NCBI RefSeq assembly: GCF_014467015.1
Contig: NZ_CP058559.1
Location: forward strand, 1,488,001-1,552,000
Reading direction: 5' to 3'
Origin: Alkalicella caledoniensis
GTDB lineage: Bacteria > Bacillota > Proteinivoracia > Proteinivoracales > Proteinivoracaceae
DNA: 64,000 nt
Shown piece by piece: positions 1 to 64,000 of the stretch; the stretch's first letter is position 1, and the number at the start of each line of letters is the position of its first letter. Under the pieces are notes generated by a model that worked only from the letters and a program-made list of their open reading frames with translations, was not told where the DNA came from and searched no databases. The position numbers and the translations under genes were made by a program.

Positions 1-51
1 CCAATCCCCTCTTTTTGCTTTTTCAATCAATTCTTCTAAATTCGACTCCAC
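1..51 (-). CDS. N-terminus of a probable ECF-type RNA polymerase sigma factor (truncated by window edge)
   Basis: Only the first 17 codons are inside the window, running off the left edge. A GTG start at 51-49 follows a strong ribosome site (AGGAGGGG read on the minus strand, 64-57) with 5-nt spacing. The peptide begins MESNLEELIEKAKRGDW. The pattern LxELIxKAKRGDxxAF is typical of the region 2 start of small ECF sigma factors; that is family knowledge, and the remainder cannot be seen. It could also be another helical protein with the same short motif. Confidence 0.45.
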   Translation of the reverse strand, partial: MESNLEELIEKAKRGDW

Positions 52-311
52 TATATCCCCTCCTAGCTAAAAGCTCTTTCATATATTATGACATTATTTA
101 ATCACAAAAGGTTCAAATTATTTTTAAAGATACATAACTTTTTTTTGATAACAAAAGATAAGAAGAGTTGAAAGTTCCAAAGTTGAAAGTTGAAAGGTAA
201 AGAGTAAGAAGAATTTTTGTTTGTTTTTATATGCAAGTACGTTTTTTGTATTTTTATAGTGAAGAGTAGTGGTTAAGAATATTACTATTTATTTGAAAAA
301 GGAGTGATTTG
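52..311. other. Divergent intergenic region with a short GTTGAAAGT direct repeat
   Basis: Region between the minus-strand sigma-like gene and pdaA. It is very AT-rich. Near 165-197 the motif GTTGAAAGT occurs in close tandem (at about 167, 182 and 189), perhaps a small slippage repeat. The RBS GGAG for pdaA lies at 301-304. I could not pick a convincing promoter for either gene. Confidence 0.4.
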
Positions 312-1085
312 ATGGATATTAAAAAACTTATACCAGTCTTATTAGTTATAATCTTAATTAGCTGCAGTGTAGTTTTAGCAGAAAAATTTTATGACAATAC
401 AGCCTATGATTGGTATTTCATGCCTAGTAAGGATAATCAGCCAGCTAGAACTGAGCCCCATTATGAGAAAATGCTTAATGATCATGGTGGTTATTTCATA
501 GGTAATAGTGATGAGAAAGAACTGTACTTAACCTTTGATAATGGATATGAAAATGGTTATACAACTCAAATACTAGATGTTCTTAAGGAAAAACAAGTGC
601 CTGCAGCTTTTTTTGTCACTGGTCATTACTTAGAAACTCAAGCTGAGCTTATTGATAGAATGGTCAAGGAAGGGCATATTGTAGGTAATCATTCTTGGCA
701 TCACCCAAGTTTAGTTGAGGTTGATGATGCCACCCTTAAGGAAGAGTTAGATAGTGTTAAAGCTAAATTTACTGAAATGACCGGCGTGGAAGAAATGAAG
801 TACTTAAGACCGCCAAGGGGTATTTTCAGTGAGCGCACCTTGGCCCTTTCTAATGAGCTAGGCTATACAAATGTCTTTTGGTCTTTTGCTTATATGGATT
901 GGGATGTGAACAATCAAAAGGGTGCCCAGTATGCGTACGATAATATTATGAAGAGAGTACACCCTGGAGCTATTATGCTACTGCATTCTATTTCAAAGGA
1001 TAATGCAGAAGCTTTGGGCAGAGTAATTGATGAATTGAAATCACAGGGATATGTATTTAAAACCTTAGATGATTTAGTGAAATAA
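312..1085 (+). CDS. pdaA: PdaA-type peptidoglycan (N-acetylmuramic acid) deacetylase
   Basis: Polysaccharide deacetylase of the NodB fold, about 257 residues. In PdaA the enzyme removes the acetyl group from muramic acid during delta-lactam formation in spore cortex. Residues 3-24 form a hydrophobic signal or anchor segment, so the enzyme should act outside the membrane. The motif TFDNGYENGY (about residue 73) and GNHSWHHPS (about 125) match PdaA, which carries Asn where other NodB enzymes have the second Asp. The RxPRGxxS motif follows. I chose ATG 312 over TTG 309 because GGAG at 301-304 gives 7-nt spacing. It is monocistronic, ending at a strong terminator. It supports a spore-forming host. 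Confidence 0.88.
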   Translation: MDIKKLIPVLLVIILISCSVVLAEKFYDNTAYDWYFMPSKDNQPARTEPHYEKMLNDHGGYFIGNSDEKELYLTFDNGYENGYTTQILDVLKEKQVPAAFFVTGHYLETQAELIDRMVKEGHIVGNHSWHHPSLVEVDDATLKEELDSVKAKFTEMTGVEEMKYLRPPRGIFSERTLALSNELGYTNVFWSFAYMDWDVNNQKGAQYAYDNIMKRVHPGAIMLLHSISKDNAEALGRVIDELKSQGYVFKTLDDLVK

Positions 1086-1106
1086 AACATAGCACATAGA
1101 GACATA

Positions 1107-1145
1107 AAACTCGCTTCAAAAGCTTAACTTTTGCAGCGAGTTTTT
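1107..1145 (+). terminator. Rho-independent terminator of pdaA
   Basis: Perfect 9-bp arms AAACTCGCT (1107-1115) and AGCGAGTTT (1135-1143), with an inner CAAAAG/CTTTTG helix in the loop, ending in a run of five T. Confidence 0.88.
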
Positions 1146-1302
1146 AGTCATAAAAACTCAAAAACTTCACCACAATATTTCACTATTCAAAGACTACAGT
1201 GCATACGAGATTTAAACCTAAACCTTAATACTGTACTACTAAAGCCACTAAAAAACTCCTTTCTAATTCTTTGTAACTTTTATATCCGTGAAAATCAGTG
1301 TA

Positions 1303-1516
1303 AATCCGTGGCTAAGCCTCTGAATTTATCATTATATCTATAAATCATTTAGATCATGTAGATCTGTGGCGAAGCTTTTAATTTATCATTATATCTATAG
1401 ATCATTTGGATCATGTAGATCTGTGGCTAAGCTTTTAATTTATCATTATCTATAGATCATTTAGATCATGTAGATCTGCGGTTAAGGTTTTTAGATGATT
1501 CAAATCCGTGGCTAAG
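1303..1516. repeat. Degenerate 55-58-bp tandem repeat, about 3.5 copies
   Basis: Units start at about 1303, 1361 and 1418, with a partial one at 1473 and a last fragment near 1503. Each opens with a variant of GATCTGTGGCTAAGC, continues through TTTAATTTATCATTATATC and ends in GATCATGTA. Units 2 and 3 differ by few bases; unit 3 has lost two bases (AT). The units abut without unique spacers, so it is not a CRISPR. It fills most of the 510-bp gap between pdaA and the aldo/keto reductase. No coding function is evident. Confidence 0.8.
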
Positions 1517-1533
1517 TTCTCAAATTACATCTA

Positions 1534-1562
1534 TTTAGATTATCTAAATAATAGTGTATAAT
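1534..1562 (+). promoter_or_regulatory. Possible promoter of the aldo/keto reductase gene
   Basis: A perfect TATAAT at 1557-1562 with a weak TTTAGA at 1534-1539 (17-bp spacing). Transcription would begin just upstream of the RBS at 1581-1588, which supports the start codon at 1596. Confidence 0.4.
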
Positions 1563-1595
1563 AGGAAATATATACTAGAAAGGTGGAGATTACAT

Positions 1596-2753
1596 ATGCA
1601 ACATAGACCTTTTAAGAAACTTGGGTTTGAGACTTCTGTTTTAGGAATGGGATGTATGAGGTTACCCTTAGAGGATGACAACAAGCCTGATCATATGGAA
1701 AGAGATGCTTCTAAAATTGACGAGGCAAAGGCTATAGAGTTAATCCGATATGCCATTGACAACGGTGTTACTTACATCGACACTGCCTACCCTTACCATG
1801 GTGGTAACAGCGAGCCAGTTGTTGGAAAAGCACTTCAAGATGGTTATAGGGAAAAAGTAAAGTTAGCTACTAAACTTCCTGTTTGGCTTGTAAATGAATA
1901 CGCAGATTTTGAAAAGCTTTTAGACGAGCAGCTAGAAAAACTTCAGACCGATTATGTGGATTTCTACTTATTACATGCGCTAAACACCACTACCTGGAAC
2001 AAAGTTAAAGACCTCGGGGTGCTTGATTTCATCGAAGAAGCCATGGCTAAAGGTAAAATCAAGTCTAAATCCTTCTCTTTTCATGATAATCTTGAAACAT
2101 TTAAAGATATTGTTGATAGCTTTGATTGGGATATGTGTCAAATTCAGCTAAACTTCATGGATGAAGAGTATCAAGCAGGGATTGAAGGAATGAGATACGC
2201 TGCTGATAGAGGCATCTCAATCGTTGTTATGGAACCCTTAAGGGGCGGAAAATTAGTTAGGGATATTCCTGAAGAAGTTCAATCTATTTGGGATCAAGCA
2301 GAAGTTAAAAGAAAGCCTGCTGACTGGGCTTTTAGGTGGGTTTGCAATCATCCAGAAGTAGCTGTTGTGCTAAGCGGTATGGGTAATATCCCTGAACTAC
2401 AAGAAAATATCAATACATTTAAAACAGCTTTACCTAATTCATTGACTAGCCAAGAAATAAATCTAGTTAATCAGGTTAGAGATGTTTATAAAAGTAAAAC
2501 AAAGGTTCATTGTACTGAGTGTAAATACTGTGTACCCTGTCCTCAAAAGGTGATGATTCCAAACATCTTCTCTTCATATAACAGTATTTATCTTTACAAC
2601 ACGGAAAAATCTTCTTTAAAGTTTTACGAAAATATAGCAGGGAAGTCTGATGCTTCCCTTTGTGTTGAGTGCGGAATCTGCGAAGAGGCATGTCCTCAGA
2701 ACTTACCAATAATTCAGCATTTAAAAGATGCTCATAAAGTAATGAGTAGATAA
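1596..2753 (+). CDS. Aldo/keto reductase with C-terminal ferredoxin-type iron-sulfur domain
   Basis: About 385 residues. The N-terminal 280 form an aldo/keto reductase TIM barrel (PFKKLGFETSVLGMGCMRLP, DTAYPYHGG with the catalytic-region Asp and Tyr, then the YVDFYLLHAL strand). The C-terminal 90 residues hold two cysteine clusters, CTECKYCVPCP and CVECGICEEACP, expected to bind [4Fe-4S] centres. This fused family is common in anaerobes, where electrons may come from ferredoxin; the substrate is not known. The start at 1596 follows AGGTGGAG at 1581-1588; the upstream in-frame codons overlap the promoter. It is a single gene ending at a terminator. Confidence 0.85.
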   Translation: MQHRPFKKLGFETSVLGMGCMRLPLEDDNKPDHMERDASKIDEAKAIELIRYAIDNGVTYIDTAYPYHGGNSEPVVGKALQDGYREKVKLATKLPVWLVNEYADFEKLLDEQLEKLQTDYVDFYLLHALNTTTWNKVKDLGVLDFIEEAMAKGKIKSKSFSFHDNLETFKDIVDSFDWDMCQIQLNFMDEEYQAGIEGMRYAADRGISIVVMEPLRGGKLVRDIPEEVQSIWDQAEVKRKPADWAFRWVCNHPEVAVVLSGMGNIPELQENINTFKTALPNSLTSQEINLVNQVRDVYKSKTKVHCTECKYCVPCPQKVMIPNIFSSYNSIYLYNTEKSSLKFYENIAGKSDASLCVECGICEEACPQNLPIIQHLKDAHKVMSR

Positions 2754-2761
2754 TTTTTTTC

Positions 2762-2808
2762 AAAAAAACCAGCTAAGGGGTTAGTCCCTCTTTGCTGGTT
2801 TTTTTGTT
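2762..2808 (+). terminator. Rho-independent terminator
   Basis: Arms AAAAACCAGC (2764-2773) and GCTGGTTTTT (2794-2803) with a T-run, 10 bp after the aldo/keto reductase stop. Confidence 0.88.
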
Positions 2809-2864
2809 TCCAATTTTTAATTAAGTTTGTAGGGAAGATAATTTAAATAAATTAATATTTCTTA

Positions 2865-2893
2865 TTGACAGATTATTCTATTAATAGTAGCAT
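2865..2893 (+). promoter_or_regulatory. Possible promoter of the symporter operon
   Basis: A consensus TTGACA at 2865-2870; 17 bp downstream lies only a poor -10 (TAGCAT, 2888-2893). The -35 box is convincing, the -10 is not. Confidence 0.3.
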
Positions 2894-2996
2894 TAGTGTA
2901 TCTTTTACTTTAACACATTAAAGCGTTTACGAAAGTGGGTATATTTTAATTTTATTTCGCATATTAAATAGTTAAAGAGATATAGGAGGTGGTTTA

Positions 2997-3101
2997 GTGG
3001 AATATTCACTTACTGGCGCTACTTGGTTTTGGCTATTAGTGCCAATGCTCGGTACTGTTGCTTTGTCTTTATTTTCATATTTAACAAAAAAGGAGGAGTA
3101 A
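2997..3101 (+). CDS. Small membrane peptide, probable accessory subunit of the adjacent symporter
   Basis: A 34-codon gene with a GTG start and a strong RBS (AGGAGGTGG, 2984-2992). It encodes one hydrophobic helix (WFWLLVPMLGTVALSLF) followed by a short charged tail (YLTKKEE). It ends 1 nt before the symporter ATG, and its last codons contain the symporter's own RBS, so the two are almost certainly co-translated. Small single-helix subunits encoded directly before or after sodium symporters are known (for example MetS with MetP). By position and shape this peptide fits that class. A function in stability or activity of the symporter is inference. Confidence 0.75.
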   Translation: MEYSLTGATWFWLLVPMLGTVALSLFSYLTKKEE

Positions 3102-3102
3102 T

Positions 3103-4551
3103 ATGAGTGGAGCTGTATTGACAACTTTTATAGTTTATTTAATTGGTATGTTAGTGGTAGGATTAATAGCATACCGAATGACCAATAACCTTTCAGATTA
3201 TGTATTAGGTGGTAGAAAGTTAGGCCCAGGGGTAACAGCTTTAAGTGCTGGTGCTTCAGATATGAGCAGCTGGCTATTATTAGGACTACCAGGTGCAGTG
3301 TACCTAGGGGGTATGAACCAGATATGGATTGCCGCAGGTCTAACCGTGGGAGCTTTCCTAAACTGGCACTATGTGGCAGCAAGATTAAGAAGCTATACGG
3401 AAGTATCAAATGATTCTATTACCATACCAGACTTTTTGGAAAATAGGTTCAGGGATGAATCTAAAGTGTTGAGAGTTATATCTGCTGTTGTTATACTCTT
3501 ATTTTTTACTTTCTACACCTCTTCTGGGATGGTAGGTGGAGCTAAGCTTTTTGAAGCCACCTTTGGGCTTCCTTATATGCAAGCATTGTGGATTGGTGGA
3601 ATCGTTATCATATCCTACACATTTTTAGGTGGTTTCTTGGCAGTTAGTTGGACAGATTTTTTTCAAGGTATCTTGATGTTTCTAGCCCTTATTATTATAC
3701 CTGTTGTTGCTATAACTAACTTAGGTGGTTGGGGTAGTACAGTAAATGCGATTGGTGAAATCGATCCTTCTTACCTGGATGCATTTACGGGAATGACTGC
3801 CCTTGGTATAATTTCACTTTTAGCATGGGGCTTAGGTTACTTTGGTCAACCACATATAATTTCACGTTTCATGGCAGTCAGATCAGTGAAAGATATACCT
3901 TTAGCAAGATTTATAGGTATGGGCTGGATGGTATTTGGTCTTTTTGGAGCCATTTTTACTGGATTTGCTGGGATAGCCTTCTTTGCAAACTCACCCCTTC
4001 CAGATGGTGAACAAGTATTTATTATGTTTACCCAGGTTTTGTTTAACCCATGGGTTTCCGGTGTGCTACTGGCGGCTATTCTTGCTGCGATTATGAGTAC
4101 AATCGATTCTCAACTTCTTGTTTCATCAAGTGCCGTTGCTGAAGATTTCTACAAGGCAATTTATAAAAAAAATGCTACCCAAAAAGAATTAGTTTGGATT
4201 GGCAGAATCGCCGTTGGTGTTATAGCATTGATAGCATTGCTACTTGCAACTGATCAAGACAGTTCAGTCTTAGATCTAGTTAGTTATGCATGGGCAGGGT
4301 TCGGAGCTGCGTTTGGTCCCGTTATCATTTTATCCCTTTTCTGGAAACGCATGAATAAATGGGGTGCACTCTCAGGAATGGTAAGTGGAGCAGTCACAGT
4401 AGTAGTTTGGGATTTAGTTGGACTAGGAAAGCATCTTTATGAAATAGTTCCAGGTTTCGTCATATGTGCAATTGCTATAGTGGTTGTGAGTCTTTTAACT
4501 GATGAACCTCCCAAAGAGATCCAAGATGAGTTTGATAAAGCAAGAATATAG
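3103..4551 (+). CDS. putP: Sodium/proline symporter (SSS family)
   Basis: 482 residues with about 13 membrane helices. The sodium:solute symporter signature region GGRKLGPGVTALSAGASDMS is at about residues 36-55, very like PutP. The conserved WTDFFQG and the later STIDSQLLVSSSAVAEDFY segment of proline symporters are also present. It should import proline, or a related amino acid, with sodium in the cytoplasmic membrane. It is preceded by the 34-residue membrane peptide gene and followed by a strong bidirectional terminator. Substrate identity beyond the PutP group is inference. Confidence 0.9.
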   Translation: MSGAVLTTFIVYLIGMLVVGLIAYRMTNNLSDYVLGGRKLGPGVTALSAGASDMSSWLLLGLPGAVYLGGMNQIWIAAGLTVGAFLNWHYVAARLRSYTEVSNDSITIPDFLENRFRDESKVLRVISAVVILLFFTFYTSSGMVGGAKLFEATFGLPYMQALWIGGIVIISYTFLGGFLAVSWTDFFQGILMFLALIIIPVVAITNLGGWGSTVNAIGEIDPSYLDAFTGMTALGIISLLAWGLGYFGQPHIISRFMAVRSVKDIPLARFIGMGWMVFGLFGAIFTGFAGIAFFANSPLPDGEQVFIMFTQVLFNPWVSGVLLAAILAAIMSTIDSQLLVSSSAVAEDFYKAIYKKNATQKELVWIGRIAVGVIALIALLLATDQDSSVLDLVSYAWAGFGAAFGPVIILSLFWKRMNKWGALSGMVSGAVTVVVWDLVGLGKHLYEIVPGFVICAIAIVVVSLLTDEPPKEIQDEFDKARI

Positions 4552-4567
4552 TTTAGATATTAGATAA

Positions 4568-4617
4568 AAAACTCAGTATCTCATAAATGTCAAATCATTT
4601 GTGAGATACTGAGTTTT
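4568..4617. terminator. Bidirectional terminator between putP and the VanY gene
   Basis: Perfect 16-bp arms AAAACTCAGTATCTCA (4568-4583) and its complement (4602-4617), with an inner AAATG/CATTT pair. A/T runs on both sides suit two convergent genes. Confidence 0.9.
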
Positions 4618-4641
4618 ATTTTTTCCCTTATATTTCTCTAT

Positions 4642-5787
4642 TTAATTGTTAACATATTCAGCAGGTTTTTCAAAAAACTGAGGTTTCGTCATAAGATACT
4701 CAACTAAGGTCAAACCTGCTTCTTTACATTCTTGTGCGGCATCCATACCTATGTACCTATAGTGCCAAGGTTCGTAAATATATCCAGTGATTTCCTCTTT
4801 CCCTTTTGGGTAGCTCATAATAAACCCATATTTATGAGCATTTTCCATAAGCCAAAGTGCTCCAGGGGTTCCTTCAAAATCCATTAATCTCCCATTTTTA
4901 TGTGCAACGAAATCCACCGCTGTCCCAAGCTGATGCTCAGATTCGCCGGGTCTTGCACTACTACGATTTGCTACTATTTCCCCATGTCTGTTTACATTTT
5001 CGTTAAATACCTGTGATTGAGTGTCGTAGCTTCGGTAAGCAGATGCTATGTAAAGAACCACACCGTCTTCCTTGGCAGATTTCCACATCTTTTCCAAATT
5101 GGTGTAGGCTTCTTCCCTTAACTCATATCTCCACTGGGGATATTTCAACATATCTTTATTAATACTTACTAAATCTGTAGGTGCATACCTTCCTAGATAT
5201 GTATCTTTGTTTACCAGGGCTAGAAAGTAATCACCATCACTAATCCTAAGGGTCTGACTTTTTAAGTCTAGCTTAAACCTCGCCTCAAGTAGGGCGTCGT
5301 CTTTTACTACAAAAGAATAATCTAAATGTTCACTTACAATATTTCCATCTTTAATCCAACCTTCAAATACATACCCGAATTTTGGCTCAGCTATTACTGT
5401 TATCTCTTCGTCAAAATCAAACTCACCTTCTCCATACACTTGCCCACCGAGATTCTCTGAGGCAACCAATTTTATTTCAGCCATATACTTTTGGAAATTA
5501 GCTGTAATGGTTTGCTCATTGGAAGGCTTGAAAGAGAATGTAGCTTTTTCACTGACTACTTGTCCATTTTGTACCCATCCAAGAAATCTATATCCTTTAT
5601 TTGCTTCAGCGGTAACAACAACTTGTCCCTCTAACTGTTCACCTTGAACAACTCCGCCCACTGTTGGGTATGCTAATACATGTACATCTGGAAAAGAACG
5701 ATCAATTAATCGAAATGCCAATAGTAGGGATATAGATAATACAATTATTGAAGTGTTAACTAATAGCATATTCTTTGATAACTTCAT
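4642..5787 (-). CDS. VanY-type D-alanyl-D-alanine carboxypeptidase with two extracellular repeat domains
   Basis: 381 residues. Residues 5-28 are a membrane anchor. Two repeats follow (about 38-100 and 105-172), each with the pattern GGxVxGEGxF...GYxFxGWxxxGxxVSE...F, which matches the cell-surface beta-strand repeat family in Listeria/Bacteroides-type surface proteins. The C-terminal 180 residues are an M15B peptidase: SAYRSYDTQSQVF, RPGESEHQLGTAVDF (zinc His and Asp) and EPWHYRYIG (Glu and zinc His). The enzyme should trim D-Ala from peptidoglycan stems outside the cell. The RBS (AGGAGG) lies 12 nt before ATG. The context is not a vancomycin cluster, so a housekeeping role is likely. Confidence 0.87.
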   Translation of the reverse strand: MKLSKNMLLVNTSIIVLSISLLLAFRLIDRSFPDVHVLAYPTVGGVVQGEQLEGQVVVTAEANKGYRFLGWVQNGQVVSEKATFSFKPSNEQTITANFQKYMAEIKLVASENLGGQVYGEGEFDFDEEITVIAEPKFGYVFEGWIKDGNIVSEHLDYSFVVKDDALLEARFKLDLKSQTLRISDGDYFLALVNKDTYLGRYAPTDLVSINKDMLKYPQWRYELREEAYTNLEKMWKSAKEDGVVLYIASAYRSYDTQSQVFNENVNRHGEIVANRSSARPGESEHQLGTAVDFVAHKNGRLMDFEGTPGALWLMENAHKYGFIMSYPKGKEEITGYIYEPWHYRYIGMDAAQECKEAGLTLVEYLMTKPQFFEKPAEYVNN

Positions 5788-5824
5788 CTATCTTTACTCC
5801 TCCTTACCCCTTTTAATCTGTATT

Positions 5825-6460
5825 TTACAATATTATCCTATCTATGACAAATAGGATAATTAAGTGTACAGGATAGAATACGTAAAACCACCAACGGTTT
5901 AGTAATATTTTAATCTTCCATTCATAAAGTATGATTGGAACTGCCAAAATGGAGAAAAACTGAACAGGTGTATTGTAATACAGACAGTAGATTAATGTTA
6001 TTAATAAAAACCAGTTAACTATACTTTCCTTTGATTCCTTGTATTTGTAAAATATTAAAGACATCACAACTCCGTATATTCCATAGCCAAAGTTTATGGC
6101 GTACTCAATTATAAAAACATATGCAAGTAAACCCACTAGAGCTACTATTTTTCGTCTTTCATAAAAATCTATTACAAATACTGCCACTACAAGATTAAAG
6201 AAAATATTGAAACCAGTGGGAAATATAAGCATATAAGGAATTTGCGAGATAGCTGCAAAAATTCCTAAACGTGTAGCGTATTTTCTTATACTTGATGTAT
6301 ACCTACAGCCTATAGCTATTTGATAAGCAAAGATAGGAAAAGAAATGCGACCAATTATTCTGAAAATAATGGCATGGGGGAAAAAAACAAATCCTATATG
6401 GTCTATAAGCATTGTTATAATGGCTATAATCTTTAATAGATCATTCTTATTTGATCCCAT
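5825..6460 (-). CDS. TraX-family membrane protein
   Basis: 211 residues with about seven or eight membrane helices. The start, NDLLKIIAIITMLIDHIGFV and then FRIIGRISFPIFAYQIAIG, is characteristic of the TraX family. In F plasmids TraX acetylates pilin, but most chromosomal Firmicute members have no known role, and there are no conjugation genes here. It lies 37 bp upstream of the VanY gene on the same strand and may share its transcript. Confidence 0.8.
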   Translation of the reverse strand: MGSNKNDLLKIIAIITMLIDHIGFVFFPHAIIFRIIGRISFPIFAYQIAIGCRYTSSIRKYATRLGIFAAISQIPYMLIFPTGFNIFFNLVVAVFVIDFYERRKIVALVGLLAYVFIIEYAINFGYGIYGVVMSLIFYKYKESKESIVNWFLLITLIYCLYYNTPVQFFSILAVPIILYEWKIKILLNRWWFYVFYPVHLIILFVIDRIIL

Positions 6461-6534
6461 TAACTCACCCCACCTCTACTAAAACTTCTAAAGCCGCACT
6501 ATGGAATTATAACCAAATCCTTTGCTAATATTAG

Positions 6535-7827
6535 TTACTTTCCCCCGTGGGGAATTTTTATTGTAAATGTAGTCCCTTTTCCCTTTTCACTACTAATTCT
6601 AATTTTTCCTCCAATTACCTCAATGAATCTATAGCTTTTCATTAGACCTAGGCCAGTCCCTTGGCTTTTTAAAGAATAAAAAGGTGTTCCAAGTCGGGAT
6701 ATTTCTTCCTTAGTCATCCCTATGCCAGTATCAGTTATTTCTATAATTAGGTTCTTATTATCCTTGTAATTTTTTAGTGTAATTTTACCTCCAGACTCCG
6801 TTGCTTCTATACCATTTTTCACTATATTTACGAGAACTTGGGTGAGCTTATTTTTATCTGTGTATAGATAACAACCGAAATCAAGGTTTTTTTCAATTGT
6901 TATACCTTTCATCAAGGCATAAGAAGACATTATATTACGTATTGAATCCATAAGGAGAGACACGTTTATTACTTCTTCTTTTTCTATATACGGTTTTGCC
7001 ATAGATAAGAAGTCGCTTATTACTTGCTCGGCCCTATCTATTTCGTTTACAGCAGTTTCTAAGTATTCTTTTTGCTTATTTGATTCTAAGTTGGGATACA
7101 AACTTAGAAGCTGAATGAACCCCTTAGCAGCTGTTAGAGGATTTCTTACTTCATGAGCCAAGGATGCCCCTAGCTCTCCCACTGAGTTAAGTCTTTCTGA
7201 TCTTTGTAATTCGGTCCTCATATCATTTTTTTCAATAAAACCTTCCATTAGCCCTATGGCCATATATAGAGCTATCACAGTGGAAATATAATATATTACA
7301 AAAAAATTTATTAAACCCGTGATGGAGAAGTCAGCCTTGTTCATGTTAACTAAATAGGTTGATAAAAACATTATAATAAGGGCCACTGAAGATATATAAA
7401 AAGCTATCAATTTTTTTTGCTTTCTATGATAATCTTTAAACTTAGGCGATATGTATAACGATATAAGTACAACGAATGTGTATACAGCGAGCATAGTATA
7501 AAGCCCATCCCCTGATAGGTATAAGCGGTATATAAACATAACAGTAAAACTTACAAATATAGACATTTTCCCACCATAGAAGCCAGCGATTAACATGGGG
7601 ATTAACCTTAGATCAAAAATATGTCCATCAAATAAAGGGATAGGAAAAGTCATTGCCAATATTATTGATATGGATACTAGCAAACTAAGTTCAATATGAG
7701 TTATTTTTAATGATCGATAACCCTTTCTATCTAGGACTAGGCTCTCATATATAAAAAGAGGCAAAAATATGAGTGACGAGTTTAGCAATAGGCCCCTTAC
7801 AATTTCATCAATTTCGGAATAGGTCAT
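6535..7827 (-). CDS. Membrane sensor histidine kinase, 5TM-LYT plus HisKA type
   Basis: About 430 residues. The N-terminal 190 carry several membrane helices with the FDLRLIPMLIAGFYGGK segment typical of LytS/YhcK-type 5TM receptors. The kinase core has the H-box LAHEVRNPLTAAKGFIQLL, the N-box QVLVNIVKNGIEA and the G-boxes DTGIGMTKEE and GTGLGL. The single-dimerisation-domain layout resembles sporulation kinases that feed Spo0F; that link is inference, as no response regulator is adjacent. I chose ATG 7827 because AGGGAG sits just upstream; the longer reading from 7869 has no RBS and overlaps a likely -10 (TATACT). Confidence 0.85.
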   Translation of the reverse strand: MTYSEIDEIVRGLLLNSSLIFLPLFIYESLVLDRKGYRSLKITHIELSLLVSISIILAMTFPIPLFDGHIFDLRLIPMLIAGFYGGKMSIFVSFTVMFIYRLYLSGDGLYTMLAVYTFVVLISLYISPKFKDYHRKQKKLIAFYISSVALIIMFLSTYLVNMNKADFSITGLINFFVIYYISTVIALYMAIGLMEGFIEKNDMRTELQRSERLNSVGELGASLAHEVRNPLTAAKGFIQLLSLYPNLESNKQKEYLETAVNEIDRAEQVISDFLSMAKPYIEKEEVINVSLLMDSIRNIMSSYALMKGITIEKNLDFGCYLYTDKNKLTQVLVNIVKNGIEATESGGKITLKNYKDNKNLIIEITDTGIGMTKEEISRLGTPFYSLKSQGTGLGLMKSYRFIEVIGGKIRISSEKGKGTTFTIKIPHGGK

Positions 7828-7908
7828 GGGTTCATCTCCCTTAGATAGTAGTATAGCTCTGCGCATCATATTCTAGTATAACCCAATTTTAACATACCTT
7901 AAATTAGA

Positions 7909-7932
7909 AAAACCACCTTTTTTAGGTGGTTT
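7909..7932 (-). terminator. Terminator at the end of the Tad operon
   Basis: Arms AAACCACCT and AGGTGGTTT with a T-run on the minus strand, directly after the DUF192 gene. Confidence 0.82.
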
Positions 7933-7934
7933 CA

Positions 7935-8267
7935 TTATTTTGAGAGGCTAATTAAGCCTCCCACTTCACAATTTTTAAAAATACCGGCCTTTCCCTCAAC
8001 TACAATCTTACATCCTTTTACAGGGAGCACTATTTTTCTCGGAGACAAATTTTCTATTTTCTTTAGTATTTTCATATTTCCATCCATAAAAAGAACATCT
8101 ATGTTAAATTTCATAAAGAAAGTATGGATACTATCACAGGGTTGAAATAGTAAAGTGTCGTGGTGAGGCTGATTTTGAAACATATACCCCATAAATCTTT
8201 TAGCAAATGTGTTTGTTAGATGAACATTCCCTATTTCCTCTGATTCATAAAAGAGTTTATTGACCAT
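7935..8267 (-). CDS. DUF192 family protein at the end of the Tad operon
   Basis: 110 residues. The sequence TFAKRFMGYMFQ, then DSIHTFFMKFNIDVLFMDG and VLPVKGCKIVVEGKAG, is the DUF192 pattern (small beta-barrel protein of unknown role). There is no signal peptide. Its ATG directly follows the TadC stop codon with no gap, and AGGTGG in the TadC coding end serves as RBS, so the two are translationally coupled. DUF192 genes are seen near Tad loci in other genomes, which suggests but does not show a role in pilus function. Confidence 0.8.
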   Translation of the reverse strand: MVNKLFYESEEIGNVHLTNTFAKRFMGYMFQNQPHHDTLLFQPCDSIHTFFMKFNIDVLFMDGNMKILKKIENLSPRKIVLPVKGCKIVVEGKAGIFKNCEVGGLISLSK

Positions 8268-9194
8268 CTACAGGCCACCTACAAAAGTGTCTATGATGCT
8301 TATAACCGCAGGCCCCAAAACAATTATAAAAATTGCAGGGAAAATAAAAAACACCAATGGAAACAACATTTTCACAGGGGCTTTCATGGCCTTTTCCCTA
8401 GCCATTTGTTTTCTTTTTTCCCTCAGGTTCGCTGCTTCTATTCTAAGGACTTTACCCATACTTACACCAAGGTCATCAGCTTGTATAATAGAATTTATAA
8501 AAAGGGTTAATTCTTCACAATCACAACGTTCACTCATATTCTTTAGAGCAATCTTCCTTTGAATACCCATTTTTATCTCTTTTAGAGTCTTTGAAAATTC
8601 ATCACAGAGGTCACCAGTAACTGTACTGACTACCCTTGCCATGGCACCATCGAAGGAGAGTCCTGCCTCTACACTAACTGTTATCAAATCTAAATTATAT
8701 GGTAGGTCCCTTAGTATGTTCTCTTTTCTCACTTCAATTTTTCTAGAGATATAGAAGTTGAATGTTACACTGGCAAGTGCCATTACAAGAACTGAAATGA
8801 ACAAACTCTTCAATAAATTAGGTTCAATACTATAAACTAGAAATGCCGTAATCATGGGTGAAAATAAGGTAACCATTCCCTTTGTGTACAACCACTTATC
8901 CTTGTTGTTATTTTTTATCAAGCCTGCCTTATCTAAGCGTTTATTAAGTGTTAAAAGATTACTACTTGGTGTAGCTTTAACGATCAAAGCAATGAATGCA
9001 AAATAAAGGGGTTTCAAAAGCCTTTCAGAAAAAGAGTCCTCTTTGTCCTCTGAACCTTGCTCACCACTATGTATTTCACTAATTTGTTGAATCCTTATGC
9101 CCATGCTTATTTTATCACCATAAAGGATGATTAAAGTACCATAGATTAACATAAAGATAGCTAAAAAAATACATAAAACAGCAAATGTTACCAA
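8268..9194 (-). CDS. tadC: Tad pilus inner-membrane platform protein TadC
   Basis: 308 residues, type II secretion F-domain family. There is an N-terminal membrane helix, a central cytoplasmic F domain (DLPYNLDLITVSVEAGLSFDGAM, LTLFINSIIQADDLGVSMGKVL) and two C-terminal helices (MLFPLVFFIFPAIFIIVLGPAV). With TadB it forms the membrane base on which CpaF drives pilin assembly. The start is TTG at 9194 with AAGGAGGG 6 nt upstream. It lies 13 bp after TadB. Confidence 0.87.
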   Translation of the reverse strand: MVTFAVLCIFLAIFMLIYGTLIILYGDKISMGIRIQQISEIHSGEQGSEDKEDSFSERLLKPLYFAFIALIVKATPSSNLLTLNKRLDKAGLIKNNNKDKWLYTKGMVTLFSPMITAFLVYSIEPNLLKSLFISVLVMALASVTFNFYISRKIEVRKENILRDLPYNLDLITVSVEAGLSFDGAMARVVSTVTGDLCDEFSKTLKEIKMGIQRKIALKNMSERCDCEELTLFINSIIQADDLGVSMGKVLRIEAANLREKRKQMAREKAMKAPVKMLFPLVFFIFPAIFIIVLGPAVISIIDTFVGGL

Positions 9195-9207
9195 AGAAAT
9201 CCCTCCT

Positions 9208-10179
9208 TTACATCTTAATATCTACTATCTTTCTAATCATCCAAAAGCCCAGCATTTCACTGATTACCGAAGCAACTACCATAAATAATCCTATACTTGT
9301 TGTAAAAAGCATTGTTACATATTCTCTGTTTAACAAGAAAATTACTAGTCCTAAAAATATAGGTAGAGCTGCTACAATTCCCCCTGACAATTTACCTTGA
9401 GCGGTTAATGTTCTAAGCTCATTTTTAATTTTCTGCCTGTCTCTTATGGTTTCTGAGATGTTATCCAAAATCTCAGACAAATTACCTCCCACATCTTTTT
9501 GTATTACAATGGCATTTATAATAAGCTTTAAGTCTTCGGACTCCATTCTATTTGTCAAGTTTTTAAATGACTCTTCCTCTGAAAGTCCAAGACTCATTTC
9601 TTTAAGCAACTTTTTAAACTCCTTAGAAAACGGATCCGGCATCTCCTCTGTTACCACTGCCACTGCTTGTAAAAAAGAGTAACCTGCCTTAAGGGAATTA
9701 GAAATGATAGTAAGTCCATCATTCAGTTGATTGTCGAATTCCTTTACTCTTTCCTTCTTTTTAGAGGCTATTATATAATTTGGCACACTCCATGTGGCTA
9801 TAAATACAACAATTGCAAATATAAAGGTTTGGGACAAAATAAAACTCAGTGCCCCTAAGACTACTGAAGATATTACCCTAATAACAACCATTTCAGATAC
9901 AGTAATGGGTAAGTCTGCCCTCATCAGCTCTAGTTCAAGCTTTTTATTTTTCTTGTTATCAATGGTACTGGGAACTAGACCTGATAAAAATTTCAGACTC
10001 TGTTTTTTTTTCTTTTTAGATTTCTCTATAGTTTCTTGGATGTTATAATCCTCATCGAAATATTTAAGCTTATCAATGGCTTTTTTCTTACCGAAAACAG
10101 TAATAATGATTGCACTAAACAATGCCCAAATAAACAGAAAAATAAGAAGTGGTATTACGTAAATTATTTCCATTTTCAT
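9208..10179 (-). CDS. tadB: Tad pilus inner-membrane platform protein TadB
   Basis: About 323 residues, with an F domain flanked by membrane helices. The stretches FDNQLNDGLTIISNSLKAGY and INAIVIQKDVGGNLSEILDN are typical of TadB. It partners TadC. The start is taken at ATG 10179; GTG 10182 and ATG 10173 are possible alternatives and the RBS is weak (AGTGGGTG overlaps the start). It lies 17 bp after CpaF. Confidence 0.87.
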   Translation of the reverse strand: MKMEIIYVIPLLIFLFIWALFSAIIITVFGKKKAIDKLKYFDEDYNIQETIEKSKKKKKQSLKFLSGLVPSTIDNKKNKKLELELMRADLPITVSEMVVIRVISSVVLGALSFILSQTFIFAIVVFIATWSVPNYIIASKKKERVKEFDNQLNDGLTIISNSLKAGYSFLQAVAVVTEEMPDPFSKEFKKLLKEMSLGLSEEESFKNLTNRMESEDLKLIINAIVIQKDVGGNLSEILDNISETIRDRQKIKNELRTLTAQGKLSGGIVAALPIFLGLVIFLLNREYVTMLFTTSIGLFMVVASVISEMLGFWMIRKIVDIKM

Positions 10180-10196
10180 CACCCACTTTTTGTTTT

Positions 10197-11525
10197 TTAG
10201 CTAAAAATTTCTGATAATACTGTAATCCCTTGCTCTTTTAGTTTTGGAACAAACTTCGGCATAATACCTGTTGAGACGAACTCCCCTTTAACTTTCCCTT
10301 TATTGTCTATACCATTTTGCTCAAATCTGAATATGTCTTGTAGTATAATAACGTCGCCTTCCATACCCTGAACCTCAGTTATATGTGTTATCCTCCTGCT
10401 CCCATCTTGTAATCTTGACTGCTGAACAATTAAGTCTAGTGCCGATGCTACTTGGTCCCTGATGGCCTTTATGGGAAGGTTCATGCCAGACATCAGCACC
10501 ATTGTTTCAAGCCTTGAGAGCATATCCCTCGGTGTGTTGGCATGGCCTGTTGTAAGTGATCCATCATGGCCTGTGTTCATGGCCTGTAACATGTCTAACG
10601 CTTCCCCAGAACGAACCTCTCCTACGATTATTCTATCTGGGCGCATCCTTAGACTGTTTTTAACTAAATCCCTAATGGAAACTTCACCTCTCCCCTCTAG
10701 ATTGGGTGGCCTTGTTTCTAGTCTTACAACATGTTCTTGGGATAGCTGAAGCTCTGCAGCATCTTCAATGGTTACTATTCGCTCATCATTGGGTATAAAC
10801 GAAGATAATACATTTAGTGTAGTTGTTTTACCACTGCCTGTACCACCGGAAACGACTATATTTAGCCTACCCTCCACACATGCCCTTAAGAGTTCTGCCA
10901 TTTTTAAATTCATGGTTCCGAAATTCACTAGGTCATCGACCCTAAATGGGTCCTCAGCAAACTTCCTGATGGTAATGGACGGCCCATCTATGGCTAAGGG
11001 AGCTATTATTGCATTAACCCTCGATCCATTGGGGAGCCTTGCATCCACCATGGGGGAACTCTCATCTATCCTTCTCCCTATGGGAGCTACTATTTTTTTA
11101 ATAACATGTAGTACATGATTATTGTTCTTAAATTTCGCGTCTGACAGTGTAAGTTTACCTTCCCGTTCAACATAAATCTGTTCTGGGCCATTTACCATAA
11201 TTTCCGATACTTTCTCGTCTGCTAAAAGGCTAGTAATTGGTCCGAATCCAACGATTTCATCTAGCAATTCTTCCTTTATTTTCTTTTTTTGATTATTGGT
11301 CATATTTAGTGATTCTTGTTCTATATGCTTAGCAAGGATGAAATTCATCTGTTGCTTAAACTCATCATTTTGCTCAGTAATTTCATTAAAGTCAAAATCA
11401 AGTTCATCAATAACTCTGTTTTGAATGCGCATTTTTAGGTCAGAGTATGGGTCAGGCCCTTTTTCACTAGGTTTAAGTATTTTTTTATCTACATTTATTT
11501 CTTCTAATCTTTTTATTAAAGACAT
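10197..11525 (-). CDS. cpaF: Tad pilus assembly ATPase CpaF/TadA
   Basis: 442 residues, secretion ATPase of the VirB11/PulE superfamily. The N-terminal domain contains EIMVNGPEQIYVEREGKL; the ATPase core has the Walker A GGTGSGKTTTLN, the Asp box IVTIEDAAELQL, Walker B MRPDRIIVGEVRSGEAL and the His box HDGSLTTGHANTPRDMLSRL. It powers Flp pilus extension, and perhaps retraction, at the cytoplasmic face of TadB/TadC. All catalytic motifs are intact. Confidence 0.93.
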   Translation of the reverse strand: MSLIKRLEEINVDKKILKPSEKGPDPYSDLKMRIQNRVIDELDFDFNEITEQNDEFKQQMNFILAKHIEQESLNMTNNQKKKIKEELLDEIVGFGPITSLLADEKVSEIMVNGPEQIYVEREGKLTLSDAKFKNNNHVLHVIKKIVAPIGRRIDESSPMVDARLPNGSRVNAIIAPLAIDGPSITIRKFAEDPFRVDDLVNFGTMNLKMAELLRACVEGRLNIVVSGGTGSGKTTTLNVLSSFIPNDERIVTIEDAAELQLSQEHVVRLETRPPNLEGRGEVSIRDLVKNSLRMRPDRIIVGEVRSGEALDMLQAMNTGHDGSLTTGHANTPRDMLSRLETMVLMSGMNLPIKAIRDQVASALDLIVQQSRLQDGSRRITHITEVQGMEGDVIILQDIFRFEQNGIDNKGKVKGEFVSTGIMPKFVPKLKEQGITVLSEIFS

Positions 11526-11552
11526 AACTCCACCTCTTTTTCACCATTGTTG

Positions 11553-12704
11553 TTAATAATTAAGCTGTTTGCACATGGTATCTAAGCTTTTCCAAACTTT
11601 TAATTTCTGATGTTTTGGGTTATCTGAATAAGGTTCCCCTTTATTTATAGAAGGAGTTACAATATTTTCTTCATGGGGTATCATTGCAAAAATTTCGTGT
11701 TTGAAAGCTTCCTGAACATCTTTTTTATCAATACCATAGCTTGTTGTGAATTTGTTTATAATAAGCTTAACCTTATCTTTGTCGTATCCAAGGGATTCCA
11801 TTACCTGCAAACCAAGCTTTGTGTTTTTAAGGGAAACGATTTCCATTGTTGATACAAAGAGAATTCTTTCAGAGTTATCTAATATATGAAGGGTTGTTTC
11901 GCTAAAATTTATACCTGTATCAATAATTATATAATCATAACTTTCCTGAAATACTTTTAAAATTTTCTCGATGCTCCCTAAACCAATAAATTCAACAGCT
12001 TCAGGTTTGCTAGGGGCAAATAAAATATCAAGGTTTTTGTTGTGTCCATAAAGGTAAGGCTTTATGTTCTCAAAAGATTCTACTTGACCATCATCTATAA
12101 CGTCGAGAATTGTTTTGGCATTATATTTATTTACCATCATTGATATATCTCCGAATTGCAAATCCATATCCATAAGTAAAACCTTTTTCTCATCATACTT
12201 GCTAAGTGTAATAGCACTATTTAATGCTAACACAGATTTACCAACTCCACCTTTGGAGCTAAAATAAGTTATTATCTTAGCATTTTTTGCCTCATCAAGG
12301 GTTGTGACTAGGTTTACACTTCTTGCCTTATTTTTCTCAAATGTCACTTTAATTGTCTCTAGCAAAGCATTATAATTAAAGGGTTTAACTATATACTCCT
12401 TTGCTCCGCAAAGCATTGCTTTTCTAAGGTACTCATTTTCCCCTTGAACTGACATTATGATAACTGTAACTGTGGGGAATTCGGTGGTTATCTTTTCAGT
12501 GGCCTCTAAGCCATTAAGTTTTGGCATGTTAATATCCATTAAGACCACATCTGGCTTTAGTCTAGGTATGAGCTTAAGTACTTCTTCACCATTATAGGCT
12601 TCACCGACAATCTCAAAGTTTTCTTGCTCTATATTCAATACTTTTCTTATTAAGTCAACGGTTTCTTTCATATCATCTGCAATTAACACTTTTATTCGTT
12701 GCAT
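11553..12704 (-). CDS. CpaE/TadZ-like ParA-type ATPase with N-terminal receiver domain
   Basis: 383 residues. Residues 1-125 are a response-regulator receiver with a complete active site (acidic pair Asp10/Asp11, phosphoacceptor Asp57, Ser85, Lys107). The rest is a ParA/MinD-like ATPase with the deviant Walker A KGGVGKS at 151-157, LLMDMDLQFGDISMM and YDYIIIDTG. CpaE/TadZ proteins place the pilus at the cell pole or locus; most carry a degenerate receiver, so an intact one is noteworthy. Its receiver is about 83 percent identical, by hand count over 126 residues, to that of the next gene upstream (12752-13699). Confidence 0.87.
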   Translation of the reverse strand: MQRIKVLIADDMKETVDLIRKVLNIEQENFEIVGEAYNGEEVLKLIPRLKPDVVLMDINMPKLNGLEATEKITTEFPTVTVIIMSVQGENEYLRKAMLCGAKEYIVKPFNYNALLETIKVTFEKNKARSVNLVTTLDEAKNAKIITYFSSKGGVGKSVLALNSAITLSKYDEKKVLLMDMDLQFGDISMMVNKYNAKTILDVIDDGQVESFENIKPYLYGHNKNLDILFAPSKPEAVEFIGLGSIEKILKVFQESYDYIIIDTGINFSETTLHILDNSERILFVSTMEIVSLKNTKLGLQVMESLGYDKDKVKLIINKFTTSYGIDKKDVQEAFKHEIFAMIPHEENIVTPSINKGEPYSDNPKHQKLKVWKSLDTMCKQLNY

Positions 12705-12751
12705 AGCCTCACTCCCCCAGTTGGATAGATACTAAAGTTGGGTCATTTCAA

Positions 12752-13699
12752 TTAAAGGTTAACACTTGGTCTGTGACCTTCAGTCAATTCTTCAATGCCA
12801 GTAATATTTGACTTAGTTTTGTTGATATCATTTTTATGTCTTATAACTAGTTTGAGCCTACCTATGTTTTCAGCTAGTACAATTTTTTCAACTTCATTGG
12901 AAGGTACAGATAAAGTAACAAAGATGTTGGTAAACTCTTTATCTATTCCTAGTACTTTAACATTTTGCAATATTGTTTTTGTAACTCCATATACCGATGT
13001 GCTTCCTTCAATATCACTAGGCAGATACATAATCACATCTACAAATTCCCCTGAACTTACTAGATTCGATACTCCTGATCCCCCATAAATACTTATAGAA
13101 ACTGCTCGAAAGCCTCTACCGATATAGTTACTTATCCCTTTATTGTAAGGGTTTGGGGAAGAATCAGTTTCCTCTATTTCACCTGGGTTCACTAAGTCAT
13201 AAGATTTATCATAGTTTTCCACTGTTTCTTCCTCTTCATGGCCATTACCATTACATAGATGGATGTCCAATTGTATGTTTTCAGCTTCAGTAAGTTGCCT
13301 CAACTCCACTTCCCTTATCTCTTTATTTTTCTCATATGTAGTCTTTATTGTTTCCAGCAAGGTATTGTAGTTAAAAGGTTTAACAATATACTCTTTTGCG
13401 CCACAAAGCATAGCCTTTCTGAGATACTCATTCTCCCCTTGCACTGACATAATTACAACAGAAATACCTGGGAAATCATTGGTTATTTTCTCCGTTGCTT
13501 CTAAGCCATTTAGAAGGGGCATGTTTATGTCCATAAGTATGATGTCAGGTTTTGAAGTTGGAATTAAATCCAACACTTCCTCACCATTTGCTGCCTCCCC
13601 AACAATCTCGAAACTGTCTTGTTCAATATTTAAAACCTTTCTAACTAAATCTACTGTTTCCTTAGTATCATCAGCAATTAACACCTTAATTTTGTCCAT
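12752..13699 (-). CDS. Chimeric receiver-domain/RcpC (CpaB C-terminal) protein
   Basis: 315 residues with an unusual layout. Residues 1-125 are a receiver domain with all phosphorylation residues (Asp10, Asp11, Asp57, Ser85, Lys107). Residues 126-190 are an acidic linker. Residues 193-290 (RGFRAVSISIYGGSGVSNLV, VTLSVPSNEVEKIVLAENIG) align with the C-terminal RcpC domain of CpaB in the next gene upstream. There is no signal peptide, membrane helix or SAF domain, so the RcpC part should be cytoplasmic, whereas in CpaB it is outside the membrane. Receiver similarity to the downstream gene and RcpC similarity to the upstream gene suggest a fusion after tandem duplication. The reading frame is open and has its own RBS (GGGGGAG, 18 nt upstream region), so it looks functional. 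Confidence 0.85.
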   Translation of the reverse strand: MDKIKVLIADDTKETVDLVRKVLNIEQDSFEIVGEAANGEEVLDLIPTSKPDIILMDINMPLLNGLEATEKITNDFPGISVVIMSVQGENEYLRKAMLCGAKEYIVKPFNYNTLLETIKTTYEKNKEIREVELRQLTEAENIQLDIHLCNGNGHEEEETVENYDKSYDLVNPGEIEETDSSPNPYNKGISNYIGRGFRAVSISIYGGSGVSNLVSSGEFVDVIMYLPSDIEGSTSVYGVTKTILQNVKVLGIDKEFTNIFVTLSVPSNEVEKIVLAENIGRLKLVIRHKNDINKTKSNITGIEELTEGHRPSVNL

Positions 13700-13726
13700 A
13701 GCTAGACACTCTCCCCCAACGATCTT

Positions 13727-14467
13727 CTATTCGTCATCCTCTACAATGCTATTCCCTGATTGTGAAGTTAAATCCCTCCAGTTTGTAACTTTAGATGGGC
13801 TATTACTATTCTCGTCCACAGGACGTAAAGATAATTTCAAGTTCCCTATATTTTCAGCTAGTACCAGTTTTTCCACGTCCTTATTAGGCACTGACAAGGT
13901 AACAAGAAAATTCCCTGGAATATTGTCCACATTTTTACTCTCATCCCTGTTAACTATTTGGTCAACGGCTAAAACTGTGAGGTTTTGCAATAGTATTTTG
14001 GACACATCTTGGTTTGCAATACTCTGATTTAAAAATACAATAACATCCACGTTGTCTAAAGGCTTTAATAGATACGAAACCCCTGAACTTCCTGTTAGGT
14101 TAATAGAGACCGCCCTATGTCCTGGGGGAATCCTAAAGCTCATGTCTCCCTGATGTTTATCAATAAGTTTAGAACTTAGGAAACCCTCGTTAACAAAGAT
14201 GGTTTCTTTTGTATATTTCCCAACTATGGCTTCAGAGTCTGATATGTATTGATTTAGTATAGACTCATCAGGAACATGTATTTCTTTTAACATGGCCCTA
14301 TCAACTCGGGTCCTTGGAGGTATTGTTTCAGTGGCCACATATACCTTCCTCATGTTTTCACTGTTAGAGGGTGCACTAAACGATTGTAAATACATATATA
14401 TTGCCCCTGCAGCTAGTATTGCTAAAATAAACGAAATCAGTATTAGTTTTCTTACGGTACCTTTCAT
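13727..14467 (-). CDS. cpaB: Flp pilus assembly protein CpaB
   Basis: 246 residues. Residues 8-28 are a membrane anchor, followed by a SAF domain (VATETIPPRTRVDRAMLKEI, residues about 44-105) and an RcpC domain (FRIPPGHRAVSINLTGSSGV to LVLAENIGNLKLSLRP). In Gram-negative bacteria CpaB works with the secretin; here, with no secretin gene, it probably scaffolds the pilus in the cell wall zone. It lies between tadG-like and the receiver/RcpC fusion gene in the same operon. Confidence 0.87.
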   Translation of the reverse strand: MKGTVRKLILISFILAILAAGAIYMYLQSFSAPSNSENMRKVYVATETIPPRTRVDRAMLKEIHVPDESILNQYISDSEAIVGKYTKETIFVNEGFLSSKLIDKHQGDMSFRIPPGHRAVSINLTGSSGVSYLLKPLDNVDVIVFLNQSIANQDVSKILLQNLTVLAVDQIVNRDESKNVDNIPGNFLVTLSVPNKDVEKLVLAENIGNLKLSLRPVDENSNSPSKVTNWRDLTSQSGNSIVEDDE

Positions 14468-14478
14468 GGTAACACCCC

Positions 14479-15372
14479 TTATTTTGAGAGTTTTACAGCA
14501 TAAGTGCCTGTATCAGGCGCATCCATATCTATAATTCCATTTGTTACATATCTTATAAAACGTCCTGTAATTTCTACTTTTCCACCTTTATTATGTACAT
14601 CCTCCACATAGAATTGTCCAAATCCCACAACCTGTATTTCACCTCTACCATTAACTTCCATGGTGTTAACCAGTGGTATAGTCCATAACCTTATGGTATC
14701 TCTTTCAAAATCATCAAAACTACTTACCTCAGAATTTATATAATTTTTTATATCGTTTGTTGCACCTGCCATATTTCCTGTTTCAGTTGGTATCCAGTCA
14801 CCTACTGATAAGGTTTTTGTAAAGCCAAAAAGGGCATTTTCCTTAAAGTTATTAGCCCCTGTGCCACCTAGTGCGATGGCTTTATAATTACCCTTATAGC
14901 CAGAGCCCGCATCAGCTTTCAGTATTATTTGGTCTCCATATACATAATCGAATATTTCTACTGCAAATGGTCTAACTCCCCCACGTACTGCCCCTACAGG
15001 TCCTATTATAGCCTTTGTATTTGCGGTAACATCGCTATCATCTATACCAATTATCGGTGCAAAGAAATGCTCCACATTCCTTAAACCTTTAATCTCTATA
15101 CTATTTGATGAAGTGATTATTTGTACTTCCTCTGGATCAACATTGTTTTTCTTTAGATACTCCAGTGCCACCATTTTTACTTTTTCCTCACCGTTATGAA
15201 TCTCAAGGGATGCAGCAAGGGCTGCAGAATCTAAAGCATTTGACAGCTTTGTGCGTTCTGAGTATGCAGATCCCACATCAACTACCAGTGCAGTGAACCC
15301 AAGTAAACCAGTAATAACGAAGCATAATAAAACAGCTGCACTACCTTTATTGTCTAATCTGAACTTAAACAT
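14479..15372 (-). CDS. TadG-like pseudopilin/minor pilus protein (Tad N-terminal domain)
   Basis: 297 residues. The N-terminus NKGSAAVLLCFVITGLLGFT followed by ALVVDVGSAYSERTKLSNAL is the Tad/TadG prepilin-like segment: one hydrophobic helix followed by the conserved DxGxxxxxRxxLxNAxDAAALA-type motif (here SNALDSAALAASLE). The rest is an extracellular beta-rich domain of unknown fold. It is expected to be a minor component that stabilises the Flp pilus. Confidence 0.82.
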   Translation of the reverse strand: MFKFRLDNKGSAAVLLCFVITGLLGFTALVVDVGSAYSERTKLSNALDSAALAASLEIHNGEEKVKMVALEYLKKNNVDPEEVQIITSSNSIEIKGLRNVEHFFAPIIGIDDSDVTANTKAIIGPVGAVRGGVRPFAVEIFDYVYGDQIILKADAGSGYKGNYKAIALGGTGANNFKENALFGFTKTLSVGDWIPTETGNMAGATNDIKNYINSEVSSFDDFERDTIRLWTIPLVNTMEVNGRGEIQVVGFGQFYVEDVHNKGGKVEITGRFIRYVTNGIIDMDAPDTGTYAVKLSK

Positions 15373-15384
15373 AATAAACCACCC

Positions 15385-15774
15385 CTATTCAATTCTCATT
15401 GAGGTCTGTGCATTAAGTTGGATTGCATTTCCGAACATTTTATTTATAATTGGTACAGTAAGAGGATAATTATAAACTATTTGTACTGTTAGAGGGTCCC
15501 CGGACTTTCTTGTTTCTTGACTTGGTGTAACATGTATAGTTAAGTTGCTCTCCTTTAGATTAGGAGAAGTACTCAAAATTCTATCTTTTATTTCTACATT
15601 GGTGCCTCCAACAATCCCCAGTCTTGCACCTTCCCTAGTGGCATTTTGAACTGCTAGAAATGAACTAAACATCATACCGAACTGGGCTATCCCCATAACT
15701 ATTAGCAAAATCAATGGTAGTATTATTGCAAACTCCACCAACGATTGCCCTTTTTGGTTTTTTAGTAGTTTCAA
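15385..15774 (-). CDS. tadE: TadE-family minor pseudopilin
   Basis: 129 residues. The start LLKNQKGQSLVEFAIILPLI has the prepilin cleavage context GQSLVEFA used by TadE proteins, followed by one hydrophobic helix and then FLAVQNATREGARLG. The start is TTG at 15774 behind GGGAGAGG. The CpaA/TadV prepilin peptidase in this locus probably processes it. Confidence 0.87.
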   Translation of the reverse strand: MKLLKNQKGQSLVEFAIILPLILLIVMGIAQFGMMFSSFLAVQNATREGARLGIVGGTNVEIKDRILSTSPNLKESNLTIHVTPSQETRKSGDPLTVQIVYNYPLTVPIINKMFGNAIQLNAQTSMRIE

Positions 15775-15820
15775 ATTGATCCTCTCCCTACCATATCATC
15801 CATGTTTTTCCTTATTATCC

Positions 15821-15860
15821 AAAAATGCTCTAATCCATGGTCCTCGATTAGAGCATTTTT
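15821..15860 (-). terminator. Intra-operon terminator between pilin and assembly genes
   Basis: Perfect 15-bp arms AAAAATGCTCTAATC and GATTAGAGCATTTTT. On the minus strand it lies after the second Flp gene and before tadE. It would let pilin mRNA exceed assembly-gene mRNA through partial termination (inference). Confidence 0.85.
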
Positions 15861-15879
15861 GATTTAATATGGTTAACTC

Positions 15880-16059
15880 TTAAAAATTAAATGCTTCTAC
15901 AGCTTCTTGAATCTTAAGGGCTAAAGTTGGCCCTAGCGCTGACAGAATCCCGAATACCACCAGTGCAACTAACCCTATCATGAGTGAGTATTCTACCATG
16001 CCTTGTCCAGCTTTTTCCTTCAGTTTAGGCAGAAGCTTTTTACGTAGGATGTTATACAT
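15880..16059 (-). CDS. Second Flp-type pilin (59 residues)
   Basis: A short gene. The translation begins MYNILRKKLLPKLKEKAGQG and continues MVEYSLMIGLVALVVFGILS. The GQGMVEYSL context is the Flp prepilin processing motif (Gly before the Met/Val, Glu at +5), followed by a long hydrophobic helix. GGAGAGG precedes the ATG. It shares the KxGQGMVEY(A/S)L core with the first pilin gene but differs in its C-terminal end, so it may be a minor or alternative subunit. Confidence 0.85.
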   Translation of the reverse strand: MYNILRKKLLPKLKEKAGQGMVEYSLMIGLVALVVFGILSALGPTLALKIQEAVEAFNF

Positions 16060-16088
16060 AGCATCCTCTCCTTTTAGAACTTTGAAGT

Positions 16089-16277
16089 TTACTCTACTGT
16101 TCCACCTAGGCGGGCTACTATATCGCTAAATACATCTCCGATTGTTCCACCTAAAGTAAATAGTATTCCCATGGCTACTATTGAAACTAGTCCGATAATA
16201 AGTGCATACTCAACCATACCTTGTCCTTTTTCTTCCCTTACCTTTGATAAAAAGTAGTTTACGATAGTCATCATCAT
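16089..16277 (-). CDS. flp: Flp-type major pilin (62 residues)
   Basis: The sequence begins MMMTIVNYFLSKVREEKGQG and then MVEYALIIGLVSIVAMGILF. It has the classical Flp prepilin site and helix, with a short C-terminal tail. The start at 16277 is supported by GGGGGA at 16290-16285; an upstream in-frame extension lacks an RBS and overlaps the promoter. As first gene after the promoter it is probably the main pilin. Confidence 0.88.
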   Translation of the reverse strand: MMMTIVNYFLSKVREEKGQGMVEYALIIGLVSIVAMGILFTLGGTIGDVFSDIVARLGGTVE

Positions 16278-16311
16278 TTTAAAATCCCCCTTAGTTGTTT
16301 TTTGTAATTTC

Positions 16312-16377
16312 ATTATATTGCCTTTTGCTGTATTTGGGCAGATAGCAATGGTCATATATGCCAAGGTATATGGTCAT
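16312..16377 (-). promoter_or_regulatory. Flp promoter with two direct repeats (possible activator sites)
   Basis: On the minus strand a perfect TATAAT (16317-16312) lacks a good -35 box (TGCCCA). Upstream lie two copies of ATGGTCAT (plus-strand 16348-16355 and 16370-16377), 22 bp apart, or two helical turns. Their positions, about 47 and 69 bp before the expected start, fit an activator site. The DegU-like regulator gene lies next door. The assignment is inference. Confidence 0.5.
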
Positions 16378-16405
16378 AAAAAAGGCAAGGACCTAAGTCC
16401 TTGCC
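16378..16405 (-). terminator. Terminator of the DegS/DegU-like operon
   Basis: Perfect arms GGCAAGGAC (16384-16392) and GTCCTTGCC (16397-16405), then a T-run on the minus strand. It separates the regulators from the pilin promoter. Confidence 0.85.
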
Positions 16406-16408
16406 TAT

Positions 16409-17071
16409 CTATTGGTTTCTTTTGTATTCTTCTATATTGTTCTCTAGGGCGAATATGGTTGCCTGAACCCGATCATCAACATTTATTTTTCTAAAAAGGC
16501 TGGTGGCATAGTTCTTAACGGTTTTTTCTGTAAGAAACAACTTACTTCCTATTTCCTTGTTACTTAGTCCCTTTGATATATTGCACAGAACTTCCATTTC
16601 TCTTTTTGTAAGATTTTCAAAGGTCCCATTACTTTTTTTACCATTCCCCTGTATGTTAGAAAAAAGCAAGGAGACCAAAGTTTTATCTATATATTTTTCC
16701 CCTTCGGAAACAGCCCTAATTGCATTTATTATCTCTGTACCTGCAGTATCCTTTAAAACATATCCATCAGCCCCAATATCAATGGCTGTATGAATTGTCT
16801 TCCTATCATTTTCAATGGTCAGCATAATTACTTTTATATCTGTTTTATCCTTAACATTTCGTAGTACCTCAATACCACTTATCATTGGCATGTTTATATC
16901 TAGTAAAATAACATCGGGAGATGTTGCTTTCACTAACGCTAAAGCTTTCTCACCGTTTTCAGCTTCTCCACATATATTAAGACCTTCCTGAAAGCTTATT
17001 ATTGTCTTTAACCCTTGTCTAATTATGTCGTGATCATCGGCAATTAGAACATTAATCACCTCTTTTTTCAT
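16409..17071 (-). CDS. NarL/DegU-type response regulator
   Basis: 220 residues. The receiver has the acidic pair (IADDHD), phosphoacceptor Asp in LLDINMP, Thr in MLTIE and Lys in LKDT. The C-terminal LuxR-type helix-turn-helix is FENLTKREMEVLCNISKGLSNKEIGSKL (split over residues about 148-175). It overlaps the kinase gene by 20 nt, so they are coupled. It probably controls the adjacent pilin promoter. Confidence 0.87.
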   Translation of the reverse strand: MKKEVINVLIADDHDIIRQGLKTIISFQEGLNICGEAENGEKALALVKATSPDVILLDINMPMISGIEVLRNVKDKTDIKVIMLTIENDRKTIHTAIDIGADGYVLKDTAGTEIINAIRAVSEGEKYIDKTLVSLLFSNIQGNGKKSNGTFENLTKREMEVLCNISKGLSNKEIGSKLFLTEKTVKNYATSLFRKINVDDRVQATIFALENNIEEYKRNQ

Positions 17072-18233
17072 CCCTTATCACCTCTCTATTTATAGGAAGT
17101 TTAACAGAGTAGCTTGTTCCGCTACCATTTGAGGATTTTATCTTTATCTCTCCTTGTAATTGGTTGACCCTATCTAATATCCCAATGAGTCCATAGGAAG
17201 TACCCTTGGTTTTTACTTTTTTAAATGTACCTTCAACATCAAACCCTACACCATCATCTGTAACAACTAGCATGAGATACTTTGTACCAAAATCTAGTTT
17301 AACTTCAACATTTTTGGCCATGGCGTGTTTCCTAATGTTGTTAAAAATTTCTTGAACAATGCGATAAACTGCCACTTGAATTATTGGTTCTATGTCTACT
17401 TGAATTGGCTTTAGCCTTAAATCCACTTTTATTTTTGTCTCATGGGTAATAGACTTTATTGTTTCTTGGATTGTTTCGTTTAGGCCAAGATCATCTAGGG
17501 TCATAGGTCGCAAGTCAAAAATAATGTTTCGAACTTCCTTTAGTGCTACCTTTACACTCTCTTTTAAATCTTCCAACTCACCGAGGCCCTTATCCAGGTC
17601 CTTTTGTATTACCATCTTACATATATCTACTTTCATTATGGTATTGGCCATATGCTGGGCTGGACCATCATGTACATCCCGTGCGATTCGCTTTCTCTCA
17701 TTTTCTTGAGCTTCTAGAATCTTTATCCCTAAAAACATTTCGGAGTTTTTGTCCGCGTCTTCTAGCACTGAAAGTATATCCCCCTCAAGGTATCTTAGGG
17801 CAATACTTATTTGGTTAACAACTTGCTCCGCGTTTTTAATATTTTCCATAGCTTTCCTTAATGCCAGCTCAACACTTGATCTCCTCTTTAGAAGTTCTTT
17901 TTCTTCATTTCTTTTGGTTATGAACCTTATTCTTGTATTTTCAGCTTCTTCATAGGCTGCTTTTATATCCTTCTCAGTGTAAATAGTAAAGTTCTTTGAA
18001 ACCTCCGCGAGCCTCTGTCGCATCTGCTTATCGTATTTTTCAAGGTGATCCACTTCATTGATAGTATCAAATATTTGCCCTTTTATAACGTTTAACTCAT
18101 TTTTTAGGCTTTCCTGCTCTGACCTGATATTATCAACTATATTAACTATACTATTTCTACTAGAACCTATTTCCTCTGTTATTTTTCTAATTATATCGTT
18201 GATGGCACGAAGGTCTAAGTCAGTATTTTTCAT
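17052..18233 (-). CDS. DegS-type cytoplasmic sensor histidine kinase
   Basis: 393 residues with no membrane helix. The N-terminal 180 are coiled-coil like the DegS sensor. The HisKA_3 box is ERKRIARDVHDGPAQHMANT with the phosphoacceptor His, followed by an ATPase domain (YRIVQEIFNNIRKHA, DDGVGFD, YGLIGILDRV). It should phosphorylate the NarL-type regulator encoded downstream. It might also serve the two receiver domains fused to Tad proteins, but HisKA_3 kinases usually pair with NarL-type partners, so that is speculative. Confidence 0.87.
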   Translation of the reverse strand: MKNTDLDLRAINDIIRKITEEIGSSRNSIVNIVDNIRSEQESLKNELNVIKGQIFDTINEVDHLEKYDKQMRQRLAEVSKNFTIYTEKDIKAAYEEAENTRIRFITKRNEEKELLKRRSSVELALRKAMENIKNAEQVVNQISIALRYLEGDILSVLEDADKNSEMFLGIKILEAQENERKRIARDVHDGPAQHMANTIMKVDICKMVIQKDLDKGLGELEDLKESVKVALKEVRNIIFDLRPMTLDDLGLNETIQETIKSITHETKIKVDLRLKPIQVDIEPIIQVAVYRIVQEIFNNIRKHAMAKNVEVKLDFGTKYLMLVVTDDGVGFDVEGTFKKVKTKGTSYGLIGILDRVNQLQGEIKIKSSNGSGTSYSVKLPINREVIRDEKRGD

Positions 18234-18265
18234 TTTATCACCTTCACTTAGCTTAGTTTCTATAT

Positions 18266-18856
18266 TTATACAGCAAGATAAGCAATTAAGCTCCCAATGG
18301 CTAAAAAAGGACCAAAGGGTATATGATCTTTTCTTGATTTTAATCTTAATAGAAGTAGTATTGTACTTATAATAGCTGCCACCATAAAAGCAAAAATTAT
18401 AGCATATACAGTTTTAGTTACCCCTAGAAATATTCCCACTGCAAACATCATTTTAACATCTCCGCCACCCAATGCATTTGGCACCATGGCCAATAATAAT
18501 AGCAATGTTCCTCCTGTAAACATCCCTAAAATTGCATTTAAAGGGGAAACATCACCGATAAATACTAGTACTAGCCCCCAAAGAATAGTAGCCAAGACTA
18601 ACTTATCGGGAATAATACGATGTTTTATATCTACGAAGGAAATTATTATTAATAAAGACATAAACAAAGTTGTTTTTAGGAACATTAGACTGCTTCCATA
18701 TTTTAAATAAGAAATAACAAATAAAAGTGCTGTAACAATGATAATTGATAACTTGAATCCTTTTTTACCAACAGAAATACTATCTGATATTGTGCTGGTT
18801 ATCTTGCTTAGGAAATATCCAGCTACAATACCTAATATTAAAACTAATAGATACAT
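18266..18856 (-). CDS. cpaA: Prepilin peptidase TadV/CpaA
   Basis: About 196 residues, A24 aspartic peptidase with about six membrane helices. The two catalytic Asp are in FVDIKHRIIPDKL and GGGDVKMMFAVG. It cleaves the Flp pilins and TadE-type proteins of this locus. The start at 18856 follows a strong GGGAGGAGAGGA site. It is first in the regulator operon, before the DegS-like gene. Confidence 0.88.
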   Translation of the reverse strand: MYLLVLILGIVAGYFLSKITSTISDSISVGKKGFKLSIIIVTALLFVISYLKYGSSLMFLKTTLFMSLLIIISFVDIKHRIIPDKLVLATILWGLVLVFIGDVSPLNAILGMFTGGTLLLLLAMVPNALGGGDVKMMFAVGIFLGVTKTVYAIIFAFMVAAIISTILLLLRLKSRKDHIPFGPFLAIGSLIAYLAV

Positions 18857-19098
18857 TCCTCTCCTCCCTTCTAAGTATTTGCAATATCTTTGTAATTTAA
18901 GAGATATTATAATTGATTTAACGTGATAATACACTAGTACATTGGGCTAGTGATGAAGAGAATAAATAGCTACTATATATAGTTATTTATTCGAAATAGT
19001 TTTTAATAGTTTGGGGGTGGCAGGACTAATTACCTACAAAAAATGCAGGGTCTCTATATAAAAAATACCTAGTTCAAGTTTTGATTCATCTTCCTACA

Positions 19099-19146
19099 TA
19101 GTAAAAAACCAAGTCACCTTCCTTGAGATGACTTGGCTTTTTACTA
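19099..19146. terminator. Terminator overlapping the glycerate kinase stop codon
   Basis: Arms TAGTAAAAA-CCAAGTCA and TGACTTGG-TTTTTACTA. Strong T-run on the minus strand. The rest of the 287-bp gap 18857-19143 holds only AT-rich sequence, including a TATAAT at 18911-18906 on the minus strand that may serve cpaA. Confidence 0.83.
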
Positions 19147-20271
19147 TGTATTAAATAACCCCACAACATTTTTAGCTGTTTGTTGTACTAGTTCATATGC
19201 GTTATTCATTGCTTGGTCTAAGGTCATAGGTTTATTCACAACACTAAATATTGCGTTTAAGCCAAGTTGATAAAGGCTTGCAACGTTTCCTGAAATAGAA
19301 CCAACTATAGCAACAACAGGGATATTTTGCTCCTTAGCTCGTTTTGCCACACCCATTGGCACTTTACCATGGGCAGTTTGATCGTCTATTTGCCCCTCCC
19401 CCGTAATTACTAAGTCAATTCCTTCTAGCTTTTCGGAGAATTTTAAACTATCGAGAATTAAATCCACACCAGATACTAGTTCAGCATTCAAAAAACCTAC
19501 AAAAGCTGTCCCTAAACCCCCTGCAGCTCCTCCACCTTTTATATCTAAGACCTTTACTCCTAAATCCCTATGTATTACATTGGCATAATGTTTAAGGGTA
19601 GAATCCAATTCTTTAACCATCTGTGGTGTTGCTCCTTTTTGAGGTCCAAAAATATATGATGCCCCTTTAGGTCCGCATAGAGTGTTGTCAACATCGCAAG
19701 CTATTTTGAAAGTGCACTCATCTAGCCTTTTATCCCTATTAGATGGGTCAATGCTATCTATTTTACCTAAGGCAAGTCCACCTGTGTCTATCTCATTTCT
19801 AGCCTTATCAAGAAAACTAAAACCAAGGGCCTGAAGCATACCTACTCCTCCATCATTTGTGGCACTTCCACCAATTCCCACTATAAAATTTCTACAGCCT
19901 TTATCTAGGGCATGAATTATTAGCTCACCCACACCAAAGGTTGTTGTGTAGTATGGATTTCTTTGTTCCCTATTTATTAAGTAAAGACCAGCCGCCTTAG
20001 CCATCTCTATTACAGCAGTTTTGCCATCACCTGAAATTGAGTAATGGCCTGAGATCCTTTCACCTACTGGATTAGTGCATATGGCTTCAACTAATCTCCC
20101 TCCTGTAGCATAACTCATGGCTTCTAAGGTACCCTCTCCCCCATCAGCTATAGGTAGCATCACAACCTCACAATTAGGTATCACTTCTTTTATTCCCTCT
20201 GAAACAGCCTTACACACATCTATGGATGACAAACTCCCCTTAAAAGAATCAGATGCCACAAGTATTCTCAT
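19144..20271 (-). CDS. Glycerate kinase (GlxK/GarK family)
   Basis: 375 residues. MRILVASDSFKGSLSS and the segment ADGGEGTLEAM open the family signature; GIGGSATNDGGVGMLQALGF and ITGEGQIDDQTAHGKVPMGV are further signatures. It phosphorylates glycerate with ATP, feeding serine/glycine or glyoxylate carbon into glycolysis. ATG 20271 with GGGGG upstream is the clear start; the longer in-frame extension has no family match. It stands alone, flanked by terminators. Confidence 0.9.
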   Translation of the reverse strand: MRILVASDSFKGSLSSIDVCKAVSEGIKEVIPNCEVVMLPIADGGEGTLEAMSYATGGRLVEAICTNPVGERISGHYSISGDGKTAVIEMAKAAGLYLINREQRNPYYTTTFGVGELIIHALDKGCRNFIVGIGGSATNDGGVGMLQALGFSFLDKARNEIDTGGLALGKIDSIDPSNRDKRLDECTFKIACDVDNTLCGPKGASYIFGPQKGATPQMVKELDSTLKHYANVIHRDLGVKVLDIKGGGAAGGLGTAFVGFLNAELVSGVDLILDSLKFSEKLEGIDLVITGEGQIDDQTAHGKVPMGVAKRAKEQNIPVVAIVGSISGNVASLYQLGLNAIFSVVNKPMTLDQAMNNAYELVQQTAKNVVGLFNT

Positions 20272-20398
20272 GTAGATACCCCCTTTTTTTCTTATTATTA
20301 TGATAGTTGAAAATGAGGTTAAAAGCAATGTTTTTCCAAGAGCACCCTCTTTAAACCCGAGGGGGAGCCCCTTCATCCCCATCTTTATGAAAATACAT

Positions 20399-20450
20399 AA
20401 AACCCCAGCTCCCAAAACGTATATTCAATACGTGAGGAGGCTGGGGTTTT
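20399..20450 (-). terminator. Terminator of the ABC exporter operon
   Basis: Arms AAAACCCCAGC (20399-20409) and GCTGGGGTTTT (20440-20450) with an inner ACGTAT/ATACGT pair. Confidence 0.87.
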
Positions 20451-20479
20451 GAATTAACTAAGACTTTTTAACAGTGTTA

Positions 20480-22267
20480 TTATGCTCCTTCGTTAAGGAA
20501 CCTATACTGAGCCATATAAAGCTTATGATACATACCCTTTTTAGCTAGAAGCTGTTGGTGATTTCCAACCTCTTTTATCTCTCCTTCGTCAATTACCATT
20601 ATTCTATCTGCGTTTCTAATTGTTGATAGTCTATGGGCAATAACAAAGGATGTTCTCCCAGCAAAGAGTACATTTAGACCCTCTTGAACTTTCTTTTCTG
20701 TTTGTGTGTCTATACTGGAAGTAGCTTCGTCTAATATTAGTATTCTTGGATCTGCCAGCAGGGCCCTAGCTAACGCAATTAGCTGCCTTTGACCAACAGA
20801 AAGCCTAGAACCACGCTCATTTACGTCAGTGTCATAGCCCTTCTCTAACTTAATTATAAAGTCATGGGCTTTAACAGCTTGAGCTGCTTTCACCACTTCT
20901 TCATCTGTTGCATCTAACTTACCGTAGCGAATATTTTCTTTAATGGTTCCAGAAAACATAAATGTATCTTGGGTCATGATACCCATCTGGCTACGAAGGG
21001 ATTCAACAGAAACATCTTTTAGGTCATACCCATCTATGAGAACTTGACCTCTTGTTGTATCATAAAATCTGCTTATCAGATTTACAATGGTAGTTTTACC
21101 TGCCCCAGTATGACCGACCAGAGCAATAGTCTCACCAGCCTTAATATGAAAGTTAACATTCTTAAGCACCTCTTCCCCATCCTCATAGGCAAAGGTAACA
21201 TGGTTAAACTTCACTTCACCTACTATCTCAGGTAGCTCATCTGCATTTTGAGCATCCACGATATCAGGGGCAATATCCATTATCTCAAAGATTCTTTCCG
21301 CCCCCGAGAGGTTTGTAATTAACAAATTATAAAAATTACTTAGGTTCATTATTGGACGCCAAAACATGGCAATATATCCTGTGAAAGCAACTAGATCTCC
21401 CACTTCTATTTCTCCAGCTGTAAGAAGTCTAGTCCCATACCAAAAAACAATTATTGATCCTATCCCCCATGATAGTTCCACAACTGCCCAGAAAGCATCT
21501 GCCACTTTTACTGCAGAGATAAATGATCCTGTAAGTGTTTTCGATAGGTCAGCAAATGTCCTCTCAGTCTTCTTTTCCCTTGTAAAACTTTGTACCACTC
21601 TGATACCTGAATAATCTTCATGAATATATGCACTCAAGTTTGACCTTTTCTTGCGGTAATCTTGCCATCTTTGCCTACAGGTAATTTGAATTAGAAACAG
21701 TGTTAGCGATAAAAATGGCAGCATAATCAATGCCATTAAAGCCAATTTCCAATTCAAAAAAAGCATAATACCTGCAACTGCTACCAGCGTAATAGCGTCG
21801 GGTATAAGTGTAGTAACACTGTTAGTAAACAGGTCTCCTAGGGAGTTTACATCACCTATAATTCTTGCCAGGATTTTCCCCACAGGCCTTGAATCGAAAA
21901 ATGAAAAGGAAAGTTTTTGAATGTGAATAAAAAGTTCCTGTCTAATTTTCAAAAGGATTTTACTAGAAACCCTAGACATGATAACAATCCGATATCTGGC
22001 ACAGTACATGGCAGCAAAATTTATCACTGCCATGACCACACCTAAAATTGCCAAGCCTTGTAAATCGCCATTTGCGATATATTCATTTATGGCAAGCCTC
22101 ATTAGCAAAGGATTAACTAATGATACAGTGACCACTACAGCCATCAAAAACAAGGTATTAATTACCTCTTTTTTATAAGGTGCAATATATTTCACTAGCC
22201 TTCCAATTATCTTTATATTGACCGTTTCTTTGAGTTTTTCATCTTCCCTAAACGTATTTTTAGCCAT
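20480..22267 (-). CDS. ABC exporter half-transporter, subunit with intact catalytic Glu but variant signature
   Basis: 595 residues: six membrane helices, then a nucleotide-binding domain. Walker A is GHTGAGKTT and Walker B ILILDEATSSID with the catalytic Glu. The ABC signature is RLSVGQRQL, not LSGGQ. Together with its partner at 22269-24002 this matches a heterodimeric exporter with one consensus and one degenerate ATP site, as in BmrCD-like multidrug pumps. The start codon is 1 nt after the partner's stop codon, so the two are co-translated. The substrate is unknown; drug export is likely from the family and from its attenuator. Confidence 0.88.
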   Translation of the reverse strand: MAKNTFREDEKLKETVNIKIIGRLVKYIAPYKKEVINTLFLMAVVVTVSLVNPLLMRLAINEYIANGDLQGLAILGVVMAVINFAAMYCARYRIVIMSRVSSKILLKIRQELFIHIQKLSFSFFDSRPVGKILARIIGDVNSLGDLFTNSVTTLIPDAITLVAVAGIMLFLNWKLALMALIMLPFLSLTLFLIQITCRQRWQDYRKKRSNLSAYIHEDYSGIRVVQSFTREKKTERTFADLSKTLTGSFISAVKVADAFWAVVELSWGIGSIIVFWYGTRLLTAGEIEVGDLVAFTGYIAMFWRPIMNLSNFYNLLITNLSGAERIFEIMDIAPDIVDAQNADELPEIVGEVKFNHVTFAYEDGEEVLKNVNFHIKAGETIALVGHTGAGKTTIVNLISRFYDTTRGQVLIDGYDLKDVSVESLRSQMGIMTQDTFMFSGTIKENIRYGKLDATDEEVVKAAQAVKAHDFIIKLEKGYDTDVNERGSRLSVGQRQLIALARALLADPRILILDEATSSIDTQTEKKVQEGLNVLFAGRTSFVIAHRLSTIRNADRIMVIDEGEIKEVGNHQQLLAKKGMYHKLYMAQYRFLNEGA

Positions 22268-22268
22268 A

Positions 22269-24002
22269 CTATATCACCTCTTCTTGTAGGCTATCTATAT
22301 CCTTAAACTGTTCGCAATAAATATCGTAGTATCTACCCTTTTTCCATATTAGTGATTTATGGTTTCCTCTTTCAACAATTTCACCATTTTCAACTATTAT
22401 GATCTCGTCTGCATTTTTAACAGCAGATATACGATGTGCTATGATAAATTTAGTCATTTCTTTTCTCTTTTCCAGAGCCTTTTGGATGTTATACTCAGTT
22501 TCCATATCAAGGGCCGATGTTGCATCATCAAAGATCAGCACCTTGCTTTTCTTGAGAATTGCACGGGCAATGGAAATCCGTTGTTTTTGTCCTCCGGAAA
22601 GACCCACACCACGTTCTCCGATAATTGTTTGATACCCTTCTTCCATTTCTCCCACAAACTCTTCTACTTGGGCATCCCTAGCTGCATCTTTAAATTCCTC
22701 TGGTGTTACATCATCCACAGAGAAAATTATGTTTTCCTCAATGGTGTCTGAGAACAAGAAGGTATCTTGCATTACCACAGAAATCTCGTCCCTAAGTTCC
22801 TTCAAATCCATTTTTTTAACATCCACACCGTCTACTAAGATGTTACCTTCAGTACAGTCGTAATATCTCCCAATTAAGTTTATAATTGAGCTTTTCCCCG
22901 AACCAGTAGTACCCATAATGGCTACTGTTGAGCCAGGGGCTGCATCTATGTTGATGTTTTTCAGTACATATTCATCCCTATACTTAAATGAAACATTTTC
23001 AAAGACAATATGCCCCTTTAATTCCTTTGGCATTACAGGATTTTCCGGGGAAGTAATAGTTGGCTCAGTATCTATAATGGCAAATATTCTTTTGGCAGAG
23101 GCATTACACCTAGCAATAAGGTTAGTAAGCCACCCCATCAATCTCATGGGCCAGATAAGCATCATTATATACCCATTGAACTTTACTAACTCACCTAAGG
23201 AAATCTGACTACCCACCACAAACATACCACCGATAGAAATAACAACTATTAGCACTAGGTTTGACATAAACTCAATTACCGGGTGGTATTTAGACCATAC
23301 CTTGGCTTGCTGGATATTAAGCCTGTAGTTTTCTTCATTTTGTTTAAAGAATTTTTCCATCTCATGTTTTTCACGGCCAAATGCTTTTACAAGTCTTACA
23401 CCTGAAAGATTCTCTTGGGCAGTGGTATTTAGTACAGCACTTTGGTCACTAAGATTCTCATACGCCTCCCCTATTTTCTTTTCCAGTTTTACAGCTAAAA
23501 GCAGCATAGGTGGCATGGTAAGTAGACATATAATTGCAAGCTTCCAATCAATAGTGAATAACATAGTAGTTGCGATTATTATATAAAGGATTTGCTCTAT
23601 GAAAAACAAGATAGCAAAACCCATGGCGTTCCAGATGTTATTAACATCTTCTGTAGTCCTAGACATAATTTCACCTGTATTTACACCATCAAAATAGTCA
23701 AAGGGTAATTTTTGAATGTGCCCAAACAGATCTTTCCTTATATCTAAAGTAACCTTAGAACCTGCATAGTCAAATAAAAATTCCCTAATGTATCCAAAAA
23801 TAGCTCTACCTATTGTAATACCAAAAAACCCTAGCAATAACGTATTTAAAATTTCATGCCTTCCATCTCGTATCACATCATCTATTATTTTTTGTGTAAC
23901 AATTGGGTTGAACATATCCAATCCTATAGCTATAAACATTGAAACAATTGGTATAATATAAAGTATTTTATATCTCCAAACATATTTAAGTATTCGTTTC
24001 AT
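22269..24002 (-). CDS. ABC exporter half-transporter, subunit with consensus signature but Asp in Walker B
   Basis: 577 residues: membrane domain with about six helices, then a nucleotide-binding domain. Walker A is GTTGSGKSS and the signature VGLSGGQKQR is canonical, but Walker B reads VLIFDDATSALD with Asp in place of the catalytic Glu. The degenerate site would pair this Asp with the variant signature of the partner, and the working site would pair the partner's Glu with this LSGGQ. GGGAGGAGG is its RBS. It is preceded by a leader peptide and two terminator hairpins. Confidence 0.88.
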   Translation of the reverse strand: MKRILKYVWRYKILYIIPIVSMFIAIGLDMFNPIVTQKIIDDVIRDGRHEILNTLLLGFFGITIGRAIFGYIREFLFDYAGSKVTLDIRKDLFGHIQKLPFDYFDGVNTGEIMSRTTEDVNNIWNAMGFAILFFIEQILYIIIATTMLFTIDWKLAIICLLTMPPMLLLAVKLEKKIGEAYENLSDQSAVLNTTAQENLSGVRLVKAFGREKHEMEKFFKQNEENYRLNIQQAKVWSKYHPVIEFMSNLVLIVVISIGGMFVVGSQISLGELVKFNGYIMMLIWPMRLMGWLTNLIARCNASAKRIFAIIDTEPTITSPENPVMPKELKGHIVFENVSFKYRDEYVLKNINIDAAPGSTVAIMGTTGSGKSSIINLIGRYYDCTEGNILVDGVDVKKMDLKELRDEISVVMQDTFLFSDTIEENIIFSVDDVTPEEFKDAARDAQVEEFVGEMEEGYQTIIGERGVGLSGGQKQRISIARAILKKSKVLIFDDATSALDMETEYNIQKALEKRKEMTKFIIAHRISAVKNADEIIIVENGEIVERGNHKSLIWKKGRYYDIYCEQFKDIDSLQEEVI

Positions 24003-24058
24003 TTTCTTTCCTCCTCCCAGTCAAACAAAAGCCTTCTTTGAGATAACTTCAAACAAAC

Positions 24059-24087
24059 AAAAAAGCCATGGGTTTACATCCCATGGC
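24059..24087 (-). terminator. Second attenuator hairpin before the ABC exporter
   Basis: Arms GCCATGGG (24065-24072) and CCCATGGC (24080-24087), followed on the minus strand by six T. Its arms are identical to those of the first hairpin at 24106-24140, so arms could pair across hairpins. Confidence 0.82.
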
Positions 24088-24105
24088 TCACCTTGAAAAG
24101 GGTGC

Positions 24106-24140
24106 AAAAAAGCCATGGGTTATATAGCCCATGGCTTTTT
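24106..24140 (-). terminator. First attenuator hairpin before the ABC exporter
   Basis: Arms AAAAAAGCCATGGG and CCCATGGCTTTTT. On the minus strand it lies 29 nt after the leader peptide stop and ends in a T-run, so it is a typical intrinsic terminator. Confidence 0.85.
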
Positions 24141-24169
24141 GAGTCAAGTTAATTTAACCGTTTTAATGG

Positions 24170-24268
24170 TTAGATTGAAGCTTCCTCAAAAAAGGCAGGG
24201 CTATCCTGTAGTAGTCCAAATATTCCTTGGATTAAGCTGGTTGTTTTTCTTAGTCTAATGTTGATCAT
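24170..24268 (-). CDS. Leader peptide of the ABC exporter operon (32 residues)
   Basis: A short gene with a strong RBS (AAAAGGAGG, 9-nt spacing) and promoter. The peptide starts MINIRLRKTTSLIQGIFGLL and ends QDSPAFFEEASI. Its stop codon is the first base group of a small hairpin (TAACC/GGTTA), followed by two terminators and then the exporter genes. This layout matches ribosome-controlled attenuation as known for bmrB-bmrCD in Bacillus subtilis: a stalled ribosome would change RNA folding and allow read-through. A less likely reading is that the peptide is an export substrate; it lacks Cys and any leader motif for that. Confidence 0.72.
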   Translation of the reverse strand: MINIRLRKTTSLIQGIFGLLQDSPAFFEEASI

Positions 24269-24310
24269 TTTTCCCTACCTCCTTTTCGTAATTTTTTTAC
24301 TTTCCTTATT

Positions 24311-24339
24311 ATTCTAATTCAGATTTGCCCATTAGTCAA
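24311..24339 (-). promoter_or_regulatory. Promoter of the leader peptide/ABC exporter operon
   Basis: On the minus strand TTGACT (24339-24334), a 17-bp spacer and TAGAAT (24316-24311). This is close to the vegetative consensus. Transcription should start near 24304, giving a short leader before the peptide gene. Confidence 0.75.
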
Positions 24340-24341
24340 TA

Positions 24342-24363
24342 ATTATTAACTTTTGTTAATAAT
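24342..24363. promoter_or_regulatory. Perfect dyad next to the -35 box, possible operator
   Basis: ATTATTAAC-TTTT-GTTAATAAT: 9-bp perfect arms, 4-bp centre, ending 2 bp before the -35 box. Such AT-rich dyads are typical of MarR- or PadR-type operators, but no such regulator is encoded nearby. It also lies upstream of the plus-strand gene at 24477. Confidence 0.45.
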
Positions 24364-24476
24364 TTCAAATTAATGCCAGAAGAATTCCTAGGACATACAA
24401 TGGACTTTTTTGTATCACCAATGGTTATACTAGATTTATACTAGATAATACTACACTTAAAACATGGAGGTCCAAA

Positions 24477-24686
24477 ATGCTACGTTTTCTATTTCCAATA
24501 ATTCTTATCGCATTATCATCACTAATAGCTTCCCATCTTAAACCACATGTGAAAGAGAACAAACTAAGTTACTATATTTATTATCTTTTTATCTTAGTAA
24601 TAATAGTTTCCATAATTTATGTCATAGGACACGAACTGGGATTTTTTAATATAATACCCCTTGCAAAAATCCCTCTAAGTCTGTAA
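24477..24686 (+). CDS. Small membrane protein of unknown function
   Basis: 69 residues with two hydrophobic helices (LRFLFPIILIALSSLIA and YIYYLFILVIIVSIIYVIG) joined by a short charged loop. The RBS GGAGG lies 6 nt before the ATG, so it is likely a real gene. I recognise no family. It ends 6 nt before the preQ1 riboswitch of queT and may share its transcript. Confidence 0.6.
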   Translation: MLRFLFPIILIALSSLIASHLKPHVKENKLSYYIYYLFILVIIVSIIYVIGHELGFFNIIPLAKIPLSL

Positions 24687-24691
24687 TATAT

Positions 24692-24737
24692 AGGAGTCAG
24701 TTCGCAATCTCCTGACATAAAACAAAACTACGGAGGT
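24692..24737 (+). ncRNA. PreQ1-I riboswitch (translational type)
   Basis: Just before queT: stem AGGAG (24692-24696)/CTCCT (24709-24713), loop containing GTTCGCAA, and an A-rich tail ATAAAACAAAACTA. The loop AGTT can pair with AACT in the tail to give the H-type pseudoknot, adjacent to the RBS GGAGG (24732-24736). The loop UCGCA and the tail AACAAAAC match the Thermoanaerobacter-type preQ1-I aptamer. Ligand binding should hide the RBS and shut down QueT synthesis. Confidence 0.83.
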
Positions 24738-24745
24738 AATTTAAA

Positions 24746-25204
24746 ATGAAGAACACCAAATTTTTAGTGCAAGGAGCATTAATTGCTGCAGTTTATGTGG
24801 TTATTACTTTGCTTTTCGCGCCCATTAGCTATGGACCTATGCAGGTACGTATTTCCGAAGCTATGACTGTTTTACCTATACTAACACCTGCAGCTATACC
24901 TGGATTGTTTGTAGGTGCCCTAATTGCTAACTTATTCAGTGATGCTGGACTTTTAGATGTAGTATTTGGTAGCTTAGCTTCCTTAATAGCAGCGTATCTC
25001 ACTTACCTGGTGCCTAGGTCAAAACTTTGGCTGGCCCCATTACCCCCAGTTTTAGTAAATGTAATCATAATTCCTATTGTTTTATACTTCGCTTTTGATC
25101 TACCATACTGGTTAATGTTAAGTGGAGTGTTTACAGGACAAATGATTGCTTGCTACGGACTAGGATACCCACTTTTACTAGCTTTAACTAAGCTAAAGAA
25201 GTAG
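24746..25204 (+). CDS. queT: QueT-family queuosine precursor transporter (ECF S component)
   Basis: 152 residues with about five membrane helices. The segments MQVRISEAMTVLPILTPAAI and PGLFVGALIANLF are typical of QueT. It is thought to bind preQ1 or related deazapurines and work with a shared ECF energising module encoded elsewhere. The preQ1 riboswitch directly upstream supports the call strongly. It is followed by a bidirectional terminator. Confidence 0.93.
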   Translation: MKNTKFLVQGALIAAVYVVITLLFAPISYGPMQVRISEAMTVLPILTPAAIPGLFVGALIANLFSDAGLLDVVFGSLASLIAAYLTYLVPRSKLWLAPLPPVLVNVIIIPIVLYFAFDLPYWLMLSGVFTGQMIACYGLGYPLLLALTKLKK

Positions 25205-25210
25205 AGAATT

Positions 25211-25259
25211 TCGGGTTCATCCTTGACTTATCCACCATGGATAATCAAGATGAACCCGA
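25211..25259. terminator. Bidirectional terminator after queT
   Basis: Arms TCGGGTTCATC and GATGAACCCGA with an inner TTATCCA/TGGATAA pair. Confidence 0.82.
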
Positions 25260-25310
25260 TTTTGTTTTGCTTTATAATATACCTTTTCGGTGCACTTCCT
25301 ATAAAGTAAT

Positions 25311-26048
25311 TTAATCCATCTCTATTATTATTTTAGCCAGTTTATCTTCGTCAAAGATTCCATATACTCTGTGAAATCTGTCCTTGGGTGTAGAAAAGAC
25401 TAGAATATTTCCACTGTTTTCATCAGAGAATTTGTGATTTACATATGTGTAATCTGGCTTATAGTTTTCCCCTAGCCTCTTTGAGACTTGATCATAGGTG
25501 TTATTTGTCCATATGAAAAATGCATTTTTTTCTTCTTGGTTAAGAAAGGTCCTAATTCCCCTTTCAAGGTTGTCAGTTATGGTCTCTAAGAACTTTGAAG
25601 TCACCTCAGAATCCTCCACATAATCTAACTCTAATTTATTTTTAATTTTCTCTGCAATCTCCTTATGGTTTTTGGAATAAATCATCCCGATACGCTCCAC
25701 TCCACGGAACAAAAAATTCTTTTCAAAAACTTCTTTGTCAACGAGGCAGATAGATTTTGAAACAATGGGTATTTCGCCCAGAAGTCTCTTTTCTCCTTGA
25801 CCTTCGAATATCCCCAATTCTGCCTTTATTATTTTTTTAATCTTGCCAAGATACTTCAAGGTAATTTTAACAGGAAAATCTCCTACATTTAGTCCCTTAA
25901 GTTCTATGGAACCTTCCGGTAGCTTTCTTAAGAACAACGGATCACAAATAAGCATGCCCCCTGAGCTGATCTCAAGCTCTCCTATGTTTTCTTCTTCTAC
26001 CTTTGGAAAAAAGAATCTTATTAATGTTTTCAGTTTTTCAAGAAACAA
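25311..26048 (-). CDS. Protein of unknown function (245 residues)
   Basis: TTG start at 26048 with GAGGGG 6 nt upstream. There is no signal peptide or clear membrane helix. The N-terminal third has ELEISSGGMLICDPLFLRKL, reminiscent of a short beta motif (SSG...DPL) in some uncharacterised families; I cannot assign one. The C-terminal half is charged and mixed helix/strand (RIGMIYSKNHKEIAEKIKN, FFIWTNNTYDQV, NILVFSTPKDRFHRVYGIFD). It lies 57 bp downstream of the Xaa-Pro peptidase on the same strand. No catalytic motif is visible. Confidence 0.65.
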   Translation of the reverse strand: MFLEKLKTLIRFFFPKVEEENIGELEISSGGMLICDPLFLRKLPEGSIELKGLNVGDFPVKITLKYLGKIKKIIKAELGIFEGQGEKRLLGEIPIVSKSICLVDKEVFEKNFLFRGVERIGMIYSKNHKEIAEKIKNKLELDYVEDSEVTSKFLETITDNLERGIRTFLNQEEKNAFFIWTNNTYDQVSKRLGENYKPDYTYVNHKFSDENSGNILVFSTPKDRFHRVYGIFDEDKLAKIIIEMD

Positions 26049-26105
26049 ACATATCCCCTCACCCTCTATAAATTATCTCTTTAGATAGAGTATATGTTTC
26101 GGTTT

Positions 26106-27350
26106 TTATCTTTTTGCCATAAACTTCTCTATATCTTCCACTGTTCTTATGATATCTTTGGATAAATTCTCATGCCCGTTTTCAGTAACTAATACATCAT
26201 CTTCTATACGGACTCCAATGGCTTCTTCATCAATGTATAGCCCAGGCTCAATGGTTATTACCATTCCTGCTTCTAGTTTAGCATTTCTAGCCCCAACATC
26301 ATGGGTATCAAGACCTAAAAAGTGGCCAACACCATGATAGTAGTATTTACTAAGTTCCCCTTCATCTTTGATTATACCTAATTCAATACATCCTTGGGCT
26401 AATATCTTTTTTGTGTATTCATTGAGCTCAGTAAATGTAACACCGGGCCTTACCCTTTTAGTAACCTCGTCTAGGGCTTTAAGAACAACATTGTATACGT
26501 CTTTTTGCCTAGGGGTAAATTTTCCATTCACAGGAATGGTTCTACTTATATCTGCACAATAATGCTGAAATTCAGCCCCCAGATCGAAAAGAATCAGTTC
26601 TCCGTCTGAAAGTTGGCAGTTATTGTCCTCGTAATGAAGAACAGTGGCATTTTTACCAGCTGCAGCTATGGTGTTGAATGCCTTGTTTTTAGCTCCAAGG
26701 TTTTTTATAGTAAAATCAAAATATGCTTCTACTTGATATTCGAACAAGCCTGCCTCACAGTTTACCATGAGGGATTTAATGCCCTCTCCTGTAATTTCAA
26801 TGGCTCTTCTCATTTTATCTATTTCAACCTGTTCTTTTTTAACCCTGATTTTTGCCACATCATTGTAGATGTTTTTTATAGAAGCTTGGGGATACTTTTT
26901 TATTATGTCCTGGGAGAATAACTGTGCCCTAGTTGGTATTGAGTCATAGCTACGTTTTTCCAGATCTAAATAAACTTTTTCCAATGAGTTGCCTGTTATC
27001 TCTTGATGTAACAGACCCTCAAATTCAGTTAAGAACTTAATGTTATCTAACCCTGAAGCTTCCTTTGCTTCGTCTTTAGTCATTCGCTTTCCTATCCACT
27101 TCTCAAGTACAGGGTTTCCCTCTTCAATGAATAAGTACTCCCTGATATTTTCATCAGATTTAGCTAAGACATATATTGCCTGATCTCTATCAATACCAGT
27201 AATATAATAAAAATTTCTGTTTGGAGTGAATATATAACTTTGGTCGGCACTTCTTTGAGGTGCCACTCCCGCAAAAAGGATCAAGATAGAGTTGTCTTTT
27301 ATTGATTCTTGTAGCTTCTTGCGGTTATTAATAAAGAACTCGTTTTTCAT
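26106..27350 (-). CDS. Xaa-Pro aminopeptidase, M24B family
   Basis: 414 residues. The N-terminal 175 are the creatinase/prolidase-like domain; the rest is the pita-bread fold. Metal ligands are visible: Asp in LFDLGAEF, Asp in CADISRTIPVNG, His in YYHGVGHFLGLDTHD, Glu in VITIEPGLY and Glu in GVRIEDDVLV. It removes N-terminal residues ahead of proline in the cytoplasm. The RBS AAAGGGG precedes ATG 27350. It could equally be called PepP or PepQ-like; the length favours aminopeptidase P. Confidence 0.9.
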   Translation of the reverse strand: MKNEFFINNRKKLQESIKDNSILILFAGVAPQRSADQSYIFTPNRNFYYITGIDRDQAIYVLAKSDENIREYLFIEEGNPVLEKWIGKRMTKDEAKEASGLDNIKFLTEFEGLLHQEITGNSLEKVYLDLEKRSYDSIPTRAQLFSQDIIKKYPQASIKNIYNDVAKIRVKKEQVEIDKMRRAIEITGEGIKSLMVNCEAGLFEYQVEAYFDFTIKNLGAKNKAFNTIAAAGKNATVLHYEDNNCQLSDGELILFDLGAEFQHYCADISRTIPVNGKFTPRQKDVYNVVLKALDEVTKRVRPGVTFTELNEYTKKILAQGCIELGIIKDEGELSKYYYHGVGHFLGLDTHDVGARNAKLEAGMVITIEPGLYIDEEAIGVRIEDDVLVTENGHENLSKDIIRTVEDIEKFMAKR

Positions 27351-27483
27351 AATGATACCCCTTTTCTGTAATGATTTATATATTATTATATTTCGACTTC
27401 CTAACTATTTTCCCTCTTATTTTTTTAAATTCCTCAGATATGTTCTGAGAGCTAAAAGACTTAAACCCAATTTATCAATTTTA

Positions 27484-28104
27484 TTATTTATTCAATAAGA
27501 GATGTTCCAAACAATTCCCTTTGATATATACCGCTCCACCTGAAGTTATCTCTATTAGATGAAACCCTGTGTCTCCTGTTGGAAATTTTATATTAGTAGG
27601 TACTGGTAGTTGAAATATTGTTTTAATAAGCATGGATATAGTGCCGCCATGGGCCACCAGACATACTGTTTTTTGCTCATGAGCATTGAACTTTTCATCA
27701 TAGAACTGGTGCCAAAAACCTTCCACCCTCATCCTAAAATCTATAGTTGATTCTCCACCAGGTAAAGGTCTATAAATCTTTAGCCTATCTGGTGTTATAG
27801 GGTATTTTTTATTGGCTTCTTCAAAGGTTAAGCCTGCCAAGTGTCCATTATCCATCTCCATCAAGCTATTAACCTCAATGGGTTCTTTCATTATTTTTTT
27901 ACATATTAATTCAGCTGTTTTTTTTGCTCGTTTTAAGGGGCTACAATAAATTTCATCTATTCCGTAATAAACAGATAAGTATTCTGCAAGCTTTTTAGCT
28001 TGGGATTCCCCCAGTTTTGTAAGGGGATAGTCTGCCCTGCCTTCATGTCTACCTAATATATCCCCTTCAGATTGCCCGTGTCTTACTAAAATTAGCCTTA
28101 ACAT
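27484..28104 (-). CDS. Histidine phosphatase family protein (phosphoglycerate mutase-like)
   Basis: 206 residues. The catalytic motif RHGQSEGDILGRHEGRADYP is at residues 8-27, EMDNGHLAGLTFEE carries the acidic residue, and the second His is in CLVAHGGTIS. It is closest in style to alpha-ribazole phosphatase and broad-specificity phosphatases (CobC/PhoE type). There are no cobalamin genes nearby, so the substrate is open. Confidence 0.85.
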   Translation of the reverse strand: MLRLILVRHGQSEGDILGRHEGRADYPLTKLGESQAKKLAEYLSVYYGIDEIYCSPLKRAKKTAELICKKIMKEPIEVNSLMEMDNGHLAGLTFEEANKKYPITPDRLKIYRPLPGGESTIDFRMRVEGFWHQFYDEKFNAHEQKTVCLVAHGGTISMLIKTIFQLPVPTNIKFPTGDTGFHLIEITSGGAVYIKGNCLEHLLLNK

Positions 28105-28209
28105 CGAAATACCACCTCCATGGAATCTGTATAATCAAATTATTATACTTTCTTATTCTCTACATAAGTTAATTCTCCTTCATTACCACTAGAAGTCATG
28201 AAAAGAGAT

Positions 28210-28245
28210 AGAATAAAAAAAGCGCCGCAGCGCTTTTTTTATTCT
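28210..28245 (-). terminator. Terminator of the PHP phosphatase gene
   Basis: AGCGC-CGCA-GCGCT flanked by A7/T7, giving a long stem that reaches AGAATA/TATTCT; ends at the stop codon of the minus-strand gene. Confidence 0.88.
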
Positions 28246-29035
28246 ATCCTATTCTTAGTTTCTTCATCATTTTGGAAAATACGCTTAACTTTTCTATTTT
28301 ATGGGGTATAAAAATTTCTAACTCTTGGTTTTGTAAAATTCTCTCACCATTTGCCATTATAGTATTTGCCTTTTGGGCTCCCACCATATCCACTAGTCGC
28401 TTTTGTGCTTCCACTATTTTGGGACTTCTTCTTCGTGGAGTATGTGCATCAGTGGCCATCAAATGTACTAGGTTATGCCTAAGCATTTCCTCGGAAACCT
28501 TCTGAATCCTCTCTCCATATTTACCTAGCAAGCTAAAGGTTGTCATCTGGCTCACTGCCCCCAGCTCTATAAGTCTAAACAGGATATTGGGGTCATTTAT
28601 AATTTCGGAATTTCTCTCAGGGTGAGCAATAACTGGCACATACCCCTTTAACCTTATTGAGTACAATGTGTCTTCTGTATAGCTAGGTATACCGTTCATA
28701 GGTAGTTCAATAAGGACATACCTTGAATCATTTAAGGTATTTATTTCTCCATTAATTAAAAGCTTAGGAATGTCAGGGTCTATAAATACCTCGTGCCCTG
28801 AATATATCTTTACATCAATACCAAGCTCCCTTAATTTTTTATTTATGTTCTTCACATTATCTTTTACATCCCTTGGTGTAGAAAAAAATTCCCCTCTAAT
28901 AAAATGAGGTGTAGCTATTATCTTACTTATATTCTCTTTTTCTGCAATTTGACACATTTCAAGGGTTTCATCCATATTTTTAGCTCCATCGTCAATTGCA
29001 GGTATAAGGTGACTGTGTGTATCAACTATTAGCAT
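28244..29035 (-). CDS. CpsB/YwqE-type tyrosine-protein phosphatase (PHP family)
   Basis: 263 residues. Metal-binding motifs of the PHP fold: DTHSHLIPAIDDGAKN, ATPHF, GHEVFIDPDIP, IAHPERN and MATDAHTPRRR. In capsule loci these manganese enzymes remove phosphate from the tyrosine kinase that controls polysaccharide export. There is no capsule locus here, but the MBOAT/DHHW pair that modifies surface polymers starts 1 kb away on the other strand. It is a single gene. Confidence 0.88.
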   Translation of the reverse strand: MLIVDTHSHLIPAIDDGAKNMDETLEMCQIAEKENISKIIATPHFIRGEFFSTPRDVKDNVKNINKKLRELGIDVKIYSGHEVFIDPDIPKLLINGEINTLNDSRYVLIELPMNGIPSYTEDTLYSIRLKGYVPVIAHPERNSEIINDPNILFRLIELGAVSQMTTFSLLGKYGERIQKVSEEMLRHNLVHLMATDAHTPRRRSPKIVEAQKRLVDMVGAQKANTIMANGERILQNQELEIFIPHKIEKLSVFSKMMKKLRIG

Positions 29036-29243
29036 ATAATTCCTCCAAATACTTATGTATTATTAATCAATACATATATTATAAACCAATCATCCATGTA
29101 ATTTCTACATAATTTGTTTTTTCCCTCTTAAACTTCAAAACTATAAAGTGTAGTGATTTTTTTACCTAAAAAAAATTCCCTGGGAACCTTCTTTAAATAA
29201 AATCCGTCTAAACAAACGTATAAAAAAATTAGGAGGTTATTTT

Positions 29244-29777
29244 ATGAAAAAAATTGTTATAGTTTTTGCTGTTTTATCACTGATTTTAATGGTAGGTTGT
29301 AGTTCATCTGGGGGTTCTGGAAATGATGTTGACATGAACCAAGTGATGGAAAATGTAATTGCTCGAATATCTGAAGACCTTAAAGAGGCAGGTTATACTG
29401 ATGCAGATTTTGAAGCTGAAGTTCTGCCTGGATATTTTGTTATTGATTTGAAAGATGAAGAACTAGACTTTAATCCTTACGATGGTTTGATTGACTTAGA
29501 TAAAGTCGAAGGCGGTTTTACTATCCAAGCGGCCATGATGTTAAATGCAGATAGAATCATAGTATTCAAGGTTTCTGATAGTGATTATCTAGAAGAGTTA
29601 AAAGGCATTTTAGAAGAGGAAAAACAAGGTCAATACGATATGTGGGAGCAGTATCTTCCTGATCAGTTTGAAAAAGTAAAGGAAACTATTTTTGAAGTTG
29701 AAGGTGACTTAATTTATTATATAACTTATCAAGATGCAGAAGACATTGAATCTGTTATTTTAGATTCCTTAAAGTAA
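29244..29777 (+). CDS. Lipoprotein of unknown function
   Basis: 177 residues with a clear lipobox (LILMVGC, Cys at 19), so it should be anchored to the outer face of the membrane. The mature part is acidic and predicted alpha/beta, without any family I recognise. AGGAGG is its RBS. It is followed by a GC-rich hairpin. Its position before the MBOAT pair may be coincidence. Confidence 0.75.
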   Translation: MKKIVIVFAVLSLILMVGCSSSGGSGNDVDMNQVMENVIARISEDLKEAGYTDADFEAEVLPGYFVIDLKDEELDFNPYDGLIDLDKVEGGFTIQAAMMLNADRIIVFKVSDSDYLEELKGILEEEKQGQYDMWEQYLPDQFEKVKETIFEVEGDLIYYITYQDAEDIESVILDSLK

Positions 29778-29778
29778 T

Positions 29779-29798
29779 AAGGGCACGCAAGTGCCCTT
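29779..29798 (+). terminator. Hairpin after the lipoprotein gene
   Basis: Perfect AAGGGCAC-GCAA-GTGCCCTT hairpin 2 bp after the stop codon. It is not followed by a T-run, because the repeat at 29799 begins right there; it may be a terminator whose T-tract was displaced by an insertion. Confidence 0.55.
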
Positions 29799-29873
29799 AG
29801 CTTGTAGACAAAGCTAACACAAAAGTCGTTGACCTAAATTGCATATTTAAAAGAAACACAATTAATTTGAGGA
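29799..29873 (+). repeat. Solo copy of the repeat that flanks the IS1182-like element
   Basis: Begins AGCTTGTAGACAAA and runs to AATTAATTTGAGGAGA. It aligns over about 75 bp with 35137-35213, including the exact 14-bp start, and less closely with the complement of 36990-37066. All three copies start right after a hairpin. No transposase is present here. Confidence 0.68.
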
Positions 29874-29947
29874 GACTGGTATGGGGGTCCTCCTTGTGGG
29901 ACCCTGACATTCAAAACCATCTAGCCCTTTTAGGATGTGATATTCTT

Positions 29948-31354
29948 ATGGTTTTTAGTTCTATAGTTTTTTTGTTTTACTTTCTTCCACTTATCTTGTT
30001 AGTTTATTATATGTGTCCAAAAAAGTATCGCAACATTGTTCTATTATCCTTTAGCTTAGTTTTCTACGCATGGGGTGAACCCGTATATATTATATTGATG
30101 CTCTTCTCATCAGTAGTTGATTACACTCATGGTTTATTTATAGATAGGTATAAAGATAGAAACATCAACTTATCAAGAATATTTGTTGCCTCTTCGATAT
30201 TTATAAATTTATCCTTACTTGCTTTTTTTAAGTACTCAGACTTTTTTATACTGAACATAAATTATTTCCTGGGGACTAATTTAACCCCCTTAAATCTACC
30301 ACTACCCATTGGGATCTCTTTTTACACATTTCAAACCATGTCCTATTCCATTGATGTTTATAGGGGTGATGCCCCTGTTCAAAGGAGCCCAATAGCATTA
30401 GCTACCTATGTAACTCTTTTCCCCCAGCTAATAGCAGGTCCAATTGTTCGTTATCAGACTATAGCTCACCAAATTACTCATCGCAAAGAAAACATTGATA
30501 AGTTTTCTGAAGGGGTAGCTAAGTTTGTTAAGGGCTTAGGTAAAAAGGTTTTATTGGCAAATAATATAGGTTTTCTTTGGAACGAAATTCAAGGTTTGGG
30601 ACTAACAAACCTATCAATAATGACCGCTTGGCTAGGAATAATAGCTTTCGCCTTTCAAATATACTTTGATTTTAGCGGTTATTCTGATATGGCCATAGGC
30701 CTAGGGAAGATGTTTGGATTTGATTTTCTAGAGAACTTTAATTACCCTTATATATCCCAGTCTATTTCAGAGTTTTGGAGAAGATGGCATATTTCTTTGG
30801 GTAGTTGGTTTAGAGATTATCTTTATATCCCTTTGGGGGGCAATAGAAAAGGCTCTTTTATATTATATAGAAATTTATTTACTGTTTGGTTTTTAACAGG
30901 ATTTTGGCATGGTGCTAATTGGAACTTTATCATTTGGGGATTATACTTTGGTGCCCTAATAGCAATTGAGAGGGCTATACTCCTTCAGCTCATGGATAAA
31001 TGGAAAAAACCATTAAGGCATGTTTATGTAATTTTCTTGGTATTAATTAGTTGGGTGCTTTTTGTATTTGAGGATCTTAGTATGGGCCTTGAGTATCTTA
31101 AGGTTATGTTTGGGTTTGGTAACTCGCCCCTTATTGATTCAACTTTTTTGTATTATTTATATTCCTACTCCTTAACTTTAGTAGTTCTTACCATAGCTTC
31201 TACACCTGTTCTAAAATTTATAAAAACTTCGCAATCAAAAACGTATAAAACTATATATTCTTTGTCTCCTGTAGTTTATTTGCTTATCCTTATCTTAACT
31301 ACTGCATATTTAGTTGATTCAACGTATAATCCGTTTCTTTACTTTAGATTTTAA
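29948..31354 (+). CDS. MBOAT-family membrane O-acyltransferase (AlgI/DltB-like)
   Basis: About 468 residues with about ten membrane helices. Hallmarks are NLPLPIGISFYTFQTMSYSI, ISEFWRRWHISLGSWFRDYL, YIPLGGNR and FLTGFWHGANWNFIIWGLY with the catalytic His. It transfers acyl (usually acetyl) groups across the membrane to a surface polymer. ATG 29948 gives the usual AlgI N-terminus (MVFSSIVFLFYFLPLILLVY); the upstream in-frame codons lie in the repeat at 29799 and are probably not translated. It pairs with the DHHW protein gene 11 nt downstream. Confidence 0.88.
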   Translation: MVFSSIVFLFYFLPLILLVYYMCPKKYRNIVLLSFSLVFYAWGEPVYIILMLFSSVVDYTHGLFIDRYKDRNINLSRIFVASSIFINLSLLAFFKYSDFFILNINYFLGTNLTPLNLPLPIGISFYTFQTMSYSIDVYRGDAPVQRSPIALATYVTLFPQLIAGPIVRYQTIAHQITHRKENIDKFSEGVAKFVKGLGKKVLLANNIGFLWNEIQGLGLTNLSIMTAWLGIIAFAFQIYFDFSGYSDMAIGLGKMFGFDFLENFNYPYISQSISEFWRRWHISLGSWFRDYLYIPLGGNRKGSFILYRNLFTVWFLTGFWHGANWNFIIWGLYFGALIAIERAILLQLMDKWKKPLRHVYVIFLVLISWVLFVFEDLSMGLEYLKVMFGFGNSPLIDSTFLYYLYSYSLTLVVLTIASTPVLKFIKTSQSKTYKTIYSLSPVVYLLILILTTAYLVDSTYNPFLYFRF

Positions 31355-31365
31355 GGGTGATTCTT

Positions 31366-32490
31366 ATGAAAAAGGTTAATGTTATAAATTCAGCAGTGTT
31401 CATTACATTTTTAGCTATGTTTGGGATTATAAATATATTAAGTCCAATTAGAACATTTTCCGAAATGGAAAATAGGTATTTAGCTCAAATTCCCAATCTC
31501 AATTTTAGAAACTTACGTTTAGGCAGGGTGACAACAGGTATGGAAAATTTCCTTTCAGATCAATTCTTTTTAAGGGATAAGTGGGTGCTCCTTAAATCAG
31601 ATATTGAGCTTTTTACTATGAAAAGAGAAAATAACGGAATTTTTATTGGGAAAGATGGTTTCTTATTGGAAAACTATAAAGGCCCCCGGGATAATCTTTA
31701 TAAAAATATAGATAGCATCAATAACCTTTATGCTTTACTGCCTAATAAGAATTTTTATTTCCTTGGAGTTCCAAACTCTGTTGAGATATTTCCTCATAAG
31801 CTCCCCCCATTAGCTAACCCCCAAGGGCAAGGGGAAGTTATAGAGATAATTGAAAGCAATCTTAGTGGGGATATCCCATTTATCAATATTACAGAGACTA
31901 TGCGGACTAACAACCATGAGTATATATACTTTAAAACAGATCATCATTGGACAATGGAAGGGGCTTATTTTGCTTATAGATATGCAGGAAGTTTTTTAGG
32001 ATACAATCCCTATGACTTTGATGATTTTAGAAAGGATTTGGTTTCCGATGATTTTTATGGAACCTATTTTTCTAAGGCTAATAATCGTAGCACTCCACCA
32101 GATAAGCTCTTTGTTTTAACACCAAATTTCCCAGTTAAGTACCAAGTAAGATACAGTGGAAAAGAAGAGGCTTTTGACAAACTATATAGCTCTAAACATC
32201 TAGAGGGAAGGGATAAGTACTCTTTTTTCCTTGATGGAAACCATCCCTTGGTGACCATATCCAGTGATATAGAGAACAATAAAAAAATTCTTGTTATAAA
32301 GGATTCATATGCCCATAGTTTTGTACCATTTTTAGCAAATCACTATTCTGAAATACACATGATCGACTTGAGATATTTTAATACAAGTCTAACTGATTAT
32401 ATAGAAACAAACATGATAGATGAGGTTCTTTTCCTCTTTAATATTTCTACATTCTCACAAGATGGAAATATTTTAAATTTTATACCTTAA
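31366..32490 (+). CDS. DHHW-motif SGNH-like protein, partner of the MBOAT acyltransferase
   Basis: 374 residues. One N-terminal membrane helix, then an AlgJ/AlgX-type extracellular domain with the motif YFKTDHHWTMEGAYFAYRY (His-containing DHHW) and a C-terminal KDSYAHSFVPFL block with the nucleophile Ser. These proteins receive the acyl group from the MBOAT partner and place it on the polymer. ATG 31366 with AAGGG upstream is preferred to GTG 31357. The cognate polymer is unknown. Confidence 0.85.
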   Translation: MKKVNVINSAVFITFLAMFGIINILSPIRTFSEMENRYLAQIPNLNFRNLRLGRVTTGMENFLSDQFFLRDKWVLLKSDIELFTMKRENNGIFIGKDGFLLENYKGPRDNLYKNIDSINNLYALLPNKNFYFLGVPNSVEIFPHKLPPLANPQGQGEVIEIIESNLSGDIPFINITETMRTNNHEYIYFKTDHHWTMEGAYFAYRYAGSFLGYNPYDFDDFRKDLVSDDFYGTYFSKANNRSTPPDKLFVLTPNFPVKYQVRYSGKEEAFDKLYSSKHLEGRDKYSFFLDGNHPLVTISSDIENNKKILVIKDSYAHSFVPFLANHYSEIHMIDLRYFNTSLTDYIETNMIDEVLFLFNISTFSQDGNILNFIP

Positions 32491-32504
32491 ACCTAAGCAT
32501 TGAT

Positions 32505-32529
32505 AAAGCGCCTATTTGGGCGCTTTTTT
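32505..32529 (+). terminator. Terminator of the MBOAT/DHHW operon
   Basis: AAAGCGCC-TATTT-GGGCGCTTTTTT. Confidence 0.87.
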
Positions 32530-32612
32530 GATATGACGTTTAAAGGTCTCTCTATGTATTTATCAACACTACAGGGCATAAAATGGTAAAAAGCTATACA
32601 GGAGGTGCTTAT

Positions 32613-32915
32613 GTGAATGAAAAAGAGGCTAGAACATTCATAACTTTCTTTTCTATATACTGTGAAAACAAACATTTAGAAAAAGAGAAGAAATCAGTAA
32701 CTTTTAAAAATTTCGGTGCTAATAAAGAGATTTTTCTATGTGAAGAGTGTGAGTTACTTGCCACTTCCACCTTACTTAATAGGATTAGCTGTCCTAAAAA
32801 TCCCAAACCTTCCTGTAGAAAATGCCCTGATAATTGCCATGGCCCAGATGTGAAATCAAAAGTCCGCAAGGTGATGATGTATTCCAGTCTCAGAAGGTTA
32901 CTTAAAAAGACATAA
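32613..32915 (+). CDS. YgbA-type 'nitrous oxide-stimulated promoter' family protein
   Basis: About 100 residues. The order SIYCENKH, then CEECELLATSTLLNRISCP, PSCRKCPDNCH and RKVMMYSSLRRLL matches the YgbA_NO family, a small Cys-rich protein. In enteric bacteria ygbA responds to nitric oxide; its biochemical role is unknown. The GTG start at 32613 follows AGGAGGTG with 7-nt spacing, so the longer ATG reading from 32583, which contains the RBS, is rejected. It ends at a bidirectional terminator. Confidence 0.85.
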   Translation: MNEKEARTFITFFSIYCENKHLEKEKKSVTFKNFGANKEIFLCEECELLATSTLLNRISCPKNPKPSCRKCPDNCHGPDVKSKVRKVMMYSSLRRLLKKT

Positions 32916-32924
32916 CTGTATATA

Positions 32925-32964
32925 AACTAAGAACTAACTACAGTGATGTAGTTAGTTCTTAGTT
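32925..32964. terminator. Bidirectional terminator between ygbA-like and ferredoxin genes
   Basis: Perfect 17-bp arms AACTAAGAACTAACTAC (32925-32941) and the complement (32948-32964). Confidence 0.9.
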
Positions 32965-33156
32965 TTAGCTAATTTTTATGGCATCTACTGGGCATGCTTC
33001 TTCTGCTTCTTTAGCGGAATCTTTCAGTTCATCAGTAATTTTTACATCTTTGGCAAAGGCTTTGTCCTCGCCATCTTCCATTTCGAAAACCTCAGGACAG
33101 ATTTGTGGACAAAGCCCACATCCTATACAGTCATCCTTGTTTAAAAATGCTTGCAT
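32965..33156 (-). CDS. Small [4Fe-4S] ferredoxin
   Basis: 63 residues. One cluster site: CIGCGLCPQICPEVF near the N-terminus with the last ligand in EEACPVDAIKI. The second cluster of clostridial 2[4Fe-4S] ferredoxins is missing, as in the Thermotoga/Desulfovibrio single-cluster type. The start ATG 33156 follows AAGGAGGT. It is a soluble electron carrier and stands alone. Confidence 0.88.
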   Translation of the reverse strand: MQAFLNKDDCIGCGLCPQICPEVFEMEDGEDKAFAKDVKITDELKDSAKEAEEACPVDAIKIS

Positions 33157-33270
33157 ATACTCAAACCTCCTTTTTCTATCCATTTAAGGACTAATAGTGT
33201 TTTTTAATAAATATATTCTAAGCCTTTTATATTTTTAACAATTCTAACATATATTATTAGCTTTTAATGA

Positions 33271-34095
33271 TTAAATTCTTTCATTAATCCATAACAAAAT
33301 ATCTTTTTTGACTTTATCCTTTTCAGGTTCATTAAGTATCTCATGATACAACCCTTCATAAACCTTTATATTCTTATCTTTAGATGAACACTTAGTATAA
33401 AAATCATCAGATAGCTGTGGGTTTACTATCTTGTCATCTTTTCCATGAAGTATTAGACATGGATAATTGTATGCAGCCATATTCTCGTTCACAAATTTAA
33501 TCCCCTTCACAAATACCTGATAATAAAGGGAAATAGTGGCCTTATGCAATACCAGTGGATCATTTTTATATTTTTCAACCACATTTTTATCTCTACATAT
33601 AAGCTCAGACACAGGGTTTTTAATGTTTAACTTAGGAGCAATTGTATTGGCGAAGCTTAAAAAAATTCTAACTCCCCAGGACATGGTTATACCTAAGGCA
33701 GGACCTGATACAATTTGTCCATCTAAATTATCTGGATACTTCAAGCCATATGCTAGGGTTATTAGCCCTCCCATGCTATGCCCAAACATGTATATAGGCC
33801 TATTTGGGTTTTCGGTTTTAGCTTTTTGCACAAGTTGATTCACAGAATCAATCATTTCCCCAAAGCTCCTAACATATCCCTTTATATTCCCTGATTTTCC
33901 ATGTCCTATATGATCCATGGTGTAAACACCAAACCCGTTTAGCTGTAGAAATTCTATAAAGTCTCTGTAGCGTCCCATATGCTCTGCGAAGCCATGGACT
34001 AAAACTATAATGCATTGAGGATTATCTGGAATACCCTTGCCAAAAGCAATCCTGATGCCTTCCTTAGTATTAAAACTCCCTTTGATCCATTCCAT
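33271..34095 (-). CDS. Alpha/beta hydrolase, monoacylglycerol lipase type
   Basis: 274 residues. VLVHGFAEHMGRYRD has the oxyanion region, GHSMGGLI the nucleophile Ser, LHGKDDKIVNP the Asp, and YEGLYHEILNEP the catalytic His. This is the order in monoglyceride lipases and lysophospholipases (PldB type). It has no signal peptide. ATG 34095 follows GGGAGG with 8-nt spacing. Confidence 0.88.
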   Translation of the reverse strand: MEWIKGSFNTKEGIRIAFGKGIPDNPQCIIVLVHGFAEHMGRYRDFIEFLQLNGFGVYTMDHIGHGKSGNIKGYVRSFGEMIDSVNQLVQKAKTENPNRPIYMFGHSMGGLITLAYGLKYPDNLDGQIVSGPALGITMSWGVRIFLSFANTIAPKLNIKNPVSELICRDKNVVEKYKNDPLVLHKATISLYYQVFVKGIKFVNENMAAYNYPCLILHGKDDKIVNPQLSDDFYTKCSSKDKNIKVYEGLYHEILNEPEKDKVKKDILLWINERI

Positions 34096-34242
34096 GTGCA
34101 AATCCTCCCTCTAAAATGAGCCCTTAAACATATCTTCTTCATTCACAAACCATTTCCTGCTTAGATTGAGATAGAAGGGTAATTTCTATTTTACTCTATC
34201 ATATCTTCGGATAACGAAGCAGACGCCATTGGCGCCTGCGCT

Positions 34243-34644
34243 TTATAACTCTCCTCTTTCAATTCTCTTAATTAGGTCTTCAACTTTTTCCTTTATTATA
34301 CCTCTGGTTTCTCTAAATCCTTCAACTGGACCACCGGATGGGTCAGTGAGGCCCCAGTCTTCCCTATGGTTGCATGGTAAGAAAGGACAATCAACATTGC
34401 AACCCATTGTTATGACTATATCAACCTTTTCTGGGATATCAGCTAAAAGCTTAGGCCTATGATCAGACATATTTATTCCTACCTCTTCCATAACCTCCAC
34501 AGCTAGCGGCTTTACCTCGGGATAATCCTCAGTCCCAGCAGAATAAGCTTCCAGAATATCTACACCTAGCTTTTTAGCCCATCCTTCTGCCATTTGAGAG
34601 CGACAAGAATTGTGTACACAGATAAATGCTACTTTCTTCTTCAA
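34243..34644 (-). CDS. arsC: Thioredoxin-coupled arsenate reductase
   Basis: 133 residues, low-molecular-weight phosphatase fold. The P-loop CVHNSCRSQMAEGWA carries Cys10 and the Arg. The redox cysteines of the thioredoxin-linked ArsC are in MGCNVDCPFLPC, followed by EDWGLTDPSGG. It reduces arsenate to arsenite. No arsR, arsB or acr3 gene is adjacent, so export must be encoded elsewhere. A GC-rich inverted repeat (34218-34240) follows it but lacks a clear T-run. Confidence 0.88.
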   Translation of the reverse strand: MKKKVAFICVHNSCRSQMAEGWAKKLGVDILEAYSAGTEDYPEVKPLAVEVMEEVGINMSDHRPKLLADIPEKVDIVITMGCNVDCPFLPCNHREDWGLTDPSGGPVEGFRETRGIIKEKVEDLIKRIERGEL

Positions 34645-34768
34645 CTTTGAGCACCCCTTTGCTAATCTTATTACTATATTCTATCATAATGAACATTAAA
34701 TTTCATAGCGAATAAAATTCTTCCTTTCCGATAACAATACATATAGTATTTGGAAGGGAAGGTTAAAA

Positions 34769-35119
34769 ATGAATACATCACAGTCCAATGATTTTAATGT
34801 CAGCTTAAACCAGTGTATTGAATGTGTTCAGTCTTGCTTTAATTGTCTTAAAACCAGGATACACCCTGAACTATATCCTAGTGGGGGTAATAATAACCCG
34901 CAAATTGTTAGCATATCTATGTTAATTGAATGCGCAATTATTTGTAAAGATGCAGCTATACACATAAAGTCAGATCCTCAATTTATTCATAACCTTTACG
35001 CATTATTAGAAACAATAAGAAAAAGATGTGCACAAGACTGCAATCTTTTCAAAGATAATTATTACTCCAATTGTACTGATATATGTTCTAATTGTCCAAA
35101 TAACATATCAAAACCTTAA
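34769..35119 (+). CDS. Cys-rich four-helix-bundle protein, Csp/DUF326-like
   Basis: 116 residues with 13 cysteines spaced in helical pattern: CIECVQSCFNCLK, ECAIICKDAA, CAQDCNLF, CTDICSNCP. This is the pattern of DUF326/Csp four-helix bundles that store copper(I); some Firmicute members are also annotated as coat-type proteins. No signal peptide, so cytosolic storage is the simplest reading. Metal binding is inferred from the family. Its stop codon is inside an AT-rich hairpin. Confidence 0.72.
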   Translation: MNTSQSNDFNVSLNQCIECVQSCFNCLKTRIHPELYPSGGNNNPQIVSISMLIECAIICKDAAIHIKSDPQFIHNLYALLETIRKRCAQDCNLFKDNYYSNCTDICSNCPNNISKP

Positions 35120-35134
35120 ATACGATTTAAGGTT
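35112..35134 (+). terminator. Hairpin overlapping the Cys-rich protein stop codon
   Basis: AACCTTAAAT-ACG-ATTTAAGGTT. A near copy (ACCTTAAATACAATTTAAGGT) lies at 37072-37092 beyond the IS, in the same orientation. The two copies bracket the inserted region. Confidence 0.6.
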
Positions 35135-35311
35135 ACAGCTTGTAGACAAACCTCAGACAAAGTCATTGACCCTAGATGTGTATATTAAAAAGCAGTACAA
35201 TTAATTCGAGGAGATAGACTTAAGAGCTGAATAGCTAAAAGGAAGAAGGGGCGAGAAACAGGACGTCAGACTGTGTGAGAATTAAACAATAATATATGTC
35301 TAAATGGCTCT

Positions 35312-35335
35312 AAAGTACTGTAAATACAGTACTTT
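35312..35335 (+). terminator. Hairpin upstream of the transposase gene
   Basis: Perfect AAAGTACTGTA/TACAGTACTTT arms followed by TCCCTTTTT. It probably blocks outside transcription from entering the transposase gene, as in many IS elements. A TATAAT at about 35350 may be the transposase promoter. Confidence 0.72.
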
Positions 35336-35388
35336 TCCCTTTTTCTGTAGTATAATTAAGTTATAGAATATCGGAGAGGGGATTTTAA

Positions 35389-36888
35389 ATGTCATTTATA
35401 CAAGGTACAGATAGAAAGCAAAAAACAATGTTTCCTGACTGCATAGAAGATTACATAGGTGAGGATAATCCCGTTAGGGTAATTGATGAATACGTAAAAC
35501 TGGTCAATATGAGTGCATTCACTAAATCAAAGGAACACCGCAGAGGTGCACCAGGATATCATCCCTCTGTTTTATTGAAGTTATATCTATATGGGTATGT
35601 AAATGGCATAAGATCATCTAGAAAGCTAGAAACAGAATCTCACAGGAATATAGAAGTGGTTTGGCTATTACAAAAACTAAAACCTGATTTTAAAACAATA
35701 GCTGATTTCAGGAAAGAAAATAAAACTCAGCTAAAACAAGTTTTCAAGGATTTTACTAAGTTGTGTAAGGATCTCAAACTATTAGGCGAGGAATTCATAG
35801 CAATAGATGGGACTAAAATTCAAGCTAATAATTCAAAGAAGAATAATTTCTCAAAGAAAAAAATACAAAGACACAAACAATATATCGAAGATAAGGTTAA
35901 TTCCTATCTAGATTTGTTAGAAAGCAGTGACAAAGACGATTCACCTAAACTTAAGTATACACCTGAAGAAATTCAGCAAAAAATTGAAAAACTCAAGGAG
36001 CGTAAAATTAAATTTGAAGAGTTGGAAAAAAAACTACAGGATAGCGAATGTAATGAAGTATCTACAGTTGACGAAGATGCTAGGCTTATGGACAACAAAA
36101 ACAATGGTGTTACTGTAGCATATAACATACAAACAGCTGTAGACTCTAAGCATGGTATTATAGTCGCATATGATGTTACAAACAATCCCGCAGATCAAGG
36201 TAACCTAAATTCACTTGCAGAAAAGGCTAAAGATATATTTGGAAAAAGGAAACTTGAAGTAGCGGCAGATAAAGGCTATTACCAAGCAGACGACCTCATG
36301 AAATGTGAGAGAAACGAAACAACAGTCTATTTGCCAAAACAGTCGTATTCTAACGCCACAGGAGACAAAGATTTCTACGGAGATAAATTTACTTATGTGC
36401 CTGAAAAAGACTTATATATTTGTCCTTTGGGCCATGAATTACGCAGAATAAACCACAAATCAAAAGAACCAAAAAGAATAAAATATAGAAACTACGATGC
36501 CTGTAAAAACTGTGAATCAAAAAGCAAATGCACCACTGCAGCCAAAGGCAGGATAATAAATCGGTCACCTAACCAAGATTTTTTGGATACTATAGATGCT
36601 AGAACAGAAGCAAATATGGACAAATACCTACAAAGGCAGATGATTGTTGAGCATCCTTATGGAACCATCAAAAGGACAATGAATGCTGGGTATTTTTTAA
36701 CAAGAGGGATGGATTCTGTAACTACAGAGACAGCCCTAGTTTTGCTAGCCTATAATTTTAAAAGAGTAATAAATATTATAGGAGTGAAAGAACTACTAAG
36801 GATATTAGTAGCTCTTAGACCCACTTTATCATTGTATTTTTATATGTTTAAGTCATATTGCACCAAAAGACAGGAAATTTACGGCTAA
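35389..36888 (+). CDS. IS1182-family DDE transposase
   Basis: 499 residues, open from start to end. The N-terminal GTDRKQKTMFPDCIEDYIGE, then GAPGYHPSVLLKLYLYGYVN, is the DUF772-like start of IS1182/IS5-type transposases. The catalytic region shows AIDGTKIQANNSKKNN (Asp), VAADKGYYQADDL (Asp) and IVEHPYGTIKRTMNAGYFLT (Glu). A Cys-rich patch (CPLG, CKNCESKSKC) precedes the last block. The copy looks intact and possibly active. RBS GGAGAGGGG. Confidence 0.92.
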   Translation: MSFIQGTDRKQKTMFPDCIEDYIGEDNPVRVIDEYVKLVNMSAFTKSKEHRRGAPGYHPSVLLKLYLYGYVNGIRSSRKLETESHRNIEVVWLLQKLKPDFKTIADFRKENKTQLKQVFKDFTKLCKDLKLLGEEFIAIDGTKIQANNSKKNNFSKKKIQRHKQYIEDKVNSYLDLLESSDKDDSPKLKYTPEEIQQKIEKLKERKIKFEELEKKLQDSECNEVSTVDEDARLMDNKNNGVTVAYNIQTAVDSKHGIIVAYDVTNNPADQGNLNSLAEKAKDIFGKRKLEVAADKGYYQADDLMKCERNETTVYLPKQSYSNATGDKDFYGDKFTYVPEKDLYICPLGHELRRINHKSKEPKRIKYRNYDACKNCESKSKCTTAAKGRIINRSPNQDFLDTIDARTEANMDKYLQRQMIVEHPYGTIKRTMNAGYFLTRGMDSVTTETALVLLAYNFKRVINIIGVKELLRILVALRPTLSLYFYMFKSYCTKRQEIYG

Positions 36889-37113
36889 TCCTTGAGTTTT
36901 TAGAGATTAGCCACACAGTCTGACGTTTCGAGAGCTCCACTTACCATGGACGGTGAATTGGAGCGGTACCCTTCTGGAGTTAGATAGAAGCCTTAAGTCT
37001 CGACGGAGAATTTTGTACAGCGTTTAATATGCGACATTCCTAAAAAAATGACTTTGTCATCACTCTGAGACCTTAAATACAATTTAAGGTTATTTGCTTA
37101 ATAAATAACAGTT

Positions 37114-37467
37114 TCACATACTTCTAGAAGAAACCACATCAATGCCAAGTCCTAAAATGTCCTTTATTACTGTTTCTCCCTTTTTTATTGGGGACTTGAC
37201 TTCAACAGTATCTAAGAAACACATAAATCTAAAAATTTCTTTTTTAGGAATTGGTTCCGAACTTTTTACGGGTAAGCGTTTAAAATGAGCACCAGTAATT
37301 TTCACAGTTGTTGTTATCATCCTAGTTGGATTAATAACTTCCTTTAAACCATACTTCTCTCCCCTTGGGCATTGATTCCCCTCAACAAGGTAATTCCCAT
37401 TCTCCTCCATAACTGAAAGGTGACACCCTATGGGACAAGCAATACATATCATTTCTTTCTTTGACAT
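37114..37467 (-). CDS. DUF1667 protein, orphan copy
   Basis: 117 residues. MICIACPIGCHLSV and the later NQCPRGEKYGLKEV give the CxxCxxxC...C metal or iron-sulfur pattern of DUF1667. It resembles the copy in the glycerol operon (39052-39414) over its length, roughly half identical by eye. It sits alone between a hairpin and the IS, away from its usual oxidoreductase partners, so it may be the remnant of a second operon. The frame and RBS (AAGGAGGGGG) are intact. Confidence 0.8.
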   Translation of the reverse strand: MSKKEMICIACPIGCHLSVMEENGNYLVEGNQCPRGEKYGLKEVINPTRMITTTVKITGAHFKRLPVKSSEPIPKKEIFRFMCFLDTVEVKSPIKKGETVIKDILGLGIDVVSSRSM

Positions 37468-37511
37468 ATTACCCCCTCCTTGTTATATTGTAGACCTCAG
37501 ACTAAATACAT

Positions 37512-37555
37512 AGAGCCACACAAATATAACCATTGTGGTTACTTTGTGTGGCTCT
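37512..37555 (-). terminator. Hairpin before the orphan DUF1667 gene
   Basis: Arms AGAGCCACACAAA and TTTGTGTGGCTCT (13 bp perfect) with an inner TAACC/GGTTA helix. It lies after the sigma-54 activator gene and 45 nt before the DUF1667 start. It lacks a T-run on the minus strand. A similar hairpin precedes the GlpA-like gene (42201-42250), so it may be a GlpP target. Confidence 0.62.
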
Positions 37556-37636
37556 CCACTTTTGCGCCTAAATATTCTGTTTATTATATTATATGCTATA
37601 ACATACAGAATGTAAATAGAAATATTCAATACTGAT

Positions 37637-39040
37637 TTATTCTACAATATTGTATTTCCGAGCTTTAGCTGCAACAGTCTTGTGGGTTACTCCCAGTGCT
37701 TTCGCTGCTTTATTGAAGCTGCCAAACTTATTTAAGGCATTTTTTATAATCTCCCGCTCATACTCATCCAAAGTAGCTATTTCACCCTTAGAGTTGTTAT
37801 TTATCAAGGAAGTGTTAATAATTGAGTCTCGATTAACCCTAAATATATTAGAAACTTCTTTGGGAATATCATTTATTCCTATAATGTCTCCCTCAACAAG
37901 TACCATTAGCCGTTCAATTAAGTTCTTGAGTTCTCTAATGTTACCAGGCCATTGATAGCTATAAAAAGCTAGTTCTACCTCATGTTCTAGGGCTTTCATT
38001 GGTACTCCTGTCTCTTTATGAATTTTTCTCATATAGTGATATGTCAGCTCTATAATATCTTCTTTTCTCTCTCGCAAAGAAGGAACATGTATGGGTATAA
38101 CATTTAGTCTATAGTATAAGTCCTCTCTAAAAGAACCATTTTCAATAAGCTCTCTTAAATCCCTGTGGGTTGCGGCTATGATTCTTACATCACATTGGAT
38201 ACTCTCATTGCCCCCAACTCGTTCAAACTCTTTCTCTTGAATAATTCGCAATACCTTAACTTGCATATTCATGGGCATATCACCAATCTCATCTAGGAAG
38301 ATGGTCCCCCCATTTGCTTGCTCAAATTTACCAATCTTCCTTTTAACAGCACCTGTGAAGGCCCCTTGCTCATGCCCAAATAGTTCTGACTCTAATAAGT
38401 CATATGGTATTGCACCACAATTTATTTTTACAAAGGGCATGGAAGATTGTTTACTAGCTTTATGAATAGCTTCCGCAAATAAGCCCTTGCCACATCCAGT
38501 TTCCCCTGTTATTAGTACTGTGGCATTAGATTTGGCAGCCTTTTCAGATATATATAGAATGTTTTTAATAGATTTGCTGTTACCAATTACACCTTCAAAG
38601 GCTTTTGGTAAGTATCTAGTTTCTTCATTGGGCTTACCATACTCCTCGGAACTTATGCTCTCAGCCTTCTCTTCCCTATATATGACAATTACACCTCCAA
38701 AACTATTGCCTTGCATTAACAAACTAGATGTAACACTTATTCTCTTTTTTTTGTAGGGGTGATGCAAAAACCCATCAATAGGTTTTTTGCTTTTTAACGA
38801 TGTTAATACTATCTCGTCATTAGGTGTTTGATATATGCTTTTTCCCTTAAGTGCAAAGTTAGTAACACCAAACATTTCTTCATAGGCAGGATTCATGTAT
38901 TCAATCAAGCCTAAAGAATTGACAACTAATACCCCGTCAATTAGGTACCTAAAAAGACCGGAGTAAGAAGAGTTTGCCAAATCATTTAGTTTTCTGTTTT
39001 CGTTTAAATGTGTTACCTTTGCTCTAGTCATTTTATCCAC
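37637..39040 (-). CDS. Sigma-54-dependent activator (PAS, AAA+, Fis) of the glycerol operon
   Basis: 467 residues. An N-terminal PAS domain (about 25-120) is followed by the AAA+ core: Walker A GETGCGKG, the sigma-54 contact loop GAFTGA in HEQGAFTGAVKRKIG, Walker B GGTIFLDEIGDM, and the arginine-finger region FREDLYYRLNVIPIHVPSLR. The C-terminus is a Fis helix-turn-helix (ALNKFGSFNKAAKALGVTHK). It lies 11 nt after the first DUF1667 gene in the glycerol operon. A sigma-54 promoter precedes glpP, so it very likely activates this operon. The PAS ligand is unknown. Confidence 0.9.
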   Translation of the reverse strand: MDKMTRAKVTHLNENRKLNDLANSSYSGLFRYLIDGVLVVNSLGLIEYMNPAYEEMFGVTNFALKGKSIYQTPNDEIVLTSLKSKKPIDGFLHHPYKKKRISVTSSLLMQGNSFGGVIVIYREEKAESISSEEYGKPNEETRYLPKAFEGVIGNSKSIKNILYISEKAAKSNATVLITGETGCGKGLFAEAIHKASKQSSMPFVKINCGAIPYDLLESELFGHEQGAFTGAVKRKIGKFEQANGGTIFLDEIGDMPMNMQVKVLRIIQEKEFERVGGNESIQCDVRIIAATHRDLRELIENGSFREDLYYRLNVIPIHVPSLRERKEDIIELTYHYMRKIHKETGVPMKALEHEVELAFYSYQWPGNIRELKNLIERLMVLVEGDIIGINDIPKEVSNIFRVNRDSIINTSLINNNSKGEIATLDEYEREIIKNALNKFGSFNKAAKALGVTHKTVAAKARKYNIVE

Positions 39041-39051
39041 CTACCCTATCG

Positions 39052-39414
39052 TTACATACTTCGAGTGGCTATTATATTTATGTCTAAACCCATAAGCTTC
39101 TCAATTATAACCTCACCTGCTTTTACTGGGCTACTTACTTGTACTTCATCCAAAGTCTTCATACAGTCAAATATCTTGTCCTTAGGTATGGCATCACTTG
39201 TTCTAACTGGCAAACGAGCCAAATGACCATTTTTCAATCTAACTGTTGAGGTTATCATTCTTGTGGGGTTAGTCATTTCCTTCACTGCGTATTGCTCTCC
39301 CCTTGGGCACTTGTTACCAGAAACATTATAGGATGTTTTGCCGTTTTCTATTGTAGAAACTTCCATTTTACATCCCATTGGACACGCTATACATACCATA
39401 TCTTGTTTCATCAT
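39052..39414 (-). CDS. DUF1667 protein of the glycerol oxidation operon
   Basis: 120 residues. Cys motif CIACPMGCKMEV and NKCPRGEQYAVKEM. Members always accompany a GlpA-like dehydrogenase and an FAD oxidoreductase in clostridia, where the three are thought to form a glycerol-3-phosphate dehydrogenase complex; the role of this subunit (electron transfer is likely) is inference. Its ATG lies directly after the stop of the oxidoreductase gene. Confidence 0.85.
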   Translation of the reverse strand: MMKQDMVCIACPMGCKMEVSTIENGKTSYNVSGNKCPRGEQYAVKEMTNPTRMITSTVRLKNGHLARLPVRTSDAIPKDKIFDCMKTLDEVQVSSPVKAGEVIIEKLMGLDINIIATRSM

Positions 39415-40680
39415 CTATTCCTCCTCTAACTGAAGGGAAACTATGATGTCATTCCCTTCAAAGTTTGCTAAATCTTTAGCAGGTAAATTAATAGTTTCCA
39501 TTTCACCTGGGGCAAGGTGCCTTTTCTTTACTGATTTTATCACTTTATCTCCGTCTTTTATAACTAGTTTGGCATTATGGTAAACATTGTCCACCCTAAG
39601 CATCAATGTTAATTTATCTGTTATATTTTCTATTTGAACTTTATGTGGAACGATGTATCTGACACCATTTTCACCCTTAGTTTCCATAGGTTTCTTACTT
39701 ACCACAAGTTGTTTTTGTACGAATCTTGCAGCATATTTTCCCGCTCTTCTACTTTCTTCAGTAACCCAATCCACTAGGTCATGCACATGCACAACATTTC
39801 CACATGCAAAAACTCCTTCTATTGAAGTCTCCATGGATTCATTAACAACAGGGCCACCAGTTATAGGATCTAATTTAATTCCTGCACTTTTAGAAAGCTC
39901 ATTTTCCGGTATAAGCCCTACTGAAAGTAGTAATGTATCACAGCTGAATGTTTGCTCTGTTCCTGGGATAGGTCTGCGTCTATCATCTACTTTAGCTATA
40001 ACTACTTCTTCAACTCTGTCTTTTCCTTTTACATCTACCACAGTGTGACTTAAAAGTAATGGTATATTGTAATCATCAAGGCATTGAACTATATTCCTAG
40101 TCAGACCACCAGAGAAAGGCATCAGTTCAACCACAGCATGCACCTTCGCACCTTCTAAAGTCATCCTTCTAGCCATGATCAGTCCGATATCCCCAGACCC
40201 TAGTATAACCACTTCTTTTCCTACCATATAACCTTCCATGTTAACAAAACGTTGAGCTGTACCTGCGCTAAATACTCCCGAGGCCCTAGTTCCAGGTATA
40301 TTGATTGCTCCTCTGGTTCTTTCACGACAGCCCATAGCCAGTACAACGGCACCTGCATTTATATGAAGTAACCCATCCACAGTATTTACTGCAGTAACAA
40401 CTTTCTCTTGATTAATATCCAATACCATTGTGTCTAACTTGAATTCTATTCCTTGTTCCTTAAGTTTCTCAATAAAGCGCTCTGCATACTCAGGACCTGT
40501 AAGTTCTTCTTTAAATACATGTAAACCAAATCCATTGTGAATACATTGTTGTAAAATTCCACCAAGCTCTCTATCTCTCTCAATTACTAATATGTTATCC
40601 ACGCCGTTTTCTTTAGCCTCAATAGCTGCAGCCAATCCAGCTGGGCCACCACCGATGACAACAATATCATAATTTATCAT
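39415..40680 (-). CDS. NAD(P)/FAD-dependent oxidoreductase of the glycerol operon
   Basis: 421 residues. FAD motif IVVIGGGPAGLAAAIEA at the start, NAD-type motif VVILGSGDIGLIMARRM at about 165, and the GVFACGNVVHVHDLVDWV block near 290 typical of pyridine nucleotide-disulfide oxidoreductases. It lacks the redox disulfide. It probably moves electrons from the GlpA-like subunit to NAD or another acceptor. ATG 40680 is preferred, with GGGGG upstream; the longer version has no family match. Confidence 0.87.
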   Translation of the reverse strand: MINYDIVVIGGGPAGLAAAIEAKENGVDNILVIERDRELGGILQQCIHNGFGLHVFKEELTGPEYAERFIEKLKEQGIEFKLDTMVLDINQEKVVTAVNTVDGLLHINAGAVVLAMGCRERTRGAINIPGTRASGVFSAGTAQRFVNMEGYMVGKEVVILGSGDIGLIMARRMTLEGAKVHAVVELMPFSGGLTRNIVQCLDDYNIPLLLSHTVVDVKGKDRVEEVVIAKVDDRRRPIPGTEQTFSCDTLLLSVGLIPENELSKSAGIKLDPITGGPVVNESMETSIEGVFACGNVVHVHDLVDWVTEESRRAGKYAARFVQKQLVVSKKPMETKGENGVRYIVPHKVQIENITDKLTLMLRVDNVYHNAKLVIKDGDKVIKSVKKRHLAPGEMETINLPAKDLANFEGNDIIVSLQLEEE

Positions 40681-40715
40681 GCAAGTTTCCCCCTTTTTGT
40701 TGTGTGTAGGTGTCA

Positions 40716-42167
40716 TTAGTTAACTTCCACTGAGCTGGATTTTGTAGAACCTGTTAAAATATAGGATCCTTTACTATCCTTAACTATAGAAGTTATATCA
40801 GTTTGTAGTTCCTTAGCTAGTATTTCCATTACCCTCGGGCCACAGAAACCACCTTGACATCTACCTCCACCTGCTCTTGCTCTACGTTTGACCGCATCTA
40901 AGTTAGTAGCACCAGCTTTTCTGTTAACTATATCTACTATTTCGCCTTCAGTAATATTTTCGCAACGACAAATGATTCTACCAAAGCGGGGATCTTTCTT
41001 AATAAGTTCAGCCTTTTCATTATCACTTAAATCTATAAAATGAATAGATGGTTTTCTATTTGGGTTAAAACTCTCGTTAGTTTCAAAACCACCTGATGAT
41101 TTACATAATATTTCGACTGCCATCTTCGCAATGGCTGGTGCTGCAGTTAAGCCTGGTGAATCGATGGCTGCAACATTTATAAAGCCCTTGGAGTTCTTTG
41201 ATTCCTCAATAATAAAATCCCCATGTTTGACTTTGGCCCTTAAACCTGTAAAAGAAGTTATAACTGCATTAAAAGGAAATCCAGGTATTACTTTATGAGC
41301 CTTTTCCCTTAGGAAGTTCAGTCCATTCATGGTTGTTTTTAAATCATTGGGGTCTTCTACTTTTTCAGCCGTAGGGCCTATTAAGAAGTTACCATGTACT
41401 GTTGGTAGTACCACTACCCCTTTGCCATCTTTCGATGGTGTTTGGAATACTACAGTGTTTACAAAGTCTCCCACGGATTTATCAAATAAGTTGTACTCTC
41501 CTCGGTTAGGTAAAATTTCAAAAAATGGTTCATTTACCATATCGTTAATTTTGTCAGCAAAAAGCCCTGCACAGTTCATTATATATCTAGTGGAAATTTC
41601 TTTTTCCCCTGCGACTACTACATAACCTGAGTCAACCTTATTTATACTTGTAACAGGGCTGTTAAGGAGAATTTCCACTCCATTTTCCGCTGCATTTTCC
41701 GCTAAAGCTATAGCCAACTCCCATGGCCCTACTATTCCAGCAGTAGGTGCATATAGAGCTGCTATTATATCTTCACTTAGGTTAGGCTCCATCTTCCTAA
41801 CTTCTTCTTTGGAGATTATCTCTAGGTTTGGAACCCCATTTATTTCTCCTTGTTCTTTTAGTTCTTTTAGTACTTCTATATCACTTTCTTCCGTGGCTAC
41901 TACAAAAGAACCTATTCTTTTAAAAGGTACATCTAATTCCTTACATAAGTCCTCATACAAAGCATTTCCTAGCACATTTGTGCTGGCTTTTAGTGTTCCT
42001 GGTAGCGCATCGTAGCCCGCATGTACTATGGCACTATTGGCCTTGGTTGTTCCATTTGCCACATCGTTTTCCTTATCTACAATGATGGTTTTTATGTTAA
42101 ATTTAGCTAACTCACGGGCAATGGCACATCCCACTACGCCAGCGCCTATAATGGTAACATCATACAT
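40716..42167 (-). CDS. GlpA-like FAD glycerol-3-phosphate dehydrogenase with BFD-like [2Fe-2S] domain
   Basis: 483 residues. FAD-binding start VTIIGAGVVGCAIARELAKF, then a DAO fold to about residue 370. The C-terminal 90 residues hold the BFD-type cluster site CRCENITEGEIVD and GGGRCQGGFCGP. This fused form is the anaerobic GlpA relative; closely related enzymes oxidise L-2-hydroxyglutarate, but the glpK and glpP context points to glycerol 3-phosphate. It heads the second part of the operon, after a hairpin. Confidence 0.87.
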   Translation of the reverse strand: MYDVTIIGAGVVGCAIARELAKFNIKTIIVDKENDVANGTTKANSAIVHAGYDALPGTLKASTNVLGNALYEDLCKELDVPFKRIGSFVVATEESDIEVLKELKEQGEINGVPNLEIISKEEVRKMEPNLSEDIIAALYAPTAGIVGPWELAIALAENAAENGVEILLNSPVTSINKVDSGYVVVAGEKEISTRYIMNCAGLFADKINDMVNEPFFEILPNRGEYNLFDKSVGDFVNTVVFQTPSKDGKGVVVLPTVHGNFLIGPTAEKVEDPNDLKTTMNGLNFLREKAHKVIPGFPFNAVITSFTGLRAKVKHGDFIIEESKNSKGFINVAAIDSPGLTAAPAIAKMAVEILCKSSGGFETNESFNPNRKPSIHFIDLSDNEKAELIKKDPRFGRIICRCENITEGEIVDIVNRKAGATNLDAVKRRARAGGGRCQGGFCGPRVMEILAKELQTDITSIVKDSKGSYILTGSTKSSSVEVN

Positions 42168-42200
42168 AATATCAACTCCCCCAGTTTATTAGAGAGAACT

Positions 42201-42250
42201 AAAAAAGCCACACAAAACACACCTATTAAGTAGGTTGTTTTATGTGGCTC
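42201..42250 (-). terminator. Hairpin/terminator between glpK and the GlpA-like gene
   Basis: AGCCACACAAAACA pairs with TGTTTTATGTGGCT (one mismatch) with an inner ACCTA/TAGGT helix; six T follow on the minus strand. It may be an antitermination site for GlpP. It shares its arm sequence with the hairpin at 37512-37555. Confidence 0.75.
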
Positions 42251-42324
42251 TCTATTCTCAGCCTTCAGTATTTAATTACGTTAATTATAACATCTTAGTA
42301 CGTTAAAGTAAAGTGGCTAATTTA

Positions 42325-43851
<1,527 letters not shown>

Positions 43852-43852
43852 C

Positions 43853-43890
43853 TACTGGAGGCTATGTAGTTTTACACTAAGCCTCCAGTA
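43853..43890 (-). promoter_or_regulatory. Perfect 11-bp hairpin in the glpK leader
   Basis: TACTGGAGGCT (43853-43863) and AGCCTCCAGTA (43880-43890), 29 nt before the glpK ATG. No T-run follows, so it is not a normal terminator. It could be an RNA-protein or stability element, perhaps read by GlpP. The gap 43825-43998 holds nothing else clear. Confidence 0.5.
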
Positions 43891-43998
43891 TTACCTTAAA
43901 ATTAAAGATAATGATTTCTAAGAAAGTTATTAAAAATTTGATATTAAATCCTAGGAGATCTGACTAATGCAATTATTGTTTTTACTGTTTATTAAAAA

Positions 43999-44337
43999 TT
44001 AACCTAGGAAGCTAAATAATACGTAACCGGCGATTATACCACCTACTATAGAACAAATTATAGTCGGTATGGATTTACCAACGTCATCTCCAGCTATTGC
44101 AGAAGCAATCCAAAGACCTGAAAAAGCAGCGAATGCTTGGTCTACCCATGCGCCACCAGTCTGGTAAATAGCCCCTACTCCGTGAGTAAGTGTCCAAGCA
44201 GTACCAACTATGAAGCCCGCTGCCATCCAACCACCGATAGGTCCGAAATTATCAACGAACTTGCCCCACATCAATCTAATCATAAACGGGAAAATGAAAG
44301 CGCCCGCAAATGTTCCAATTGCTAATTGTAGAGTCAT
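43999..44337 (-). CDS. Small membrane protein, putative glycerol transporter subunit (second)
   Basis: 112 residues with about four hydrophobic helices; GAFIFPFMIRLMWGKFVDNF and GPIGGWMAAGFIVGTAWTL show the GxxGGWxAGxxxxGxxW pattern that it shares with its neighbour, so the two are paralogs. They occupy the place of glpF between glpP and glpK. In Listeria similar proteins (Lin0368 type) are thought to be glycerol transporter subunits; I rely on that memory. The start ATG 44337 follows AAAGGGGG. Confidence 0.75.
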   Translation of the reverse strand: MTLQLAIGTFAGAFIFPFMIRLMWGKFVDNFGPIGGWMAAGFIVGTAWTLTHGVGAIYQTGGAWVDQAFAAFSGLWIASAIAGDDVGKSIPTIICSIVGGIIAGYVLFSFLG

Positions 44338-44381
44338 GTTTTTTCCCCCTTTCCTTTTAAGAGTACACAATAACTACATTA

Positions 44382-44762
44382 TTATGCAGCTTTGTTAACG
44401 TCTTCAACTTCAACTACATTTTTCGCCCAATGTTTTTCAAGCATAACAGCAGCAACACCGCCACAAGCTCCACCTACTAAAACGATAGCTAGTGTAGGTA
44501 ATGAATCGATTCCTACCTGAAAACCATCTGAGAACATTGGTCTAACAAAACCAGCAACCCCTATTCCTAAAGCCATGTCAATAAAAGCACCTGGGTTATC
44601 AATTAGACCTAAAAAGTGATTCATGTACCACATACTTCCGATAATGATTAACCCTGCAAACCATCCACCACCGATACCGTGCTCTCCAACAAAAGCACCC
44701 CATACACTCATAACAAAAATACCTGCGATGGCAGAACCTAGAATTGTTCCGATATGTTTCAT
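44382..44762 (-). CDS. Small membrane protein, putative glycerol transporter subunit (first)
   Basis: 126 residues with about four helices. MSVWGAFVGEHGIGGGWFAG and GSMWYMNHFLGLIDNPGAFID match the pattern in the downstream paralog. Its charged C-terminus (EKHWAKNVVEVEDVNKAA) is cytoplasmic if the helix count is four. It sits 45 bp upstream of the second subunit. A two-component pore is plausible; direct evidence is lacking. Confidence 0.75.
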   Translation of the reverse strand: MKHIGTILGSAIAGIFVMSVWGAFVGEHGIGGGWFAGLIIIGSMWYMNHFLGLIDNPGAFIDMALGIGVAGFVRPMFSDGFQVGIDSLPTLAIVLVGGACGGVAAVMLEKHWAKNVVEVEDVNKAA

Positions 44763-44819
44763 ACTTTCACCTCCTCAAGGTTTTTGTATTTAAATCATTA
44801 GACTTTGTCTAATGAAAAT

Positions 44820-45386
44820 TTACATGTACCAAATTTTTTCATTGGTTGTTGATATGCCAATGGCCCCAGAACCTAAGCTGTTAATTACCTCTTCTTTTAG
44901 TGTGATAAGTCCCCCATTTATAATGGGTATATTTGTTTCTTTATGGAGTATTTTAGTTATCCTTGGCATAATCCCTGGTAGTATTTCCACAGCATCTGGT
45001 TTAGTTGATTTAATTGACTTGATTCCTGTTTCTAGGGACAAGGAGTCTAAAATAAATAATCTTTGAATTGCGAACATATCCAATTCCTTAGCTATTCTTA
45101 CCAAACTGCTCTTTGTAGTTATTATTCCATCTGGTCTAACGTTATCTTTAATATACTTCAGGGCATATATATCCCTCGATAACCCTTCTATTAAGTCTAA
45201 GTGGATATAAATAGCTTTTTTGCTTTTAGCTACTTTTTCTACAGTTTCTTTGAGGTTGAGCAGATTGCCCTTTAGTAAAAATACTATTTCACTAGGTGAT
45301 TCAATAGCAGTATCTAACTTATCAAGGGAGTTAACAGCAGAAATAATAGGATTACACTGGATTTTGTCGTAAAAATTGTTTTTCAT
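44820..45386 (-). CDS. glpP: Glycerol-3-phosphate-responsive antiterminator
   Basis: 188 residues. NPIISAVNSLDKLDTAIES, VFLLKGNLLNL, YIHLDLIEGLSRD, DGIITTKSSLVRIAKEL and PDAVEILPGIMPRITK are characteristic of GlpP. In Bacillus it binds leader RNA with glycerol 3-phosphate and prevents termination upstream of glpD and glpFK. Here it is the first gene after a sigma-54 promoter, and the hairpins before the GlpA-like gene and glpK are its likely targets. Confidence 0.92.
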   Translation of the reverse strand: MKNNFYDKIQCNPIISAVNSLDKLDTAIESPSEIVFLLKGNLLNLKETVEKVAKSKKAIYIHLDLIEGLSRDIYALKYIKDNVRPDGIITTKSSLVRIAKELDMFAIQRLFILDSLSLETGIKSIKSTKPDAVEILPGIMPRITKILHKETNIPIINGGLITLKEEVINSLGSGAIGISTTNEKIWYM

Positions 45387-45410
45387 AATCTTCCCTCCGT
45401 CTTTACTTTC

Positions 45411-45426
45411 GCAATATTCGTGCCAA
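45411..45426 (-). promoter_or_regulatory. Sigma-54 (-24/-12) promoter of the glycerol operon
   Basis: TTGGCAC-GAATA-TTGC on the minus strand, an excellent fit to the consensus TGGCAC-N5-TTGC. Transcription should start near 45400, leaving a leader of about 14 nt that includes the glpP RBS (GGAGGG). A sigma-54 activator gene ends the same operon. Confidence 0.85.
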
Positions 45427-45525
45427 CATTTATAAAGTGTTAAATAATGGTGTTTAATATAAAAATATATACTTTTTATATTTATTATTCGTTCTTTTTT
45501 ACCATATTTATATGTTTTTTGTGTT

Positions 45526-45550
45526 AACTTTGGGTAAAAAATACCAAGTT
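45526..45550. promoter_or_regulatory. Imperfect dyad, possible activator (UAS) site
   Basis: AACTTTGGGTA-AAAAA-TACC-AAGTT, centred about 112 bp upstream of the -24 element. This is the usual distance for an enhancer of a sigma-54 activator. The rest of the 321-bp gap 45387-45707 is AT-rich; an AGAAAACGTTTCTT near 45578 might be another site. Confidence 0.4.
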
Positions 45551-45664
45551 GCTTTTTTACCTACCTTAAGAATAACAGAAAACGTTTCTTATGGGAATAA
45601 TATTTAGAAAATTTAGTTATTATTAAGATTTATTCTTATTAACAAGGAAAATACCAGAAAATAT

Positions 45665-45702
45665 AAAAAAATATAACCCCTTCAGAAAGGGTTATATTTT
45701 TT
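45665..45702 (-). terminator. Terminator of the cadA-type ATPase gene
   Basis: Arms AAAAAATATAACCC and GGGTTATATTTTTT. Confidence 0.87.
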
Positions 45703-45707
45703 AACTA

Positions 45708-48074
45708 TTATATTTCTTTTACATTTAGTACTCTCATGGCGTTAAACACTGCTATTACTGTAACCCCAACATCAGCAAATACGGCTTCCCATATGCTTGC
45801 TAGACCTACTGTACCTAAGGCTAAAACAATGAGTTTTACTCCTATGGCAAAAACGATATTTTGCCAAACTATTTTCCGTGTTCTTTTAGCTATTTTTATG
45901 GCAGTTACTAATTTAGATGGCTCATCGTTCATTATAACTATATCAGCTGCTTCAATTGCCGCATCAGAGCCTAATCCTCCCATGGCTACTCCCACATCTG
46001 CTCTAGCTAAAACAGGTGCATCATTTATACCATCTCCTACGAAAATCATTTTACCTTTTCTTGATTTCCCTTGATTTATCTCCTCTAGTCTCTCAACCTT
46101 TTCATGGGGAAGTAGTTCAGCATAATATTTATCCAATCCTAAATGTGTAGATATTTCCGACGCAATAGCGTTGTTATCACCTGTTAGCATTATAGTCTTT
46201 TTAATACCTATTGATTTAAGACCTACTATGGCATCTTTTGAATCATCCTTTATTTGGTCGGCTATAACTATATAGCCAATATGATTTTTATCCACTGCAA
46301 CATGCACTACTGTACCAGTTGCCTTTACATCTTTATATTTTATTTTCTCAGTCTCCATCAATTTACGGTTACCTACTAATAAAGCTATTCCATCTACTTT
46401 TACACTTATTCCATGGCCTGCTATTTCTTTGTAGTCTTTTAGTAAACTTTGATCCACATCCTTGCCATAAGATTTTAAAATAGATTTTGCAATGGGGTGT
46501 GTGGAGTAACTTTCAGCCAAGGCAGCATACTCAATTATTTTCTCACTGGGTATTTCAGCCGTTTCTTGAATTTGAGTAACCGTGAAAATGCCTTTGGTTA
46601 ATGTCCCTGTTTTATCAAAAACCACTATTTCCACATCATTTAATGCTTCTAAGAAATTACTTCCCTTTACCAATATTCCTCTTTTAGATGCTCCACCTAT
46701 GCCACCAAAGAAGCCAAGGGGTATAGATATAACCAGTGCGCAGGGGCAAGAGATTACTAAGAATACTAAAGCTCTATAAATCCACTGGGAAAAGGTTGCA
46801 TCTTCTATGAGAAGGGGCGGAATGACAGCTAGTAGTGCAGCTATTGCGACTACCACTGGAGTATAGTATTTAGCAAACTTTGTGATAAAGTTCTCTGTTG
46901 GTGCTTTGCGACCACTGGCATTTTGAACTAAATCAAGTATTTTTGAAACAGTGGATTCCCCAAAATCCTTAGTAACTTCTACGGTTAATAAACCTGTATT
47001 GTTTATAAAGCCACTTAATATATCACTTCCTACTTCTACATCCCGCAACACAGACTCACCAGTTAGCGCGGAAGTGTCCACAAGGGAACTCCCTTCTATT
47101 ACTTTTCCATCTAAGGGTACTTTTTCCCCAGGTTTTACAACTATAAGATCTCCCACACCTACATCTTCAGGATCCACAGTTTTAAGCTCGCCATTTATTT
47201 TTAGATTTGCATAATCTGGCCTAATATCCATTAAGCTTGAGATGGATTTTCTTGATCTATTTATGGCTATACTTTGCACATATTCTCCTACATTGTAAAA
47301 GAGCATAACTGCCACACCTTCGGGAAACTCACCAATGGCAAAGGCTCCCACCGTTGCAATACTCATTAGGAAATTCTCGTCAAAAATCTGGCCCCTCAAT
47401 ATGTTTTTACCTGCCCGTAGAAGCACCCTCCCCCCTACAATAACATAAGCTGCAAAGTAGAAGCTAAATCTTAGTATATCGGGCATTCCAATTATAAATG
47501 GTAGAAAGAAAAGTACACCGCCAATTATAATTTTCCTGAGTTCTTTTTTACTAGCTATCTCTCCATGATCGTGCTCATGACCGTGCCCTTCATCTTTATG
47601 CTCTTCCCCTTCAACAATTACTTTCACGTGGGGTTCTAGTTCCGTAACTATCTCTTGAACTTCATTTATAATAGCTACACTATTTTTTCTGTCCTCTATC
47701 TCTAAAGTAAGTTTTTTACCAATAAAATCGACCACAGCTGATTTTACTCCTGGTAAAAGCTTTATTTTATCCTCTATCTTCGAAGCACAGTTAGCACAAT
47801 CTAAACCAACTAACAAAACAACCTTTTTATCATTTTTCTTAAGTGTTTTCTCTTTAATTACCACATGGGACTCGATTTTATTGACTACTTCTTTCACCTT
47901 TCTTAAAACCTCTTCAACCTCTGTATCCTCTAACTCAACCTTCAAGGTTTTAGTTGTAAAATTCACATTCACTGAACTAATACCTTCTAAAGACTGAATT
48001 GCCTCTTCAATTTTGCTTGCACAGTTGGCGCAGCTTAAACCGTCAAGGATAAGCTCTTTTTTTGTTTTAGCCAT
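45708..48074 (-). CDS. cadA: Heavy-metal P1B-type ATPase (Cd/Zn/Pb type) with two HMA domains
   Basis: 788 residues. Two HMA domains with GLSCANCASKIEEAI (about 10-25) and GLDCANCASKIEDKI (about 90-105), then a His-rich linker HKDEGHGHEHDHGE. ATPase motifs: TGES, the metal-site CPCALV, DKTGTLTKG, HP in YSTHPIAKS and GDGINDAPVLARADVG. The CPC motif, with Asp in the last helix (FADVGVTVIAVFNAMRV), suits zinc, cadmium and lead export. An ArsR repressor gene precedes it, in the same transcript. Confidence 0.92.
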   Translation of the reverse strand: MAKTKKELILDGLSCANCASKIEEAIQSLEGISSVNVNFTTKTLKVELEDTEVEEVLRKVKEVVNKIESHVVIKEKTLKKNDKKVVLLVGLDCANCASKIEDKIKLLPGVKSAVVDFIGKKLTLEIEDRKNSVAIINEVQEIVTELEPHVKVIVEGEEHKDEGHGHEHDHGEIASKKELRKIIIGGVLFFLPFIIGMPDILRFSFYFAAYVIVGGRVLLRAGKNILRGQIFDENFLMSIATVGAFAIGEFPEGVAVMLFYNVGEYVQSIAINRSRKSISSLMDIRPDYANLKINGELKTVDPEDVGVGDLIVVKPGEKVPLDGKVIEGSSLVDTSALTGESVLRDVEVGSDILSGFINNTGLLTVEVTKDFGESTVSKILDLVQNASGRKAPTENFITKFAKYYTPVVVAIAALLAVIPPLLIEDATFSQWIYRALVFLVISCPCALVISIPLGFFGGIGGASKRGILVKGSNFLEALNDVEIVVFDKTGTLTKGIFTVTQIQETAEIPSEKIIEYAALAESYSTHPIAKSILKSYGKDVDQSLLKDYKEIAGHGISVKVDGIALLVGNRKLMETEKIKYKDVKATGTVVHVAVDKNHIGYIVIADQIKDDSKDAIVGLKSIGIKKTIMLTGDNNAIASEISTHLGLDKYYAELLPHEKVERLEEINQGKSRKGKMIFVGDGINDAPVLARADVGVAMGGLGSDAAIEAADIVIMNDEPSKLVTAIKIAKRTRKIVWQNIVFAIGVKLIVLALGTVGLASIWEAVFADVGVTVIAVFNAMRVLNVKEI

Positions 48075-48098
48075 TTCTCCCCAATCCCTTCAATCAAA

Positions 48099-48455
48099 TT
48101 ATTCTTCCAGTATATGCTCAAGGCCTTGGTTAAGGACCTTACTTATGTGGTCATCATTTAGTGAGTAATAGACAACCTTACCATCTTTACGTGCTTTAAC
48201 TAATCTTCCCTGGCGCAGCACTTTTAGCTGATGGGAAATGGCAGATTGGGTCATATCTAAAAGTGCTGATATATCACAAACGCACATTTCCTCATTGGAC
48301 AATGCATATAAAATTTTAATCCTTGTGGCATCACCAAAAACCTTAAAAAAGTCAGCTAAGATTGACATTTTTTCATCAGGTAGCATTATATCTCTTATTT
48401 TATCCACTGTCTCTTGGTGAATCACTGTAGCCTGACATCTATCAATATTAGTCAT
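48099..48455 (-). CDS. ArsR/SmtB-type metal repressor (CadC/CzrA-like)
   Basis: 118 residues, winged helix. The DNA helix contains MTQSAISHQLKVLRQGRLVK. Two metal sites can be seen: the alpha-3 type (MCVCDIS with two Cys, plus Cys near the N-terminus) as in CadC, and the alpha-5 type (DDHISKVLNQGLEHILEE) as in CzrA/SmtB. It should repress the cad promoter until Cd, Pb or Zn binds. The start is ATG 48455 (AAGGGG upstream). Confidence 0.88.
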   Translation of the reverse strand: MTNIDRCQATVIHQETVDKIRDIMLPDEKMSILADFFKVFGDATRIKILYALSNEEMCVCDISALLDMTQSAISHQLKVLRQGRLVKARKDGKVVYYSLNDDHISKVLNQGLEHILEE

Positions 48456-48468
48456 CAAATCACCCCTT

Positions 48469-48488
48469 ATATGAATAGTTGTTCATAT
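48469..48488. promoter_or_regulatory. Operator of the ArsR/CadC-type repressor
   Basis: Perfect dyad ATATGAA-TAGTTG-TTCATAT between the start of transcription and the repressor RBS. It matches the usual ArsR/SmtB site (ATA-TGAA...TTCA-TAT). Confidence 0.78.
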
Positions 48489-48498
48489 GTTTATATAT

Positions 48499-48527
48499 AG
48501 TTTATTCCCCATGGGGAAATTTGTCAA
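48499..48527 (-). promoter_or_regulatory. Promoter of the metal-resistance operon
   Basis: TTGACA (48527-48522), 17-bp spacer, TAAACT (48504-48499). The spacer contains a perfect 14-bp palindrome TTCCCCATGGGGAA (48505-48518). Confidence 0.82.
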
Positions 48528-48566
48528 TAATTAAAATTACTTTTTTAGATCAAGTAGTATTAAAAT

Positions 48567-48614
48567 CGGGGTCAGGATCAATTATCCATTATTGAATAAT
48601 TGATCCTGACCCCG
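48567..48614. repeat. GGGGTCAG palindrome, copy A (also terminator of the MATE gene)
   Basis: 19-bp perfect arms from CGGGGTCAGGATCAATTAT to its complement, loop of 10. It lies 7 bp after the MATE stop codon. Copy B is at 50022-50071 with compensating changes in the stem. Confidence 0.82.
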
Positions 48615-48621
48615 AAGCCTA

Positions 48622-49956
48622 CTAACCTAGCCCTTGTTTTTTTGCTAGTGCTAAATATATTCCTAGAACTACAAACAGTGTTAAAGTTTCGGCAAATGGC
48701 ACCGTTAGCCATATTCCCACTGTTGATAGGTATGCGGGAAGTACTATCAGTCCAAGGATTATGAAGCCAACTCCTCTACACATTGATATGATAGTGGCAT
48801 AGTACGCTTTTTCCATTGCTTGGAAGTATGATCCCATAACTATGTTCACTCCCATAAATATAAATGCGATGAAATAATAATTTATGGCCTCTGAACCTAG
48901 TTCCATAAGTTCCGTGGCATCTGTGACAAAGAGGCTTACAATCTGCCCTGGAAATGCTATTCCAGTTATATAAAACACTACTCCTATTACTGCCGCTGAT
49001 ATTAGTCCCAAGTTCCTTACCCTTTTAATCCTATCATTCTTTTTTGCGCCATAGTTGATGCTCACTAGGGGTTGTACTGCCTGTGCCACTCCAGTAAAAA
49101 CAGCAACGCAAATTAAGGATATGTTTGCCACTATGCTATAAGCAGTGATCCCCACTTCACCAACATGTTTTAGTAAAGTGATATTAAAAGCAAAAATTAC
49201 TATACCAGAAGATAATTCTATAACGAAATTTGAAAAACCGTTAAATACAATTCTCTTTATTATTTCCACATCTAGTTTGACCTTCACAAACTTCAGTATA
49301 TCTGTACCCCTTATCAAATAAAAACTAAATATCACTAAGCTTTGTAGAGAGGATATGGCAGTTGCCAGGGCAGCCCCCCTCATCCCCCAGTGCAAAATAA
49401 AGATAAAAACCCAATCCAGTGTGATGTTTGTTATACAGCTAGCAACCGTAACCCACATGGCGATTTGTGGTGCTTTATCATTTCTTACAAAAGCCGAGAT
49501 GACGTTGACAATCATGAAAGAGAAAGATACTCCCATTATAACTTGCATATATTGGGTTACCATATCAATATTGTTGTCTGTTGCACCTAAGAAAAATGCA
49601 ATCTCGTCTAAAAAGAACGAGCCCAATACTGTAAAGAGAAGCCCCATGGATATGGCCAAATACATAGCCGTGGTAAATATTGTCTTAGCTGTCTTTCTTT
49701 GGTTTTGTCCTAGACTCACTGACATGGAAGTAGCCCCTCCGATGCCGATCATTAAACCTATGGCAAAGGTAAGATTAAAAACAGGTAAAACAATATTCAG
49801 GGCGGCTAACCCATCGCTACCAACACCCCTACCAATAAAAATAGTATCAACGAGGATATAAAAAGCAATCATGGCCATTGCTGCAACACTGTTTATAAAG
49901 TATTTTGTAAATAGTCTATATATATTACCTTCTAAAAGGTTTATATCTTGTTTCAT
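48622..49956 (-). CDS. MATE-family multidrug efflux transporter
   Basis: 444 residues with 12 predicted helices. The start LLEGNIYRLFTKYFINSVAA, then VDTIFIGRGVGSDGLAALNI, and the internal repeat near residue 235-320 (AYSIVANISLICVAVFTGVA, AQAVQPLVSINYGAKKNDR) are typical of MatE proteins. It should exchange drug or dye for sodium or protons. The RBS is GGGAGG. It lies between two copies of a palindrome, as one block. Confidence 0.9.
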   Translation of the reverse strand: MKQDINLLEGNIYRLFTKYFINSVAAMAMIAFYILVDTIFIGRGVGSDGLAALNIVLPVFNLTFAIGLMIGIGGATSMSVSLGQNQRKTAKTIFTTAMYLAISMGLLFTVLGSFFLDEIAFFLGATDNNIDMVTQYMQVIMGVSFSFMIVNVISAFVRNDKAPQIAMWVTVASCITNITLDWVFIFILHWGMRGAALATAISSLQSLVIFSFYLIRGTDILKFVKVKLDVEIIKRIVFNGFSNFVIELSSGIVIFAFNITLLKHVGEVGITAYSIVANISLICVAVFTGVAQAVQPLVSINYGAKKNDRIKRVRNLGLISAAVIGVVFYITGIAFPGQIVSLFVTDATELMELGSEAINYYFIAFIFMGVNIVMGSYFQAMEKAYYATIISMCRGVGFIILGLIVLPAYLSTVGIWLTVPFAETLTLFVVLGIYLALAKKQGLG

Positions 49957-50021
49957 TTAGTATACCTCCCTCAAACACTAATACTGATTTTACTGTGTGC
50001 AGGCAAAAAGGTCAAGAAAAT

Positions 50022-50071
50022 CGGGGTCAGACTTCAATTATCCATTATTGGATAATTGAAGTCTGACCCCG
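50022..50071. repeat. GGGGTCAG palindrome, copy B
   Basis: 22-bp perfect arms (50022-50043 and 50050-50071), starting CGGGGTCAGACTTCAATTAT. It lies 6 bp after the stop codon of the small gene at 50078. The outer and inner parts equal copy A; the middle part differs on both arms so that pairing is kept. Confidence 0.82.
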
Positions 50072-50077
50072 TAGCAT

Positions 50078-50311
50078 TTAAAGTTCTTTTAGTTTTTGAA
50101 TGTATCTTTCGGTGTTGAATTCGTTTTTATTTTTGAATACCTCAAACATTTCTTCCATAAACAATATAGTAATCATGGTTTTAGCTTCATTTTCTGGTAC
50201 ACCCCTGTCAATTAATTTTTCTAGGGTTTGTTTTGTATCCACTGGGTCACTATCCCTAAGTTGATTTTCAATTGCCTGTGTGGCTACTTCTAGAATCTTT
50301 TCGCTTCTCAT
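50078..50311 (-). CDS. Small protein of unknown function (77 residues)
   Basis: All-helical, charged: MRSEKILEVATQAIENQLRD at the start, RGVPENEAKTMITILFMEEM in the middle. A good RBS (AAGGAG) supports it. Distantly reminiscent of the helical DUF1841 type, but I do not claim that family. Monocistronic, or read through toward the MATE gene. Confidence 0.65.
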   Translation of the reverse strand: MRSEKILEVATQAIENQLRDSDPVDTKQTLEKLIDRGVPENEAKTMITILFMEEMFEVFKNKNEFNTERYIQKLKEL

Positions 50312-50451
50312 ATTAGATCTCCTTCTTGATTATTTTTATATTGTCACATTAACATAGTGTAATGCTTAGTGCAAATTCTATGGTAATAGGTATTTTTCCC
50401 ATGGCAGTGAATGAATATTTTTAGACCCTTAACGAAATATATTATTCTTAT

Positions 50452-50495
50452 AAAAAAAATAAATCCCTGCTTGACTTTGATAGGGATCTATTTTA
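50452..50495 (-). terminator. Probable terminator of the 3-helix membrane protein gene
   Basis: AAATAAATCCCT pairs with AGGGATCTATTTT (one mismatch), followed by a run of T on the minus strand. The rest of the gap 50312-50574 shows nothing else clear. Confidence 0.6.
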
Positions 50496-50574
50496 ACACT
50501 ATATCTATAAAAAGAAAACTTTGCCCAGAAACTTCTCATGGAAAAGATGTCTACCCATGCTGGTCTAGGAGCCG

Positions 50575-50916
50575 TTAACCTTCCATGTAATTGGGCATGG
50601 CTTCGCCCTCTTTATGACTAGCTTTAAACTTATGTAGTCCAAATCTTATCCGCATAGTAAATCCGTAGGCGATCATTAGTATGCCAAATACTAAAAACAT
50701 GGACATAAAGTCTTTCAATAATATACGTATAAGTGTTAGCACGCTCATTACAATACCCATATACATAACATTTGATCCTATCCACATGGCTACACCTTCA
50801 CCATCTACATCTTCATATTCTTCTCCTAAATCAAATTCGAAATATATTTTATTGTAAATAAATAGTCCTGCTCCCGCTACCAGTATACTAAAGGTTAGAT
50901 AAACCAAATTCACCAA
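50575..50916 (-). CDS. Membrane protein of unknown function (about 113 residues)
   Basis: Three hydrophobic helices (VYLTFSILVAGAGLFIY, MYMGIVMSVLTLIRILL, MSMFLVFGILMIAYGFTM) with an acidic loop (FDLGEEYEDVDGEG) between the first two. The ATG at 50934 contains the RBS (AGGAGGGG) within its first codons, so the real start is probably TTG 50916 or GTG 50913. No family recognised. Confidence 0.6.
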   Translation of the reverse strand: MVNLVYLTFSILVAGAGLFIYNKIYFEFDLGEEYEDVDGEGVAMWIGSNVMYMGIVMSVLTLIRILLKDFMSMFLVFGILMIAYGFTMRIRFGLHKFKASHKEGEAMPNYMEG

Positions 50917-51095
50917 AACAAATCCCCTCCTCATAACATAACCTTCAAGTTTATTTTATTCCTCTATGGGTTATTTAAGAACAAATGTCTTAAGAATGAT
51001 TATTTCCCCTTTTGGTAATTAAATACATATACATCTTCCTAATATTCAAGAAAGTGTTATAATATAGAAGATATATTAACATTGGAGGAGAACTT

Positions 51096-51755
51096 ATGAG
51101 CAATTTTTGGGGAATAGCAGTGTCAATAGTTTTTGTTTTGGTAGTTATAGGCACTTCAGAGTTTTTAGGAAAAAAGCAAATTCTAAGTAATGAAGGTACA
51201 AGAAAATTCGTACATATCGGTGTGGCAAATTGGTGGTTTATAGCCATGTATTTTTTTGATAACAAATTTTACGCTGCAATAGTTCCAGCAATTTTTGTTA
51301 TAGTTAACTATATATCTTATAAACAACAGATATTTAAGTCCATAGAGCGGAATAGTGAAGAAAATAGCCTCGGTACTGTCTATTATGCTATTTCTCTGTT
51401 GATACTAAGTCTAATTACCTTTAGCGAAGGTTACAGTCCAACCATTGGCTTAGTAGGAATAATGGTTATGGGGTACGGAGACGGATTAGCAGCAGTTATA
51501 GGGCAAGCATATGGGAAGCACAAATATACTATTTTTGGGGCAACGAAAAGTATGGAAGGTACCCTAGCAATGTTTTTGTCTTCTTTTATTGTAACACTTT
51601 TGATATTACACTTCGGGTCCTTTCCCAATGTGTTCCTTCTCCCTTTTGTCATTGCTATATTTGCCACAGTTATTGAGTCAATATCCTTTGCAGGGTTTGA
51701 TAATCTGACAGTTCCTCTTCTGACTTCACTTATATATTACCTTCTAGTTTACTAA
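51096..51755 (+). CDS. Phytol/dolichol kinase-like membrane protein (SEC59/VTE5 type; CTP-dependent)
   Basis: 219 residues with about seven helices. GTRKFVHIGVANWWFIAMYF, MGYGDGLAAVIGQAYGKHKY and FGATKSMEGTLAMFLSSF match the dolichol kinase/phosphatidate cytidylyltransferase-like family that includes plant phytol kinase VTE5. It should phosphorylate a lipid alcohol with CTP at the membrane. TATAAT at 51058-51063 may be its promoter. The DUF92 gene follows 12 nt later. Confidence 0.8.
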   Translation: MSNFWGIAVSIVFVLVVIGTSEFLGKKQILSNEGTRKFVHIGVANWWFIAMYFFDNKFYAAIVPAIFVIVNYISYKQQIFKSIERNSEENSLGTVYYAISLLILSLITFSEGYSPTIGLVGIMVMGYGDGLAAVIGQAYGKHKYTIFGATKSMEGTLAMFLSSFIVTLLILHFGSFPNVFLLPFVIAIFATVIESISFAGFDNLTVPLLTSLIYYLLVY

Positions 51756-51767
51756 AGGAGTGACAAA

Positions 51768-52577
51768 ATGATAGAGATTTTTTTAGGTTTATTTGTTAGC
51801 CTGGGCATAGCTATTTATGCTTACACGAAAGGGTCATTAAGTAAAAGCGGTTTAGTTTCTGCAGCCATATATGGGGCTTCTCTATATTTTTTCGGAGGTA
51901 TAATATTTCTTTTAATTATGTTATGCTTTTTTTCCTCTTCAAGCCTACTATCTAAGTATAAGCATGGGGAAAAACAGCCTTTAGAAGTCATCCACGAGAA
52001 GGGTGATAGAAGGGATTACACCCAAGTTATAGCCAATGGACTTCCTTCATTTATATTTGCAGGACTTTTCTATGTTACTCAAAATCATGGATTTATCCTG
52101 GGATTTGCCACATGCTTGGCTGCAGCCAATGCTGATACATGGGCTTCTGAACTGGGTGTTCTAAGTCAAAATAAACCCGTTTCAATCCTTACAGGTAAGT
52201 CAGTGAGTAATGGCATGTCAGGTGGAGTAACCACCCTAGGCACCCTCGCATCTTTTCTAGGTGGATTGTTTATAGCCATAGTATTTATATCATTTTCGTA
52301 CTTTGCTTACCCAGAGTTATCTAACGAAATATGGATTCTCCTTTTTCTGTGCACCTTTGGTGGTTTCTTAGGTTCCATTATAGATAGTGTTTTAGGTGCC
52401 AGCGCCCAAGGAATATATAAAGATATGGAAAATAGGTTCACAGAAAAAAGATATTCATCAAGTGAAGAGAATACTTTGGTACGTGGTTTCAAGGTAATAA
52501 ATAATAACCTTGTGAACCTACTAAGCGGTACAATTTCTGCAACTCTAGTTGTACTTATTTATTTTCTTGTTATTTAA
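51768..52577 (+). CDS. DUF92 membrane protein (phytyl-phosphate kinase VTE6-like)
   Basis: 269 residues with about six helices. FIFAGLFYVTQNHG, CLAAANADTWASELGVLS and LTGKSVSNGMSGGVTTLGTL are the DUF92 signature. In plants VTE6, a DUF92 protein, adds the second phosphate to phytyl phosphate, and VTE5, like the gene 12 nt upstream, adds the first. In this organism, which should have no chlorophyll, the pair may salvage farnesol, geranylgeraniol or another polyprenol. That is inference from family and gene order. Confidence 0.8.
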   Translation: MIEIFLGLFVSLGIAIYAYTKGSLSKSGLVSAAIYGASLYFFGGIIFLLIMLCFFSSSSLLSKYKHGEKQPLEVIHEKGDRRDYTQVIANGLPSFIFAGLFYVTQNHGFILGFATCLAAANADTWASELGVLSQNKPVSILTGKSVSNGMSGGVTTLGTLASFLGGLFIAIVFISFSYFAYPELSNEIWILLFLCTFGGFLGSIIDSVLGASAQGIYKDMENRFTEKRYSSSEENTLVRGFKVINNNLVNLLSGTISATLVVLIYFLVI

Positions 52578-52605
52578 CTTATAGTCACATGCTTACTTCA
52601 AGAAA

Positions 52606-52636
52606 AAAACAGGCTGAGCTTAGCTCAGCCTGTTTT
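52606..52636. terminator. Bidirectional terminator between DUF92 gene and PTS locus
   Basis: AAAACAGGCTGAGCT/AGCTCAGCCTGTTTT, 15-bp perfect arms around one base. Confidence 0.87.
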
Positions 52637-52946
52637 AGTTTATATATGATTTTACTGCTGGAACAACTAAGTCTAATCTCTTAAGTCCGTAATGTTCTGG
52701 ATGAACTATAAAGAAATCCTTATTTCTTCTTTTCAAATCTTCCTTTACTTGCTTCTCGAAAAGTAAAATTTCTGGAGAAAGTAATACCAAGTCAAAATCT
52801 TGAGACTCTATTATTTTTCGATATTCATATATATTGCCAAATGTCCATTCAACTGGTAAGTCAAACTGTTTAGTGTACCTTAATGCCTGTCTTTCAAAAG
52901 CTCTACTTTGACCAGTTTTTTTACAAACTACCAAAAATTTCTTCAC
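52635..52946 (-). CDS. Divergent PTS IIB-like protein of the lactose/cellobiose class
   Basis: 103 residues. It aligns along its length with ChbB of the same cluster: MKKFLVVCKKTGQSRAF against MKKVMLICSAGMSTSLL, with Cys8 kept, then DFDLVLLSPEILLF against KPDVILLGPQVRFM. The loop after the active Cys is KKTGQSR rather than SAGMSTS, which could alter phosphotransfer. It may be an alternative IIB subunit or a regulator derived from one. GTG start. It is last in the chitobiose cluster. Confidence 0.65.
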   Translation of the reverse strand: MKKFLVVCKKTGQSRAFERQALRYTKQFDLPVEWTFGNIYEYRKIIESQDFDLVLLSPEILLFEKQVKEDLKRRNKDFFIVHPEHYGLKRLDLVVPAVKSYIN

Positions 52947-52975
52947 TTACTTCAGTCCTTTCCCTGTACAGTAAA

Positions 52976-53407
52976 CTATTGCTTTGAGTCAAGTTGCTGC
53001 TCTAGACCTAAAATAAGATTCTCGAACCTAGCTTTGATTTTCTTTCTATAAAATATGTTTGCAAGTATTTTATTGATGGCAGTAAAGCCCGTAGGATTAT
53101 ATTGATCTTCAGTGAGTAGCAGTTTAGTTTTATTTTTTTCTATGGGGATAAGCTCATACTTAGAAGTATATACAGTCTTGCCATAAAAAGTTTTAATCTC
53201 ATACATCATATTTTCCTTGTACCCTGTTATTTCTACCTTAACATCTACCATTTTACCATTGCCTGAGGCTATTTTCTTTTTTGCTGAAGTACCCACTGGT
53301 TTTTTCTCGTTGAAACTTTTAAAGTCACTTTTAATACTATCCTTAAAAACTTTAAAAATTTCTTTAGCTGAATAGTCCAAAACCTTCTGATTCTTGTAAA
53401 CTGACAT
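52976..53407 (-). CDS. DUF3284 family protein (START-like), second copy
   Basis: 143 residues. LDYSAKEIFKVFKDSIKSDF, then VKVEITGYKENMMYEIKTFY, matches DUF3284, a SRPBCC-like family found beside cellobiose-type PTS genes in Firmicutes; its function is unknown. It resembles the copy at 58399-58842 through the whole length (shared VFRVFK/IFKVFK, KVEIT, GKT(L/V)Y, NQYN-type blocks). RBS GGAG. Confidence 0.78.
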   Translation of the reverse strand: MSVYKNQKVLDYSAKEIFKVFKDSIKSDFKSFNEKKPVGTSAKKKIASGNGKMVDVKVEITGYKENMMYEIKTFYGKTVYTSKYELIPIEKNKTKLLLTEDQYNPTGFTAINKILANIFYRKKIKARFENLILGLEQQLDSKQ

Positions 53408-53493
53408 AAGTAATCAACTCCAACATTCTTTTCTTTATATTATACCGTATTAAATAATTTTTAGGTAGATGTTTCTGAATATTTTATGAAGAT

Positions 53494-53514
53494 AAAGTTC
53501 ATTTTTTGAACTTT
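53494..53514 (-). terminator. Second hairpin after the ROK gene
   Basis: AAAGTTCA-TTTTT-TGAACTTT directly next to the larger hairpin at 53515-53552; a tandem stop for transcription is likely. Confidence 0.5.
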
Positions 53515-53552
53515 ATGCACAAATAAGCACCCCTGGGTGCTTATTTGTGCAT
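53515..53552 (-). terminator. Perfect 18-bp hairpin across the ROK stop codon
   Basis: ATGCACAAATAAGCACCC (53515-53532) and the complement (53535-53552) with two bases between. It contains the ROK stop codon. It isolates the last two genes of the cluster from the rest. Confidence 0.75.
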
Positions 53553-54437
53553 GGCTCCATATACTGCTCCAATTATATTTGCATCATTGGAGAACTGGCA
53601 TTTTTCAACTCTTGGAAATATTTTAGCATATCCAAAATCCTCTACCAACCGATTGAGCCTTTGATTTATCTCATCCACGATATTTTCCCTTGCACTTACT
53701 GCTCCACCCATTACAATCATCTCAGGATCATAAATACATTGTAAGTTAAAAATACCCATAGCTAAGTACATATACCATTCATCTATAGCGCTAATACAAT
53801 CATCATCTTTTTCTTCCGCAAGTTTGAAAACCAACTCCCCATCTAATTCTTTAGAAGGTATTCCTTTCCTCTTTGCAGCACTTCTAACTAAGGCAGCTGT
53901 GGACCCCGTATCACTCCAGCTCCTATATTTACCACTTTCAAAATCCTTATCCATAATCATAAAACCAAATTCCCCCCCGTGTAAGTTTTTACCCACATGG
54001 AGTTTTCTATCCTTTATCACAGCACCGCCAATGCCTGTTCCGCATACAACAAACAGAACATCCTTACACTCCTTTGCCACACCTCGCCAAACCTCTGCCA
54101 ATGCAGCACAGTTTGCATCGTTTTCCATAAATACTGGTAGCCCAGTCTTGCCTGTAATAAGTTCCCGTATATTTGGTCCGTGAATGTACGGAACTGCTGA
54201 TATGCCGCCCACAAATCCAGTTGTATTATTAACTGCCCCAGGCAGACTCATTGCTATACCATCAAACACATATTCATGGCTATATTTGTTTTTAAGTTCA
54301 CTTACTATATTTACGAAATCTTCGATTTTTGTTCTAGGTGTAGGCATCTTACCTTTTTGTACAATATTCCCACTACCATTAACTATAGCATACTTTAAAT
54401 TCGTTCCACCTAGGTCAAAAGATAAGTAAAAACTCAC
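53541..54437 (-). CDS. ROK-family sugar kinase without the zinc motif
   Basis: 298 residues. ATP site FDLGGTNLKYAIVNGSG, the ROK motif SLPGAVNNTTGFVGG, sugar residues in FMENDANCAALAE, and VVCGTGIGGAVI. The usual ROK zinc motif CxCGxxGCxE is missing; the corresponding place reads GGEFGFMIMDKDFESGKY. Zinc-free ROKs include the beta-glucoside kinase BglK. In a chitobiose locus it could phosphorylate GlcNAc, glucosamine or glucose set free by the glycosidases. GTG start with AAGGGG. Confidence 0.83.
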   Translation of the reverse strand: MSFYLSFDLGGTNLKYAIVNGSGNIVQKGKMPTPRTKIEDFVNIVSELKNKYSHEYVFDGIAMSLPGAVNNTTGFVGGISAVPYIHGPNIRELITGKTGLPVFMENDANCAALAEVWRGVAKECKDVLFVVCGTGIGGAVIKDRKLHVGKNLHGGEFGFMIMDKDFESGKYRSWSDTGSTAALVRSAAKRKGIPSKELDGELVFKLAEEKDDDCISAIDEWYMYLAMGIFNLQCIYDPEMIVMGGAVSARENIVDEINQRLNRLVEDFGYAKIFPRVEKCQFSNDANIIGAVYGAMHK

Positions 54438-54452
54438 TTTAATTTCCCCTTT

Positions 54453-55835
54453 CTAGAAACCGTTTTTTTCAACCACTTCCTTAATCCAGTACCCAGATTT
54501 CTTCACTGTTTTCTTCTGAGTTTGTAAATCTAAAGAGATATACCCATATCTATTTTTATAAGCGTTCATCCATGACCAACAATCAATGGGTGTCCAAAGA
54601 TGGTATCCAAAACAATTAGACCCTTCAGATATCCCCTTATGTAGCCACTCTAAGTGCTCTTGAATGAATTCAATTCTATAATCGTCTTCGATATAACCCT
54701 CTGAGTTAATGAACTTTTCTTCACCTTCTACCCCCATTCCATTTTCGGAAACATACCAAGGTATATTATTATAGTTTTCTTTTAAATTGATTGAAATATC
54801 GTATAAAGCTTTAGGATAAATCTCCCAGCCCCTATGGACATTCATTCTTCTGCCGGGCATTTCATAGTTATCAAAATATTTATGGGGCATCCACTCAGTA
54901 CCATTAAAACCTTCTTCCCTTGCCATAACCCTGCGAGGCTGATAATAATTCACCCCTAAAAAGTCTACTGTGTTTTTCTCAATAATTAACAATTCTTCTT
55001 GGGTACAACTCCATAATACATCATCTTTTAGTAGTAAATCTACTATCTCAGCAGGAAATTTCCCCTTTACTGCTGGGTCTAAGAATAATCTATTAAAAAA
55101 CAAATCAGCTATATCCCCAGCCTTTTTATCTTCATTACTATCTGACCTAGGATAAGAAGGTGTAAGGTTAACAACTATTCCTATTTTGCCATCTTCACTG
55201 TATCCACCATCTTTAAAAACTTGCACTGCTTTTGCAGAAGCAAGGTTGATATTAAAGGCAACTTGAACGGCCTTTCTACCATCCACTATTTTAGGATAAT
55301 GAAATTGGTATAGGTACTGGCCTTCCACCACAACTATAGGTTCATTGAATGTCACCCAGTGTTTTACTCTATCTGCAAATAGCTCAAATGCCTTACTGGC
55401 GAATATGGCAAATAAATCAACAACATGTTTAGATTCCCAACCTCCATATTTATCATAAAGCTCAACTGGTAAATCAAAGTGGTGTAGTGCCATGACAGGT
55501 GTTATATTATTTTTTATGCATTGATCAATAACCCCATTATAAAATCTAACAGCATCTTCATCAACTTCTCCTGTTTCAAAATCTTTTATCAGTCTGCTCC
55601 ACTGAATGGATGTTCTAAAAGAGTTTAAGCCAATACTTTTTATCATCTCAATATCTTCTCTGTATGAGTGGTAAAAACTCGACGTAATATCTGGCCCTAC
55701 TTTATTATGAAAAACCTCTGGTTCTATTTCATACCAGTAGTCGAAAACATTCTTATGGGGTTTATTAAAAGTACCCTCTGCCTGTGGACCGGATGTGGCA
55801 GCCCCCCACCAAAATCCCTGTGGAAACTTCAACAT
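54453..55835 (-). CDS. GH1 family 6-phospho-beta-glucosidase/beta-glucosidase
   Basis: About 460 residues. Start MLKFPQGFWWGAATSGPQAE, acid/base in HWVTFNEPIV, nucleophile in WYVSENGMG. It cleaves beta-linked disaccharide phosphates inside the cell after PTS uptake. ATG 55835 follows AGGAGGAG; the longer reading is rejected. It lies in the middle of the cluster, downstream of chbG. Confidence 0.88.
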   Translation of the reverse strand: MLKFPQGFWWGAATSGPQAEGTFNKPHKNVFDYWYEIEPEVFHNKVGPDITSSFYHSYREDIEMIKSIGLNSFRTSIQWSRLIKDFETGEVDEDAVRFYNGVIDQCIKNNITPVMALHHFDLPVELYDKYGGWESKHVVDLFAIFASKAFELFADRVKHWVTFNEPIVVVEGQYLYQFHYPKIVDGRKAVQVAFNINLASAKAVQVFKDGGYSEDGKIGIVVNLTPSYPRSDSNEDKKAGDIADLFFNRLFLDPAVKGKFPAEIVDLLLKDDVLWSCTQEELLIIEKNTVDFLGVNYYQPRRVMAREEGFNGTEWMPHKYFDNYEMPGRRMNVHRGWEIYPKALYDISINLKENYNNIPWYVSENGMGVEGEEKFINSEGYIEDDYRIEFIQEHLEWLHKGISEGSNCFGYHLWTPIDCWSWMNAYKNRYGYISLDLQTQKKTVKKSGYWIKEVVEKNGF

Positions 55836-55906
55836 ATAAACTCCTCCTGTTCTGAATTCACAAATTAAAAATTCATCATAGTTAAAGGATGGTGTTTCCA
55901 CCATCC

Positions 55907-56656
55907 TTATATATCTCTGAAATTTATTAACTCAACCCCATTACCCCTTAGAAATTCCTTAACGGTTTCAGATGTAAGGATATTAAATTCTTCTTTCCTC
56001 CATGTGTTGTATGAACTAATACTCATTAGTTCTTCATCTACATATGCAGGATGGCACATTAACTCTACAGTCTTTATATCTCTTTTATTTAAAACTAGGG
56101 ACTTAAAAATATCTTCCTGAACATTGTCTTGATAGAAATCCAGTATGATACCTTCTGTTGTTCTAACCCCTTTCCTTTCATAGATATGATTTAGCTTAGG
56201 GTCTAAACACCTCACAGGCAGGTTATATTCGGCTGCTAAATCAAGTATTGCATCTAAAAAAACTTGATGAAATGAAAAGAAATGATGATGACCATCTAAA
56301 TGAGTGGGCTTAGGGTTAAACTCTAAAAATTTCTCTATCTGGGCCTTTAACTCTTTTCTTACTTCATCATAGTCAAGCTCTTTAAGATTAGCTACACTCT
56401 TATGAAAAAAACCTTTGTCATTAACTAAATTAGGAATTTCTTGGGGTGGCAGCACAGGTTTACCTATGGTCATTGCTAAGTGTATGCCTATTGAATCAAG
56501 TCCCCTCTTTTTAGCCTCACTCATACCCTCCTCAAAAAAACTACTATTTACTAGGGCAGTGGTACTTGTGACAATTCCCTTTTCCATGGAATCTAATATC
56601 CCGAGGGAAACACCTCGTGTTAAGCCGAAATCATCAGCGTTAATTATAATCTTCAT
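55907..56656 (-). CDS. chbG: ChbG/YdjC carbohydrate deacetylase
   Basis: 249 residues. MKIIINADDFGLTRGVSLGI has the metal Asp pair; the metal His are in HLDGHHHFFSFHQVF (two His), with GIHLAMTIGKPVLPP near the start. In Escherichia coli ChbG removes one acetyl group from chitobiose 6-phosphate before ChbF can act. It is 13 nt after chbA. This gene is the best pointer to chitobiose as the substrate of the PTS. RBS AAAGGAG. Confidence 0.87.
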   Translation of the reverse strand: MKIIINADDFGLTRGVSLGILDSMEKGIVTSTTALVNSSFFEEGMSEAKKRGLDSIGIHLAMTIGKPVLPPQEIPNLVNDKGFFHKSVANLKELDYDEVRKELKAQIEKFLEFNPKPTHLDGHHHFFSFHQVFLDAILDLAAEYNLPVRCLDPKLNHIYERKGVRTTEGIILDFYQDNVQEDIFKSLVLNKRDIKTVELMCHPAYVDEELMSISSYNTWRKEEFNILTSETVKEFLRGNGVELINFRDI

Positions 56657-56669
56657 ATGCTCAGCTCCT

Positions 56670-57014
56670 TTAGAATGTTTTAGCAAGTGCATCTTCATAC
56701 TTACTCATTCTTACGTACATTTCTATAAACTCTTTAGCCAAATCCTTCATCAACGATGCATCCATAAAGTGATCTTGAGCATGAATCAATAAAACAGATA
56801 TACTGTTTTCTCCACCATTTGCTTCCCTTTGAATTAATTGAAATTGAGATCCATGGGCAGCTGTTAATTCTTCTTCTGCGTTTTCCACGCTTATACTGGC
56901 CTCATCAAACTTACCCATTTTTGCCTCCTGAATTGCTTTGAATGATAGGGATTTGGCATTGCCTGCAGCTAATATTAGTTGAAAAGCTATTTGTTGATAA
57001 TCTATTGCTTCCAT
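56670..57014 (-). CDS. chbA: PTS IIA component, lactose/cellobiose class
   Basis: 114 residues, three-helix bundle. IAFQLILAAGNAKSLSFKAI and VLLIHAQDHFMDASL with the phosphorylated His (in LLIHAQDH). It takes phosphate from HPr and passes it to IIB. It lies 12 nt downstream of chbF. Confidence 0.92.
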   Translation of the reverse strand: MEAIDYQQIAFQLILAAGNAKSLSFKAIQEAKMGKFDEASISVENAEEELTAAHGSQFQLIQREANGGENSISVLLIHAQDHFMDASLMKDLAKEFIEMYVRMSKYEDALAKTF

Positions 57015-57026
57015 TTTGTATTCCTC

Positions 57027-58379
57027 CTATTTGCTCCTTATTAACTCTTTTGTTTTAGTGAAAAAATTAGGTAAATACTGGGCGTTTGCAAGGAGCATCT
57101 CTTCTAGCATTTCCACCCCTTTTATATCGTTTGATACCAGAGGATTTGTAACCATTGCAAGTAAAGCTTTTTGATAACTTCCAGTAACTGCAGCTTCAGC
57201 TCCCAAGATTTCAAATTGTTTTATTTGGTGAATTATTCCCCTAATCTTTAAAGGTAGTTCATCTACAAATTTATGTGGTATAGGACCATTCTTTGTGATT
57301 TTACATGTTGTTTCTATTACGTACTCATAAGGGAAATCTTTAATTGTGCCTTGATTAATGGTATTTACAACTTGAAGGTCACCTTTATCATTATAAATGG
57401 AGGAAATTAAATTACAAGCTGCGTCTGAGTAGTATGCTCCCCCTCGTTTTTCTAGTTGTTTCGGCTTATCCTTTAAGCTAGGATCTTTATACAATTCAAA
57501 TAACTCTTTCTCTGTTTCAATTACCTCTTCTGCCCTTGTTTTTCCCTTTTCATATTTTACAAGCTCATCTTCTAACATATTCCGTGTTTTGTAATAGTAT
57601 TTATGATATGGGCATGGTATCAATCCTAGGGCTTTAATAAAGTTTACTTCCCACTCCATGGGAGTTATATTTTGCATGTTAATGCTTTCCGATTTTTCTA
57701 TATATCTATTCATAACTTCATCAGTTTTATTTTCATCGTCAATCCAAACATTAAATCCATAAACCATATGGTTTAAACCCAAAAAATCTATTCTTAATCT
57801 TTCTGGGTCAATTTCCAATATATTTGCTAACCCTTTTTCCATTCCTATGGGTACATTACATAAACCAATTATTCTTTTATGTTTTGAGTATCTCACCAAT
57901 GCTTCAGTTAACATACCCGTTGGATTAGTGAAGTTAACAAGCCAGGCATCTGGACATATTTCATGCATTTCTTCTGCAATCTCTAAAATTACTGGAACAG
58001 TTCGCAAACCTTTCAATAGACCTCCTGCTCCATTTGTTTCTTGCCCCATGAATCCATGGGATAATGGTATCCTTTCGTCTTTTGCCCTCGCTTCTAAAAG
58101 GCCTACCCTTATTTGCGTGGCAACAAAGTCTGCACCTTTTAATGCTTCACGTCTATTAAAAGTAGTATAAATTTTTATTGATACACCTGCCTGCTCTACC
58201 ATCCTTTTGGCAAGTTCTCCTACAATACTAAGCTTTTCTCTTCCTTTTTCTATGTCTACTAGCCAAAGCTCTCTAACAGGTAGTTCACTTTTTCTTTTTA
58301 TGAGTCCCTCAACAAATTCAGGGGTGTAAGATGAACCACCGCCTATAATGACAATCTTTAATCCTTGGGTTTCTTGCAT
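57027..58379 (-). CDS. chbF: GH4 family 6-phospho-beta-glucosidase
   Basis: 450 residues. NAD-binding start LKIVIIGGGSSYTPEFVEGL, the motif NFTNPTGMLTEALV, and metal ligands Cys in GLCNVPIGM and His in GLNHMVYGF. GH4 enzymes use NAD and manganese in a redox-assisted cleavage; ChbF of Escherichia coli acts on monodeacetylated chitobiose 6-phosphate. It lies between the DUF3284 gene and chbA. Confidence 0.92.
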   Translation of the reverse strand: MQETQGLKIVIIGGGSSYTPEFVEGLIKRKSELPVRELWLVDIEKGREKLSIVGELAKRMVEQAGVSIKIYTTFNRREALKGADFVATQIRVGLLEARAKDERIPLSHGFMGQETNGAGGLLKGLRTVPVILEIAEEMHEICPDAWLVNFTNPTGMLTEALVRYSKHKRIIGLCNVPIGMEKGLANILEIDPERLRIDFLGLNHMVYGFNVWIDDENKTDEVMNRYIEKSESINMQNITPMEWEVNFIKALGLIPCPYHKYYYKTRNMLEDELVKYEKGKTRAEEVIETEKELFELYKDPSLKDKPKQLEKRGGAYYSDAACNLISSIYNDKGDLQVVNTINQGTIKDFPYEYVIETTCKITKNGPIPHKFVDELPLKIRGIIHQIKQFEILGAEAAVTGSYQKALLAMVTNPLVSNDIKGVEMLEEMLLANAQYLPNFFTKTKELIRSK

Positions 58380-58398
58380 AGTTTCTCCACCCCTCTCA

Positions 58399-58842
58399 TT
58401 ATGTGCTGCAATTTGAATTTTTCTCTATCTGATCTTGTAAACCCTTTATTAAAAACTTAAATCTTTTTTTCACTCTGCCTTTAAAGAATATTGCACCGAT
58501 CATTGTGTTTAAGAAATTAACTGCTCCTTCATTATACTGATTTTCTTCCAAAATAAGTTTGCTTGAATTTTCTCCAGTGGAAATAAACTGATATTTGGAT
58601 TTGTACAAAGTTTTCCCCTGATAGCTAGAGATTTCATAGATCTCATTATTTTTAAAATCAGTAATCTCCACCTTCATTTTTGCTTGTTTTACTGAGTAAG
58701 CGCCAATATTTCTCTCGACATAAGTTCCGATTGGGTCTTGCTCATCAAAGTTTGGGAAATCTCTCTTTGCAGTTTCCTTAAAAACCCTAAAAACTTGTTC
58801 CACTGGGTAGTTCATTACAGCTTCATTTTTAAATGTAGACAT
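58399..58842 (-). CDS. DUF3284 family protein (START-like), first copy
   Basis: 147 residues. MNYPVEQVFRVFKETAKRDF, then KMKVEITDFKNNEIYEISSY and GKTLYKSKYQFIS. Same family as 52976-53407. The START-like fold can hold a small hydrophobic or sugar ligand; actual function unknown. It lies between the IIC terminator and chbF, so it belongs to the second part of the operon. Confidence 0.8.
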   Translation of the reverse strand: MSTFKNEAVMNYPVEQVFRVFKETAKRDFPNFDEQDPIGTYVERNIGAYSVKQAKMKVEITDFKNNEIYEISSYQGKTLYKSKYQFISTGENSSKLILEENQYNEGAVNFLNTMIGAIFFKGRVKKRFKFLIKGLQDQIEKNSNCST

Positions 58843-58870
58843 ATAACACCCCCCCTATTACAATTTATTT

Positions 58871-58907
58871 AAAAGTAAGGTAGGAAGGATCTTCCCACCT
58901 TACTTTT
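58871..58907 (-). terminator. Intra-operon terminator after the PTS IIC gene
   Basis: AAAAGTAAGGTAGGAAG pairs with CTTCCCACCTTACTTTT (one mismatch), giving a long stem. It would reduce expression of the downstream hydrolase genes relative to chbB and chbC. Confidence 0.82.
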
Positions 58908-58915
58908 TTGTATTA

Positions 58916-60274
58916 TTAAATAGTTAAGTTCTGTGATGCAACTTGCTGTTCTTGACTACTTACCTGCTTGTTGGCAACTATAACGAATGGAGCGTAGATT
59001 AGTATTGATAATGCGAATGTAACAGCTGCCAAGATTGTAGCTTGTATGTTACCACCTGAGGCAAGGAACGCTGAGATTACAGGTGGTGTAGTCCAAGGAG
59101 CGTTCATGTACAGTCTTCCAGCAAATGGGATAGGGCCTGTGAACAACCATGCTAAGAATATTGTTATAGCTGGTGTGATTATAAAAGGAATGAACATTAG
59201 AGGATTTAATACTATGGGCAAACCGTAAATAACAGGTTCGTTTATCTGGAATACTCCTGAAGGAGTGGCAAGTTTAGCCAGCTCTTTGTATTCTTGTCGT
59301 TTTGAGAATAGATATATAGCTATTATTAACCCTAGGGTTGCACCGGAACCGCCATGCATGCCATAAACATCTACAAAGTTTCTAGTTAAAACATGTGGTG
59401 CTGTTTCTCCCATCGCAGTAACAGCTTCAAAGTTAGCTTGAAGAGCTGGTCCGTACATTGTGTCTACTACAGGTCCAACAATATTCATACCGTGAAGTCC
59501 GAAGAACCATAGTAATTGAGAAATCATCAGCAGGAAGATTAGTGTAATTGGAGATTGCCCTAAATTAACTAGAGGGGATTGAATTGTTTGGTCAATAAAG
59601 TCTTTTAGAGGTGTACCAACGAAGTCAATGAAGATAATTGAAATGATACCAAAAATTAACATTGTAACTCCACCTGGGATAATAGCAGAAAATGCTCTGG
59701 AAACCGCTGGTGGAACCTGCTCTGGCATTTTGATAACCCAGCCTTTTTTAGTAATCCTTCTGAATATCTCTGTTGCTACCATTGCAGTAATTAAACCAGT
59801 AAATACTGCAGATGAGTTAAATGATGTCCAAGATAATGTACCCCATCCAGCAGCTTCAGAAGCAGCTTGAGGTAAAAGGGTAAGGTAACAAACTGTAGCT
59901 ACGATACCTGATGAAAGCCCATCTACTTCATAAGCTTGCCCTAAATGATAGGAAATTGTAAACACTGAGAAGATAACCCCAAGTGCCAATGTTCCCCACC
60001 ATATCTGACCCATTACTGGTATAATATAGGTGTTTAGGAAAGGTTGTATCCCACTGGCATACCAACCCATTTTGTTTAGTTGCTCACCTATCAAAGACGC
60101 ATCTTGAAAAAATACGTGGTTAAGCATCGTAACAACTGCACCCATCATAACCATAGGTAATATTGCTATAAATCCGTCTCTCATTGATGCAAGGTGTTTT
60201 TGTCTACCTATTTTCCCTGCTATAGGTAAAAGGTGTTTTTCTAGCCATGCTGCAAGACTATCTAAGAAACCCAT
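58916..60274 (-). CDS. chbC: PTS IIC component, cellobiose/chitobiose class
   Basis: About 452 residues, about ten helices. LDSLAAWLEKHLLPIAGKIG at the start, GLHGMNIVGPVVDTMYGP and PSGVFQINEPVIYGLPIVLN with the conserved NEP Glu of IIC porters. It imports and phosphorylates the disaccharide with ChbA and ChbB. ATG 60274 follows GAGGAGGG; the GTG/ATG further upstream is not needed. Confidence 0.93.
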   Translation of the reverse strand: MGFLDSLAAWLEKHLLPIAGKIGRQKHLASMRDGFIAILPMVMMGAVVTMLNHVFFQDASLIGEQLNKMGWYASGIQPFLNTYIIPVMGQIWWGTLALGVIFSVFTISYHLGQAYEVDGLSSGIVATVCYLTLLPQAASEAAGWGTLSWTSFNSSAVFTGLITAMVATEIFRRITKKGWVIKMPEQVPPAVSRAFSAIIPGGVTMLIFGIISIIFIDFVGTPLKDFIDQTIQSPLVNLGQSPITLIFLLMISQLLWFFGLHGMNIVGPVVDTMYGPALQANFEAVTAMGETAPHVLTRNFVDVYGMHGGSGATLGLIIAIYLFSKRQEYKELAKLATPSGVFQINEPVIYGLPIVLNPLMFIPFIITPAITIFLAWLFTGPIPFAGRLYMNAPWTTPPVISAFLASGGNIQATILAAVTFALSILIYAPFVIVANKQVSSQEQQVASQNLTI

Positions 60275-60315
60275 AAAAATATCCCTCCTCAAATTTGCGA
60301 ATCATTCTTCCGTCA

Positions 60316-60618
60316 CTATTGACCTAAAAGCTTTAATACCTGATTTAGTACACTTGCTCCATCAACTCTTCCATAAGCCATAGTGTCAATAACGTCTACA
60401 GGTTTACCATTTGCGAGGTCAGTTACCTCTGCTTTCATAAACCTTACCTGGGGTCCTAACAGGATAACATCAGGTTTACTCATTTCCTTTTTGAATCCGG
60501 CAGTTCCCACAGCCCAGATCTCAAAATCTAGTCCTCTAGCCTCAGCTTCCTTTTGCATCTTTGAAACCAGTAGAGATGTGGACATACCAGCTGAACATAT
60601 TAGCATAACCTTTTTCAT
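60316..60618 (-). CDS. chbB: PTS IIB component, lactose/cellobiose class
   Basis: 100 residues. The phospho-Cys loop is MLICSAGMSTSLLVSKMQ (Cys8), then PDVILLGPQVRFM. It is the first gene after the sigma-54 promoter. RBS AGGAGGTG. Confidence 0.93.
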   Translation of the reverse strand: MKKVMLICSAGMSTSLLVSKMQKEAEARGLDFEIWAVGTAGFKKEMSKPDVILLGPQVRFMKAEVTDLANGKPVDVIDTMAYGRVDGASVLNQVLKLLGQ

Positions 60619-60680
60619 CTACTCACCTCCTCAAATTCAGTTTGAGAGTTAATACTTTATCCTGTATGAGTTATTAAAAA

Positions 60681-60695
60681 GCAATTTCCATGCCA
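60681..60695 (-). promoter_or_regulatory. Sigma-54 (-24/-12) promoter of the chitobiose operon
   Basis: TGGCAT-GGAAA-TTGC followed by TT on the minus strand; one base away from the TGGCAC-N5-TTGC consensus. Transcription would start near 60669, about 50 nt before chbB. The activator gene lies directly upstream. Confidence 0.82.
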
Positions 60696-60746
60696 TGTTT
60701 ACAAACCCCTTAACCACAGGCTTAAAATCACTTTTTCACAACTTAA

Positions 60747-60839
60747 TTACACACACATTATGTTATTTTAAGTTTATTTTTTTATATTGATTCACAGATT
60801 CCTCGGAAAGATACACACATCCACAGCAAGTTACACACT
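60747..60839. promoter_or_regulatory. TTACACACA direct repeats upstream of the sigma-54 promoter
   Basis: TTACACACACA (60747-60757), ATACACACA (60811-60819) and TTACACACT (60831-60839) lie 52, 116 and 136 bp upstream of the -24 box. A further TTACACACA is at 63638-63646, upstream of the activator gene itself. They are probable binding sites for the LevR-like activator. Confidence 0.45.
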
Positions 60840-63550
60840 TATTCATATATTTGCAACACATTTCTCAAAATAAATGATACCTCATCATCATCTATAGATA
60901 TTCCTTTCTTTCCAGCTAGTTCATTCATATATTCTTTTAACTTGTTTGCTTCTTCCCCATATTCTGACATGATCTTATCCTTCACTTCACAGGGAGGGCA
61001 TTTTTCCCCTAAACTGATCCTTTTTATTGCACATATCATATGGAGGACTATACCAGTGCCAACTCCTTCAGATATATGAAATCCTAGATTTTTCTTAAGG
61101 AACTCTATTGTAGAAATACATATCTCTTTATAAAACTCAGCATCTATGGTAGAATCTAACTCTTTTTTATAGTTTTCAACGATCCAACCATAGGCTTTAA
61201 TTGAATCATTCTCTAAAATATTTTTTAGGGATTTTCCATCTTTATCCTCAAAAATGTCTGAAACAGGAACGTAAGGAATCCCATATATATCAGGGTTAAA
61301 TGTGCCTACTATTGCCACAATCCTCTTAATCTCTTTAAGTTTATTGACAGATGCGTAAAACTCTTTTAAATTATTTACATTTAGTGGGATTATCTGAACC
61401 TCTTCATTTTGTATATACTTCTTTTTTTCTAGCATTTCTTTAATGGCAACAGCACTACCTTCCCCTGTTGTGCAAACAGTGATAATAATTTTCTCCTTTT
61501 GTGCTACATATACTTCAGTCATCTTTTTAAGTGAAGAGTTGAAGAAGTTAGATATACTTTCATTGACAGACTCCCATATTTTATTTATATCTGACTCAAT
61601 TAAAGATTTTCTTGCGCATTCGATTGCTGTTATAGTAGATACCATTTCAATTACTTTTACCTTAATGCCAGTCTGTTCTTCAATTAGTTTACCGAACATC
61701 TTCAATGAACCCATGTCTACTAAGAGAAGCACCCCTACCCCTCTATGATTTTTTACAACCATCTCTTTTAATTCTTCATATGCTGTTTGGGGGTTTTTAT
61801 CTAAATGCATATCATATGCATAAATGTTGTAGCCTCCCACAAGCTTTTGAGCCACTTCAACCATTGAAGAAGCTGTATTTCTACCGTGCATTGCTACAAC
61901 TACAATAGGATGCTTTGCCTCATCTATTATTGGGTCTTTTCCCAGTGTTAAGAACATAGAAATAAAACCTATTTCGTCTACAGGTAGTTTTATTGCAAAT
62001 TGTTTTTCAATCTTAGTTGCAAAGTTCAGTGCAAGAATATACTCATCCTTATAGTCCTCAATAACTTTCTTTAGGTTATGGTTAATGATTTTCTTACCAG
62101 CCCTTAATCTTTCAATACTGGAAGTTATATGAAGACACAATCCATAGAATGTTTTATTTGGGAAAACTCTATTAAGCTTTGTCCCAGCAAAATAGATAAA
62201 CTCCTCTACGAGGTCCATGGTTTCTTTTTCCACAAGTTTAGAAAGCTCTTCTTTATTTATGTTACCTTGAGATTTGTCGATCAGTTCCTTAAAATAGCTT
62301 TCTATCTCAAAGGACATCAGTACATTTATATCTTCTTCTTCCACCCCTCGTTGTTTCAATTCTTGTACCCTATCCTCTAAATTTTCGTAAAAAAGCCCTT
62401 CGAAAAGACTTTGTGCTCCCTCGTACTTCTTCTCTATGCCATCTGAGCTAAAGGATAGTCTTTCATTGCCATCCACTATGGTATCTATGTATTCCTTATT
62501 GTTTTTGTATAATATTAACCCTTGCTTTACATGGCTGGCAAAATCAGTACTGTGTAATGATATCTCTTTTTGCTTTTTTGATATGCTCTTTAAAAATACA
62601 TTGGCACACCCTAATTGGATATCGCTTTTTAGTTGACCTACATTACCTGTACAATTATATAATAAAAGACTTCTCAACGAGTTTGGAGAAACAACTATTT
62701 CCCTACCAATTCTTGATGATTCAACCTTTATGAATTCGCATATAAGCCCATACCTTTCTTCAAGGGTTCTTTCCCTAAGTGGTGGAATTGTAATACTTAT
62801 AGGTATTCTCCTTGTAAATGTAGATAGTAGACTAGTATCTGCTTCTTCAGTTGTTGCGCAGATAATTAAAACATTACTTTTTTTGGTTTGATCTTCTCCT
62901 AAAGGAGTAAATTCCCCTTTATCCATCAAGTAAAATAGCATTTCCTGGCCTTCTGGAGGGAGCCTATGCACTTCATCTAACAGCAGTACGCCATTATTAG
63001 CTTTTTCCACTAGGCCAACCCTATCTTTGTCTGACCCAGTATAGGATCCCTTTTTTGAACCAAACAATTGAGCCATCAGTAGCTGTGGTAGGCTTGCGTA
63101 ATCAGCACAGTTAAATGTAATAAAGGGAGCATTTGGCTGAAGTATTCCATTTTCTATGGCAAACCTGTGCATAAGCTCAGCAAACAAAGTTTTTCCCACA
63201 CCTGTTTCTCCCAGCAACAGTGAATAGAGGCCCCTTGGAGGATACAAAATGGATGCTTTTGCCTGTTGGATACATTTCTTAAGACTTTTATCAGCTCCAA
63301 TTGTATTATCGAAACCTCCTCGTTTGTTTTCTTGGGTATTATTTTTATTAAGAGTGTATAGTACTGGTTTACCTTTTATTTTTATGACCAAGCCTTCTTC
63401 GTATAGTTGATTTAACAGCTTACTTACATTCGCCCTATCTATCTCTATGTCCGTGGCTATGCTGTTTGTATCTATTCCTATTCCAACATTTCTATCATTG
63501 AACTTCTCCAGGTACCTAAGTACTTTATCTCTATTTGTAAGCTTTTTCAA
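60839..63550 (-). CDS. LevR-like sigma-54 activator with PRD and PTS IIA/IIB-type domains
   Basis: 903 residues. Order of domains: winged helix (1-70), AAA+ core (Walker A GETGVGKTLFAEL near 115; VLLLDEVHRLPPEGQ), first PRD (about 450-540), an EIIA-Man-like domain (HPIVVVAMHGRNTASSMVEV, His near 555), an EIIB-like part, and a C-terminal PRD (GVGTGIVLHMICAIKR). The loop that touches sigma-54 reads GSYTGS in place of GAFTGA, with Thr and both Gly kept. PTS phosphorylation of the PRD His residues should tie activity to sugar flow. TTG start with GGAGGTG. Confidence 0.9.
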   Translation of the reverse strand: MKKLTNRDKVLRYLEKFNDRNVGIGIDTNSIATDIEIDRANVSKLLNQLYEEGLVIKIKGKPVLYTLNKNNTQENKRGGFDNTIGADKSLKKCIQQAKASILYPPRGLYSLLLGETGVGKTLFAELMHRFAIENGILQPNAPFITFNCADYASLPQLLMAQLFGSKKGSYTGSDKDRVGLVEKANNGVLLLDEVHRLPPEGQEMLFYLMDKGEFTPLGEDQTKKSNVLIICATTEEADTSLLSTFTRRIPISITIPPLRERTLEERYGLICEFIKVESSRIGREIVVSPNSLRSLLLYNCTGNVGQLKSDIQLGCANVFLKSISKKQKEISLHSTDFASHVKQGLILYKNNKEYIDTIVDGNERLSFSSDGIEKKYEGAQSLFEGLFYENLEDRVQELKQRGVEEEDINVLMSFEIESYFKELIDKSQGNINKEELSKLVEKETMDLVEEFIYFAGTKLNRVFPNKTFYGLCLHITSSIERLRAGKKIINHNLKKVIEDYKDEYILALNFATKIEKQFAIKLPVDEIGFISMFLTLGKDPIIDEAKHPIVVVAMHGRNTASSMVEVAQKLVGGYNIYAYDMHLDKNPQTAYEELKEMVVKNHRGVGVLLLVDMGSLKMFGKLIEEQTGIKVKVIEMVSTITAIECARKSLIESDINKIWESVNESISNFFNSSLKKMTEVYVAQKEKIIITVCTTGEGSAVAIKEMLEKKKYIQNEEVQIIPLNVNNLKEFYASVNKLKEIKRIVAIVGTFNPDIYGIPYVPVSDIFEDKDGKSLKNILENDSIKAYGWIVENYKKELDSTIDAEFYKEICISTIEFLKKNLGFHISEGVGTGIVLHMICAIKRISLGEKCPPCEVKDKIMSEYGEEANKLKEYMNELAGKKGISIDDDEVSFILRNVLQIYE

Positions 63551-63694
63551 TTAGTTCACCTCCATTTTTTGTGCTTCATTTATTTTACATTTTAACACAT
63601 ATCTATGTAGTTCAGAATATTAATTAAATATATTTTATTACACACATTAACAGATAATGGTTCCTAGACAAACCACGCCAATTTTTATTTCCTA
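63551..63694. other. Divergent gap between the LevR-like gene and the lysine riboswitch promoter
   Basis: AT-rich. It contains the RBS of the activator gene and one TTACACACA motif (63638-63646). I see no gene here. Confidence 0.5.
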
Positions 63695-63723
63695 TTGACA
63701 ATAATTCTTTATTACGCTAAACT
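63695..63723 (+). promoter_or_regulatory. Promoter of the lysine riboswitch transcript
   Basis: TTGACA (63695-63700), 17-bp spacer, TAAACT (63718-63723). Confidence 0.8.
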
Positions 63724-63762
63724 GATACTTACAAAATTGAATATTACCTCACTTCTTAAGAT

Positions 63763-63907
63763 GGTGAGGTAGAGGCGCGGTAATTATTAGTATGTAGTTG
63801 AGCTAGGAGTAGCAAAGATTCTACAGAAAGGATTTACCGCCGAAGTGGTCACATGACTCCCCATGTTTCTGCTGGGTCTACAGTTAAGAGCTGTAGGACT
63901 GTCACAA
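63763..63907 (+). ncRNA. Lysine riboswitch (L box)
   Basis: Core blocks in the right order: GTGAGGTAGAGGCGC, AGTATG, GAAAGGA, ACCGCCGAAG, GCTGGGTCT and GGACTGTCAC. These are the conserved parts of the lysine aptamer. It should control a lysine synthesis or uptake gene (lysC, dapA, lysP or similar), which lies beyond the right edge. A hairpin TACCTCAC/GTGAGGTA (63745-63772) overlaps the 5' side and could compete with the P1 helix. Confidence 0.88.
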
Positions 63908-64000
63908 TAAGCTATCCCAAGTTTGTTGTGTTGCGCTATCTCATGTAAGGGAAAGAAGGGGACTTAGTTATGTAGCAATTTATTGCGACCTGAGTTTCTC
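63908..64000 (+). other. Expression platform of the lysine riboswitch, incomplete
   Basis: 93 bp after the aptamer. No start codon with a convincing reading frame is seen, and no complete terminator hairpin is visible before the window ends. Confidence 0.5.

Follow-up and report, generated by a model that had tools for sequence, protein, structure and literature searches.

The stretch of the Alkalicella caledoniensis genome analyzed here (64,000 nucleotides of contig NZ_CP058559.1; hereafter, the window) carries a Tad pilus locus on its minus strand, with the genes in the order flp, tadE, tadG, cpaB, a gene for a protein that joins a receiver to an RcpC domain, REC-cpaE, cpaF, tadB, and tadC. 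The fusion gene (12752..13699, minus strand, as are the other features given with such coordinates) has an ATG start and an open reading frame of 315 amino acids, and is separated from cpaB by 27 bases and from REC-cpaE by 47 bases. cpaB (13727..14467) encodes a transmembrane helix, a SAF (D1) domain, and an RcpC (D2) domain, as judged from Pfam, TIGR03177, and hydropathy, while REC-cpaE (11553..12704) encodes a receiver followed by a ParA/MinD-type ATPase (Pfam, NCBIfam). On the cpaB side lie the genes for a TadG-like protein (14479..15372, PF13400), the minor pilin TadE (15385..15774, PF07811), and the Flp pilin (16089..16364, PF04964). Past REC-cpaE are the genes that we take, from knowledge of their families, to encode the CpaF motor ATPase (10197..11525) and the platform proteins TadB (9208..10182) and TadC (8268..9194). 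Beyond flp, we found genes for a DegU-like response regulator (16409..17071) and a DegS-like histidine kinase (17052..18233), both identified by Pfam, and for the prepilin peptidase TadV (18266..18934, PF01478). A terminator-like hairpin with a 10 bp stem and a T run (16383..16406) divides degS-degU from flp onward, and no terminator-like site was found on the minus strand between cpaB and cpaE. A second histidine kinase, whose membrane part is of the 5TMR-LYT type, is encoded directly past tadC (6535-7869).

A Pfam scan of the fusion protein returned two domains, Response_reg (PF00072) at residues 6-118 (E 2.4e-27) and RcpC (PF16976) at residues 189-287 (E 1.3e-16; score 60.9 bits, cut-off 28.8), and no other, an ATPase match included. 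Neither PF08666 nor a local SAF profile matched, and only a degenerate trace of this domain could be discerned in the linker. Based on Pfam, alignments, trees, and the predicted fold, we divide the protein into a receiver domain (residues 4-122, 13334..13690), an acidic linker (residues 126-188, 13136..13324) with a net charge of -12 over residues 126-187, an RcpC (D2) domain (residues 189-291, 12827..13135), and a C-terminal tail (residues 292-315, 12755..12826). The linker is probably disordered: residues 125-183 were predicted to be so in a full-length model, whose low confidence (pTM 0.38) restricted its use to linker disorder and the C-terminal helix. No transmembrane segment was detected, the maximum 19-residue hydropathy being 0.95 compared to 2.41 in the neighboring CpaB, which has a membrane helix at residues 8-26; at its N terminus, the fusion has a receiver where CpaB has its membrane anchor. 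We infer, on good grounds from the sequence, that the fusion protein is located in the cytoplasm. It also passed the TIGR03177 CpaB model (NCBIfam; 75.4 bits, cut-off 71), with residues 186-294 as the only matching part, so that automatic annotation would label it CpaB even though it has no anchor and no SAF domain. Lacking both, it is not a CpaB, and lacking the ATPase, it is not a CpaE. The first-pass annotation, made without database searches, had described a complete receiver at residues 1-125 and neither a membrane helix nor a SAF domain, in agreement with these results.

The fold of the C-terminal half was predicted from an alignment of 48 sequences, giving a model with a core pLDDT of ~95. 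Its best Foldseek match was 9gzr, the RcpC protein of Pseudomonas aeruginosa (E 5.7e-8), which superposed with Z 13.4 and an rmsd of 2.9 over 116 residues, compared to Z 6.3 for the runner-up; 9gzr was also the sole PDB chain recovered by a profile search (E 2.6e-22). The Foldseek rows below RcpC (Z ~6) were not accepted as relatives, and two mixed alignments for structure prediction (A1 and A3) that placed RcpC on the receiver were discarded. Residues 189-291 thus have the RcpC fold, close to the span (193-290) that the first-pass annotation had aligned with the upstream cpaB product, and the resemblance to that product which it had noted amounts to 46-48% identity over the RcpC domain. A predicted structure other than RcpC over that span would, by its own account, have refuted it; this outcome was not observed.

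In P. aeruginosa RcpC, the D2 domains assemble into a C12 ring and the D1 domains pair into six dimers; oligomerization depends on the L3 region that follows D2, and the eta4 loop of D2 inserts into D1 (PMC12307814). We took the 13 D2 residues of interfaces 3 and 4 in that work (PMC12307814) as ring contacts and mapped them through the 9gzr alignment, so that they derive from a distant protein (25-27% identity). The fusion and the adjacent CpaB are identical at 11 of these 13 positions, whereas the remaining 99 aligned columns include 40 identities (Fisher p = 0.003), and the excess held in a conservation-stratified test (p = 0.003), with small counts and an alignment that was inspected before counting. 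Among the matches are N278 and K283, ring residues that are unusual for the family; the same CpaB has only 6 of the 13 residues in common with one relative's CpaB (L023). The stretch that contains the eta4 loop, on the other hand, is shorter in the fusion (12 residues) than in any other of the 70 aligned RcpC domains (18-40 residues in the remaining 69), and a short predicted helix (residues 302-306) in the tail occupies the place of the L3 helix. The loss of D1 and of the loop that contacts it, together with the retention of D2-D2 contacts, is what would be expected if the domain still self-assembles, and the RcpC half may therefore make the fusion oligomeric. Part of the RcpC interface is contributed by D1, and D2 plus L3 is not known to form a ring in the absence of D1.

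The receiver half retains all of the catalytic residues (D10, D11, D57, S85, and K107). The codon for the predicted phospho-acceptor, Asp57, lies at 13529..13531, and every CpaE receiver in the alignment has an aspartate at this position. Protein identity to the receiver of the downstream cpaE was 82-83% (102/124), essentially the figure that the first-pass annotation had obtained by hand count (about 83%, 104/126). In the receiver tree, the fusion and its own cpaE are sisters (support 99/96), with the receivers of G417 and G405 as next relatives. The alpha4-beta5-alpha5 face is identical to that of the CpaE receiver at 32 of 35 positions, compared to 70 of 89 elsewhere. Since the branch leading to the fusion receiver (0.09) does not exceed the CpaE branch (0.14) in length, both domains appear to be constrained, either by a partner that they have in common or by one another. 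We ruled out recent gene conversion as the source of this similarity, because most of the domain shows saturation at synonymous sites.

In an in situ model of the Caulobacter machine, the CpaF hexamer is surrounded by six CpaE dimers, and the proposed dimer-dimer contacts probably run through the receivers (PMC13170226). The evidence from sequence and structure prediction supports the view that the fusion is a cytoplasmic protein in which an acidic linker connects a phosphorylatable CpaE-type receiver to what is predicted to be the ring-forming D2 half of CpaB. A receiver nearly that of CpaE, the lack of an ATPase, a tail that would self-assemble, and a cytoplasmic location are together best read as the marks of a partner that docks on the CpaE ring. 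We tentatively propose, at somewhat less than even confidence, that the protein is a duplication-born, oligomeric, phosphorylation-tuned partner whose receivers dock onto their near-identical counterparts on CpaE, arranged in a ring around the CpaF motor. Phosphorylation of Asp57 would set this docking, the donor perhaps being the DegS-like kinase, a candidate on account of its gene association, or the adjoining 5TMR-LYT kinase. Docking may then adjust CpaE ring assembly or CpaF activity, with the fusion serving as a scaffold or a brake. A more specific version, which we consider rather doubtful, is that the RcpC half forms a 12-fold ring in the cytoplasm, whose twelve receivers would match the six CpaE dimers and make a phosphorylation-switched collar on the pilus motor. 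A 12-fold assembly would equal the twelve CpaE receivers in number, which may be no more than an attractive coincidence; if the collar exists, a ring module has been moved across the membrane by gene fusion.

The intact catalytic residues and the nearly complete preservation of the CpaE receiver surface could also reflect a phosphate sink, in which the receiver vies with DegU and the CpaE receiver for the phosphoryl groups of the locus kinase while the RcpC half is a passive stabilizer. A DegS-like kinase is present not only in this locus but also in 57 of the 106 CpaE-containing loci that were retrieved, in Bacillota and Chloroflexota. A single-domain receiver would suffice for such a role, however, and the sink leaves unexplained why the ring contacts were kept and the D1-contact loop was lost; we consider it unlikely.

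We searched for the fusion in other genomes. RcpC matches were present in 193 of 398 Bacillota genomes sampled and in 36 of 247 in the order of the nearest relatives. No second example of the fusion was found among the ~230 other RcpC-bearing genomes sampled, none of which was a second species of the genus and only part of whose RcpC genes were opened, so that a single-match genome with an unopened locus could still hide the fusion as its only RcpC gene. Our genome has just two RcpC domains, those of the fusion and cpaB, and among the 60 genomes with at least two matches (our own included), it alone has two separate matches within about 3 kb. None of the ~100 RcpC open reading frames opened outside our genome contained a receiver, nor did any of 16 further long or weak RcpC cases, the long frames having been opened as candidate fusions. 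The Tad loci opened in the order of the nearest relatives, a comparison that the first-pass annotation had suggested, contain cpaB and REC-cpaE as separate genes and no fusion. Several loci seemed to give end-to-end matches to the fusion in a contig scan, but on opening they turned out to be adjacent, separate cpaB and REC-cpaE genes. Plasmid records yielded no fusion, and searches of an open library of papers for RcpC in combination with a receiver or response regulator turned up no account of such a layout, consistent with the earlier statement that no protein of this kind was known.

Several variants were seen in the course of these comparisons. In a genome of the same family (G002), cpaB is ordinary, and the receiver of the cpaE that follows it (L130:9528-10733) is degenerate, lacking the acidic pair and the phospho-acceptor Asp. 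In a metagenome-assembled genome of Tepidibacillus decaturensis (L021:6384-7595), the CpaE receiver and ATPase are in separate open reading frames, perhaps due to an assembly frameshift, and in isolate Z9 (L026) they are in one. A 631-residue frame in L133 (G308:C1:1828500-1832500) has an RcpC match with no SAF domain or receiver detected, and G417 carries two closely related Tad loci (L151 and L186) on different contigs.

The gene lies between cpaB and REC-cpaE, and the first-pass annotation had proposed a tandem duplication of cpaB-cpaE followed by an internal deletion. Our analysis strongly supports this origin, with a deletion that ran from the Walker A region of CpaE into the SAF domain of CpaB. 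In a test constrained by position, linker residues 127-152 were collinear with the CpaE sequence that leads to Walker A (p = 0.011), as were residues 153-188 with the end of the CpaB SAF (D1) domain (p = 0.003), which puts the parental junction near residues 150-155; free local alignment of the linker to the parents was not significant (p ~0.07). The same ribosome-binding site, TGGGGGAG, precedes both receiver genes (13711..13718 for the fusion and 12712..12719 for REC-cpaE). In the RcpC tree, the fusion half was grouped with its own cpaB and the cpaB genes of G417 and G405, and a sister pairing with its own cpaB was not rejected (p-AU 0.35). Both the fusion and its own cpaB are missing a LysM (peptidoglycan-binding) tail that the nearest relatives have at the C terminus of CpaB (found by Pfam in L020, 1656-2663, and L023, 5659-6669, and by eye in L151, L152, and L186).

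A competing account of the origin is that the RcpC half came from a divergent cpaB copy of another lineage, to which a receiver was attached, with no local duplication or deletion. The tree does not settle whether the two RcpC halves are sisters, and an RcpC identity of 48% is on the low side when the receivers are 82% identical: in species pairs with 78-88% receiver identity, which are not independent of each other, the median RcpC identity was 68%. The value nevertheless falls inside the range of these pairs (40-89%), and the pairing with the own cpaB that was not rejected, the common lack of the LysM tail, the collinear linker traces, the place between both parents, and the matching ribosome-binding sites all argue against independent assembly, which we regard as distinctly unlikely. 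Duplication, followed by a deletion with one end inside the first cpaE and the other inside the second cpaB, is the simplest account of the fusion.

The event is not recent, and in this respect the original proposal needs amending. The fusion and cpaE receivers have a pS of 0.87 and a dN of 0.13, and such synonymous saturation at 82-83% protein identity indicates an old event and strong constraint on the receivers since then. For the RcpC half and the neighboring cpaB, dN was 0.57 and dS about 2.6, and the branch of the fusion (1.25) was about twice as long as that of cpaB (0.64). This faster divergence of the RcpC half and the occurrence of the gene in one genome only would suit an evolutionary leftover with no present role. 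However, the gene has an open frame, its own ribosome-binding site, and an intact active site, its receiver has not diverged faster than CpaE's, and in both halves synonymous change far outruns nonsynonymous change, so that a leftover is improbable. The saturated synonymous sites at this level of protein identity show that the fusion is under purifying selection and is not debris. The first-pass annotation had counted restriction to a single strain, combined with a lack of expression, against its own reading; the gene was indeed found in this genome only, yet it bears the signs of long purifying selection.

The cytoplasmic location that the first-pass annotation had proposed for the protein is well supported, but its suggestion of a phosphorylation-controlled decoy or partner of CpaB fared less well. 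Contacts between RcpC domains in the cytoplasm, for example with newly made CpaB before export, would be in keeping with the 11 of 13 ring residues matched in the own CpaB, including N278 and K283, but common descent and self-assembly also predict this match, and we consider such a role highly improbable since CpaB has an N-terminal membrane helix and an RcpC domain outside the membrane (PMC12307814), so that the two would be expected to meet rarely. CpaE, which has nearly the same receiver and is in the cytoplasm, is the likelier partner.

The fusion clearly exemplifies the making of a new protein from two flanking genes and its maintenance by selection long after the event, and in it an extracytoplasmic structural domain (PMC12307814) was apparently moved into the cytoplasm. 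As a natural CpaE-type receiver without the ATPase, it could be used to probe what the CpaE receiver binds and whether phosphorylation controls the Tad motor.

When compared to known systems, the fusion resembles CpaE/TadZ of Tad pili in its receiver and in the trace leading to Walker A, but has an RcpC domain instead of the ParA/MinD-like ATPase. With CpaB/RcpC of the Tad alignment complex (9gzr), it shares the D2 fold, the ring-contact residues, the C-terminal tail, and a pass of the TIGR03177 model; unlike CpaB, it has no transmembrane helix or recognizable SAF/D1 domain, its D1-contact loop is shortened, and it carries a receiver and is predicted to be cytoplasmic. Like two-component response regulators, it has a canonical receiver with all of the residues for phosphorylation, but its output is an RcpC domain rather than a DNA-binding or enzymatic one. 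The fusion is a new architecture assembled from known Tad parts.

Follow-up and report, generated by a model that had tools for sequence, protein, structure and literature searches.

On the minus strand of the window (the whole 64,000-nucleotide stretch of Alkalicella caledoniensis DNA analysed here), positions 24364 to 20480 contain, in this order, a dyad, a promoter, a 32-codon leader gene, the terminators T1 and T2 and the genes of two ABC exporter subunits. The promoter, TTGACT-17-TAGAAT (24311..24339), agrees with the consensus at 10 of 12 positions, in line with the near-consensus promoter reported in the initial annotation. Taken alone this match is weak, since the region holds 11 promoter-like sites, compared with 7.1 in shuffled sequences. 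The -10 region and the bases that follow it recur, as judged by eye, in two loci with 71–72% identical pumps (L050 and L051). The -35 box is adjoined by a perfect dyad with a spacer of 4 (24341..24364), a candidate operator. Its position was correctly described before, but its arms are 10 bp long and not 9. When the region was modelled as a first-order Markov sequence, 19 of 5000 samples contained an equally good dyad. Inspected by eye, the relatives mostly lack it, and since a shorter version occurs in a single one (G004), an operator is not established. The gene of a QueT transporter (24746-25204, plus strand) is divergent from the pump operon and has no Rfam match before it.

The exporter subunits A (577 aa, 22269..24002, minus strand) and B (595 aa, 20480..22267, minus strand) carry the Walker B motifs VLIFDD and ILILDE, respectively. 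The catalytic Glu is thus present in subunit B and replaced by Asp in subunit A. Such a split between the two subunits is a trait of heterodimeric exporters. TM_0287/0288 and Sav1866 are among the single-subunit bacterial structures closest in sequence. Subunit B matches TM_0288 at 417.2 bits, compared with up to 377.3 bits for YheH/BmrD. The 50 matches listed for subunit A at 1e-100 do not include YheI/BmrC.

The leader gene (24170..24268, minus strand) encodes the peptide MINIRLRKTTSLIQGIFGLLQDSPAFFEEASI, with the motif RLR at R5-R7. It is preceded by a strong Shine-Dalgarno (SD) sequence, GGAGGTAGGG, located in segment 1 (AAAAGGAGGTAGGG, 24273..24286), whose SD-core pairs are kept in the relatives. 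Segment 2 (ATAGCCCTGCCTTTTTTGAG, 24185..24204) lies within the 3' coding part of the leader gene. A 5-bp hairpin (TAACC/GGTTA) is present at the stop codon and is weak. The stem of T1 starts 29 nt past this stop codon, i.e., the terminator lies outside the leader gene. The hairpin and U-run of T1 span 24140-24106, with segment 3 as the 5' arm (24140-24128), segment 4 as the 3' arm (24119-24107) and a U-run extending to 24106. T2 (24059..24089) consists of segment 5 (24089-24080), segment 6 (24072-24063) and a U-run to 24059. Both terminators share identical 8-bp arms, GCCATGGG/CCCATGGC, and have folding energies of -20.0 (T1) and -17.1 kcal/mol (T2). A terminator scanner listed T2; T1 was absent from its list. 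Segment 7 (CTCAAAGAAGGC, 24031..24042), located before the SD of the pump, is complementary to segment 2. The leader region is structured overall (z = -4.5), and none of 100 shuffled sequences was equally stable. The leader gene with its strong ribosome-binding site, the hairpin at its stop codon and the tandem terminators with the same arms ahead of a two-gene exporter had all been pointed out in the initial annotation, and they are all found here.

Two stretches are complementary to segment 2: the SD region of the leader and the 5' half of T1. The duplexes 1:2 and 2:3 each have an energy of about -20 kcal/mol, and the 2:3 pairing takes in 24143-24141 and the T1 loop bases 24127-24124 besides the 5' arm (T1 including these bases, 24106..24143). 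The locus therefore holds the classical set of mutually exclusive pairings: 1:2 as anti-antiterminator, 2:3 as antiterminator and 3:4 as terminator. By computation, part of the terminator is shared by an antiterminator, whose formation is possible only with the ribosome located upstream. The anti-antiterminator overlapping this antiterminator is the 1:2 pairing itself. The same logic is found in trp, bmrBCD and vmlR.

All five analysed genomes of the family to which the window belongs (G000-G004) have a leader ahead of the same pump. A search with the leader peptide gave two true relatives, G001 and G002, with homologous leaders in the same place. The peptide matches in G003 and G004 were false, located inside a 668-codon frame, and the pump gene led to the real leaders. 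In another class, pumps that are 51–55% identical (G292, G393, G403, G404 and G406) are also preceded by leaders, whose N-terminal peptides are unrelated. In G486 (pump 78% identical, family f70) the leader is truncated by the contig start, and segment 2 and both terminators are visible. Promoter and tandem terminators are kept without a leader ORF in G285 (72%) and G105 (71%), at loci L050 and L051, and no leader was seen in G475 and G477 (71%). These four pumps, 71–72% identical and without a recognisable leader, count against the attenuator reading. Four genomes of f67 (L053, L054, L056 and L057) have related pumps behind a different and very short leader of about seven codons, MIKGVLK. This leader has its own hairpins, and its codons are complementary to a stretch before the downstream terminator, which by eye makes it a different attenuator. 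As a DNA pattern, the SD together with segment 2 was found in three of 398 genomes of the phylum, all from the window's family; only the architecture is therefore widespread, the exact sequence being family-specific. A scan of genome contigs with the same pattern yielded eight stretches, all of which were chance matches on inspection.

The pairings were first evaluated in 11 complete leaders. Compared with synonymous recodings of the same peptide, the fraction with an equally good 1:2 pairing was 0.013-0.103 in each of the 11 loci. In swaps among loci this pairing was barely locus-specific (901 of 20,000 permutations as good), as expected because segment 1 is the SD. The 2:3 pairing of each leader with its own T1 arm summed to -171.3 kcal/mol, compared with a permuted mean of -121.1 kcal/mol, and 0 of 20,000 permutations were as good. 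With one locus per clade, the true combination ranked 1 or 2 of 120, or 1 of 24. Locus by locus, 2:3 was better than synonymous recoding at 0.05 in only three of the 11. In the alignment of these leaders (A1), seven pairs of 1:2 and 3:4 had changed on both sides, compared with 3.7 in shuffles (6 of 500), and 83.9% of the cells were paired, compared with 41–59% when slid. Kinship among the sequences weakens the controls in this set.

The pairings 1:2 and 3:4 were built into a covariance model (R1), with which 398 genomes of the phylum were searched. At E <= 0.01 it matched 45 places in 39 genomes, eight of them training loci. Of the other 37, two were opposite-strand overlaps outside the inspected set; among the remaining 35, an SD with a leader ORF was found in 14 and was lacking in 21, which are bare terminators or places without a leader (L077-L079, L083, L088-L090, L092-L097, L100-L106 and L108). 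A second model (R2), built from 23 sequences, matched 35 of the 398 genomes and gave four further leaders (L115, L121, L122 and L125). All 22 R2 places with E < 1e-5 have leaders, 20 of them belonging to the training set. The places L119, L120, L123 and L124 were rejected, and L117 and L118 repeat rejected places; low-scoring rows without an assigned locus were inspected in part only. Leaders were accepted by eye. L109, doubtful at first, was accepted once rsgA had been found behind it, as it was behind two leaders in related genomes. The total is 29 complete leaders in 11 GTDB families (f1, f7, f21, f23, f58, f87, f98, f101, f102, f135 and f136), to which the truncated leader in f70 is added.

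As the 2:3 pairing had been left out of R1, the new members provide an independent test of it. In 13 of them (L109 excluded; T1 arms of L085, L091 and L107 set by hand), the sum for the own arms was -247.2, compared with -191.2, and 0 of 50,000 permutations were as good. With one member per group (nine leaders), the values were -151.5 and -115.9, with 3 of 50,000 permutations as good, or 0 of 50,000 for an alternative choice of members. In single loci the own arm ranked 1 to 6 among the nine arms, so the signal lies in the sum over loci. In the model-fitted alignment of 23 sequences, which leans toward structure, 93.6% of the cells were paired and both partners had changed in 10 of 18 pairs (0 of 500 shuffles).

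The many low-scoring matches of the models to bare terminators, which made up 21 of the 35 inspected places outside the training set, are what would be expected if the window held ordinary tandem terminators and a small ORF present by chance, without any regulation. Here, the terminators sit between promoter and pump, in the direction of the pump, and the leader, its SD complementarity and the 2:3 pairing are kept across 11 families, which leaves such a coincidence highly improbable. Leader regions with terminators are often of the riboswitch, T-box or protein-dependent type, and this prior speaks for a ligand-binding riboswitch, a T-box or an antiterminator that depends on a protein. Against this stand two observations. 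The leader region has no match in Rfam at the gathering thresholds, sub-threshold matches being to microRNAs and unrelated families, and in alignment A1 conservation is restricted to the SD, segment 2 and the terminator arms, without a conserved unpaired core. We therefore give a factor-binding leader of this kind very little credence. The sole match in the window at an Rfam gathering score is a lysine riboswitch (RF00168, 107.3 bits) at 63762-63946. An attenuator of amino-acid biosynthesis was also rejected, as the leader has none of the amino-acid runs typical of such attenuators and the downstream gene is an exporter. Overall, the comparative evidence (29 leaders, covariation of 1:2 and 3:4, specificity of 2:3) supports well the earlier proposal of a bmrCD-like element, and by its sequence the element is probably a ribosome-mediated transcription attenuator that switches the pump genes.

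Folding was computed with parts of the leader masked by a ribosome. In 11 of 11 loci, 1:2 was stronger than 2:3 at completion of T1 when the ribosome was either absent or located at the stop codon. With a mask from the SD to about codon 13, representing an early-halted ribosome, 2:3 was the leading pairing in 10 of the 11 loci as the 5' arm of T1 emerged; in the copy ahead of a GNAT-fusion gene it only ties with the pairs of the hairpin (4.2 vs. 4.4). This mask assumes that the halted ribosome hides the SD, which is a steric inference, since with codon 6 in the P site the distance from the SD is about 20-30 nt. With a narrower mask that leaves the SD free, 2:3 was not formed. Even under the mask of the early-halted ribosome, a completed T1 is preferred at equilibrium in most loci; antitermination by 2:3 must therefore act as a kinetic trap. 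The equilibrium fold of the whole leader places T1 and T2 in one long hairpin closed by pairing of segments 2 and 7. Such whole-leader folding is a poor guide to folding during transcription. Complementarity of the segment 2/segment 7 type is seen in five of five pump loci of the window's family, with a sequence that changed between loci (composition-shuffle fractions of 0.0, 0.014, 0.072, 0.136 and 0.014).

The attenuator would operate as follows. RNA polymerase would transcribe the leader gene, and a ribosome would load on its strong SD. A ribosome that reaches the stop codon would cover segment 2, allowing T1 to fold, and transcription would end at T1 or, failing that, at T2. In the absence of leader translation, the SD would be paired with segment 2 (1:2), which again leaves T1 free to fold; this pairing may also limit repeated translation of the leader. 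A ribosome halted early, for which a macrolide-like drug acting at R5-L6-R7 is the most plausible cause here and any slowing of elongation the more general one, would occupy segment 1 and leave segment 2 free. The 2:3 pairing could then form upon emergence of the 5' arm of T1, and T1 would be lost. The 3' arm of T1, now free, could pair with the 5' arm of T2 (4:5), and the polymerase would enter the exporter genes, whose product may export the drug. The earlier proposal that slowed ribosomes switch on the pump keeps its attenuation logic, but the ribosome itself would not block the terminator: by covering the SD, the halted ribosome would free segment 2 and let 2:3 form.

A second terminator-like hairpin is present in all 10 exporter loci of the first set, as well as in L084, L087, L115 and the MFS and MutS2 loci. 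Three of the four GNAT loci lack it, and it is weak in the fourth; it is absent in three of the five CD3324 loci and doubtful in two, and absent in both RsgA loci tested. The erm(K) leader also has two terminators. The 4:5 pairing is possible in all 10 exporter loci (-7.8 to -20.3 kcal/mol). T2 is stronger than 4:5 at equilibrium in most of them, so the domino step is one that we infer. The swappable terminator arms had been taken earlier as an additional control layer; the arms can indeed be exchanged, and the layer is best read as this putative second antitermination step.

The genes behind the 29 leaders encode ABC exporters (12), HTH regulators of the CD3324 family (five), GNAT fusions (four), RsgA (four), MutS2 (one) and an MFS exporter (one), with two unassigned (L076 and L115). 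The ABC group comprises the ten training loci together with L084 and L087; the pumps of the window and of L084 were scanned, and the rest were assigned by pump similarity or likeness. Likewise, L080 was scanned among the CD3324 loci (L075, L085, L091 and L107 by likeness), the window genome's own copy and L081 among the GNAT loci (L098 and L099 by likeness), and L086 and L122 among the RsgA loci (L109 and L125 by likeness). The MutS2 locus (L082) and the MFS locus (L121) were scanned, the latter with weak drug-efflux matches. A further copy of the switch precedes a GNAT-fusion gene in each of G000, G003 and G004, and one ahead of the same kind of gene is found in G342. In the window's own genome, this copy (L020:2170-2320, G000:C1:2248669-2248819) has a single terminator and is flanked by a MutS2-like gene and the GNAT-fusion gene, which has 1023 codons. 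The switch lies directly before rsgA in three genomes of f21 and one of f87 (L112, L122, L125 and L109), and before mutS2 in one other genome (L113). The genes behind the leaders are in keeping with drug export or a response to ribosome stress.

The kinds of downstream genes and an enriched peptide motif suggest that the signal is a drug. Ahead of segment 2, [RK]X[RK] occurs in 14 of the 29 leaders, compared with a mean of 7.8 in residue shuffles (P 0.003), and with one leader per group in 8 of 20 (P 0.034 and 0.023); the count over all leaders is inflated by related ones. A comparison of relatives for conserved stall residues had been proposed earlier; the motif is enriched, but it is not universal: 15 of the 29 leaders lack the motif before segment 2, including G003 and G004, which have the same pump. 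By downstream class, the motif is found in 6 of 12 ABC, 4 of 5 CD3324, 4 of 4 GNAT, 0 of 4 RsgA and 0 of 4 other leaders, a tally that makes sensing of the macrolide type likely in part of the class but not throughout it. In the window's leader, RLR lies well upstream of segment 2. In the own-genome GNAT copy and in G292, the motif is so near segment 2 that a ribosome there would partly cover it.

Two narrower forms of the attenuator can be distinguished. In the first, the leader would be a specific sensor of macrolides and ketolides: the ribosome would be arrested at R5-L6-R7, as on the ErmD, ErmK or MefE leaders, and only such drugs would induce the pump. The position of RLR at codons 5-7, the similar early motifs in G001 (KMR), G002 (KNR) and G404 (KIR), and the enrichment of the motif are in agreement with this, as are the reported arrest at RLR of ErmDL (PMC8298421) and the MRLR stall site of ErmK (PMC4335068). 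The leaders without the motif argue against it, and the ErmDL study also describes erythromycin arrest without a strict need for the motif (PMC8298421). We hold this form tentatively, as somewhat short of an even chance. In the second, any slowing of elongation, including starvation, would free segment 2; there would be no arrest peptide, and the end of the peptide would be set by RNA pairing. From group to group, most of the leader peptides are indeed unrelated and the pairings are retained, and bmrCD is described as induced by lincomycin, erythromycin and chloramphenicol (PMC4191407). The enrichment of [RK]X[RK] above composition is not expected under such general sensing of translation speed, which is possible, at a little less than evens. 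A drug is the leading candidate for the signal, and drug sensing is plausible.

In comparison, the bmrBCD system of Bacillus subtilis also has a leader peptide, followed by two genes for a multidrug ABC exporter (Reilman et al. 2014, PMC4191407), and its induction is reported to need translation of the leader. As described there, the bmrB terminator lies within the leader gene, whereas T1 and T2 are located past the stop codon; here, the anti-antiterminator is formed by the leader's own SD and its 3' coding end. The vmlR leader of B. subtilis likewise has its uORF in an anti-antiterminator hairpin, and a drug-halted ribosome leads to replacement of the terminator by the antiterminator (PMC9226507). 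It differs by the downstream gene, an ABC-F resistance factor, and by an additional hairpin hiding the vmlR SD, and that account describes one terminator. Short leaders with a macrolide arrest site of the [RK]X[RK] type (MRLR) are reported for erm(K), erm(D) and mef(E)/mel, and erm(K) and mef(E) are controlled by transcription attenuation (PMC4335068, PMC8298421). Peptides and downstream genes differ from ours in these systems as described, and in the class found here the motif is not universal. The tlrB (yxjB) leader of B. subtilis shares drug arrest at R/K-X-R/K, terminator control and an SD-sequestering hairpin (PMC6851288). In that system, however, the halted ribosome itself is reported to prevent the terminator, and no antiterminator was identified.

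The attenuator is thus of a known type, and its particular form was not found in Rfam or in the open-licence literature searched. In this literature, outside which most subscription papers fall, no title or abstract start describes such a class. It is about an even chance that these leaders represent an undescribed, phylum-wide class of ribosome-stress attenuators, in which the peptides vary freely and the RNA logic is fixed, with the SD as anti-antiterminator arm and the 3' end of the leader as antiterminator arm. Such a class would drive a shared translation-stress programme of efflux pumps, MutS2, RsgA, GNAT fusions and CD3324 regulators. In the exporter operons, a single refolding would disable both terminators successively (2:3, then 4:5), which would give less leak with inducibility kept. 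For the exporter, the analysis provides a testable three-way RNA switch, and the covariance model detects the same switch where peptide similarity is lacking. MutS2 is reported to split stalled ribosomes in B. subtilis (PMC10897456). If the switch before rsgA and mutS2 is real, some bacteria would induce ribosome maintenance factors by directly sensing halted ribosomes.
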